Of a stretch of 64,000 nucleotides of DNA, positions 1-64,000 are shown piece by piece. The stretch is from contig KL197709.1 in NCBI GenBank assembly GCA_000697665.1, positions 845,877 to 909,876 on the forward strand, given 5' to 3'. Made by a program: the position numbers and the translations under genes. The notes beneath the pieces are model-generated. The model saw only the letters and a list, made by a program, of their open reading frames with translations, was not told the DNA's origin and ran no database searches. The DNA is from Jaapia argillacea MUCL 33604 (Eukaryota; Basidiomycota; Agaricomycetes; Jaapiales; Jaapiaceae). Each line of letters begins with the position of its first letter. The first letter of the stretch is position 1.

Positions 1-1
1 A

Positions 2-2278
2 ACCAACCTCGGCCTTCGTATCAACCCCTTCCAACAGTCCACCTCCAATCATCTACAGCAACACCAACAACCCTCTCGCCCAGGTCGCCGCGTTACATCA
101 GCCTACAACACCCCGCCTCTTGCACTAGCATTACCTAGCGAGAATCTCAGTGGGAGCACTAACAGTCCGACAACCGCGACAAGGTCGCCGTTTAGGAGCT
201 TTTCAAAATGGGAGAAACAAGACTTGGAAGCAGAGGCTATGGCTAAGATGAGGCAGAGGGTGCAGGAGCAGAAGAAAAAGGAGGAGGCCAAGAACCCTCC
301 CGCTCCTTTGAAACCGGCGGCTACCCTTCCAGCTGTTGCGAGTGCGCCATCGGTCCTCAGCGGTTCAGCTCCGGCGTTGACGTTTGCCCTCCCACCTACG
401 GCTGAGAAACCTGCTTCGGGTGGTGAGACTAAACCCACGCCTCCTTTGTTCAGTTTACCACCTGCCCCTACGCCTGTTGCGCCAACCCCTGCCCCTTCAT
501 CGGAACCTGCCAAGACGGAACAACCGAAACCCGCTTCGTCCGCTCCTCTATTGCCGTCGTTTTCACTCCCCAGTGCACCTTCCCCGTCGCCATTCGGTAT
601 CCCAGCTCCGGCTTCACAGAATGCATCTGATGCCAACAAGCCGAAACAGGCTGCACCGCTGCCGTTCTCCCTGAAACCTGCACAACCGAGTCAATCGAAG
701 CCATCATTTTTTGCGCCGCCAGCTAGCACCACCTCCGCGCCTGCGCCGAGCGCTCCTCCTGCCCCTTCTGCGTTCTCGTTCGGTCCTCCGCCTGCCTCGA
801 AACCTCAAGGTGCACCTGCCTCGAGTGTACCCAATTTCTTTGGTAACAAAGGATTTGGCGCTCCGACCTCAGGTGCGCCTGCAGCCCCGACTGCGCCATC
901 AGGGACGTCATCACCTGCGCAGGTGCAAGAGACCTCGAAACCCATGTTCTCCTTTGGAATCACTGCTCCTTCGAGTGGAGCACCTTCGACGACATCAGCC
1001 GCACCCGCATCCGCTCCGCCTGCCACTCAGTCACAGAAAGATTCGAAGCCAAGTTTCTCTTTTGGCGTTAATGGTAGCAATCCTCCTTCTACAAATGGGG
1101 GGATCCCTTCGTTCTTCGGTACAGGTCCTCAGGCTTCGAAGCCTCCACTCAGTATTTTCGGTGCGGCACAGACTGAGCAGAAGAAGCCTGAAGAAGCAAA
1201 GGCGGATGAAGGAGCCGCTCCTGGGGGTTCGTCGTTATTGTCACGAGTTGGAGGATTTGGCGCACCTGCTGCTGGAGCCAGTGCAGGGAATGGGAATACC
1301 TTCTCCTGGGGTAACAACAATGGTTTCTCCGCACTCGCGAACGGTGCTCAGACCGCAAAGCCTGTTTCCGCATTTGGTGGCCCTTCCATGCAAACGTCTT
1401 CAAACGGTACCCCATCTGCGCCTGCCAACGGCGCTGCTGAAGCTCCGAAGCCTAAATTCAACTTTGGCATGCCCGCATCGGGACGTGGCAGTCCCTCCCT
1501 CATCACCCAACCCGAGGCACCGAAACCCGCAACTTCGCCTTCCACGTTTGGCGGGTTTGGAGCGCCACAAACTCCTGCCCCCGCAGGAAATTCATCGGCA
1601 CCTACATCATTCGGGTTTGGTGGGACTACTTCAACACCGGCTGCGACCACCACGACCCCATCACAGCCACAACAACCTCCTAAGTTTGGTTTCGGAATGT
1701 CGACGACTCCAGCTGCTTCGCCATCGGGTGCTTCGATTTTCGGTGGGGGTGGTCCGTTGACATCGGGGAATACAGTTGCTGTGTTTGGGGATAGTTCCGT
1801 TCCCAAACCTGCGACCAGTGCACCAACATTCCCGTTTGGAGGTGGAGGTACTGCCGCACCCAAGAACAATGAGCCATCTAACCCCATGCTTTCATTTGGA
1901 GACAGTGGCGCGTCGGCGAAACCGGCGGAGACTGCGAAATTGTCGTTTGCGTTTGGTCCAGCATCGTCGACCCCAGCCACTTCCACCGGACCCGGTGGCC
2001 TTCTCACTCCATCCGCTACAGACGGTGCTCACAAGAGCCCATTCTCGTTTGCTTCAACCTCATCGTCGACGCCTACCAACCCTACATCGTCATTCGGGTT
2101 CAGTGCACACCCTTCGACAGGTGGACTGAGCGGAGCTTCGACGACACCCGCGCCCGGTAACCCTCCTTCCATGTTCGGGAACCCATCGAATTCGACACCG
2201 AGTACTTTTGGCTTTACTCAACCTTCGACTGGTGCTTTTGCATTTGGCAAACCTGCGAGTAGTGAAGGACAGAAGTGA
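2..2278 (+). CDS. FG-repeat nucleoporin, C-terminal part (5' truncated by window edge)
   Basis: The reading frame is open from base 2, so the gene starts upstream of the window. The first visible ~60 residues are polar and Gln/Ser-rich. A short charged, Lys/Glu-rich helix-like stretch follows (around bases 205-295). Then come about 650 residues of Pro/Ser/Ala-rich low-complexity sequence with over 20 FG dipeptides, many as FSFG, GFG or FxFG (e.g. MFSFG, FNFGMP, KFGFGM, FAFGKP). This is the composition of a natively unfolded FG nucleoporin that binds importin-type carriers in the nuclear pore channel. FxFG-rich C-termini are typical of the Nup1/Nup2/Nup124/Nup153 group, but the diagnostic N-terminus is missing, so the exact subunit is not assigned. 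No intron is needed in the visible part. The stop TGA is at 2276-2278. Confidence 0.85.
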   Translation, partial: TNLGLRINPFQQSTSNHLQQHQQPSRPGRRVTSAYNTPPLALALPSENLSGSTNSPTTATRSPFRSFSKWEKQDLEAEAMAKMRQRVQEQKKKEEAKNPPAPLKPAATLPAVASAPSVLSGSAPALTFALPPTAEKPASGGETKPTPPLFSLPPAPTPVAPTPAPSSEPAKTEQPKPASSAPLLPSFSLPSAPSPSPFGIPAPASQNASDANKPKQAAPLPFSLKPAQPSQSKPSFFAPPASTTSAPAPSAPPAPSAFSFGPPPASKPQGAPASSVPNFFGNKGFGAPTSGAPAAPTAPSGTSSPAQVQETSKPMFSFGITAPSSGAPSTTSAAPASAPPATQSQKDSKPSFSFGVNGSNPPSTNGGIPSFFGTGPQASKPPLSIFGAAQTEQKKPEEAKADEGAAPGGSSLLSRVGGFGAPAAGASAGNGNTFSWGNNNGFSALANGAQTAKPVSAFGGPSMQTSSNGTPSAPANGAAEAPKPKFNFGMPASGRGSPSLITQPEAPKPATSPSTFGGFGAPQTPAPAGNSSAPTSFGFGGTTSTPAATTTTPSQPQQPPKFGFGMSTTPAASPSGASIFGGGGPLTSGNTVAVFGDSSVPKPATSAPTFPFGGGGTAAPKNNEPSNPMLSFGDSGASAKPAETAKLSFAFGPASSTPATSTGPGGLLTPSATDGAHKSPFSFASTSSSTPTNPTSSFGFSAHPSTGGLSGASTTPAPGNPPSMFGNPSNSTPSTFGFTQPSTGAFAFGKPASSEGQK

Positions 2279-3050
2279 ACGGATGGCTTCGATCTCGTCC
2301 TTAATTGAAAATCTTTTAGCGATGTTGGTTGATATGATTGGACTCGTTTTGTCGTATACAATGCATGTACTATATCCCTGCAAGTTTCTTCTTCCTCTCT
2401 CTTGCCTATGCCGTTGTTTGTGCCATTGGTAGAATCATGTTGTCGAAACTAGACCACCACGATTTCTCGGCGAAAGACATGTGATAACCCTTTCCACCCC
2501 AAACTTTGAAACGCTGCTGGAAGTTGCTGGACCAGGTTTCAGAGCACAACTACTATCCTCTTAGTCTGGCAGGCACTGGACAATCCGCAACTCTCGGGGC
2601 CATAGTTTTGACCTTCTCTGTGGTTTCTGAGTATCTGTTATCTGTGACCCCACTACTGCGAGGAGGCACTTGCCCCAAAATCCAGCCCAGTAGGCGCTTC
2701 CGTGTTGCAAATATCCCTCTGCTTCACGCTGTTGAATATTCTGTTCCCTCTGAGTATCTGCATCGCGCCATTCTGTACAGTGAGTTGGTATTCGTTTTTC
2801 TATTGGAGTCCTGCTGGCAACATCGTTTCGAAATCCTTCTTGGCATGATGGCATGAGCCAGGGTATGCGATATGAATAATGGGGGTTGTAGAGAGTTGCC
2901 GAATGGCCCTTTCCCCTGACTCGCCAACTTTGTTCCTTACACGCGGTATTGTGAACTGGACCGTCAGCTGATCGTGTTCACAGCGGCTGACCATCAGACC
3001 ACTACAAAACCAACATCCTACACCTTCACTCTCTTTCTTTACGAGCTATC
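2279..3050. other. Intergenic region, no gene seen
   Basis: About 770 bases between the nucleoporin stop and the next start codon. Small open frames on both strands show no family motif or convincing splice structure. It probably holds the nucleoporin 3'UTR and the promoter/leader of the coiled-coil gene; the last ~50 bases before 3051 are pyrimidine-rich, as in many fungal leaders. Confidence 0.5.
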
Positions 3051-5712
3051 ATGCTTTCGAACAACGTTCCAGCCACTCCTCGTCCGCGTCCTCCTGCTCA
3101 GCTGCGCCGAAGTTCGTCCTCGCGCTATAAGGAGTCACCTCCTCCCCCCTATGCTGCCCCTGCTTTTCCGTTCCCCAGCCCACGGGACCGCGACTCTCCA
3201 ATTCCTGAGACGCCTATGGATACCATCCTTGGTTCATCCATCTCCATGACTGCTCAACGAGTCAGACTCCTATCTGGTGGCAGCCCTCCCGGGTCACATA
3301 CCTCTTTGGAGGCTGTCGACTGGATGCAAGAGAAGTCTCGAGAGGAGCTCTCTGATTTACTCTCCAGGGCTGACAAGACGATAAGGGACCGCGAGAATGG
3401 CGAGTACCAAACTTAATCATAACCCCAATTATATAGGCTGATGACATGTTTGAATGTGATCGTACGGCGGGTTAGACTTGGGTTTAACTTCTACCGTTTG
3501 CAAGAACCTCTATCAAGAGAATATCAACCTCAAGAATAAACACGAGGCTCTCCTAGCTCGTTTACCATCGTCTCCCGTGATTTCGCCTGGTGGTTCTCCT
3601 CCCGGAACTGTGACACCTTTGGTGCAATCCCCCCATTTCTACAGTGCCAGCCTCCCTCATTCCAACTTTGGTTCCCTCTCACTTGGAACCCCATCGGCCC
3701 CCACTCCCCAAATGAATCGCCACACTCGTCGCATTTCCGTAACACCCGGCGAAATATCTCGTTTGGCTGACCAAAATCATGAATTGATGATAAAATTGGA
3801 GAAGCTGGAATCAGAATCGACGCAGGCGGATCAAGTTGGGAAGAAGAAACTGAGGAAGTTGGAGAAGGAGATTCAGCTGTTGAGAGATGAGTTGGAGAGG
3901 ACTCAGGTTAGGAGTGAGGAATTGGAGGAGAGGGCAAAAGCCTCCTTTGCGAAGGCTATTACCGAGGAAGAAATGGAGCGAAAGAAGAAGGAGAGGGAAG
4001 AGAAGGCAAGAGCGATGAGAGGCAAAGGTGCCGATGATGAGGATGAAGACGACGAGATACGAGACTTTGCACCTGGAGGTGCACTGAGTTCACCTCAGAC
4101 TTCACCAACCATTCGTCGCTTCAAATTCCCAACGACCCCACGCACTACTACCCCTCCGTTCACCTTCCCTACCAGGGGCCAGTCATCTCCATGCGCCACC
4201 CCAACGTCAAATGAAGGCCAAGGTGACTTATTCTCACCCTCCTTTATACCCCGCTCCCAACAAACCCCGGGCAAGCTACACGAATCTGCCATTATTCCTC
4301 AACTTTTGCTCAAAATTCGCGAGCTTGAAGAAACGAATGTTCAAATCTCTGAACAACAGAAGCAAGCTGCTGAGAAGATGCGCTCCGCGCAACAGGATGT
4401 GGATAGCATTAGGAGACTATACGAATGTCTTGGGGAGGATGTTGAAGTTCAGATCGTCACTGATGACATCTCCGACGACCTGAATCGGGACTTCATGGGT
4501 CTCAACCTAGCGACAAGGGACAAAACCATCCGGTTCAGGAGTTTGAAGAGGACGATCGAAGGGGATGTCGCCTTCATGGTAGATGAAGAAGATAACAGTT
4601 TCGATGGCGGCATTGAGGGAGGGATGCATAGTACCACCCGTGGTCCTCTGGTGATGGCGGCACCACAGCACAAAGCTCGGAAGAGCGTTGTCGGCTTGTT
4701 TGATCCCGACACTAGTATGTCGAGCCAAGGATCTCGATCGGGATCGTCGACGGCTTCTGTGTCCACGTCTGCATTCCAACCTATGGTTAAACCTTCCCCT
4801 CAAGAACCTGTCGCATGGCCGACCACAAAGAGTAGGACACCATCGCCCACACCATCTACATACGTGAATCTGCCTCCTTCTGATCTCCGGTTCTCCCCTG
4901 CCCCTTCGCTCCGTGTTGGCGCCGAGAAGCACACGCTGGGGAGTGAGTTGGGAAGTGAGTACGGAGATGATTGGGGCGTTGATAACGAGCATCATCACTT
5001 GCGGACTGCGAGTTTGTATGATATGAGCCACATGGTTGAGACTGCTTCCAGTCGCGCACCATCTCCACCACCTCCCCGAGATGTTGAGGCGACACCTCGT
5101 GCATCTGAATGGAACTCTCGACAGAAGACGTGGGCCAATCCACCCTCCGCTCTACAACTCAGCCTTCGCGAAGACACTGCGGGAGCTTCCACTTCGACTC
5201 AGCGCGGCTCATCACCTCAACCTCTTCCGGCGTTGGACAAGATCCGGAGAGAGGCAATGTACACCAGAAATCGGCGTTTATCGCAGACGGTTCAGGCTCG
5301 CACCACCCGATGGGTTGACGGAAGGTTCAAGGATACTTTGCGTCCGATGGCCAATCCCGAGGCTCGTCCTCCTACGGAAGAGAGGAAGGGACCTGGGAGG
5401 TCAACCCTGCGAACGTCTGTGACGAAGATGTTTGAGGGAGTTGTCGGATCCGTGTCTGGGAGAGAGCACTCAAGTTCGGAGAAAAACATCCAAGCTATGG
5501 AATCCCAACCTAGGCCTGTTGTGCGGGCCGAATCGAAGGCCCTTCAGAAAGTGGAAGATGAGAAGACGGGCGTGGTTGCTGTAGTCCTTGACCTGTGGCT
5601 CTGGCTTCAGTTCATCATCATCATCATGGTGTTCTTGTGGGCCATGGCGAAACGCGGACCCAGGAATGTTTTAGAAGAGGCGGAGAGAAGACGAGCTGCT
5701 CGCCCGACATGA
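3051..5712 (+). CDS. Coiled-coil protein with C-terminal membrane segment
   Basis: Two exons, 3051-3399 and 3476-5712, about 860 residues. The N-terminus is Pro/Ser/Arg-rich. A heptad-like segment runs across the exon junction (DLLSRADKTIRDREN then DLGLTSTVCKNLYQEN). A strongly charged coiled coil lies at roughly 3750-4030 and another helix at 4285-4420. Ser/Pro-rich linkers surround these, and a hydrophobic segment (LWLWLQFIIIIMVFLWAMA) lies about 30 residues from the C-terminus, which suggests a tail anchor. Four ATC codons in a row encode the Ile run. The intron has a GC donor (GCGAGT); the only nearby GT donor (3404) breaks the frame. I do not recognise the family. The architecture would suit an organelle tether or cytoskeletal adaptor, but that is only inference. 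Confidence 0.8.
3400..3475 (+). other. GC-AG intron (donor GCGAGT)
   Basis: The 76-nt intron begins GCGAGT and ends GTTAG. With this donor the split codon is G|AC (Asp) and the coiled coil reads REN-D-LGLTS without a break. The GT four bases downstream leaves the wrong phase for the next exon, and no other AG before 3476 fits that phase. Confidence 0.7.
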
Positions 5713-6169
5713 TTTACGATCATAATGATCCGGCACGCCTCTCACGAACGAATGAACGATTGATTATCTTACGACCAAAGTTTATTATTCAGTACCCTAC
5801 GTTACTGCACGGTCTAGACGAGATGTTACCGTAGTAAATGAGCATGTGCATCCTACAACAGAACTATTCAGTGGCTTTAGTGCCTCTAGCCACACGGTAT
5901 CCGAATGTGAATTCGGATTGTCATTGGCCAGCCAGAGGCTTCTGAGAAACTTAGGCATGCCAGCGGCTCATGGCGTTCGAGTGTTCCGAGTCTCGCCGCG
6001 GGCTTGAGAGCATTACAAGCCTCTGACGAAAGTGGCCGAAATCCGAATGGATGATGAGCAGGTTATAAAAAGTGGAGGTCGGCGCCAGCTGCACCTCACA
6101 ATCGATCTGCCCTTACTACTACCCAAATACACCCTCAATTGTTGAGAAAATTTCCTCTAAATCACAGAC
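5713..6169. promoter_or_regulatory. Intergenic region / Rcf2 promoter with TATA box
   Basis: A TATAAAA element at 6064-6070 lies 106 bases before the Rcf2-like start codon. An inverted CCAAT (ATTGG, around 5920-5925) lies further upstream. CCAAT boxes bind the HAP complex, which often drives respiratory genes in fungi, but its use here is inference. No gene is seen in the stretch. Confidence 0.5.
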
Positions 6170-7022
6170 ATGAAGGTAGGAATCCGATCCCAATCTAACG
6201 CGACCTTTATTGAACAATATCATGACTTCAGCTCGCCACTGCTGAAGAATTAGATGCCCATGCCCGTGTCACCACCATCGGAGCTGCCAAAGGAGTCGCA
6301 GGAGGACTCGCATTCGCCTTACCTCTATCCTATATTGCCAACAAACGATGGGCGTATTACCGTAGCCTCACTCCCGCATTGAAGTCACTTGCAGTTGTCC
6401 TCATCGTACTACCTACCTTTGCCATCTCGGCTGAGCGGGCTGGACTTCAGTTTGAGAGGCAGCAATGGTGAGTAATCCAGGTCGATCCGTTGAAGGTGTA
6501 CTGTGTTTGCTGACGGACGATTGACAGGGCGGGTGCTGGTAAAGAGGCGATGGAGTCGGAGGAAGCCAAAGAATTTGCAAGATGGGAGGCCTTGTCACCC
6601 ATGCAAAAGGCGGGCGATTGGGCCTCTCGACATGAATACTCTGTCATCTTGGGCAGTTGGTCAACCGCCATGGTTGGTGCGTTTGGTTACATCATGCGAG
6701 ATCCGTGCGTATCTTACCCCCACGAGTATCTGCGGAATCCATATTGACACTGGTCTTGTTGCATTTGCAGCCATCAATCTATGGGACAGAAGATTGTCCA
6801 AGCTCGTATGTGGGCTCAGGGCCTAACTGTCGGCGTCATGATTGCCGCAGGTGCCATTGCCCACGCCAACCGTGCTAAGGTGGAGGCTTCACGAGTAAGT
6901 GGATTCCCCCTTTGGTTTTATGGCCTACGCCCGAGACTCACTGGTCCGTTATTCAGGGCGTTGACCACTCATGGCGAGCCATCATCGAAGCTGAACAAAA
7001 GGCCAAGTCGACCCACGTCTAG
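6170..7022 (+). CDS. rcf2: HIG1-domain respiratory supercomplex factor (Rcf2-like)
   Basis: Five exons (6170-6175, 6232-6467, 6528-6704, 6771-6894, 6957-7022) encode about 202 residues. The first exon is only ATGAAG. The N-terminal half carries two hydrophobic segments (around TIGAAKGVAGGLAFALPLSY and SLAVVLIVLPTFAIS). The C-terminal half has the HIG1 signature: QKAGDW then a membrane helix, the loop RDPHQSMGQKIVQARMWAQG, then a second helix (LTVGVMIAAGAIAHAN). In yeast, Rcf2 sits in the mitochondrial inner membrane and associates with complexes III and IV. Length and order (N-terminal membrane extension plus C-terminal HIG1) match Rcf2 better than the shorter Rcf1. All junctions keep frame with GT-AG introns. 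The gene is convergent with SSADH. Confidence 0.85.
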
Positions 7023-7390
7023 CCATATTTACGGATCCCCATTTGCCACCCGTTTGACCCTTCAGTTCGATGATTGTATCCTATTCATTCGGAGCATTGT
7101 AGTTTACTCCCACCTATTATGGACTGGTATTAGAGTCGTCATCGCTCATCCTTGCACTGTATTTTTTATTTGAAAGTCACATTATCCTCGTGGGCGCATA
7201 CACTCCATGAGTTGCAAGTTGTCTGAGTAGTGTCTATTGGGGAAATGAAAAGCATCCGTCATCCACGACGTTCACCACATTTCCCCCCTCCTTGATGGTG
7301 ATAGCCATGGTGTATAGATAGATAGTATCGATACAATTTGAGCAGCACAACACTGGTTCAGTATTTATTGCATAGCCGTGAGTATGGACA
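7023..7390. other. Convergent 3' intergenic region
   Basis: 368 bases between the stop codons of Rcf2-like (+) and SSADH (-). It contains a short GATA-type tetranucleotide run (around 7313-7325, tagatagatag) and AT-rich stretches suitable for poly(A) sites. No gene is seen. Confidence 0.5.
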
Positions 7391-9898
7391 TCAGATCCCA
7401 CCAAACGCGATGAACTTGGTGACCAAGTACTCATCGATTCCATGACGACTCCCTTCACGTCCTGCACAGCATATCAGCAAACCAAGCCAATCAAGACAAG
7501 CCAAGTAGGACTCACCAAGACCACTCTCCTTGACACCTCCGAAGGGAATAACAGCCTGACTGATCATGCCAGTATTACATCCAACCATCCCGACCTCGAG
7601 CGCCTCAGCCACCCTCCAAACCCTCCCAACATCCCTCGAATAGAAGTACCCAGCCAAACCCACATCAGTGGAGTTAGCCATCTTGACCACCTCTTCCTCC
7701 GTCTCGAATTTCACGATCGCGGCGAGGGGACCAAAGGTCTCTTCGTCATTAACGAGAGAAGTGGGATGGACTTCGGAAAGGACGGTCGGGGCGAAGAACG
7801 ATCCGGGACCTTCGATACGTTTACCGCCAATGAGGAGTTGGGCGCCCTTCGAAATGGCGTCTTCAACGTGGCGGGTGACCTTTTCGATGGCCTTGTCATG
7901 AATGAGGGGACCGTGAGTACTGGGATGGAGGATATCATGAGGCCCGACTTCAATCAATGAAAGAGAGTATTCTCACGTGTCCTCGTGCAAACCATGCCCA
8001 ACCTTGAACTGGGAAACTTTCTCAGTCAAACGAGATGCGAAATCGGCGTAGACTGCAGACTGGACGTAAATTCGGTTGGCGCAGACACAGGTTTGCCCAG
8101 ATCCTCGGAACTTGCTTGCAATGGCACCTAAATCAGAGTTCATTTGAGATCAGCCCTCAGGTCAATGAGAAAAGTAGATAGCCATACCCTCAACAGCTGC
8201 CAGGACATCTGCATCATCGAAGACAATGAAGGGAGCATTTCCACCAGCCTCCAAAGACACCCTGAGAATGTAGTCAGTAGCCGATACTGGTCACCGTCGA
8301 TGCTGTGAATAAACCCACTTCTTCAAGGTAGAGCTTGCAATTCCGTACAGCAGCTTCGCAACGTTGGTGGAGCCGGTGAACGAAACTTTTCGCACAGTTT
8401 TGTTCTCGCACATCTCTCGACCAACGTCAGAGACATTGGCCTGGGTTGTGACGACGTTGATGACACCGTCAGGGATGCCTGCTCTGCGGGCAAGCTGGTA
8501 GGTTTGGAGATAAGCATAGGCAAAATTATATCCATGAGGTGTGAGGAACTGACCTCGACGAGGGCGAGGGCGGAGAAAGGCGTCTCCGGGGGAGGCTTGA
8601 TGACCGCTGTGCAGCCAGCAGCAAGGGCAGCTCCCAATTTTCGTGTGATCATAGCGGAAGGGAAGTTCCATGGCGTCAAGATCGACCTATAACGGATCGG
8701 CGATGAGCACTTTGCGTTAGAGGTGGGATCAAGTCGAATGATGCGGGAGGACGGTGGGATGAGGAATGTCAGGGTTGAAATGCAGACTCACACAACACCT
8801 GTGGGTGACGGTTACGGTTAGGGAGATAAAAAAGAGGAGAAAGTGGACTCCAGGACACACCTATGGGTTGCTTGATGACGACGTTTCGGATATGAGGGAA
8901 TTGAGAAGGAATGTGTTCTGATAATACCTCGTCAAACCGTGCTTCCGAGGTCAATCAACACTAGCACTCACCGCCATAGGTTCGTACTGCCTCCTCAGCT
9001 GCAATATTTATTGATGGGTGAGGACTCCTCAAGTCATCACAGAGTAGCAATGCTTACCAAACCACTAAATTGGAGTCAGTATCACGAGTTTGATAGTAGT
9101 GGAGACATAACAGTGGAGACTTTATAGCACGTACTTCGATGAAGGATGCACTATATGCGTGTTCGCCCTGAAGTTGATTTGTCGGTTAGGACCGTACATA
9201 CCCCAGGGATAGATATGCATTACCTTGGCTTCGGTTAGAGACTTCCCATTCTCAAGGGTCTGGCAAATGAGAGATGTCAATAATGAGGAGCGTTGTGACC
9301 AAGGCATACTCACGATGATGCGCGCCAAGTCCTCAGAATTTTCCAGCATAAGGGCGTGATACTTCAGGAGGAGGTCATGGCGCTCCTAAAGTGATGGGTG
9401 AGATTAAAGCATGGATAGTACAATATCGGAGGCAAACCTTCGCGGTGGTCTTTCCCCAGGTCTTGAATGCCTTCCCAGCAGCTTCAATGGCTTCCTTCGT
9501 CTCTTCAACACCCATCTCTGGGATGGACCCGAGCTCTTCATCGGTGGCCGGGTCTAAACCCCAACACAGGGGCGACAATTGAGTGTTGTCCGGAACGAAG
9601 GATTCCGGTGTAGAGCTCACTGTGCACGCTGATTTTGCCTCCACCCTTCGCATCGACCCACTTTCCATCGATAAAACCGTGTGTTTTGACTAAACTGACG
9701 TCTTTCAATCCCCACTAAAACCCCAGTCCTCGCTCAGCGTTGAATCGTCTCGCCCACCAGGGTAGACACACGTACCGTGGAACCTGTAGTGCTGGCCATT
9801 CTGAACAATATCGAACCAGGTCTCGCGTTGAAGTTGGTGGAAGGGTGAAAACGGAAAGATAGTGATACAGCACGTAGAGCGGAAGTAGGTGGCCTCAT
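7391..9898 (-). CDS. Succinate-semialdehyde dehydrogenase (aldehyde dehydrogenase family)
   Basis: A heavily intron-split gene. In order it shows the ALDH landmarks: [107 protein letters not shown] (catalytic Glu), [14 protein letters not shown] (catalytic Cys with neighbouring Cys, as in SSADH), [12 protein letters not shown] and [10 protein letters not shown]. It oxidises succinate semialdehyde to succinate in the GABA shunt. The start at 9898 gives an Arg-rich, acid-free leader ([17 protein letters not shown]) resembling a mitochondrial presequence. An in-frame ATG at 9799 would give a form lacking it, and an upstream ATG at 9937 also exists. The gene contains 36-, 33-, 7-, 27-, 57- and 7-nt exons in succession between about 9270 and 8792. 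Confidence 0.92.
8792..8798 (-). other. 7-nt microexon of SSADH (GTGTTGT)
   Basis: Flanked by CACAG and GTGAGT. It joins IKQPIG to SILTPWNFP as [13 protein letters not shown], matching the conserved SSADH segment KQPIGVxxxITPWNFP. Skipping it loses the conserved Val and shifts the frame. Confidence 0.85.
9058..9064 (-). other. 7-nt microexon of SSADH (TGGTTTG)
   Basis: Flanked by AATTTAG on the acceptor side and GTAAGC on the donor side. It supplies Trp, Phe and the first base of Ala in [15 protein letters not shown], a motif strongly conserved in SSADH (EWFAEEA). Without it the frame breaks. Confidence 0.85.
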
Positions 9899-10229
9899 TC
9901 CTCGTCCTCGAAACTCTTTGTACCGGCAAGAAGACACAGACTATTCTGGAGGAGCAGATTTAGCCGGACGGCCAACGGTAGACCGACCTAAGCGAGGGAC
10001 GAACCGATGACTTCAGAAATTACGCGCTTAGATCGCTTAGCACCACACTTGAACCAGATAAGATGAATGAATTCGATCATCCCCACAACCAAGGCGCTGC
10101 TGTCGAGGACAACCGCGACACAATTATGGCACCGGCAATTTATCGATAGGGACAACAAAATTCACTCGTAGTCTGGAATCGGTCGGAAAGAATCAAAATA
10201 TAGTATTGTATGCTATAGACAAACCCCCG
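9899..10229. other. Intergenic region upstream of SSADH
   Basis: About 330 bases between the SSADH start and the end of the Yih1-like gene, both on the minus strand. It should hold the SSADH promoter. No further gene or clear motif is seen. Confidence 0.45.
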
Positions 10230-11542
10230 CTACGATCTCTTCTTTCCTCGTCCAGAAATCTTGTTCGTCTCGGGTGCATCCAAGAACCCTCCCAACTCGA
10301 GGGCGTTGCGAGCAGCTTGGTTGATATGCTTGAAGCGATCCGGTCCAAGGTGAATACCGCCAAAATACCGAGTCACCACCACCAACACATTGTTGACTTC
10401 CTGGAGACATGGACGTTGGGTCAACGAACAGGGGAACTGGAATACATTGAATTGAGCTTACCAAGATTTGCAACAAGTGAGCTATACGCCCTCCAGCGGC
10501 AGTTTCGCCGTCGTCGTCGTTGTCTGCAGACTCATTCAGATACATCGACCAAGAAATGACGGCAAACCAACCTTGATGCAATGTGGCGCCGACTTGACAT
10601 CGCCATGCATTGATAATAGGGTGTGCCGCTCGAGCTATCCGCCGGTCCGACATCAGAAATGATAAAATTAAAGGCACCTGCACAGGGTCACCCTCAGCGA
10701 TATGCATTATGCATAATGAGCCACACTCGACGAACCTGAGAAGGATCAGATATTCGACACGCGCGGCCGATGAAAGAACTCTTTCGATCCGTGATGGGTT
10801 CTGACACGACCATCTCGATACCGTCAGGCAAGGCAGTTACCACTTCCTCGAAAGAGTCCATAACGGCTGCCGAACACTTCGATTTCACCTCTACCCGCTC
10901 TTGCCCACCCCGCTCATCCTCTCGAATAATCTCCCCCATCTTTTCGACACTTAACCGCTCTCCGTACCACTGCTCACATCTCTCCAGGACATTTTGCAAC
11001 CCGTCAAAAACACACACGTTGGCATCTCCAGGACTCCATTCAACTCCATTCTTGGAGATATATGTCTTCAGGATTGACCCAAAGAGTGACGAGTCCACGC
11101 CATACGCCCCGATGTATCGAGAAAGTAGTTGGAGCTGAGGGGGTGCTGACGAGGGATACGAGGGGGGTAAAGACACCAGGACCCGAATGGATACCTCCTC
11201 ATGAGGTGAGGGAAGACTGTTGACTGTTCTTGTTAACCGGTAAATGTACTTGGATGGAAGGGAACTCACACCAGTGTTACCTCGTAGCGAATGGTTCCGC
11301 TGTTTTCACGGCTATGTGCTCGTGAACCATTATCCTCTGTGGATGGGTGATAGATCTTAATGGAATTGTCTCCGTATATGGATTGTAACACTGCATAAAG
11401 ACCACTCTTAGAATCCTACCGACGATGTAACCGTGAAGATATCCAACCAATCCAGAAGAATCGTACCAAGTATTTCGGATGCAACAGGCTCCTGGTGAGG
11501 ATCGGCCATCAGATGTTCGATAAGTTCTTGTATATCCTCCAT
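10230..11542 (-). CDS. yih1: Yih1/IMPACT homologue (RWD plus UPF0029 domains)
   Basis: Minus-strand, multi-exon. The N-terminus (MEDIQELIEHLM) leads into an RWD domain: EILVLQSIYGDNS, IRYEVTLV and SLPPSYPSSAPPQLQLLSRY. The C-terminal half is the UPF0029/IMPACT domain: SEPITDRKSSFIGRACRIS, INAWR, DDDGETAAGGRIAHLLQIL and NVLVVVTRYFGGIHLGPDRF, followed by a basic tail (GRGKKRS). Yih1/IMPACT binds Gcn1 through its RWD domain and restrains Gcn2, so it damps the amino-acid starvation response. The exon joining CTGGT to AACAG restores the RWD frame (TLVTVNSLPSP). Length and domain order match the family. The start at 11542 is the first ATG in frame with the RWD exon. Confidence 0.9.
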
Positions 11543-14500
11543 CGCCTTGTTCTGCTCGGGTTTTTTGGATTAGATGGGAATATGTGAGCCTCTGGCGTCG
11601 AGGGAAAGGGTAGCAAAGAAGATAATCGAGATTTGCGGCATGGTGGAAACTGGAAATCCATGCGATCGCGACTTGCCTTCCGCCTCGTCACCTTGGTTTG
11701 GTGGTCAACACTTCCAACGATGCACACACTTGCTTGTCGTTGTCGAAAGTGACAGCGAACAGGATTTCTTGAATCATCCATCCCCTGGAGAGTTCCTTTC
11801 GATCTCAGCCTCTGAATCCGAATCCTCCTGACATGGCACGCTCCAACCCACCATTTCTTGCAGTTCCTAACGACGAGCTCAGACTGTCTGGTCTGGTCCT
11901 CGATATCTCTCCCCGGACTGGCTGGAAATGCCTTATGCGTCCTCGAAGAACCGGGCGGAAAATTTATGATCTCTGTTTCAGATTTCCCAATCCTTGAACT
12001 GTCGTGAGTCTGCTTTGACTCTCCAAGAAAGGGCCACAATTGAAAAGGCTCATCGCCCACGCCCTCTCGCTGCAAAATACTTGATACAATCGCCAATATG
12101 CGCCTTAATCGACCATCCATGATGCAGGTGTTATCCCCTGAAGTCTCCATCTCATCCGACTGGCCGTGTTTTCGATGGGTGTACGGCTCCGAAGCAGATA
12201 GCAGGGGCGGACACGTATCTGAGTGATGCGGAGGTCTCGGGAAAAGTCGACCAAATCACTGCCAAGGACAAATTATTTCCCCAAGGTTCGTCCATTCAGA
12301 AACACAACAACCAGTCTGCCCTTGAGGATAATTGATGATTGTCCACCTCTTTGAACCAGGGGGTCGAGGGTCGCGGGCTCTCCTTCCCTCGCATCAACCG
12401 AGGCTGCTGGCAACCCCCGGAATCCGTTTACCTGCGCGCTTCTCGCCCATTTTCCTTGCTGCGTCCAGCATGCCACACCCCTTTCCTCCACAGATCCTTG
12501 GCCAGAGTTTGGCCCGTGGGTGCGTCTGAGAACACGCCAACTCAACGCTCAATCAATTGTACTATTTTGCGCCGTTGTATTGCGCTATATACCTCGGTTA
12601 CGCCGTACAGGGTGGTGGGAGGGGCGGCCCGGGGTAAATTCGTTCCGCGATTGATCTTCCCAACTGATACGTGTGGATTCCCCCACTCTGTCGTGCTCCC
12701 ATCCCGCGTCGATACGTTGCAGGCGGCACCACTGGTTTCGCGGGAGACGACTTGGCGTCATCTCTCATTTTCACATGCGACGATCCTGGGTCTTGGCCAG
12801 AGTCCCTTCTAGTCCCTTGCAGCGAACCCATAGCGGGGATCAGGAAGCATCAAGGATGAAGGGTATATTCTGCGGTTCGTTTCCCTCCGTTTGATAGAAA
12901 TCGCTCAGGTTTTTTGAAGAAGATCTCTCGGGCATGCCCTTGCTAGCAAAAACCTGGCTACTTGCTTCAACAGTACTGTCCGTTGAAACCCAGACCAGAC
13001 CTCTGATGGCCGATCTGTTGGACAGTTGCCGCACCGTGAAGCTACGTCCGAAACCACCAAAAGCTCTCTCAACTATCGTTTCTCCCCTGTGAGTATTCGT
13101 TTCATACTTACCACGACTGGTAATATGACACTACGTTATCCCGTGTCCAGACATCGGCGCCACAGGCCCGAGGCCGCAGAGTTCATTCGCCTCCAGAGGA
13201 TAACACTATTGCCCTTCTAATTTGACGTACCCCACTTTGAGACTAGCAACCTTGAAGATTATTGCTCCAGCAGTCATCAAGAGCCACCGACACTCAGAAC
13301 TTTCTTTATCTTCCGTTCCACCGCCGCTTCAGTCGACTCTGAGTCTGAAGGCAGTTTGATGAAATTGTGGAAACACCTGGCTCTGGAAGTGAGACGAGGC
13401 ATTAATTTTTCTACTGATTGTCCGAGAAACCACCATGTATTGGTGTCATCTCATTGAACCCGCGGAGAAAGAATAGGTGCAGGGTACCGCAGATCCTGCG
13501 AAGGCCAAAGTTGCCCAGAGAAAATTGATGGATATATGCGGTTGTCTTGTTCAGAACCTTTGAGTTCACGAAAAAATCTGTTTGTCCGCCATTTACACCC
13601 GAGAATCTAGGTGCATCCCACATCACTAAGGGGAAAGACGACTTACAGTGGTAACTTAGTGTGGGGAGCCGTCAACGCACCCACCCCTTGCACAGCCTGT
13701 GAGAAGTGATGCGTAACAAAAATACCATCAAATGTCGTCAGGCCAGGTGCAATCCAGGGAACTGCCAGTAAAAATGGCACCGTTTGTGGAAGCAGCTTGG
13801 CGAGTATTAGAACCGAGCGCAAAGGTTGACTGAGGGTAGTCTGAGGGAGCGATTATGATGGGACGCGAACGACAGCTTGGTCTGTGAGGTGAGAGTGGGG
13901 ACAGCACGCCGGTGCGTCGGATCGTACAAGGACTCATCATCACGATGGTGAGCAGAGAGACAGAAAGGAATGTTGATCGCGAGGACATTATTAGGCAAGA
14001 ATAGCAACGAATGGCCTTCCGTCGAGAGATGTGATGAGAGTGTGGATACATGGTTCATGTGGACTGTTCGCACGTATACATAGCCTTCGACGACTTGTAG
14101 GGACTTCATCAAGGACCTCAGAAGCGGAGAACGATGACATCCTCAGGAACATGGGATGAAGGGAGAGTAGAGCTCTGATATCATCGGTTTCAGGTCTCGG
14201 TGGGAAGGGCGAAGGGAAGTCATCAACGAGACTTCGTAATAATGTGGTAAGGGTGAAACACAAGATGATGCTCGAGAAATAACTTCAGGTTGCCACGGGG
14301 GATGGTCAAGTCGGCCGCCAAAGCGAAGGAGAGAACCAACAACGGCTCGGGATTCCATTGCCCTCTTTGGGTGCCAAACGTTGTGCATAATAGAGGGATT
14401 GGCCGATCAGGGTCAATGACTTGAAATATGGCCAGAGAGATGGACAAACATACGGGCGTTTCAGATCAACAAATGGAGAAGGACATATGTTCAGCGCAAA

Positions 14501-15479
14501 CCCAGCCTATTCCATATAATAGTGTAATCGGGGGTAGAGTGGGTTTGTGAGTTGGCCAGAATATCCAATCCTTTGGGATACGTAGTGGGTGTGCCACAGG
14601 AACGAAGGATGACAGGCGATAGACACTAGAGTCAGTCCATGGCGGTGGCAGACAGTACTGAGTCGTTCCGAAGTAGATGATAGGACCCAGAGGATTACTC
14701 TACAGATGCAGATGTTCGCGTACCGCACTCCTCAGCCAGGGGTTTGGCGAAGAAGGCCATGAGGTAGCACGAGGTGAGCAGGAAAGTCAATCGGATGAGC
14801 GGTTCCGTGAGCGCAGATTCGAGATCATCCGGTCGGCTGGGAGATCGATCGATAATTTGAGCGTGGCGGATCGTCCATCTGAACCATGTTGATGTGATTA
14901 TGGCTGGCGAAGATGACTTTCAACACCTTTCGCAATCGGCATCCTTGACTGCGACTCACCTCAGATCAACGCCTGCTCCTCTGCTTTGAGAGTATGTCAA
15001 AGTATTTCAAATAATCATCGAAAGCACCGTCGGAAAGAGAGCCTCAGAAAACTGTGGCTACAGACAACTTATTGAAGACAGAACCGGGGTTTTCTGTAGT
15101 ATTCCAATTGGCCGTGGTCGTCCGAAGGTATTTGTAGATCTGGAGTGAAGAAAATACTTCTAAGTTGTAGTTGCAACGAGAAACCCTTCGGAAGAGCAAG
15201 ATGCTGCATGCACGCGGCGCTGGACATTTTGGGTGAGGTGATGCGCCGGCGTTTGCCGAGGTCCTTTACTCCAACCTTCTCCCGGTCTGTGTTGTTACAG
15301 GATTTTCTGCTTTTGACGGAATTTGGAGGTGCAATATTGGACTGAAGTGTTCTCCAGACAACTCTCGCTCGATATCTCATCGCGATCTTTTACCTCCTCG
15401 GAGTCTTGTCGCTTCTGGGATAGTGCGATTAATCAGCAAACCTTTCATCTCAACATCACTCCTAGGCTCAGTGTCCAAT
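11543..15479. other. Gene-poor stretch with coding-like fragments only
   Basis: Almost 4 kb without a gene I can build. A 213-residue minus-strand frame (12150-11509) has no recognisable motif and overlaps the Yih1 start. On the minus strand between about 14,890 and 13,410 there are protein-like, hydrophobic stretches (e.g. LIRLTFLLTSCYLMAFFA; LLVLSFALAADLTI; LLPQTVPFLLAVPWIAPGL) in changing frames with stops between them. They may be exons of an unrecognised membrane protein or remains of one. The 12.2-13.4 kb part shows nothing convincing. Confidence 0.4.
13411..14890 (-). pseudogene. Possible decayed or unrecognised membrane-protein gene
   Basis: Several short minus-strand frames look protein-like and hydrophobic, in the order RHAQIIDRSPSRPDD / LIRLTFLLTSCYLMAFFA (about 14,870-14,745), PTHKPTLPPITLLYGIGWVC (about 14,550-14,490), VCLSISLAIFQVIDPDRPIP and LVLSFALAADLTIPRGNLK (14,450-14,280), LLPQTVPFLLAVPWIAPGL (about 13,800-13,745) and a last block ending near 13,411. 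I could not join them with good splice sites into one protein, and the family is not recognised. It may be a dead gene, a fast-evolving membrane protein, or chance. Confidence 0.25.
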
Positions 15480-17347
15480 ATGTCTGGGGTACCAAACATG
15501 GAGGAAGCGGCTGCCATAGCTGCGGAATATATCTCAAGTGAGTATCATTCGTGTCGAACAAGTGTCTCGTTCGCCTTTGGCAGTGGACTTGACAGAATGT
15601 CTGAATTCTCGTAACATTCGTTTAAATCGCTTCATCCAATCTCTCTTTCGAGCATTATGAGCATTATTGACGTCAGCTTAGCTCTGGATAACCTGCCTAA
15701 TGAAGTCCAGTTTATACTGTCAGAGATACGATACAAGGACACCAGAACTCAAGGTACGACATGTCAGCTATCACCCCAAGTTCACTAATGACGATCCCGC
15801 CACTCTTCGCATACCACTACTCGTCCCATGAACCAATTGAACTTCTTTACTTGAACACTTGTGCTTATCTCCACTGTCTACCCGGAATCGGCATAATCTT
15901 GCCACCTCCCGTCCGAATCCCTCGTGTTTTGGATCATTGACGTGTCAACAAACTGATGCAATCAATCTCGAATTTACTCCACTGCGCTGCACTGCCTGAA
16001 TGTATTTGGTTCCACATCTTGCGTGCCGTCCGTATTCCTTCCCCCCACCCCCGTAGAACTCCAGCGAGAGATTCAGAAAGAGACCTCTCGATATGTCAGA
16101 CAATCCCTTCCCGGTAATCCGTCGCCCTCCGCACCTTCTCCATCGCCATCGCCAGCGACCCCTAACCCCAACGGCACCAGTGGACCCAGTACCACTGCCT
16201 ACCAGGCGAAGATGACGGCTTCCTACGCCCAGATCGAACAACTAGCCAATGAGAAGGTTGCTCTTGCCAAGCGCATGGCCGAGTTGATACACCGCGCCAA
16301 AGCCAAACTGGACTTCGATCTAGCCCGGGTGCTGATCGCTCAAGGCGAGGTGGATCCCTCTAGTACGGGCGTTGGCGCGGTTGGCAGCGGTATAGGATGG
16401 GCCGCCGGTTATGGCGTCGGCGTTGGAGGCTTTGGACAGGCACCTGTGCCCCAGGCCCCCAACGTGATAGCATTGTCAAGCGCGCTTGGTAGAAATCCCG
16501 TCCGCGAGGTTAACGAAAGGCTAGCTGGTTCCATTGCACTCCCTGAGATTCCCAATATCGGAGCAGGCGCTGTACCGCAGAAGAGTGTGTCGTCTTCTTT
16601 TGGTGTTTTATAGCTTCTGACCTAGACTACAGAGAGGAAATTGGGAGCGCAAACATCTGTGACTTCGATCAAGCTGCCTTCGCCCTCACCTGCCCCCTCG
16701 TTTGCCGTTCAGCCTGCGCGACCTTCTAAACTCTCCCAACAGATTTACATCCCTTCCAGCAGAGGCCGCCGAGCGGCAGCAACCACCATTAAACTAGAAC
16801 AGGAAGAAGAAGAAGATGCTGAAGGTGAGGACGATCTAGAAGGTGAGGGTGAGATCGAAGGTGTAGAGGGCGAGGAAGGAGAAGAAGCTGAGGGAGAGGA
16901 CAAAGAGTTGTATTGTTTCTGTCAGAAACTGAGTTACGGGGAGGTACGCCCTTCCTTCACAAACCCATAGGCACAACTGGGCTGAGAGCTCATTTCATCA
17001 TCCTTTCGCAGATGATTGGGTGTGACAACACTGGCTGTCGATACCAATGGGTAAGTACTCCATTTCATTTCCTGTTCTTGGAAAATACGGGGCTTTGTCC
17101 CATATATTTCCCCTTTGTGCACCCCAGTTGCAGTCCCCGCCTCTGTCAGAGCCACTAACTTGTCCTTTCACATTTACGTCAGTTCCACCTATCCTGCGTC
17201 AACCTCAAGCCCCCACTGCCTGAAACGTGGTACTGTGACGAATGCATCAAGAACGGAGATGCCAAGCCGGGCTATACCGCGAACTCCGCCAGCACTGGCG
17301 GTAGTGGAGGCTCAGCAGCGTCTGCTCGAAAGAGAAGCCGGAAGTGA
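15480..17347 (+). CDS. ING-family protein with C-terminal PHD finger
   Basis: Six exons: 15480-15537, 15682-15753, 16057-16584, 16633-16943, 17012-17050, 17183-17347. The N-terminus has the ING fold (EYISTLDNLPNEVQFILSEI, RYKDTRTQELQREIQKETSR) followed by a helix with IEQLANEKVALAKRMAELI. The middle is Gly/Pro-rich. The junction at 16584/16633 creates a basic PQKKRKLG nuclear-localisation-like motif. An acidic stretch precedes the PHD finger: CFCQKLSYGEMIGC, CRYQWFHLSC and WYCDECI, the Cys4-His-Cys3 order that reads H3K4 methylation in ING proteins. The tail is Ser/Gly-rich and ends ARKRSRK. Yeast relatives (Yng1, Yng2, Pho23) are subunits of NuA3, NuA4 and Rpd3 complexes; which one this is cannot be told. 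The second intron (303 nt) is unusually long for this locus. Confidence 0.88.
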
Positions 17348-20300
17348 GTCAGCCGCTCACCTTATTCCCCTCCCTTTCTCCCGGCTTTCACGCTATTCCC
17401 TTCCGGCTTTAACGGTCGTTGGCGTGTCTTCACGGCGTTTGTTCAATCTTCAGACCGAGAGGTCAGGGTCCGTCGGTATGAACATACATGGTAGCCCTTG
17501 TTGTTTCGACTTCCCATGTATATAGACGCCCTTCGATATAAAGTGCGATTTCCCGCGGCGATTAGCAAGCCCCTCGGATTCTGGCCCTTATTTTTGTCGT
17601 GCTACAGACTGTCCGTGCCTGGTGCTCCTTGTTGCTTCTAATGTCTTTTTATTCCTCTCAGGCCCGGGTCGCGACAACCTTCGCAGCCTCATCGGGGATT
17701 TTTGTTGTAACCGGTGCTCAAAAGTCGTGGAGGTGCGAGCACTGTTCAGGCGATTTATACACGGTTCCCAAGACTGTACATATGTTACGATGATCGGGTA
17801 CGCGCTGTGCAGTACATGCAGCATCGTGCCGACCGGCGCTTGTTGTGAATTTATTGTTGTTCGCTACGATGAGGGGACCTGCGGAAGGCCGAGCATCCAG
17901 TGAATAGACTTCCGATAAAATTGGAACGGGCAGGTGAGTAGGTTCAATAGCTGTTTTGGGGGTCTATGATGCTGTGCTACATGCGGACCGTGCAATGCAC
18001 ATGCGGATTCGTGGACGTATCGATAGGAGCGGGTGGGTACGTACATTTCCAGCTACGTTACTGCTGGGCTCCTCAACTTGACGTATGGGGATTACAACGC
18101 CGGTGAGCTGGATGGACCAATTTGAACTTACAATGGACTTTGTCAGGAAGGGGTCGAGCGTTTGAGATAGAAGACCGCCTCTTCATCTGAGCCACCCGAC
18201 TTGAAGAGCTGGGTCTAAGCTCTCAATGCCGGTACACCCATTCTGGACGGCTGGGTTCTTGAGAGTTGCCAGGACCATGAGGTGAATATGAATTTACCAG
18301 CGGACTTGCAGTGCTTATCTCTTTGGCGCGGAGGCAAACTCGCCTCGTCTTCTAGTCCTCTTCCGCAGCGTGGTGGGGGAGTGATCGGGGAGAAAGGACC
18401 CACGACGTTGACTCAACAAGCTAGAACACCCACCGAAACGGCTGGTACGCAATACTCGCCCACGCGACAGTGAGCCTCGAACTTGCCTTGGACAAATTCA
18501 CTTCGCGTCCCTTCTCTCCATGAAACTTCCTCCCCCTCCATTTCCCCTGACCCCTCCTTTAAGCTTTCTTTCCAGGCCTGCCTACCTGCTTGTGTTGTCC
18601 CCCACGACTCAGCTGGTTTGCAAATATTTCTATTCACTACGAGCGATTCTTTCGCGTTCCTCTCAACCTTGGTTGTACACTTCATTCTTCAATCTCCGTA
18701 GTCTCCCGATACAACCGAGATGTTAGCGTTTTGTTCTTTCCCTGATTTTCCTCCTTCGTCGAACTCCAAGAACTCAGCTTGGGTTTCCTCTTTCCTTACT
18801 AGAGCCGTGTGGCGAGGGAACACTACTTCTTGCGGCGCCCTGATTCAACCCCAAAAGATCGAAGCCCTGGGAGCTCTCCCGTGAAGCATCGACGTAACAC
18901 CCACCGATTCTAATATTTGTATTCACCAGCCACAATCCTCTGAGATCGCCCAGGATCGCCTGCGCTTAGGCTTGTTCCTGACCGATGTTTCTGCGTCGTG
19001 GGCATATCGGATGCTTGTCTCAGTCGACGAGCACAAACGGAGGAGTAACCACGGTGCTTCAAGGCTGTGCCATTCAGTCGCCCATGACTATCAGATAAGT
19101 ACAGGAACTGTGCAGCGGCCGGATTTCTGGGAGATTTTGGAAGGATGGGGCTAAACCCAAGAAGTTCTGAAGAGGAAAAAACATACATCTAGATTTCGAT
19201 GTCGGTAGATGCCGCGCCGAGGAAGCCATGTTTACTTGCCGGCCGACGCCAAGGATGACATGCCGTGGCGCGGTGGCTGTTGAGGATCTCAACAATGCTG
19301 TATACCGATGGACGGAGATAAGACCCAAGACCTTTGCAGGCACTTGGAATGCGTGTTGCGGTGGGGAAGGGGAGTGGGTGAAACAGGTAAGCGACCGAGT
19401 CTATGCGACGGATGAAACACGACGCTCGGAAGCAAAATTCATGCATGCTGACCATCGGCCGAGCATCGTACGGTGGCGAGGACTAGGAGGGTCGACGCTC
19501 TGGCAAATGGGTTACACTTTTGTGCTGCGTGACTTCCTCGTGTGGTCTCGACCTTTGCGATCGGTTATGACGGTGCCGGTACACGTTTTGTATAGAGCGG
19601 GTGACCATGGGTACCAGGACAACGATTGGCTCACAACCTTGGGTGTTTCGTATCGATTTCGAATGTCGCGCCAAAGAGTGCCAGCGCATATCCTCAGTTC
19701 GAGGGCGATCAACAGTCCCAACAATCCGCGGATGGGAAGCGCACTTGCAGCAACATTTCATTATGGAGACCCACTTGCATTGGCTGGGATTTGGAAACTC
19801 CTCGGTCTGTTCTGGCTCTGGAGTGGTCGGTTATGTACAAATGGTGTAACTTTACAGGGCTCCTCGAAGTGATTAGCGTGTATGTAAATGGCGTAATGGG
19901 GGTTAGCACAGGTGCACAGTCCGACACCTCGTCGGCGGTGGGTGGGGAGGGCGAATGGAAGAGCCAAATTGCTGTGTTCCTCGGGCGGTCGCCTTGGAGG
20001 GTTAAATGACGTAAAGGGGCGCCCGAGGAGCGTGGCAAGGACAATCAGCAGCGAGCGGCTGACTGTCCGAGGATATGTGGGGTAAATTGGCGGGCAAAGT
20101 ACAAGGAAGGAGCCAGGACTGGTAGGGTAAACTACTGTAACGAGAAGGATGGATCGAGCTGGTGACAGTGCCGGAGAAGAATGGAGAGTTGAAACCTGAC
20201 TACGATACACGATGTGCCAATTCACGGTGAAGGGGCCGCTTCAGGTCTGTGATATGGCGGTGGTTAGGGGGTGGAGGGGAGGCAGTAGACAAAAGGAAGG

Positions 20301-20751
20301 AGACGCCTCGTGGATTATTGTAGAACAAGCAGTGCAGAACAAGAGGAGAGGGGGAGCTACGGCACGAGGGTACGCAGTGGAGACATAGCAACGAAGCAAA
20401 AGGGGAAATGGTGAGGATGAGCGTGGGAGGATGAGTGAGTCTGGTTGTGCGGAAGAAGGCACGGAGGTATTTGAAGCACGCGTTGGCAAGGTCCGATAGC
20501 AAGGCGATTCCGCTGTGTCGGATTTGACAAAAGGCCTATGCCTCTCTGAGCGAGAAGAAGGACCCCGGACAAGGCCCCCGCGACCCCCGTGAAGAGCACA
20601 GGCTATCCAGATCTTTGGGTCGCGAAGGCTGTCAAAACCAATTTGTCGGGCTTGTCGTTTGTTGGACCCTGAACATCTCTCGTACTCGCTTCAAAAGGAA
20701 CAAACAAAACGGTTGATCGCTCTCCGACTTGTCAACATCTCCTCCCCTGCA
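17348..20751. other. 3.4-kb gene-free region upstream of GATA factor
   Basis: No protein family or consistent splice structure is visible on either strand. A pyrimidine-rich tract at about 18,480-18,790 resembles a fungal promoter or leader. The longest frame (19228-19872, +) has no motif. The spacing fits a large regulatory region, a long spliced 5'UTR for the GATA gene, or an unrecognised noncoding transcript. Confidence 0.4.
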
Positions 20752-22612
20752 ATGGACTTTGATTCTGCTCACTACGATCCCCAGTTTGACGTTCCTTTCG
20801 ACAACTATACCGCCTACTCAGACTCCTCGTCCACCCCCAGAACTCCCTCGCCTCCATCCTCCATGGCCTCCTCCATTCACGACGACCAACACCCGCAACA
20901 ATTCAAGTCTTCATTTGACTTGGACCCTCTGAGAAACATTCTTGCTGATCATGCATCCGAAGATGTTTCCGCTCATTCAGTTTGGCCCAGTGTACATCAT
21001 TCCTCACCGAGTCCCTTTTCTTTCCAACCCCCATCGCAACGGAGCTCGTTGTTACAAGAGTTGTATGATCATGACCTCTCGCCGGAGCAGCCGTTTGCGG
21101 GTGTTCAGCAGTCAGACAACTATCTCAACCAGTCCGCCGACCCTTCCTTTGTGAACGGGAACGCTCATTGGTCCCGCCTGCAACATCAGCAACAGCAGTT
21201 GCAGTTGACACAGCCCCGCCAGCTTCAGGATCCTTCAATGCTTCGGCGAGCAACGTTTCCATACGTTCGCCAGGAACGAGAGGACCATTGTACACCTACA
21301 TTCCTCGGCCCCGATAATTCTTCCTCCGGCCAATCCGCTCTCCTTGGCCCATACGCTTCCCGCACCGACGCCCTCTACGGCGAGCCCCTACCCCTTGAAC
21401 TCCACAATCATTCCCAATTTCCCATCCACTCGTCTCCCCATACATCGTATCACGAATTTAATGACGACCCTAATGTAAAACTAGAAGAACCCTCCCATAT
21501 AATTGTACCCTCGCAGTCCTCCTTCTACCAGCGACCCACCTCTTCGTCCTCATCCGGATCTCGATCGTCATCCACATCCCACTCCTACTCGCACCCCCAT
21601 TCGCATCATTCACAATTGGGGCAAATGGGACACTCGTCGCCATATCATCACCCCCTCCACCACCCCACCACTGCCCACCTCGCATACACACTTACACCCC
21701 ATGGACTGCCCGTCCAACACACGGATGATGCCGCATCCAAGGAGACTCAATACCTTCGCCGGCGTTGCTTCAATTGTCACACCACCGAGCCCCCGTCCTG
21801 GCGTCGCTCCACACTTAATCCGGGCAAGATTGTTTGCAATAAGTGTGGTCTCTATGAGAGAACGCATCTGCGACCCCGTCCATTACGGTTTGACGAGCTG
21901 CGTGCCGGTGGGAAGGCGAGAAAGGGAAGCGTCAGCGCGGGGTCGGGGAGTGCCGCGAAGGGGAGCCCCAAAGTGAAAAAGGAAAGGGAGTTTGCAAACG
22001 GGGCGAACTCGATCTCGAGAAGGAGTTCGGTATCGAGTACCACTAGCTCGGTTCACTCCGGCAGTGGTGCGAACAGTGATTGGGACGATTCTGGTAAGTT
22101 CTCCGTGTTTTTTGTCCTGATCTCCACCGGATACGAACATGTCACTGACTCGTGTGTTTCCGTTAGTCTCCGTTCACTCTTCACCCTCGAATCCTTCCTC
22201 TGGCTTCCCTTCGCCTTCCACGCAAACTTACAGCATCCCGCCATCAACGCCACCCCAACTGACGCAGTCTCCTTCCGCGCCTTCCTCTGCGATTCGCCTC
22301 CCCAATGCTCCTCTCAATGACATTGCTGCCACCTCCCAAGCTATCCCGACTCCCAGAAAGGCTGCTACCACCCCCAGCTTTGAATTCGACCGAACGCAGG
22401 AGTTTCTGAGAAGGGGTAGTCTCCCTGCTCAATTGTCTTCCTCGCTTTCGGGTTCTCCGAGAATCCATCAAGGTCGTCCAATTGTGTCATCGCAGCACTA
22501 CGCAGCCCAGATTCAAGGCGTTATTGGTGCAAACGCAGAGACTGGATGGCAGAATATCGACATGGGCAGGAGCACTCCCGCCAAGGAAGAAGTCCTCATC
22601 GGCGCCTCCTGA
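20752..22612 (+). CDS. GATA-type zinc-finger transcription factor
   Basis: Two exons (20752-22093 and 22167-22612), about 595 residues. The N-terminal ~330 residues are Ser/Pro/His/Gln-rich, as in activation regions, starting MDFDSAHYDPQFDVPF. At about residue 339 is one GATA finger, CFNCHTTEPPSWRRS...VCNKCGLYERTHLRPRPL, with 19 residues between the cysteine pairs instead of the usual 17 or 18. Basic residues follow (RAGGKARKG, KVKKERE). The C-terminus is Ser/Pro-rich and includes FEFDRTQEFLRRGSLPAQL. It should bind HGATAR sites in the nucleus. The finger is not of the AreA nitrogen-regulator type, so the biological role is not assigned. ATG 20752 is the first in-frame ATG; the frame is open about 90 bases further up without one. 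Confidence 0.9.
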
Positions 22613-24958
22613 TCACCATTTTCCTCACTTCCCATGGCTTCTCCCCTCGCATTCATCTTTATTGCTCTCGTCGATGCCTATTTATTTATTGCGACCGAGA
22701 TATTTATTCGATTTGGCACTCTCAATCCCCTCATCCGTGGCGTCGGCCTAGGCACGGAGGACAAGGACGAAGGTTTTAAAACGACCTGGTTGTCGAAACG
22801 AAAATTACTCGTATGACCCTTTGTTTCTGTATTCCTCCTCGTGTGTTGTTGCCTTGCTTGCGCTCTGTATTACTTCGCATCAGGATACCCGTCCTTACCT
22901 GGTCTATGCCTTCGACCTTGCCCCTCCGTTCCTTCGTCTTTCATCACATTTATCATCTCACATATCATACTCGGACATTCCGCTCACTAGCATTGTCTTC
23001 ACGTGCGGGGTTTTGGCTATCAACTACCTATAGCTATTTATTTATTTTGCATACCTCTCGCTCCACACCGTTGTACCGCTAGTAGTTTTCTATAGATGAA
23101 CCAAAAGGAATTAACGACTCTGCCTCGTTTGCATCTCTATAGTATGGGCGCGACGTGTAGTTTAAACCTCTCCAAACACAGCACAGTATAGATATCAATG
23201 ATTTTCCGGTCGACTGCGTTCTTGATTGGCTTGTGTACACGAGGCCGGTGATATGAAACACAAGAGGGCGCTCCGGTACAGGTTCTTGCACAGGTTGATG
23301 CGAATTCGAAGCAGCCCCCCGGATTGTAATTGGGCACAGCAAAAGGTGTATAAGTACCAGAATGGATCATCGCACCGCATGATGTAACCGAACACGATGC
23401 AAGATTCGAGTCATCTAACCTATCCGTGTTCTCGTGGTGCCCCTGTATGGAATGGAATGTACCGAGCAAGTAACCTAAGATGATTTAGGGGGGAGAGGAG
23501 AACGGTCCTCGTTCCGACGAAGGTTTTTTGCTGTAACGAAACGATAGGGTTCACCTTGCTCCAAACTATGGAAGATTCAGATAGCCTTGACTTCCTTTCC
23601 AAGGATGAGCAGATGAAGGAGGGGCGGAGACCAGCGTCGGTGATTGAAAGATGAAACTTGGATTGAAGAACGAATAAGCTCGAGAGGTGGGTGTATGTAT
23701 TGAAGCTCAGCGCTGAGCATGGACCCCACTCAGAGGTATCTTAGTTTCCAAAGTGGCGCTACGGCAACATGTGGGTCACGGAAATGTCCCCGCTGGCGTT
23801 GACGTCGACAGAGCGTTGCGCAGAAGGTTCTGAGTAAGGCAAGTCCAAGCGAACAACCGGAGTCAGGTAAGCCGAAGTCTGACGGTTGCAATGCTTGGGG
23901 TGTAACCGGACTATGGCTGACAAGGACTCATACGGTAGTATTGAAACCGCGAAAGATACTGTATGTTGTGGAAGACTCACACTGTAATCGGACTTGAGTT
24001 CTTCCGCTGAGGAAGCCAGAAAAGGGAAAGAAAAAAGGTGTGTGGAGGATTGCATGCTGAGCTGTCACCAGCAAGGCACCGAGAAGATGAGAAGGCTGGG
24101 ATGGGCAAAAATATAGTACCCCTCACAAAAAGGGGCCCAGTAAACTCGGACCTTTTATGGTGGAGGGAAGCTTTCACTCGGAGGGTGAATTTTGATCCCG
24201 TCATCGACACTGTTCACGAGAAACAGTGTCCAGGAGACCAAAGTTAGAAAGGCAATGTGTGCTTCTCTATATTTTCAGCGGCCGCCGGGATTTTCATAAT
24301 GCCTTGAGCTTGGTGATCAGGAGGGAAAGGAACGGTCGAGGAGCCGTTGTCAATTACTTCAAGCCGGAGAGGCCACGAATCGCTCACAACAATCCCCGTC
24401 GTACAAGTGCGACTGGTCCTCACACCTTCCGCAGGATAGAGTAGCCATGCACCGGCAACGGAAAGAGTTACGACACCCAAAATCAATCCAAACTTAGGCC
24501 GATGAAACCCTACGAAACGACCTGTCTGTGGATGATGATGACGGGGATTCGCTTGACCGTACAAGAGGCGGCATGATGACATGGCAGAAGTCCGAGTACA
24601 ATCGTGTGAATTTCGGGCACTGTGTACAAGACCACAAGAGTGTGCGTGTAGGAGATACAAAGAGAAAGTACGTTACTGGGAATCTCATCGTCCTGTGGCG
24701 AAGGAATGATGTCTGTAGGAGTGCGGAGTAACAGAATATGGGGTGGCTCTGCGCCTGCGGAAGGAGGTACAGATAAAAGGAAACGTGTGGAGTCGATGTG
24801 TTGCTAATGTGGATCCTGCACCATCGGAGAATGTAACAAAGTGCAAAACGGTGAACTCACAGACAGGGTGCAGGGGAGTGGGGAGAAGGCCGAATAAATG
24901 GCGACAGCAAGTTCATACCCCAGATCGATTAATCGCTCGTATGTAGTGCGTCATCCTC
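22613..24958. other. Intergenic region with two weak small ORFs
   Basis: 2.3 kb between the GATA factor and the NTF2-like gene. The GATA 3'UTR probably fills the first few hundred bases. On the minus strand there is a small Cys-rich frame (23469-23137) and a frame with one hydrophobic segment (24660-24244). Neither has a recognised motif. Confidence 0.4.
24244..24660 (-). CDS. Weak candidate: small protein with one membrane segment
   Basis: A 138-codon frame, with an internal ATG giving MSSCRLLYGQAN. It contains a basic stretch (VGFHRPK), one hydrophobic helix (FGLILGVVTLSVAGAWLLY) and then a polar region. This would be a type II single-pass protein. No family is recognised, codon evidence is weak and it may be chance. 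Another 98-codon frame (24055-23759) with a hydrophobic start follows on the same strand. Confidence 0.2.
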   Translation of the reverse strand: MYLLHAHSCGLVHSARNSHDCTRTSAMSSCRLLYGQANPRHHHPQTGRFVGFHRPKFGLILGVVTLSVAGAWLLYPAEGVRTSRTCTTGIVVSDSWPLRLEVIDNGSSTVPFPPDHQAQGIMKIPAAAENIEKHTLPF

Positions 24959-26218
24959 TTAACGATAGGCAGATGGCGTGCCGTGATGCGGCAACGACGT
25001 ATGGTATCGAAGGCTTGGGAGGTCATGTGCGCTGCTGTGTCGAGTGGGGGTATTCGAAGAGGACACGGATGAGCGGACAAATCGCATTGCACTCCTAGCA
25101 TATAGGGCTGCAGGAGAAAGATCTCCACGGCCGCTCTCTAAATCATCCTCTCTGTCACTCCCTTTCCGTCTTTCGCTAGCCACAGCGTTCACCGTTGTCT
25201 TTGAAAATCCCAACATTCGGGAAACGATAGATAGGCCGGTGGCAGCCACCCGTGCACCAATCCACTGGGCGAGAGTGCCCCCTGGGACTAGACCAACAAC
25301 GTCTTTGAGGTCCCAAAAATCTCTGTGATGTGTGACACGTCCGCTCTCGTTGAACGACAATCGGGTGATTACATGGAGTTGGAGGTGTAGTGGGCTGGGC
25401 AAGAGGAAATTGAGGAAGGGAACTGGTATTGCGGGATCCAAGGGATGGCTCGCTGATTCGTGGGGAGTGTATATTGACAATTCAGCGGCGGGAGTCCCCT
25501 GTGTTGGGGTCGCGGGATTAGGGAAGAAACGGCCCGCATGGGAGAAGTGGCCGTCGCTGTGAAGGCCGGGAAGGAACAGGACATTGAGGGTATGTTCAAC
25601 CATACATCTACGGTGCCCATCTAGGAAAGGCATTAGCTGGATCCATTCGTAGTCGACATAACATTGCGTCATGAGAGAGGGGACCCACCGAAGCTTTCAC
25701 TCTCGGACAGTTCGCCCACTTCCGTCCAAACGCGCAAGGCCCGAAACCAAGTATCACTGCCTGGTTCCCTCCGGAGTCCTAATAACGTATACAACATCGC
25801 GATAGGCTTCGACACATCCACTTTCGACATTTGCCGTGACAGCGAATGAATGTCTGTAATCACCGAACGAGAAGTTGCGGTGATGAAAGGGTTTTCATAA
25901 CTAGGATCGAGGGACGTATCAGGATACGTACTTCCCGGAAAACAACAATATGCGGACTTACACTGGGTATATCAGTCATATAATCAGTAAAGTGTGGATT
26001 TCATGTTTCAGCAAGGCAATTGGATAGGACGAAGACTCACCCGCGTTAGCTTCATAGAACCGCTCAATGGTTTCCAGACTGGCTGGTTCCCCTTCCCCAT
26101 ATACCATATCACAAACCTCGAGCGCAGTCGCGTGCCGTGAGACGACAGACATGGCATCGGAAGCCTGAGTGCTCGGGCGCGTTGGAAATGGAATGATGTT
26201 TGCTGTTGCTGGAGTCAT
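24959..26218 (-). CDS. Conserved fungal NTF2/SnoaL-like protein
   Basis: Exons on the minus strand: 26218-26041, a one-base exon at 25962, a third beginning at 25900, then the last ending at 24959. The N-terminus includes SLETIERFYEANA-V-YENPFITATSR, the helix-strand opening typical of NTF2/SnoaL-like folds (DAvYENP). Then come ITDIHSLSRQMSKVD, WFRALRVWTEVGELSESES and DGHRRCMVEHTLNVLFLPGL, followed by ITRLSFNESGRVTHHRDFWD and a hydrophobic helix-like LVPGGTLAQWIGARVAATGL. The C-terminus is Ser/Arg-rich and disordered. I recognise it as a conserved fungal protein of unknown function; enzymatic activity cannot be inferred. It is divergent from the ketopantoate-reductase-like gene (260 bases between starts). 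Confidence 0.75.
25962..25962 (-). other. One-nucleotide exon (T)
   Basis: On the minus strand the order is ...GCGG|GTGAGT (78-nt intron) ACCCAG|T|GTAAGT (61-nt intron) CCTAG|TTATGAA. Strong acceptor and donor signals meet around the single T. G+T+T makes Val, giving NA-V-YENPF. Joining exon 1 directly to the last acceptor gives TTA TGA, a stop. Retaining either intron also meets a stop. The only single-intron alternative uses a poor GTCTTC donor and adds a residue to the motif. Confidence 0.65.
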
Positions 26219-26478
26219 TTCTTCGACGGTGAATCGAAAAGGCAGGTTGACAGCGACAATGGTGGTGCAGAGAGAAGAGAGGCCTGCAGCACACCGGACC
26301 AGTGAACTTCGCCGTCATCATCGGTTCCCCACTCGAACTTATCACATGGACTCTGCGACAAACCCGTTTTTAGAAGTCCTTTACGATCGTGGCGTGGCGG
26401 AGCGCATCAGTCGCACAATAAGATTGTCGATAAGATTGGCTTTCCAACACAAACCTCCACCCAAAGTTGCTGCTGAGG

Positions 26479-28156
26479 ATGTCAGAAATCTGCGTGGTTG
26501 GTTTAGGAGGTTAGGAACATCAACCTTACAAGACGTTCCCAACTCCTAATTGTCCCTTCAGCCATCGGAACCATCTATGCCTGGGCTCTTCAGCGTTCGG
26601 GCAAGGCGAAGATCACTGCTGTCTGTCGGCGAGTTAAAATCTCCTTTCATCTCTGGCACTCAATCTCATGCAGAGTGATCCTTGTTAATCCTCTGATCTT
26701 CTCTAGGTCAAACTTTCGCACCATTGCTGGTGGGTTTGTCCCTGCAGTATGACAGGAACGATGTTGCATCCGTCTAATTATCTCAAGACAACGGATTGCA
26801 TATTACATCGGACAAACTTGGAGGTATCAACACCTGGAGGCCTGACCGAAGTGTGTCTTTGGGCGTGAGCTCACTATCCTTCACCTGCGGGCAGCTTGGC
26901 TGAATGTACCGTAGTCGTAAACTCGATTGCAGATGCAGCCGATCGCGACTATGACTATGTCATTTGTGCGTTCAAGTAGGTACTGGTCCTAAGGCTCTCA
27001 ACACTCCTCGACTCACAATTTACAGATGCCTACCTGACGTTGCCAAAACACCAGATTTGATATCGCCGTTGTTGACCAAAACCAAGACCTTCGTCCTCAT
27101 CCAGAATGGGATCGCCATCGAAGCAGATTTGCAAACTGCTGTGCCAGATGCAACAATTATCTCTGGATGCGCTTGGATCGACGTTACTGCCGTCGATGGC
27201 GGCAAAACCGTCGTCCAAACAGGCCAGGTGAGCGCTGTAACTCAGAGGAATACCCTCCCCTCCCAGATTGTGATTGTCTTGAATCCCTGTTGTAAATGTC
27301 ATCTTCACCTCCTTCTAGGAACGGCTTACTCTGGGATATCATCGACCTCCGAAGACTTTGACGAATCAATTCGATGAAGGGGCGGCTAAAGAGTCCCTCA
27401 GCGTCCTTGTGGATCTCCTACAATTAGGTGGGGCCTCTCCTGAGCCAACGGATGATATCGATGCTGCAAGATGGCGAAAAATCCTATGGTAGGTATCCAC
27501 GCCAACCTTCCGTAGGGATGGATCGAGCATGCTTTGGTTCGATTCGACATCTGCCAGGCGTGGATATCACCGTGTCTCAGTACTGCATAATTGCTCATGC
27601 TAATGCAATAGTCCAGGAACGCCAGTTTTTCGACATTATGCACCCTTAGCCGGGCATCAGTATCGGATATCTTGTCTGGCAAGGCCCTTCCAGACATGCT
27701 ACCCGTTGTCCGAGGAGTGATGGTAGAGGTGAGTTACGTTCAAAGCCATCGCCAAACCGAGATAACCAACGTCTCGGTTTTCCTCCCCTGTCAGGTGATA
27801 TCGGTAGCCAGACATGCTGGCGTTTCAACTACAGACCTCCCCGATAATGCCTGGGATCCCATCATTGAAGAAGCGATCCAAGACTACAGTGACATCCTCC
27901 CCGGAAGCAACCCGAGCAGTTTCAAACCATCAATGCTTGTCGATTTGGAAGCTCTTAGACCAATTGAGGTGGAGCCTATCGTTGGAGGTGTCATCAAAAA
28001 AGCACGTGAACTCGGGGTAAGCACGCCAAGGTGAGAGCTGGGATCCGCCTCTGAGTGAGGAAGCTTCATTCCCTTACATCCCTTGAAAGGCTCGAACTCG
28101 TGTACGCGACTTTGAAGGTCATACAGCGGGAAGTGCTAGCTGCTCGGGGAAACTGA
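26479..28156 (+). CDS. Ketopantoate reductase-type (ApbA/PanE) oxidoreductase
   Basis: Multi-exon. The start MSEICVVGLGAIGTIYAWAL gives the Rossmann GxGxxG motif. Then come CRSNFRTIADNGLHITSDKLGG, ADAADRDYDYVICAFKCLPD (conserved Lys), FVLIQNGIAIE (conserved Asn), and the C-terminal helical domain with RWRKILWNASFSTLC (Lys and Asn of the active site) and SMLVDLEALRPIEVEPIVGG (conserved Ser and Glu). The family reduces 2-dehydropantoate to pantoate with NADPH in coenzyme A synthesis, but fungi carry several related paralogues, so the substrate is not certain. The first intron follows GLGAI after only 31 nt of coding sequence. The second intron is GC-AG. The C-terminal exon ends VIQREVLAARGN. 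An upstream open frame overlapping the start is a shadow. Confidence 0.88.
26629..26706 (+). other. GC-AG intron (donor GCGAGT), 78 nt, no stop in frame
   Basis: It splits the Arg codon CG|G in VCRSNF. The GT donor two bases downstream (26633) leaves the wrong phase. The intron is 26 codons long with no in-frame stop, so retention would insert 26 residues after the second Rossmann strand. Confidence 0.7.
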
Positions 28157-28438
28157 TCTCGCCTCCCTGACGTCTTATCGGGTGCTACGTATAGTATAGC
28201 TGTACTGCGACTTGAAATGGATGTAGCCTTCAACGCGAAGAAGACGCTTGTAACAGCCTTGTGACCATCTGCGGGGAGATTGGCTTTCGGTGATGCGGAA
28301 GAATGCCACGTGGCAACGGACAATGATGTGAAGTTCAACGTTCGACACCCCTTCACACCAACTATTACTTGCATCTCCGCCACTACAAACCCGTTAGCTC
28401 TCGAGCTCGGCGGCTCTCGGTCGTCAATATGTCTTTCG

Positions 28439-29794
28439 AGCATGCCCCAGTCATCAAAGGTGTGAGACTAAGACAATTAGGGTGCATCTCAAGGTTTCCT
28501 CATTCCTCGTCTACTCGCTTGCTAGGCCTCATGGTGGGCTGTGCTTTGGCGTCCATCATAGCAGGGGTTTTCGATATGAAACATTACCTGCATCTGCAAG
28601 TAAGTGCGTATTGTTGGACTTGACATCGCCAACAACGTGTATCAATTCTGTCAAACTCTTTGTTTGCTCTAGCTCGTGCCCCACATATCCCGGCATCACC
28701 AAGTGAGAGTGCTTCCCTTTCTGCCTTCCTTGACGTCTCCCGGCAAGCAAACCCAACCTGAATCAGCATCCTTGCTTTCGGTAGTATTGGAGATTGTTGG
28801 TCCATCATCTGGCCTACTCAAACTCAAGTGACCTGTTCCTAGCGGAGCTACTTCTGTATAATGTCGGCGTTCACATCGAGCGCGCTTTCGGAAGCGTCAA
28901 GTTTGCTGTGAGCACTCAATTGCTGATCTCGGGTTTGACGCTTCTTACCCCAGTATCGCTTCTTGCCTAGTCTTTCGCGCTTGTCTCGATCCTTCTTTCA
29001 ACCATCTTGGAGTTCTTAGCGCTACTACTTTTCAGCGGTGTTGGGCTTAACTATATCCATTCTGGGCCAACAACTCTGGTTTTCAGCATCTTGTATCAGT
29101 ATTCAAGGCTGATACCCTCGGCGTATCTCTTCCGTGTTTTCGGAGTGCCGTTGTCCAACAAAGTCTTCTATTACATCTTGGCTTTTCAGGTATGAGTCCC
29201 TTCTGCCATCACGCAGTCATGACTCCTGAGTGTTCTTTCAGATAGCTATTGCACATCTGCCAAGCTCAGCCGTAGTAGCGCTGATTGGTATACTCGCTGG
29301 TCAAATCTACCGTTCTGACTTGGCCAACCTCAAAACCTACCGACTTCCACCGACCATTGTTTATCTGTCATCGAGATACCTGCTACCCCTCGTCGGATCC
29401 ACCCGCGCTCCACGTCGATCACACCGTGCCCTCCCTGACGACAGACCAACGCCGGAGCGCCAGATCCCCCTGGAAGATGAGGTAATTACGACCGCGCCAA
29501 ATGACCCACCCACCAATGGTGGAGGGAGAAATGCTTCCGTCGTCCGTGAATGGGTTGATGAATTGACTGGACGAACAGATCGAGCGTCTGCTGGGCTCAG
29601 AGCTCCCACGGAGGCCGAGATTACCCACCTGACAAGTATATTTCCTGATGTCCAGAGGGATGTTGTGGTGGCTGCGTTGCAGAGGAGGTCCGTACCCAAT
29701 CTTATTGAAGCCGCGCTTATCACCCATGCTGTTCTACTTCTTCAGCCCAAATATAGAGGCAGCAGCCGAAACACTACTTAGTTCCCAGCGCTAG
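28439..29794 (+). CDS. dsc2: Rhomboid-like membrane protein with C-terminal UBA/CUE domain (Dsc2/UBAC2-like)
   Basis: Multi-exon. The protein starts MSFEHAPVIKGLMVGCALAS and has several hydrophobic helices: VGCALASIIAGVF, the rhomboid-like loop PHISRHHQYWRLLVHHLAY, FLAELLLYNVGVHIERAFGS, SFALVSILLSTILEFLALLL and VVALIGILAGQIYRSD. No rhomboid GxSG serine motif is seen, as in pseudoproteases. A disordered linker leads to a C-terminal UBA/CUE domain: TEAEITHLTSIFPDVQRDVV, then AALQRRSPNIEAAAETLLSS after a last intron whose acceptor is at about 29749. Dsc2 in fission yeast is part of the Golgi Dsc ubiquitin ligase; UBAC2 acts in ER quality control. Either name fits the domain order. The stop is 104 bases from that of convergent eIF3d. 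Confidence 0.8.
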
Positions 29795-29898
29795 ACGAGC
29801 CCGTCGTCTCGTTTTTGTTGTGCACGCCAATACATTGAGCAGTCTTTTGGGTACATGTTCGCAGATAGGGATACAATCAAGTCAACAGACTGCCATGT

Positions 29899-31961
29899 TT
29901 ACACATCAATCTCGTCATCCAAGATTCCATCGGCGTCTTCGTCGTCCTCTGTAACGAATGCAGTGAGGGGAACAGCGTAAAGTCGGATCACAGGCTGTGA
30001 TCGGAGTGGAATTAGTGTGTCTCTGCGAACTAGCGAAGTTGAGGGCATACCTTGTTCGGATCCTTGACCAATACGTACTTGCCCTCAGGCATCTTCATAC
30101 ACAGATCAGTCACCGTTCGAACAATTCCCCACCCATTCGCGAGAGACACGTTGAGTTGCGCTGCAAAGTCTACAGGGCGGACGGAAGTGGCGCTTAAGAT
30201 AACGTGGCGAGTGTTGTCCCTTGGGTTGGCACGGGAGATGTATCTGAAACGTCGGAAGGTGATGAGAAAACCTTGAGATCAAAACTTCAGATGGAAGGGA
30301 TACACGCACCCCATCTTCATTTGTTCAGCACCAGCCAAGACACTTTGAACAGTCCACTTGGCCAGCTTGCAACTGTTATTCTTCATCTCAGTCGCGACGA
30401 CTGCGCCCCTCTGGGAGTCTAATTTAGTCCTCCAATCAGGCGCACCGCCCGACCCTTGGGCTCTGGGATCGAACTCGTTCAAAGCACGGATAGTAACGAG
30501 ACCCTGTCCGTCTTTGGGGTTGCCAACCCCAGGCAAGTAGGCGTCGACTTCAGTTCGGACGCAAATTTTGACATCTTCATCTTCGTCAACGGACAAATCG
30601 AATACCCTGTAACGGTAACCGCAGGACGCCAAGGGCTCAGTCTCGTCAGGACCGTAGAAAGGATTTGGTTTGTCGAAATCAATCGCTGGAGGAGGTGCGT
30701 TCTCGATGACGGATTGGAACCCAAAGTTTTGGTTGATGTAAGTTGCTTCCAATGAAAGGGAAGTGGCAGAGTTGATGGAAGGCGGCTCGGGAACAGCTGT
30801 TTTGTCGTTCGGGTTTATAACAGGGTCCTGAGGCGGGTCGGAGGCATTTTCGTTAACAGTGACAGTGTCAAAGGGACCGCCATCGCGTTTGTCGAAGAAC
30901 AGTTTGTTGCCTTCGCGAAGGATGACGATGTCCCAAGGATAGACGGATCTTGTCGCGCACATAAGGACGGACAGGATAACGTCCGTGGTGTACACTGTAG
31001 CAGCATTGCCTGCGGCCAACTAAGAGAGATCCAAATCAGCGGAAGTCTCGTCAAGCCCTGTCAAAAGATCATCCTACTTACGCGTTGGATGACGGGGTCA
31101 TCGGAGGTCGTAGTGTTGTATTTGATGCGATCCACAAGTTGGAGAGGTCGTTCGGACTTGGTGGTGATACGGTCATAAGTCTTGTCATAGGGGAACAATT
31201 TGCCGTAATTTTCACTACGGACGAAGAATCAGTAATATCCAAAGAGGAACGTCTTCTGAAGTACAGACAGATCGTCAGGTTCCTCGACGTCGAGCCTCAA
31301 CTTCGCAAGACGATGGAATTCAATCTCATCCAGCATCTGCCATTCTGGAGAGATTGCAACAGATGATTCGCGAGCGCGACTGTTCTATCATGGCGAGTTG
31401 GTGATCAGTACGAACACTTCAGTAATGAAAGGTGAAGTGAAGAACCTTATCCCAATCCCTCCAGCCTCTCCTTCCGCCTCTTTGTGCGCCACCTCGCCCG
31501 GTTTGCATTCCACCTCTTCCACCTCTCTGAGCCATCCTGTTCGCATATGTGTTTGCTCCACCCCTTCCACCACCCCTTCCCCTGGCCATCCCTCCGGGCC
31601 TCCTCGAAGGTCCTGCCTTATTGTCCACAAGCGAGAAACTGCTCTCGTCCTCAACGTGGAAGTAAGCGAATGCACTGGCACTTCCACTTCCAAACGCCTG
31701 CTGTCCTGCATCTCTCCTCCCCCGACCCCCTTGCCGAGGACCTCCTTGTCCACCTTGAGAAGCCATACCTTGCCCACCTTGTCCGCCACCACTGCCAGCA
31801 TTGGGATCATTCCAGTCGGCGAAACGACCTAATTTGTCAGATTTTGAGTAGGGCGCATAGGGGATATCTTTGAATTTGAACTGAGCAGGAAAGTTTGAAG
31901 ATGAAGGGCCCCAGCCTCCATCCGGATTGTCGTTGATCTGAGGGAGTGTGAACGAGGACAT
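29899..31961 (-). CDS. eIF3d: Eukaryotic translation initiation factor 3 subunit D
   Basis: Minus-strand, several introns. The N-terminus MSSFTLPQINDNPDGGWGPS and the following FKDIPYAPYSKSDKLGRFADW are the eIF3d opening. A Gly/Arg-rich RGG stretch follows (e.g. RGRGGGRGGANTYANR), then the cap-binding core: WQMLDEIEFHRLAKLRLDVE, TTTSDDPVIQRLAAGNAATVY, RSVYPWDIVILREGNKLFFD, NPFYGPDETEPLASCGYRYR and GAVVATEMKNNSCKLAKWTV. The end is acidic (EDDEDADGILDDEIDV). eIF3d is a peripheral eIF3 subunit (Moe1 in fission yeast) that joins the 43S complex in the cytoplasm and can bind mRNA caps. It shares a 105-bp intergenic promoter with the divergent Ist3 gene. Confidence 0.96.
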
Positions 31962-32066
31962 ATTTTGTCGTCGTTGGAGGGATTTGAGATGACACAGAAA
32001 TTTTGAGTTTGGTGGATAACTTCGATTCACAGCGTGGGAGTTTGGACTTCAACTTGTACCATCACC
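31962..32066. promoter_or_regulatory. Bidirectional promoter between eIF3d and Ist3
   Basis: Only 105 bases separate the two start codons, so transcription in both directions must begin within this stretch or inside the opposite gene. No TATA box is obvious. Confidence 0.6.
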
Positions 32067-33254
32067 ATGAAGTAGGTGCGTTCGTCTTGCTGTGACTGGG
32101 ACAGATTACTGACTGTGTGGTCCATAGTGTTGTCCGAGAAATTAACAAGATAAATGACCAGGAGCTCAACCTCGGAGTCAAGGGATCCTGGCACGACGAA
32201 TACAAGGGCGAGTATTATGATGACAAGGTCCACTTCGTTACTGAAATCCTGCCACTCTGACTAGATTCTGCCTACATCTTCATTGGAGGGTTGTCCTTCG
32301 ACTTGACAGAGGGCGACGTGATCGCCATCTTCTCTCAGTAAGTAACCATCTCGCGCTGGAGTCTAATAAGCGCGTGAACTTGTGAATAGGTATGGAGAGG
32401 TGATGGACGTCAATCTTCCTCGAGACAAGAACACAGGCAAAACTAGAGGATTTGGATTTCTGATGTACGAGAACCAACGGTCCACCGTCCTTGCCGTCGA
32501 CAATTTGAACGGTGCCGAGGTCCTCAATCGAACATTACGAGTTGACCATGTCAAGAACTACAAGCAGCCAAAGGTCAAAGGTGAAGATGGTGAATGGGAG
32601 GAACCAGAGCAGCAAAGCTTAAATGCCAAACCTGTGGTGCTTGTTGGTGCGTATCATTTCGTGTGTCACATTTTCCAGGGCTTAGCTCATGTTGCTGCTG
32701 CAGATGATGATCCTGGTGACAACTCATCCGCTTCCTCTGGTCCTGAAATCGACCCAGACGACCCCATGCGGGACTACCTCATTGCGCAGCGGAAAGAACA
32801 AAAGGCGCTCAGAAAGACCAAGAAATCCAAATCGAAGGGCAAGCACAAGGACGAAACTCCTGAAGAACGACGTGCGAGGAAGGAGAGGAAGAAAGAGAAG
32901 AAGGCAAAGAAAGCCATTACCGACAAGTCGGAGGGTATCAGAGGCGTGGAGGACCTTCTGGCCGAACTGGAGCGCATAGGACGCATTGGGAAACGAAGGA
33001 AGGGCGATGAGGACGTGAGGGACTCTCCGACTCCTGAGCGGAGGCGGAGTAGGTCACCTCCTCGTAGAGAATCAGCCAGGCCCCGGTCCCCTGCAAGAGG
33101 AGAGCGGAATCGCTCTGGCTCATTCGACAGGCGAGACGATTCTCGGGATAGAAGGCGGTACGAGAGAGACAGTGGGAGGGAACGAGACAGAGATAGGGTG
33201 GAAAGAGAATCTGTGCGGGATTCCAGGTCACGGAGACATGGGGACTACGATTGA
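32067..33254 (+). CDS. ist3: RNA-binding protein Ist3/Snu17 (RBMX2 homologue)
   Basis: The N-terminus MNVVREINKINDQELNLGV and the block GSWHDEYKDSAYIFIGGLSF are hallmarks of Ist3/RBMX2. The single RRM continues with GDVIAIFSQYGEVMDVNLPR, TGKTRGFGFLMYENQRSTVL and LNRTLRVDHVKNYKQPK. The C-terminal half is Lys-rich and then Arg/Ser/Asp-rich (PERRRSRSPPRRESARPRS), longer than in yeast. Ist3 is part of the RES complex (with Bud13 and Pml1), which joins the activated spliceosome in the nucleus and helps with weak introns. The conserved WHDEYK-DSAYIF junction is produced only by a GC-AG intron at 32218-32264. The start is ATG 32067, followed by a 5-nt first coding exon (ATGAA). Confidence 0.94.
32218..32264 (+). 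other. GC-AG intron (donor GCGAGT), 47 nt
   Basis: The split codon is G|AT (Asp) in YK-D-SAYIFIGG, an invariant family motif. The two GT dinucleotides inside the region leave the wrong phase and destroy the RRM. This is the best supported of the three GC donors in the window. Confidence 0.85.
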
Positions 33255-33465
33255 TTGTTACAAAATGCCTCTGGAATACCGACAGTATCTGACTTGCAAT
33301 TGCATATCCCGCTGCTACTTACTATCGGTATCAGGTTTGCGCCCTTCGGCGAAATCTTTGTACACCGGCCACGTGCCAATTCTGAAATTTCTTGCATCCT
33401 ACATCCATCACTGGGCTCTGAATTATCTGGGCAACTGTCTTTAGGCCGGCTCTTGATATTAAAAC
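33255..33465. other. Short intergenic region
   Basis: 211 bases between the Ist3 stop and the Nop14 start on the same strand. No gene is seen; it should carry the Nop14 promoter. Confidence 0.4.
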
Positions 33466-36400
33466 ATGGGTAAAGGCTCTCAACTATCCCAACTGAAGTC
33501 TGCGATATCTCAAGCCGGCCTCTCACACCAATCTCAGCCCAACAAGAAACGAAAACGTTCTGGTGTAGCTCGACCTGATCAGGTTGACAAGGAGAAGAAA
33601 GCTGCAAAGCTCAAGGAGATTCACGAGAAGCTCAATCCTTTCGATGTCAAGGTTACCAAGCTAAAACATGATGTCGGGGGACGGAAAGTGAAAGGAGTGA
33701 CTGGGAGACCCGCGCAGAGTCGGCAGGCTGGGTTAGAGCAGGTACGTCCTTTCTCACTCTCAAGTTGAGATTCAGTCTCTTAAAATGCAGGGGTTTAGCG
33801 CAATAAAACACTATTGAAGGAGTATGCGGAGAGAAACCATGCCGGTGGTATTCTCGATCGTCGATTCGGTGAAAACGACCCGACGATGACACCTGAAGAG
33901 AGGATGCTCGAAAGATTCACAAGGGAGAGGCAGAGGGCTTCTAAAGGCGACGCATTCAACTTGGAGGATGAGGAAGAGCTGACACATTACGGGCAGAGCC
34001 TGTCGAAGTTGGACGATTTCGACGGTGTGGGGTTGGGTCTTGAAGACGAGGAAGATGAGGATGGAGGTCTGCTGATATTCCCATGTTTAAGTTGTCTATG
34101 CGTTGCTCATGTCTCTGACACTCAGGCCAAATTGATGGGGACGTTGTGAAGAAAGTTCATTTCGGTGGGTTCGACGATGACGAAGAGGGAGAGGAGGGAG
34201 TCGACGGCGAAGTATGTCCCTTCTTTCACCTCCCGCATTGTATCATACTGATTAACCCCTCCATCAGCCTCCCTTGAAGAAAAGTAAAGCGGAAGTAATG
34301 GCTGAGGTCATCGCGAAGAGCAAAGAGCACAAGGTAAATATTCGTTTTCAGACCACTCTCAATTTCCTTCACTGTTTGTTATTTCATAGTTCATCCGTCA
34401 AGAACAAAAGGGACAAGACGAAGATATCCGTCAGAAACTTGACATGGAATTCGACGATCTCAAATCCTTGCTTTACAATACCGCATCTTCATCTTCTGCT
34501 CCGGTGAACGATGTTTTCGGGACAGAAACCGACAAGGACAAAGAATACGACGAAGTAGTCCGTGAATTAGCTTTTGAGAAGCGTGCAAAACCAAAGGACA
34601 GAACGAAGACGGAGGAAGAGTTGGCTTTGGAGGAGAAGGAGAGGTTGGAGAAGCTAGAGAGGAAGCGGAAAAGGAGAATGCTCGGAGAGGATGACGATTA
34701 TGATAGCGAGGAGGATGATACAGGGAGGGGAAGGAAAGGAAAGAAGAGGGAGAGAGGTGGTGACGACTTGGATGATGATTTTGATGAGGGTGAAGAAGGT
34801 TGGGATGGCTTGGGTGTTGGCTTAGGCGGAGAGCGACAAGATGAGGTTGAAGGGGAGAGTGACGAGGGGAGTGAGGACCAAGATGAAGATAGCGAGGACG
34901 AGGACGAGGACGTCGGGACGAATGGCTCAGATGAATCTGAGGGTGAGTTGGGCGAGCATGAAGCCCTCGTCGCGAATCCTTCCCTCAAGAAAGTAAAACG
35001 GTCAAAATACTCTGTCCAAAAGGGCCAGAAGAGTAAAGAGTTGCCCTTCACTTTCCCATGCCCCTCCACACACGAAGAATTTCTGGAGATAGTAGAGGAT
35101 GTCGAAGACGAAGACGTTCCTACAGTCGTGCAGCGCATACGCGCCCTTTATCATCCCAGTCTCGCCGAAGATAACAAGTTCAAGTTGCAGGTCAGGAGCT
35201 CCTAAGTTCTTCATGGACGTTCGTTGCTAAATCTCGAGTTTATAGACGTTGACATCTGTACTCATTGACCACATCCTGTACATCACATCACCCCCCACAC
35301 CTCGGTTTACCCTCCTTTCGTCCCTCGTCCCTCACCTCCACGCCCTCACAAAATCCTACCCCATCCCCTCCGCTCAACACTTCATCGAAAAGCTCTCTCT
35401 GATGCAAAAGAACCTGAAACGAGGCTTGTCACACGGAGCGCTCGATCCAGAATCCAAAACTTGGCCCGGACAATCCGAACTTGCCCTGCTACGAGTCATC
35501 GGTGCCATCTGGCCAACGAGTGACATGAAACATCCGGTCGCATCGCCAGCTCGTCTCATCATGGGTTCTTACCTCGGCTTAGGCCGATTGAGGACCCTGA
35601 GCGATATTGCCAGCGGACTCTTTCTGTCCACATTGTTTTTACAATATGAGGCGTTCTCGAAGAGGCTCGTCCCGGAAGCCGTGAACTTCTTGGTCAACGT
35701 TGTTCTCCATCTGGCTCCCCATGGGTACGAACGCGCGGCGGATGTGCCAGGTTCTTTCTCCCTACCCGACTTCCGTTCGGACCTTTGTCTTGGTTTGCGG
35801 ATCAAGGCGAAGAAGTCGAAAAAATTAACGGTGGGACGGCCAGACTTGGTGGCTTTATTGAATGGATCAGGCGCTGGAGAAGACGAGCAGGTCAAGTTGG
35901 ATCTCCTAGCCACGTCCTTGGGCTTGCTTGATCGTTTCGCCGAGATGTACAAGGGCTTGGAAGGGTTCATCGAACTTTGCCAACCTATCTTGGAGATCTT
36001 GCAGGCCGTGGAACATAGATCACCCCCAGACGGTCTAAAGGTGGGGGGTTTCATCCTTCTATTTGTTTAGTTAGCTGACTTTACACTCCTCAGTCACAAC
36101 TATCTTCTCTAGTCGATAAAATGTCCCGACTTCTCAAATTCTCCGCTCAATCCCGCCAACCCCTCCGCCTTCAAGCTCACAAACCAATCCCCATCCCAAC
36201 CTATATTCCCAAATTCGAATGGACATCCTCGAACTATCTCCGGAATCGTGATCCAGATCAAGAACGCAATGCTGCGTCTAAATTGAGGAAGCAGTACAAG
36301 CAAGAGAAGAAGGGGGCTTTGAGGGAGCTGAGGAAGGATGCTCGGTTCCTTGCTGGTGTCCAGCAGAAGGAGCAGATGGATAAGGACAAGTCTTACACCG

Positions 36401-36504
36401 ATAGGATGAAGAGGGTGTTTGGGTCGATTGAGGGCGAGAGGGCCGAGGAGAAGGCTATGGAACGGGAGAAGAAGAAGGAGAAGCGAAGGGCGGGTAAGAA
36501 GTAA
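33466..36504 (+). CDS. nop14: Ribosome biogenesis protein Nop14
   Basis: Several exons. The N-terminus [20 protein letters not shown] and the block [20 protein letters not shown]-like (bases 33625-33675) are Nop14 landmarks, as are [20 protein letters not shown] and [17 protein letters not shown]. Long acidic runs follow (34,680-34,960). The C-terminal Nop14 domain has [27 protein letters not shown]-like [33 protein letters not shown] and [13 protein letters not shown]. The end is basic: [51 protein letters not shown]. Nop14 is a nucleolar part of the small-subunit processome, needed for 18S rRNA maturation and 40S export. Yeast Nop14 works with Noc4 and Emg1. All features of a complete gene are present. 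Confidence 0.95.
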
Positions 36505-37867
36505 TACATCGCTACCATATGCCTTCTGTTTTCGGTGGTGTATGTCTATGTGTCCTTATACCTCAACATGGTTACCTTCAGTCAAGCGACGGGGTTGCGT
36601 CCTACAATTCATTCATAAAACAATTTACGAGCCAGTTTCCTTGTATTCAGGCTAATAGAGCGGTAGCGCGCTAGTCGTCCCATACAGTTTGTACGTTGAG
36701 AAGTACAGTCAGCGGTAGAACACGCCGTGGGCCACAGCGTAACTTCTCGTGAACCTCTAAGAGCCGTCCGTTCTTCTTGGGGTTATGCCGACATGGAGGG
36801 TCAGAATATTCGTCGAAAAAGAACGGGCTTATTATCGCGGTTACTGAAATGCCTTCTCTGTCTTCGACAACTCTCCGCGGTTAACGGGGGAAGAAATGTC
36901 TCATAGGCACGTAAAGCTGTGAGATATTGAGCCAAGAAAGTCTAAATGATGAGAAGGTGATTATGAGGACGACGGAGATTCTTACTTACTTGTGACGTCG
37001 TCGAGGGCTCGGAATCTACATAGTTGGTGATCATGAGAGATTCACGGACGAATTAGTCAGGAAGAAAATAGAGGATATACCATACTGGAAGAGTTCAGGG
37101 ATGGCCTGGAGGATTCCACGAGTTAATGGGTCCACAGCGGCACGGACATGAAATATCTGCACTTTCAGGGGATTGGAGTGAGAGTCTGATCGATGGGGGA
37201 AATGAAAGAAGGGATACGGTGTTATTGTTGTTTAAGAACTTTCTCATCGAGCCAGGCAAGATATGTAAGGGGAGGGCGATCGGGACCCACGGGCGCCTCT
37301 TCACGGAAGGAAATTAGAATCACAATTGAGGGACGAAACCAAACGGCCGTAGTTCTTGGGCTTGCAGAGGATTTCAACGTAATGAGGCATGAAACGCAGA
37401 ATCCAGGAAGATGTCGTTGGGGTGCACGATATGCCTAAACCAGAGATGTGATTGAAACGTTGAATAGACAAAAGTCGCCATGATAGATCGAGGGATGAAC
37501 TGAAGGGGTGAAGGCATTCGATTGCCAGCATTCGCGGGTGTCCCTCACTGGACGGGACCTGTGGTCTGTACCAATCTCCGCCTTGAGCATACTAGAGTCT
37601 AGCTACCCAGGTCAGCCCAAAGCTAAGCACGTCAGTAAAGGTAGTATAATCGTGGGGTTGGTCGTGTTAGCTGTGAAAGATCACGGTCGGATTTCACGGA
37701 GATCGTCCTGGTGCGGTGGGCACAAGGAAAAGCCGAAAACTTAGATTAATATTCGGAGCCACCGACGCGTACGACACGTGCCCGTGTGCCCTTTGAACTT
37801 AGCCACCACCGCGACGGACTACCATCACTGTACTCCTTGTTGACCAGGGACATCTGGTTCCTCAAAA
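36505..37867. other. Nop14-ATR intergenic region
   Basis: About 1.36 kb. The central part carries minus-strand coding-like segments described separately (36671-37481). The remaining ~390 bases before the ATR start have no recognised element and would serve as a divergent promoter if that gene is real. Confidence 0.4.
36671..37481 (-). CDS. Putative unrecognised minus-strand gene, exon joins unresolved
   Basis: Protein-like segments occur in order on the minus strand. First is MATFVYSTFQSHLWFRHIVH with PNDIFLDSAFHASL (from 37481). Next is a block that reads either APVGPDRPPLTYLAWLDEKV (ending in a stop) or PWVPIALPLHILPGSMRKFL. Then come IFHVRAAVDPLTRGILQAIP-ELFQ, TFLAQYLTALRAYETFLPPL-TAESCRRQRR, and a terminal CRHNPKKNGRLLEVHEKLRC followed by GPRRVLPLTVLLNVQTVWDD and a stop at 36673-36671. 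Good GT-AG signals exist between several of them, but I could not fix the first junction. The family is not recognised. It would be head-to-head with ATR. Confidence 0.4.
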
Positions 37868-46467
<8,600 letters not shown>

Positions 46468-46506
46468 TTTATAATGGATACTTAGATTACACTGCAGACT
46501 GTATGC

Positions 46507-47391
46507 TCAAGAAGACTCTAGCTGCTTTTTCAACCGCTCCAGCTCTTTCTCCTTTTCAATCAGTGTCGCCCTCCATTTATCAGTCTCCGCAACAACAGTT
46601 TTCTTCGCTGTCTCCAACCTCTCTGCCTCTTCCTTCTCCATCAACTGTGTGAACTCTGGGACTCCGCCTTTACTGGCCTCCAACGCAGCTGAGGTGGCAT
46701 GGGCAAGGTTAAATGGAACCGGCTTCGATTTACTTTTGGGAAGTGGTGTTGGGGGATGCGCCGTGAGGATGTTCAAAAAATTCTGGTAAGGGTCGCTAAA
46801 AACGATCTCGTCGTACTGCCAAGAATGTACAGGACCCGATGCTATTGCGACGTCTGGAGTGGGTGCTTCTAGTTCCGCTGGGATGGTCCAAGGATGCAGT
46901 TTGAGGTGGTGGTAGAAAAAGATGGCTTTCTCGGAGGATTCTGGGATGAATGTGATTCGGATTTGGATCTCGAATTCACCCCAGCCTGTTTCTGATACCT
47001 CAAATGGAGGCTTGTCGACATCTAAGGAACTTTAAGTGTCGCTCACACCAATAGAAAAAATACATCCTCACTTCGACTGGGATTAGGATACGTATCGTGA
47101 AGCTTGAAGGTGACGCGTTTGATAAAGTAACTGAGGTCGTCGGCACCCCCAACAATATTCGAATCAGGAGCAGAAGCTGCGCTGCGAACTGCTACAGTCC
47201 ATCTATGCGTGTGATCCGCACTGGCTAAGGAGGCTCGTTCCTCGAGGGGGATGATTGTCGCAGAGTTCCCGTATATGATGGGTCGAAATATGGAGGTCCC
47301 CTGCGCAGTTCCAACATTGAGAGAGAGCTTCCAAGGGAGATATATGGACTGAGACGCGTACTCTGACACGGACACCACGCTCGTTTGCCAT
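46507..47391 (-). CDS. yaf9: YEATS-domain protein Yaf9 (GAS41 homologue)
   Basis: Minus-strand. The first exon encodes MANERGVRVR. After a short intron it reads GTSIFRPIIYGNSATIIPLE, the standard start of the YEATS domain. Next are HRWTVAVRSAASAPDSNIVG, DLSYFIKRVTFKLHDTYPNP, VDKPPFEVSETGWGEFEIQI and FFYHHLKLHPWTIPA. The conserved W-G-E-F and H-x-x-Y/W pocket residues of YEATS readers are visible. The C-terminus is a coiled coil (EKEEAERLETAKKTVVAETD to LERLKKQLESS). Yaf9 is shared by NuA4 and SWR1 and reads acylated histone H3. It is divergent from COX7A with 137 bases between starts. Confidence 0.93.
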
Positions 47392-47528
47392 GATTCTTGG
47401 ACGCGGTCGAGGTTCGGAAACCCTCGGAAAGTCGCGTGTTGGAACTCCGCTCAATCCTTGCCTGGAACGTCGACAGTGTCGTAGAACCCAACCACCACTC
47501 ATTCCCTCCCAAATAAATCATTGCCAAC
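47392..47528. promoter_or_regulatory. Bidirectional promoter between Yaf9 and COX7A
   Basis: 137 bases separate the two start codons of divergently transcribed genes. No TATA box or obvious factor site is recognised. Confidence 0.55.
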
Positions 47529-47964
47529 ATGCTCGGAGCCCTCGTCAACAGTCCGTCTATTTCCTTGCTGTGAGCGAGATGATTTTCTGATTTTTCTGGT
47601 CGGCTTTGTGTGCAGAGCCCAACCGCGTTCTTGAGAAGCAGCACTTTTATCAGGTATGGTCCAGTTCATCTTATCCGCAATGGATACAAGTTCACTGTTG
47701 ACGACACATTGTAGAGTTCGACTAAACCCATCTACCGCCGACACCCAGCGTCCCGTGTCTACCTTGGTTCGCTCACTACTTACTCTGCCCTCGCTTATTG
47801 CCTAATTCGTATGTTGCAGGCGTATATTTTACCGCCTTCACCGTAGGTGTGTTGGGCTCGACATACGGCATCTTCACCCTTATCAGGGTAAGTCTTTACC
47901 AACCATTTTGGTCGCCTCACTCGTCGACCGAACCCTTTCCATCCCATAGGGCAAGCAGGCGTAA
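47529..47964 (+). CDS. Cytochrome c oxidase subunit 7A-like small protein
   Basis: Four introns split a ~60-residue protein. Exon 1 (MLGALVN) joins across a GT-AG intron to KPNRVLEKQHFYQ. Then come SSTKPIYRRHPASRVYLG, GVYFTAFTVGVLGSTYGIFT and LIRGKQA, with a stop at 47962-47964. The layout is basic N-terminal helix, one transmembrane helix and short basic tail, as in COX7A/yeast Cox7, a nuclear-encoded subunit of complex IV in the mitochondrial inner membrane. Assignment rests on overall pattern, since these subunits are short. The cytochrome oxidase assembly factor Coa3 is the next gene downstream. Confidence 0.75.
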
Positions 47965-48312
47965 AAGATGGAATGATTTGTACTTGGGTGGTAGAACAAT
48001 ACAAAGCAGTGGTTCAGCTCATTCTGTTTCCTGCGTCCGTCCGGTGTCGGGCGCACTTCGCTTTCGTTTCTGGACGGAACGGAATTGGTGGGGAGGTCGG
48101 CAATGTCATCAATTTCGCTTGAGGTTCCTAGAGAAGAAAGTGAAATGACAATCAGTAATATACCATCACTAGAGGCAAACCCTGCTGCAGAGCTTGAATG
48201 TTTGGCAACTGCAACGTTGACCGTTGAGATCTCCAGAAGAAATAGCGCAGTTCTATGTCAGTACTGTCCCAAGACAAGTAGCGGCAACTCCCGACTCCAA
48301 ACTCTCTGACCA
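47965..48312. other. Intergenic region COX7A-Coa3
   Basis: 348 bases, with no gene or clear motif. It holds the COX7A 3'UTR and the Coa3 promoter. Confidence 0.4.
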
Positions 48313-48908
48313 TGTCCACAGATGAGGGCAAGCCGCCATTCATTCCCCGAAGAGTTGCACAAAGAACTTACCGCCCTCATGTCTACGTGAGTGCTCGCCG
48401 GTGCTGGTTCCAAATTTATGAAACTGACGGGCCACAACTTTATTAGGGCATGTCGGAGGGACTCAAACGAGCCCGACAACCCTACCGGGTTCGAAACGCC
48501 ATCATCGGCGTCCTGATAGGCGCGTTCTCAGTCGGCGTATGGGCGTATTCTATCTCGGCGGTGAAACAGGACGTCTTCGACGATGTGGACGACCAAGCAA
48601 GAGCATTGGCCGAAGAGCGGGAAAAGGCAAAACTTCAAAACCACCCAACGTCGGATCCACTCAGTCCGAAAGAAACTCTGGCGATACCTGAATTAACACC
48701 GATACAACCTGTTGTATCTGTCCCCCTTCCGGCTATCGAGGAGCCACGTTTGAAAGGGCCAGGGAATCGCGGGGTACTGGTGAAGTTGTTGGGTGGATCA
48801 TTTCCTCGGCTGTTTGAACCCTCTGGTGGAACGTTGGTTTGGGGAGCTCCGGCAGTGGATAGCATTGGGAATTTAAAAGATTCGTCGTCGCCAAAAACTA
48901 GGATATAG
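48313..48908 (+). CDS. coa3: Cytochrome c oxidase assembly factor Coa3
   Basis: Exon 1 is MSTDEGKPPFIPRRVAQRTY-RPHVY; after a short GT-AG intron it reads GMSEGLKRARQPYRVRNAII-GVLIGAFSVGVWAYSI and SAVKQDVFDDVDDQARAL. The sequence around the single membrane helix, SEGLKRARxPYRVRN and VWAYSIxAVKQDxFDDVD, is diagnostic for fungal Coa3. Coa3 binds newly made Cox1 with Cox14 in the mitochondrial inner membrane and holds Mss51, linking Cox1 synthesis to assembly. The C-terminal ~90 residues (Pro-rich, then GPGNRGVLVKLLGGSFPRLF) extend beyond the ~85-residue yeast protein, as is common in basidiomycetes. Confidence 0.92.
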
Positions 48909-49063
48909 CATGGGTTATGGTGATTCGTACTGGAGAACAGGATGTGTACAGCTGTGAGTGGTGATGGTCTAATTGCAAGAAAGATGAGAGGGTGTACGAT
49001 GATACAATCTACAGATACATTCCAATCATCCTGTAACCTAGAACAACGCCTGTATCCCAGCCT

Positions 49064-50298
49064 TCATATAATTCCGATCCTCCACTTTCCCCATATCCGA
49101 AGGCCCCTCGGAAAATGACGTCTACCCACCACCAGAATCCCGCCTTGAGCTGGTCTACGGGTCCGACTGACTGGCAAATTCCATTCAGTCCCAGTCTCCT
49201 TGTAAAACAGGCAAAAAGACACCCACACATTAACCCCCATTTTCTCCAACCCTTCTTTAGCAGCTTCATTCCGAGCAGCCTTCTTTGTTCTTCCTTGCCC
49301 ACTTCCAAAAGGTTCTCCATCTACAATAGCCTTCACTGCCCAAATTGGCGTTGTCTTCGCCGTTACGATGCCCTCAAGCCCAGGGGGTACATGTCCGTCT
49401 GTATACACCCACTCGATCAACCGGTTCTGCTGAGCTAGGTACTGATTGAAGAGGGAGAGGTGGCCTGTTGTGGGTGAGGTTGGAGAAGGCGGGGGAGAGT
49501 AACCTGACGTAGCGCCAAGGGGAGGGGTCGCTGGCGGGGAAGGGGGGAGCCCATGCTGAATCCGAACGATGCGGTAGGCTTCAGTTATGTATGGGCGGAA
49601 GAGACGGGACAACCAGCCCTTTACGGCGTCAAGACCCTGGTCAATATACAGACCGCCAATATAGGACTGGAACATCGATTAGCGTGGCTATCGCATAGGA
49701 ATGAATCCAGTTGTAACGCCCACTTCAAATAAATCGGCCTGAATATTCTTGGATGCTCGCAACGTGATGGCTTGAGCGGGATGAATGCGTAGACGAGTAG
49801 GAAGACGGTATTGCAGAGATCTGGCCAAAGGTGTCAGCGTATCGCTGATTGGGAGGAACGACGACGATGGCTTACATAGACGCCAGCGTCGTGTTTCCAA
49901 CCACCAGCCCTCGTATTTTCTTGGCTCGTATTGAGTTTACAAACCTTATCATGCAGACGAATTGAACTCACGGTGGATGGTCCAACTCGAAGATGAGGAA
50001 ACATCTCTCGCAGCAAATCAGTCACGATGAGAGTAAGCACAGAATCGCCCTGGTGCTCCAATCTGAAAACAAACCAGACATTATTGGCGACTCAACCTTT
50101 AGGATAAAATGAGCAGTACATTTCATTATCGGGTGCTGGATCGTCAGCCAAGTCCTCGAAGACATGGGTGGGACGAGCAAAGAAGCTACGGTGAGTGAAG
50201 ACTTGCAAACGAATGTGGTCTGAGTGGATAGCAGGCAAAGGCGGTAAACCTTCTGGGCCGAAATCAACGCTTTTCGTATCCAATGTTAGCGAGTCCAT
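49064..50298 (-). CDS. RNase III with C-terminal dsRNA-binding domain
   Basis: Minus-strand. The start MDSLTLDTKSVDFGPEGLPP is the first ATG in frame with the catalytic domain; an upstream exon candidate (50523-50350) does not join in phase. RNase III landmarks: VFTHRSFFARP, then LEHQGDSVLTLIVTDLLREM (family signature, usually ExFLGDSVL, here with His-Gln), then ADLFESYIGGLYIDQG (second acidic motif). The Glu and Asp positions expected for metal binding are kept. A Pro/Ser-rich insert (PPSPPATPPLGATSGYSPPP) precedes the dsRNA-binding domain: LIEWVYTDGHVPPG, TPIWAVKAIVDGEPFGSGQG, RTKKAARNEAAKEGLEKMGV. It could cleave structured RNA in the nucleus or mitochondrion. The extreme C-terminus after GVNV looks unlike a domain and may really be intronic. 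Confidence 0.8.
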
Positions 50299-50907
50299 TC
50301 CAAAGCAGATCAACGGGTATGATGAGTAGTAAGCTCAAGGTTTCAAGGTTAGCAGGAAGGATGTACGTACTTGATTGTCTTTCGGGTCGATGCTGGCATC
50401 CTGGGACAACGGATTATCTCCCAAAGGTCGGCTCGATGATAGGGATCGGGTCAGAACAGTATCAAACCTTCTCTTGATGTACGGCTTTAGATCCTGACAT
50501 ATGCGGCCGAGTAGGGAGGTCACCGTTGCCTAAAGATGTCCAAGATTTGTGACCTTGAGGCCACCCCGGCGCTATTGGGCATGTGGGGTCCATACGTGGG
50601 GACTCGGGTAATCGAAGCTTGTTCGAGATGAAGGGGGTGGCAAACTGTGCATTCAAACTTCGACAAACGAGAATAACACGGATTGTCAGTGATTAATGAT
50701 TCACTGATACGAGTGAAGTTTCCCTCGAGCGTGAGGGGCCGGGTTAGGCCAAATCGCTATCCACGCCTCTGCTCGAGTACTGCTCTCATGAATGGAAGGT
50801 GTTGGCCAGATACATGGCCCATGATGGGGAAGACATACGTAGGGTGAAGATCCTCTCTAGCAACAACAGGACATCATTGCATCCAGTCACTAGCAACTCT
50901 CGCACAA
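50299..50907. other. Intergenic region GatB-RNase III
   Basis: About 600 bases between the end of GatB and the chosen start of RNase III. A minus-strand frame at 50523-50335 (starting MTSLLGRICQDLKPYIKRRF) looks protein-like and might be an upstream exon of RNase III, or a 5'UTR. Confidence 0.35.
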
Positions 50908-53047
50908 CTAAATTTTCAGCAAGACTTCCAACGCTTGCCTGACAGTTCCAGCATCCACCCTCCCTCGACTCAATTTCATCACTCTCCCAACAAGTTTGTT
51001 CACCACATTCTTGTTACCCTTTCTCGCCGCCTCTGACTCCGATGGCATGGCTGCAATGGATTCCTTGCACCAATTTTCCAATTCAGAAGATTCCGACGAC
51101 TGCAGTGCGAGCAGGCCAAGATCTTTCGCCTGAACAGACGAAAGGACAGAGGAGGGGTTGGAGAGCATGTGGCGGAGCAGTGTCTTGCCAGCTGTGCCTG
51201 TGGGTAGGCGAGTTTAGATTGGGACCCATGAAGGGAACGGCTCCCTCACCTGTGACTATCCCATTTTGAACCAGATCAATGAGATCCCCCATCTGCTCGA
51301 CGGAGATCGAGTTCTCGTTGAAGGATTGATTTCGAGCGGCCAGCTGGCCCAGAAGCTCGTGGGTAATCCTGTGTACGTTTCAAGTCGCTCAGCCAAGGCG
51401 CAACGAACTGCTAGGGAAAATACAAACCAGTTAACCACAACCTTGGGATCTCGCCCCCGAGAAAGGGCATCGAAATATGCGACAGCTCCTTGGCCCAATT
51501 CGCCATCAAAACCCACTTCCCTACCTGCGTCGACTGTCATTAAGACTTCGGTGTCTCTCTGCGTCAGTCCCTGACTGTGTAGACGGAGACTGGTCGTGTC
51601 AGGAAGTTCCGGCATCTTGGAACGAATTTGGTTGATATATGTCTAGTTGACTAAGTCAGTGCGGAGTTATGAGGGAAAGGATAGTACTCACTTCGTCGAG
51701 GAGCAACGGCGGCAGGTTAGGATCGGGCATGTAACGGTAATCGGGAGCGTCCTCCTTGCTACGCAATGAGAAAGTTTCTGCTTTGGCTTCATCAAACCCC
51801 CGAGTTTCTTGTCGTACCAATTCGCCGTTTTCGACGAGGGAGATCTGTCGAAACACTTCAGATGCTTTTGGGAGGGTCGGATGAGCGATAAGAGAAGTCA
51901 TAATCAGCGAGTGACCAACGAACTGATGGCAACCTGCATGGACTTGATACCATTCAGATTCTTGATTTCGCATCGTGTTCCGGGTGCGTCGCCTGGGCGG
52001 TTTACGGATACATTCACATCACATCGGAGAGAACCCTACAGGAGATTGCCATGACCCAGCTGAGGTGGAACATACATCCAAAGTAACCATACCTGCTCCA
52101 TGTTTCCGTCACTGGAGCCCACTGATCGCAATATAGCCTGTAGCAGTCGGATGTATTCAGCAGCTTCTTCAGGAGAACTGCACAGGAAAGAGTTCAATAG
52201 TGGTGATAACATAACCGAGGATGTATCTCACCGCATATCAGGCTCCGACACAATCTCCATCAAACCAGTTCCCGCTCGATTGAGGTCAATTGAGGAAACG
52301 CGCCGTCTGGGGTCGAAGGTGGATTTGCCTGTATCCTATCGCCGAGGCGGTTTGAATGCGAAAATCCTCCACCATATTAAAATATGACACTGACCTGCTC
52401 TATTTGTATCTGCTTAACGCGCACATTCACCCCTCCCCTGTGTAGCCTCACATATCCTCCTGTAGCTATGGGAGCTGGTGACTCCACGTCAAGAAGTTTT
52501 AGGGCAGCTCACCATTTGCAAGAAAATAGCGTCACTCACCGTAATGTTGAGTGATTTGGTATCCCATGGGTAAGTCGGCGTAGAAGTAGTGTTTCCTATC
52601 AAACGAGGACCGTAACTGAACGTCTGCGTTCAACGCGGTCGCAGCCCTCAGAGTAAGGTCAACACATTTGGGGTTCAATTTCTACTTGACCAATACGTCA
52701 GAATGGTTGGGATGTGCCGACAAAAAAATTGACACACGGGCAAAGTGCCAGGGAAGGCAGCGTCGAACGGAGAAACATGTTTATTGGGTTCTTCAAGCAG
52801 TCCGGACGTCCTGGAAACTTATAATACGGGATCCGGGTCAACTTCACGAACGACTCCCAGAGATTACAGCCCATTGCTCACCAGAAAACAGTTTAGCTCG
52901 CGACTTGATCTGAGCGTGAACTTCCAGTCCAATGACGACCTCCCAGCCCGGCCACCTTACGTCCTCCTTAGAAACTCTGACAATATGAGCTAGGCGGACA
53001 TGATGAAGGCTTCGAGGCAAAAAACCACGCCGCCTACATGCAAACAT
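50908..53047 (-). CDS. gatB: Mitochondrial glutamyl-tRNA(Gln) amidotransferase subunit B
   Basis: Minus-strand, many exons. The N-terminus [20 protein letters not shown] is Arg-rich and acid-free, a mitochondrial presequence. The catalytic part opens with [21 protein letters not shown], the GatB signature. Further on are [46 protein letters not shown] and the YqeY-like tail ending [27 protein letters not shown]. GatB (Pet112) works with GatA and GatF/GatC in mitochondria to turn Glu-tRNA(Gln) into Gln-tRNA(Gln). The gene is complete and divergent from the first of two tandem unknown genes (301 bases). Confidence 0.93.
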
Positions 53048-53348
53048 GGGTTGTTAAAAGGCTTCTGAATGGTTTACCGTAATTTGGTTCGTATATTGAT
53101 CGCGACGCGCTTGCATTACATACCCGGGCCCGCTCCGTCACTTCGTTCAATTGGCCACTCGGGTCGAATACCTGCTTGTGCTAGACAACGTTCGTTCAGT
53201 CTGTTCGTGCCCACTAGTCTTACGTTGTTCGCTGGGAGCAGATGGGAAACGATAGGTGAGGCTGGGCGCGAAACCTCCAGGTCAAAACGGAGGCTGTCCT
53301 CTTGCCTCCATCCCGGGTTCTCGCCACCACTCAAGATCGAAACGTCCT
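53048..53348. promoter_or_regulatory. Divergent intergenic region GatB / paralogue A
   Basis: 301 bases between divergent starts. No TATA box or recognised site; it must contain both promoters. Confidence 0.4.
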
Positions 53349-54528
53349 ATGGCAGACAATCCGTTCATCGAAATTAGCCCTCAAGATGGCCTTGATGCAG
53401 ACACACCAGCGCCGTATTACAGTCGACCTCCTTCTCCACACCCATCACACATCACGAGCGAACACTCCAGTTATTCCAATGAGCCCTCAGCCACGAGGAA
53501 GGAAGTAGAGCATGAGCCTATAAGTCATGTTTATCTCCTCACGGTTGGGTCAAGCCAACTACGATTTGCCATCAGGTGCGTACAACCACGAGTAGCATCC
53601 TTTCGCATCCATCACGTCCTTTTAGAGTACTGCCCCATGATCAAAATGATCTGTGCACATTGTCCCTCTCTATGAAAGCTGGATGCGTGGAGCGTCAGAT
53701 CTGCGAACCCGTCATGCTCAAGCTTGGAGTTGACATCCGCAAACTGGAATTCTCCGTGTTGTATGTCCCCCCACCCCGTTTTCATGGCGAGCCGAGCATC
53801 TGACCCTCCTTCGACAGTTTATTTCCTCCAAAAAAAAGCCTACCAGCAGGGTGTCTGTATGCCCTCCGTGTCTGGATTCGAGCCAATGGTGTCGAGCATC
53901 GACTGTTCTCTGACGACGATTTATGGATCGGGGATGATCCAGATTTCAACTCCATTGCGGACGCATCGCTCGCTCGATTATTTCAAGTTAATCCTTACTA
54001 TCAGATTTACAACGCTCGAGTCGGAAAAGCCGAACTAAATTTCATCGCGAGGTTCTTGTTTCCTTGACATCTGGTTGGCATCTTAATTTACAGTTCTCCA
54101 GGTGGACAGCCGTTGGAGCGAGTGCTCACAATGACTACACCCTTTCTTTGGAGTACGCAGCAGGTGGCATTGGCCGGACCCTTTTCAAGGGATTGGATCT
54201 TCACGTTGAATGCGATCCTCGGGAAGTGTTGTTCATCTTCTAGTGAGTTGATCCGCCACGCCTTGGAATAATCAACTTACCCAACTTTGACAGCACTGTG
54301 CCCATCACGTCCACTCCTCCGGGAGCCAGCCACCGGCTTCGCGTGTGGCTTCGATGTCCGGTGACGGCAAAAGCGCCATCAGGCTCACAAACATATATCT
54401 TCCAACGCATATGGAAGACAGACGAGTTAAAGGTTGGGTCGGAGCTCGACTTCTCCCTCCTTGGTCGTGGAGTCATCATGGGTGTTCGATGCGAGGATAT
54501 TGCTTCAGAAACTGAGTATGGGACCTAG
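53349..54528 (+). CDS. Unknown protein, tandem paralogue A
   Basis: Multi-exon, about 330 residues. The start MADNPFIEISPQDGLDADTP is followed by a Ser/Pro-rich tail and HEPISHVYLLTVGSSQLRFA. Then LSLSMKAGCVERQICEPVML, LFPPKKSLPAGCLYALRVWI, RANGVEHRLFSDDDLWIGDD, PDFNSIADASLARLFQVNPY, GKAELNFIARW, RTLFKGLDLHVECDPREVLF, PPGASHRLRVWLRCP and IFQRIWKTDELKVGSELDFS. It is closely related over its length to the next gene, and intron positions agree. I do not recognise the family. Predicted to be mostly beta-strand with no membrane segment or signal peptide. It appears intact, so both copies may be active. Confidence 0.75.
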
Positions 54529-54904
54529 CCCATAGGGCTGTTGTTTGGGGACATGAATTTTTTGACCAAGATAATATTGATTGTTTACCCAAGGCCGTTC
54601 ATTACTTGCACACTTTTGGATGGTCATGTTGGACCTGTTCTTGACATGAGTTAGTTCAATGCGAGTTGTCAGAGGGGTCGATTGTACCCTTCTGTGACTT
54701 TGTGTATTCGTAACATGCGTACACCTGCACATAACCACGCCTCCAAGTTCCAACCAACTGGATCAATTAAACTTACTGTCCGCAAGCCCAGAACTGAGGC
54801 TGTCCAGAGTCTGCCTCCGCCTGTTGACCAGCGCCTATGCTTTTATGATCCCCAAACATCATTGATGCGACCTTTCCCCAAACTACTTCCATCCGACTGG
54901 CGTC
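54529..54904. other. Intergenic region between tandem paralogues
   Basis: 376 bases, no gene seen. It separates the two copies and should carry the terminator of A and the promoter of B. Confidence 0.4.
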
Positions 54905-56191
54905 ATGTCGAGACATCATAATCCCTTCAGCGAAACCAGCCCTCCAGACTACAGTGTTGTCGGGGCACCCCTAACGTCGCCGTGGAGTCGACCACCTTCC
55001 CGACAATCGAATCAACGCTCATCTCACTCTCATCGGGACAGTGTCAACAGTGGTGTCTCCGATTATTCAAGTTGGTCTCCAACAAGGAGAGATTCGAAGC
55101 AGGTGTCGATAGTTCATGTCTATCGTCTCACCGCAGGTTCCACCCAGCTACAATTCTTGATAAAGTGAGCACACACCCTCTCCTTTTTGCAAGCCCAGTC
55201 TCATCATCCTTAAACTCGGTTATCAGTGTCGACCCTGGTAGCACGTCCGACGAGTTCATCATTAGCCTATCAATGAAGGCAGGTTGTGTCGAGCGGAAAA
55301 TATGCGAGCCTACCACCCTCAAACTTGCCATCGATCCTCGCAAACTAGAGTTTTGTGTCTTGTATGTGCCATCTGTTATCCGCAACGATGCACCCCATCT
55401 GATCCCTTCTGATAGCTTGTTCCCTCCAAAGACGAGTCTACCCGCTGGGTGTCTATATGCCCTTCGTGTGTGGCTTCGTGCAAATGGTGTCGATCATCGT
55501 CTGTTCTCCGAGGATGATCTGTGGATTGGTGACGATCCTGACTTCAATTCCATCGCGGATGCTTCCTTCGCCCGATTGCACAAGCTGAACCCGGATTCTC
55601 AGGTGTATCGAGGGCGAGTAGGAAAGGCAGAGCTCAATTTTATCGCAAGGTACCGTGTATTCCGTCGTTTCGTTCATTCTAGTACCTATTCAACAACTCC
55701 CTGCTCTCATATATCAGATGGACTACGACTGGTGGGAATTCGTACAAACTCACTCTTGATTACAAGGCGGGCGGAGTGGGTCGCACTCTTTTCGAAGACC
55801 TCGAGCTCCAACTTGATTGCGATCCTCAAGAAGTATTATTCGTGATCTAGTCAGTCTTTTCCGTCTTACGAGGTAAAGCGATCCAAATCTCATGGAAACA
55901 TGTAGCACCGTGCCTATGACCTCTATCCCTCCCGGAGCTACTCATCGTGTGCGACTGTGGCTCCGGTGTCCAGTAGCTGCATCGCGCACCTCGACACACG
56001 CACAAGCATATGTTTACCAGCGGATATGGAAGTCCGATGAGCTGAAAGTTGGTTCAGAGCTCGACTTCAGTCTGCTGGGTCGCAATGTCATCATGGCCGT
56101 CTCCGAATACCACGGAACTCGTCCTCGCGCCAGTTTATCAGCCTCATCAGTCTCTGCTTACAGTGACACAGCACCGCTCCTGAAGAGGTGA
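54905..56191 (+). CDS. Unknown protein, tandem paralogue B
   Basis: Start MSRHHNPFSETSPPDYSVVG, then a Ser/Arg-rich stretch and VSIVHVYRLTAGSTQLQFLI. Next are LSMKAGCVERKICEPTTLKL, LFPPKTSLPAGCLYALRVWL, RANGVDHRLFSEDDLWIGDD, PDFNSIADASFARLHKLNPD, GKAELNFIARW, DLELQLDCDPQEVLFVI, PPGATHRVRLWLRCPVAASR and VYQRIWKSDELKVGSELDFS, ending with a polar tail (SVSAYSDTAPLLKR). Exon phases equal those of A: for example both use TT|gtatgt just before LFPPK. Divergence at the N-terminus and tail shows the duplication is not very recent. The family is not recognised. Confidence 0.75.
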
Positions 56192-56593
56192 TTGGAGGCT
56201 TTCCAACAACCAATTGCTGTATCTGTATCATATGCCTTCATCACGATTACTCATGCCAGCCCACACCAATATTTCCGTTGCATGTTGATTTATATGAGAG
56301 TCTGTAATTACAATACAGTGTTTGAGTAATACAGAAGAAGACTGCCAAAATGCCGACGCCAGAAATGGAAGCTGAAGAGCGAAGGTGAGGAGGTGGAAAT
56401 TACGGAGACTTCACATCGGACCTGACGGGGATACAGGTAGCCTCATTCGAAGACCGCCATAACGCCTGTGGAGGAAAATGATAAATAAACCAAATAGGTC
56501 AATTCGCGAGAGGAGTGTAGTTGAACGACGGCCAAGCTTGTCTATTAGTTTATATCCGCGAGGTGAGAATGAGGATTGTTCATCCAGGAGGGA
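56192..56593. other. Convergent intergenic region
   Basis: About 400 bases between the stops of paralogue B (+) and poly(A) polymerase (-). AT-rich stretches suit poly(A) sites; no gene seen. Confidence 0.4.
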
Positions 56594-59358
<2,765 letters not shown>

Positions 59359-59762
59359 TCCCTGTAGCCATAATGTCGTCGGATAGCCGCCTAAGCTTGA
59401 GTAGTATGAAATGAAACCAAAAGAAGTCAGATAACAACCAAGCTAGCTTCACAGAGGATGTGTGTACGAACACAAAGCGTTTCGGGGGCAGCCGAGAGTG
59501 ATGGTGTAACTTTAGGGTGACGTGTGACGTGTCACAGCTTTAGGTTTTCCCTCGGTCGCCTGCAATAGCTTACAATGTGTAACCCGTATGGCTGTAGTGC
59601 ATACAGATACAATACAATACATCTAGAGATTATGTCCGAGGTCTAAGAAATACGAACAGACACGGGAAGTATCTACGGGAACAACGAATGGACAGACTTC
59701 CGGCAGGGACGAATAAAAATGGGGCAGGAGTAGAAATGTCTCGGGATACGGGAAGGGCGGTC
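59359..59762. other. Intergenic region
   Basis: About 400 bases between the poly(A) polymerase start and the end of the beta-helix gene, both minus strand. It should hold the poly(A) polymerase promoter; no gene seen. Confidence 0.4.
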
Positions 59763-61536
59763 TTATAGCCAGGTTTTATTTTCAGGGCTCTGAGGCAAAT
59801 ACTCCGATCTCCGGATTGTTGAACTAGCGGGGCGGTTATGGCGGTTCAGAGCCCATCTGCGAATGAACCAGGCAGCAGCTGCGATCGCCAAAACACCAAC
59901 GACGATCCCAACAGCCAGGCCAATTTTGAGAGCACTGGAGGAGCCACTCTCGGCCTTGTTGGCTTCGGGAGGAGCAACTGGAGAAGTAGTAGAATTGGGG
60001 TTGGGATTACCGCCATAAGGCCAGTAATCGCCACCCTGAGGCGGAAGAATGCAAGTGAGCGAGTTGCCGTCGGGTACGGATTGGAAGTCGAACTGGGTGG
60101 TAGAAGCTGTAACGGTGTTCCAGTCGATGACGAATGCGGCGGGATTCGGGGTGGTGTCGGAACTGCTACAATTTGGCCCGCGTGAACCAATGAACGACGT
60201 GTTGCCGACGAGAACGTTCTGCTCGACAGTGAAGTTGCGGGCGGAAGTCATCGCCATTCCATAGCCAAACGCGCCGGTGAGTTGGTTGTTGATGACGGTT
60301 CCAGATTGGCTGACGTTGTTGTAGTATCGGGGTCCGAACCACGTACGAGGGCCGATAGCGATACCAATCCTGCAGGAATCATAATGAGAAGCGCGCTCGG
60401 TAGATGTAAAAGGAATGCACTGACTTGATGATAACATCTGGCTTGTTGACACCTTTACTGTCCCCATCAGTGTCGGGACCAGTGGCGAATGCGCCAACGA
60501 TGGTATTGTTAGTGACAATGGTGCCAGTGTAATCGCCGCTGAAGGGATCGTAATCGACCATATTGATGCCACCAAGAAGAGTTTGCTGCAAGGATCCCAA
60601 TTAGCAGCCTATATGCGTCACGAAAACCTGACAGTCCTACATTGACGACCCAAATTGTGTTGTTCTCGACTCGAGTACCAGGGGCGCCAAACAGCACGAT
60701 GCCGCCATCGGTAGGATTCTCGATCATGTTGTTGAGGACGAAGCTGTTACGACAACTCATGCTGATTCCGTCCGCCCATTGCTGGAAGGCATCCGAACCG
60801 CAAGGACCAATATCGTTGTTCCTGACAGTGACGTTGTTGCAGTTCAAGGCACCTTCCGAAACATGTAAACAAGACCAGCTCCTGGGATCGTATGACCGAA
60901 CGTATTCGATGAGTTGATTAGAGTTGGCTCCGCCCATCTCAATGTTAGCTCCGCCATTGGTGGGTGGTGCGCCAAGTCGAGTCCCGTTGATCTGAAACGG
61001 GGGATTAACCACAGCGTATTCAATTAGGAGTAATGCGTACCTGAATGTTTCGAAGCTTAACGCCTGTGCAATTGGCACAAGTGCCATCTACTGCAGTCGT
61101 GTGACCTGCACCGTTGGCGACAGGACCCATTACGACAAGAGTGGCTCGCTGGTCATCGGTCGGATAGCCTTGGGTGCTGATTTCTTGCTGAGGAGCAGCG
61201 AACAAGATAGGCGCGGTGATGATGTATTGCTTGCCGGGACATAAGGATAGAATATAACCAGGACCAGAGGAGTTGAGCGCAATATTCATCCGGTCCGTCA
61301 AGGTGTTGTCAGGGTCTGGCGAAATGCATGTATCGCGAGCTTCCAAGGCGGACACTCGCCTGAGTCAACCATTAGCACAGAAATCAGGAAAATAGGGGAA
61401 ATAGCACTTACTTGTCGAGAAGAGCATCGTCGAGGGGAGCGCGCCTCCCGTGCGCGTTTTCTCTGTGGATATGCGACGAGGCTGTAGCATGTGTGATAAA
61501 GACCGTGAGGATACTGAGCAGGTAACGAGTGTGCAT
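59763..61536 (-). CDS. Secreted or membrane-anchored right-handed beta-helix protein
   Basis: Minus-strand, several introns. The start MHTRYLLSILTVFITHATAS is a signal peptide. The ectodomain reads TLTDRMNIALNSSGPGYILS-LCPGKQYII, GTCANCTGVKLRNIQING, GGANSNQLIEYVRSYDPRSW, NCNNVTVRNNDIGPCGSDAF, SFVLNNMIENPTDGGIVLFG, TRVENNTIWVVN, GTIVTNNTIVGAF and FTVEQNVLVGNTSFIG. The repeated V-x-N-N and IxxN turns are typical of parallel beta-helix proteins (pectate-lyase-like fold), and there are many N-glycosylation sites. A Pro/Ser linker, one transmembrane helix (ALKIGLAVGIVVGVLAIAAA-AWFI) and a basic cytosolic tail follow. Substrate and activity are unknown; a cell-surface carbohydrate-binding or lyase role is inference. 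Confidence 0.82.
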
Positions 61537-62110
61537 GGCGCCTGTCTATGATCTAAATGTACAGGGGCGCTAGTCTGGAGAAAGGGAAGTCAGGACAACC
61601 TCGCCTGTGGAATACGAAGGGGATGGTAGAGGTTGAGGATGAACCTGTGCTCACCAGCGACTTTGACTTTATGGAAGCCGAAACTGACAGAGGGTTTTGC
61701 CTTATTTGGAAATTGTCACTATCTGACGGCAGGTGCTGTCAACCGCCCGTCCAAATGCCCACGCTGTCTGTCAAGAAACTCACCTCTTTCTTTCAGAATT
61801 CAAACAGTGCTGGTGGTTGTTTGAAGAGTGGAGGAACTCCTGACGATGCTTTTCATACCTGCGCCACGATGCGCAAGCCAGGCGCTCGGCTCGAGGCTAT
61901 TCTTGCACAATTAACTCCAATGTCTTCACTGTCTCCACGGTCAAACACCGCATTGTGATGGTATCATCGAAACTCAAGGATTTATTATCACTCGACTTCC
62001 AGACCTACTTATGGCTGTCTCATTTTGGTGCTCTGGCGACAATAGCTATCTAGACGCTGGTACCGGGTTGGCCTGAAACCCAGGGGACCGGTTGCAACCC
62101 AAGGCACTGA

Positions 62111-62130
62111 CTCGCAACTGCAGCTGCGAG
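62111..62130. repeat. 20-bp imperfect palindrome
   Basis: The sequence CTCGCAACTGCAGCTGCGAG pairs with its reverse complement at 18 of 20 positions. Its centre holds overlapping PstI-type CTGCAG and E-box CAGCTG hexamers. This could be a binding site for a dimeric regulator. Confidence 0.55.
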
Positions 62131-62153
62131 CAGTCACTGAGCTTCTCCGAAGT

Positions 62154-62173
62154 CTTATCAGCTTGCTTATCAG
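62154..62173. promoter_or_regulatory. Tandem GATA-factor sites
   Basis: CTTATCAG occurs twice, 4 bases apart, which on the minus strand is CTGATAAG twice, a full-length GATA-factor consensus in the same orientation. It lies about 620 bases upstream of the beta-helix start. Confidence 0.5.
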
Positions 62174-62434
62174 TGCGCCGGGACTTCCATAATTCTCGCG
62201 ACTTCGTGACGTAAACTACGGCGGTGCGTCGAAGATGCTCAAAATGAACGCGGATCGCGTTGAAAATTTACTGCGAGTATCGTTAAAAAGCCCTTGGGCG
62301 TTGGTCTCGTCATCTTCTTCCGCTGGACACGGTATGCCTTCCAGTAGAATTAACGCTTACACCATTGGGCAACGACTGATGGGTCTGAGGAGCTACTTAT
62401 AGTACATGGTGGCAGAATTCAGGCTTCGGGGCAA

Positions 62435-63324
62435 TCACACGGTCACTTTGGTGGTGAAGAAATCCGTCCACTCCTTCTCTCCCCATGAACTACCAATCTC
62501 ACCCGCAACCAAACCATCCCACAACACGGTCGGTGAGACATGGATCGAGTTCTGTCTGGAGAATTTGACTGACGTCGAAGTGTAAATCCCCCATTCATGG
62601 AAATGGACATGAGCAACGCACTGGTGTACTTGAGTTCATCTGTGACGGCCACGCCACCATTAGGTGAGCCCTTCAAAGTGAGCAAATCCTTCACTTCCTC
62701 AGCTTTGTCCTTGCCGATGACGGTAGCCGCAAGGGCCACCAACTTTTCACGAATTTGAAGAGGAGTCAGTTGGGATGACGGGATATCGAAATAGTCTCCC
62801 TGGTTTTTGAATAACTGAAACGAACAGCTGGTGAATATATCGCAAAAGCGCCAACCGAGGCGGGCGAACTCACAACCAAGGAGAACTTCCAAAAGTCCTG
62901 AGGAGAGACACGGGCGACCTGTCGGAAAGTGAGCTTTTGATACCTCGTCGTGTTCTCGAATATACTGACCGCCAGTGCAGCTTCGTGCGTGAAGGTCGAT
63001 GTTCCATGCCAGGGCTGAACCTGGAGTCTTGCAATGGCCTTGACTTTGCCATCATACTTACCACCGGCATCGAGCAATGGTTTCAAAACGCTATCAATCA
63101 CGAGGGCTATCTTGGCGCTAGGACTGATCTCAGATACCAATCACATCGATAGTGTGTCTATCCTGACCTGTATGGGCAAACATAGTCGACTGGTATAACG
63201 TAGTGTGGATCAGACAACCCATCAGCGGCAGTAGGTGAGGAAGCTCACTGAAGATGTCCAAGGTGTGGGGGGCATCGTATCTACCTGCAACGATCAACGG
63301 GCGAAGTGAGGGTTGGAGAGCCAT
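62435..63324 (-). CDS. DsbA-like thioredoxin-fold protein
   Basis: Minus-strand. Segments: MALQPSLRPLIVAGRYDAPH-TLDIF, then SPSAKIALVIDSVLKPLLDA, KAIARLQVQPWHGTSTFTHE-AALAV, ARVSPQDFWKFSLV, LFKNQGDYFDIPSSQLTPLQ and IREKLVALAATVIGKDKAEE. After a GT-AG intron it reads KFSRQNSIHVSPTVLWDGLV-AGEIGSSWGEKEWTDFF. This is the fungal thioredoxin/DsbA-like pattern (HTLDIF at the start of the fold, SPTVLWDGLV with the cis-Pro, GSSWGEKEW near the end). The second exon opens near ISPSAKIAL where relatives carry a Cys-Pro motif; no Cys pair is seen. The junction between TLDIF and SPSAK is not resolved. The function is probably oxidoreductase-like or binding, not proven. Confidence 0.65.
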
Positions 63325-63595
63325 GTCTGTGGTTGTTCTGCTGAAGGTTACGGTGTAAAGTAGCTTGAATGAAAGTCCCCTTCGATGTCTGCCATTTTAT
63401 ACAGCGATGGCGTCAAGACAGACTTCATTACATGGTTACCGTATTCGGAAATCTTAGTCAAACCCAGAGATCACGCACCTCACCAGGAGTCCACCATTGG
63501 CCACAGCTCGTTGGATTGCTCACTCAAAGTTCTATCTTGACTCTCGCCAACACCGTGACCGACCGCTCACTGTCTAGCCACTGGGTTTTTCAGTC
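63325..63595. promoter_or_regulatory. Divergent intergenic region
   Basis: 271 bases between the DsbA-like start (-) and the PCI-protein start (+). No recognised element. Confidence 0.4.
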
Positions 63596-64000
63596 ATGGC
63601 GGTTACCTTCTCCGAATTCCTTGGGATGCTTGCCGAAGCTGTCCAATCTGAAAATGGGCCGAACTTGGCGTATTTGCTTCGACCAACGAGCCCGCATGGC
63701 AAAGATATAGTCAAGGAGTTTCGGAGTCCAACTGTATGCAATGATATTACTGTTCCTCTTTGGATTGTGTTGAACTGGTCTCTGTGGTAGCGACAATCGA
63801 TGTCGTACTATCAAGATGTGCTGGAAGGACCTTGGGACGAAATCGCGATTCAATACGTGCTGGTGGTACACAACGTCGCAAAAAAGAAAGCTGCAGAGGC
63901 CTTCAAAGAGCATACACAACTTGTATCGTAAGTAGGTGCTGTCTCGTGTACGGTATGTCTGTCAATCAAAGTAATGTGGCACCCCCAGATTGTTCTTCCG
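63596..64000 (+). CDS. PCI-domain protein (Thp1/Csn12/PCID2-like), 5' part
   Basis: The start MAVTFSEFLGMLAEAVQSEN is followed by NLAYLLRPTSPHGKDIVKEF and, after a GT-AG intron, SYYQDVLEGPWDEIAIQYVL-VVHNVAKKKAAEAFKEH. LAYLLRPTSPHGK and PWDEIAIQYV are typical of the fungal PCI proteins related to Thp1/Csn12/PCID2, which take part in mRNA export (TREX-2) or in COP9-like complexes. The PCI domain itself lies beyond the right edge of the window, so only the N-terminal part is visible. Confidence 0.75.

Follow-up and report, generated by a model that had tools for sequence, protein, structure and literature searches.

The window analysed here is a stretch of 64,000 nt of Jaapia argillacea (contig KL197709.1), and all positions refer to it unless they carry the prefix C1 or C10. 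On its minus strand lies a gene whose first exon (26041-26218, 178 nt) ends in ...TTC TAT GAA GCT AAC GCG G and has an uncertain start codon, placed by the gene finder with the generic model at the ATG at 26218 and by the trained model on the isolated locus at the in-frame ATG at 26152. Intron 1 follows (25963-26040, 78 nt, GTGAGT...ACCCAG, with a branch-point-like CTGAT/CTGATA near its 3′ end), and intron 2 (25901-25961, 61 nt, GTAAGT...CCTAG, with a branch-point-like CTGATA) begins one base later, so that the T at 25962 is the sole base between the two, both at the coordinates given in the initial annotation. Exon 3 (25689-25900, 212 nt) begins T TAT GAA AAC CCT TTC, which reads YENPF, and is separated by intron 3 (25621-25688, 68 nt, GTGGGT...TCCTAG) from exon 4, which together with the stop codon TAA occupies 24959-25620 and carries GRVTHHRDFWDLK. 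When exons 26218-26041, 25962, 25900-25689 and 25620-24959 are joined with the T kept, a protein of 350 aa results, in which the T is the middle base of a Val codon (G|T|T) that gives NAVYENPF at the junction; the predicted cDNA of this isoform reads GCGGTTTATGAA, with TATGAAAACCCTTTC joined to GCGGT. Joining the outer exons without the T yields a product of 72 aa ending NAVMKTLSSPQLLVR-stop, retention of intron 2 gives NAV-stop (60 aa) and retention of intron 1 an 80-aa product with an early stop; the early stops that had been expected from direct joining and from a middle exon running beyond the T are thus borne out. The divergent neighbour on the plus strand (26346-28156) is a predicted ketopantoate reductase-like gene (ApbA, ApbA_C), and further out in the window there are a GATA zinc-finger gene (20752-22612) and a CUE-domain gene (28429-29794).

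The structure was examined with a gene finder written by us, which combines codon usage, matrices for donor, acceptor and branch point, and intron lengths, allows exons of any length, and was applied to a 260-kb portion of this contig. Its start values were fungal consensus sites set by hand, and with these the gene was predicted at 24959-26218 with three introns and a 350-aa product that includes the T. The finder was also trained on its own predictions (47 genes and 484 introns, the locus being excluded there only through its low score), and introns 26040-25963 and 25961-25901 were placed again. On training with the locus omitted in all four rounds (45 to 50 genes per round), the same two introns were placed in every one of the four. 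Compared with the 484 predicted introns, intron 1 has its donor at the 93rd percentile, its branch point at the 98th and a weaker than average acceptor at the 13th, and for intron 2 the donor, acceptor and branch point lie at the 69th, 58th and 76th percentiles, all of these values being approximate because the predictions include fused genes and artefactual long introns. At 78 and 61 nt, both have ordinary lengths for a genome in which the median predicted intron is 58 nt, and introns of at least 136 nt make up 3.5% of 173 or 7.6% of 484 introns. Introns 1 and 2 show no sign of mutual copying, as their local alignment score of 12 was equalled or exceeded by 805 of 1,000 shuffles. Considered as a single-nucleotide coding exon, the T has AG directly upstream, GT directly downstream and a plausible intron on each side, it is needed for the frame, and no better junction was found among the in-frame isoforms listed below.

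The same finder reported in the 260 kb one other one-nucleotide exon, weaker at 3.1 nats, and three exons of 0 nt, because of which it must be taken to yield some false tiny exons. The second one-nucleotide candidate (C1 about 741258-754856, minus strand) is a G flanked by GTGCAG and GTAAGT; its first donor is weak and its second intron 188 nt long, and in view of the small margin it was set aside and is probably an artefact. Tiny exons of other lengths were also predicted. A gene at C1 about 853266-855774 (about 7390-9898 of the window, minus strand) has two 7-nt exons, and the protein sequence directly after one of them looks like that of an aldehyde dehydrogenase. To the left of the window, two adjacent predicted genes (C1 about 815290-817722 and 818534-821005) have in common an 11-nt exon at AGHETS/AGHETT-GNSLTWTLWELAKNP with short introns on either side; we call them P450-like on the strength of AGHET, which we take to be a P450-type motif, and they stand in tandem, the microexon being conserved between them. 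An 11-nt exon within this motif fits the microexons described for Phanerochaete P450 genes (PMC1184071).

Isoforms were listed in which the anchors are linked across one or two introns, each 40-250 nt long, with site scores above -3. In the initial annotation G+T+T was held to give the only open frame, which proved too strict, as 1,718 in-frame isoforms were found. Among these the one-nucleotide exon leads clearly, ranking first with 24.5, and the next isoforms score 18.6 (a 187-nt intron), 15.2, 14.9, 14.9 and 14.6 (the GTCTTC donor). With locus-free matrices the corresponding values are 24.3 for the one-nucleotide exon, 18.3 for the 187-nt intron and 14.7 for GTCTTC. It also outscores the best of the paths that do without the donor at 25961, whichever of the 6 intron penalties between -3 and -8 is set. 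Given the premise of a 140-nt stretch and a frame short of one base, chance gave an equally good one-nucleotide exon once among 20,000 dinucleotide shuffles of that stretch and six times among 14,504 overlapping fills from intergenic DNA; if every in-phase exon of 1, 4, 7, 10 or 13 nt is admitted, the counts are 33 and 20, respectively.

The strongest competitor had been overlooked so far. It is a single 187-nt intron (26040-25854) that uses the same strong donor with an acceptor TTACAG inside exon 3, keeps the frame with consensus sites at both ends, comes second in the list of 1,718 and is selected at 5 of the 6 intron penalties when the 25961 donor is barred. Its predicted cDNA reads GCGGACATT and its protein NADIHSLS, omitting VYENPFITATSRSVIT, so that the NTF2-like motif is deleted; as it is also long for a genome with such short introns and lies 5.9 nats below the one-nucleotide exon (6.0 with locus-free matrices), we consider it very unlikely. 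A shade less probable again is an assembly error, a recent frameshift or a pseudogene, whereby one 140-nt intron would have lost a base by its junction and the AG-T-GT arrangement would be coincidental. The coding score of the gene is indeed low (11.2 to 13.0) and runs on the full contig sometimes fuse it to spurious exons further upstream, for which reason the coding may be unusual or the assembly faulty near the junction. Yet this explanation needs the very coincidence counted above in shuffles and fills, and with the T as an exon the gene is otherwise open over 350 codons.

Less credible than either is a single intron with the donor GTCTTC, which would put Gly-Asp in place of Val. The initial annotation had named it as the rival, with the donor at 26035 and a length of 139 nt; the donor actually starts at 26036 and the intron (26036-25901) has 136 nt. 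It preserves the frame with one intron, and its predicted cDNA reads GCGGGTGAT with GGTGAT at the junction, but the donor score of -1.37 is lower than those of all 484 predicted donors, the intron passes over the GTGAGT donor four bases upstream, the isoform is about 10 nats worse than the one-nucleotide exon, and it adds a residue absent from all four motifs aligned below. A [D1,2] stwintron, whereby intron 1 would interrupt an outer intron within its donor (G + TGTAAGT) without a base being retained, is almost certainly not what lies here: the G before and the T after intron 1 do rebuild a GT, but a stwintron retains nothing and keeps the frame, whereas here GCG + TTATGA leads to an immediate stop and the rebuilt donor GCG|GTGTAA scores 0.40 as against 5.03 for GGT|GTAAGT. 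Nor is this a zero-length exon, that is a ratchet point of recursive splicing, as one T intervenes and joining without it shifts the frame.

The identity of the protein bears on the choice between these isoforms, since RFYEANAVYENPFITA arises in the Val isoform alone of the seven compared; together with the ranking this supports the reading of the T as an exon that had been put forward from the sequence. Four NTF2-like motifs served as references. The first two come from the same genome, namely KYFTPDAEFRHPI from a SigF NTF2-like protein in C10 (PF24840, E 1.7e-64) and IYAKDAVFHDPI from a SnoaL_2/DUF2358-like protein in C2, whose best matches lie below the Pfam cut-offs; both genes were located by way of selected Pfam families and serve here for the spacing of the motif. 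The other two, LYAPDAVLEDPV and LFTDDIVFEDPV, are from PDB chains of monensin biosynthesis proteins, which are weak matches of the C2 protein (E 0.013). In each of the four a single residue, Val in three cases, separates A/I from the aromatic residue or Leu that follows, and the pattern derived from them is [hydrophobic][YF]xx[DN][AI]x[FYL]x[DNH]P. In ungapped comparison with them RFYEANAVYENPFITA scores 17.25, which is above all 49,974 background 16-mers taken from the remaining proteins predicted in the region (maximum 16.75), although the lead is small and the four references, being paralogues and weak PDB matches, were picked after the fact. A second stretch, SIYTPHESASHPLDPA in exon 4 (24959-25620), also resembles the NTF2-like motif, but its score of 13.5 is reached by 4 of the 49,974 background 16-mers and the likeness is probably due to chance. 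Searched against the PDB, a profile of the four motifs retrieved further SnoaL-like chains and steroid isomerase chains, in all 16 distinct sequences with its own source chains included; on the 350-aa protein its best score was -0.8 bits, and it neither recognised the motif nor separated the isoforms. Near the C-terminus LSFNESGRVTHHRDFWDLK matches the C2 SnoaL-like protein at 10 of 19 residues (E 6e-4 in a single comparison), and the match to the SigF protein is weak, at E 0.12.

Searches with the protein gave little further. Pfam returned 0 families for the 350-aa protein at E up to 1, and scans of the seven isoforms and five fragments gave no usable match; the 72-aa frameshift product and two fragments had weak PIRC1_2 matches, all far below the family cut-off, the fragments scoring 13.8 bits (Val) and 12.0 (Gly-Asp). 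In the PDB no homologue was found, the whole protein having two matches at E 1.4 and the motif region none, and the SigF protein gave one unrelated match (E 1.6). The viral and prokaryote contigs scanned held no relative, and the own genome no close paralogue, with one place at E 0.2 beyond the gene's own exons. A structural model of exon 4 alone had a mean pLDDT of 39, too poor for use in judging the cone-shaped alpha+beta fold of this protein group. The NTF2-like label given to the gene at the outset therefore depends on the motif and the short C-terminal match, Pfam giving none of its own; from its sequence the protein is likely NTF2-like, the name as such not being established. At C10:394815-395312 and C10:395488-396333 the SigF gene (PF24840) is preceded by an apparent broken copy, with RCFTPDTEC and a weak family match at 394847-394942, which suggests a decayed tandem duplicate.

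Taken together, splice sites, frame, isoform ranking and protein motif, all obtained by computation, make it very probable that this is a coding gene with a one-nucleotide second exon, the T at 25962, whose two flanking introns would be spliced sequentially. The T would be flanked by two ordinary short GT-AG introns, for each of which a separate donor, branch point and acceptor are predicted. Since a single base lies between the AG that closes intron 1 and the GT that opens intron 2, two spliceosomes should not be able to engage them simultaneously, and hence the introns would be removed one after the other; that one exon base cannot hold the 3′ and 5′ splice-site complexes together is an argument also made for APC11 (PMC4674806). 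Removal would proceed by intron definition and would resemble recursive splicing, except that the mRNA would retain one base. Were intron 1 removed first, exon 1 would gain the T, and a strong donor would survive in the resulting CGGT|GTAAGT; here the intended GGT|GTAAGT, at 5.03, should win over the overlapping GCG|GTGTAA at 0.40. If intron 2 goes first, CAG|TTTATG would remain a normal acceptor. Either order would lead to the identical product and is compatible with the sequence. We infer that the cells use this splicing, in sequential order, and make the protein. A further idea is that the T exon is a frame gate kept across related fungi, whereby sequential as against direct splicing of the 140-nt stretch would set the amount of protein through nonsense-mediated decay. 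Such a gate could set the protein level because skipping the T or retaining either intron ends the protein early, but we regard it as unlikely.

The one-nucleotide exon as such is already known, and the locus looks like a rare further example. Confirmation would place it among the very few nuclear cases, which include APC11, VPS55 and CYP621A, and as it lies in an ordinary short-intron gene it would favour the view that there is no lower bound to exon length where introns are the units recognised. Such genes would be annotated wrongly by pipelines that set a floor on exon length; our gene finder, which has no such limit, recovered the T unprompted. No one-nucleotide exon of a basidiomycete appeared among the papers listed in the literature searches, the coverage of which leaves most subscription journals and preprints outside. 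For mitochondria, a single-base-pair exon is described in placozoan cox1 (PMC5436844), and the term reportedly also occurs in a paper on Ophiostoma mitochondrial genomes (PMC12308204). The view of its rarity in the initial annotation, which cites a plant APC11 gene, is out of date, given the accounts of VPS55 (PMC8831610) and of Fusarium CYP621A (PMC12940212).

In APC11 (Guo and Liu 2015, PMC4674806; also PMC8831610) a single coding base, flanked by AG and GT, is needed for the frame, as here, and its authors propose intron definition and recursive splicing with the introns removed in turn (PMC4674806). The composite intron of that plant gene has 422 nt as against 140 nt here, and the exon was demonstrated by cDNA and reporter constructs, the base also being changed, deleted or doubled in reporters, and is described from most land plants (PMC4674806, PMC8831610), whereas ours is a computational prediction. 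For the APC11 exon, a standard read mapper failed unless the exon had been supplied in the annotation (PMC8831610). The one-nucleotide microexon of VPS55 is likewise one base followed by a GTRAGT donor, which is conserved in VPS55; according to PMC8831610 the exon is missing from reference annotations, and both present and absent among the transcripts of several plants, and it was confirmed by RNA-seq and sequencing of RT-PCR products, while the T at 25962 is predicted from sequence. Among other fungal systems, [D1,2] stwintrons also require two consecutive splicing reactions at one site, but as described there the inner intron splits the outer splice site and both are removed whole (PMC9024468, PMC12403724), while here one base must stay. 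Phanerochaete P450 genes share the short introns and tiny exons, the shortest exon given in that report being 6 bp (PMC1184071) as against 1 nt here. There is also a likeness to Fusarium CYP621A (Nelson and Syed 2026, PMC12940212), a fungal gene in which the single base is also the middle base of a codon within a conserved motif and joins the exon phases, and whose composite intron, 139 nt long in F. graminearum, compares with the 140-nt stretch of Jaapia. That paper claims the first fungal case and the second example overall, VPS55 being overlooked. The retained base there is a G in an ascomycete P450, supported by 20 orthologues and 18 RNA reads (PMC12940212), whereas here it is a T in a likely NTF2-like gene read from one genome.
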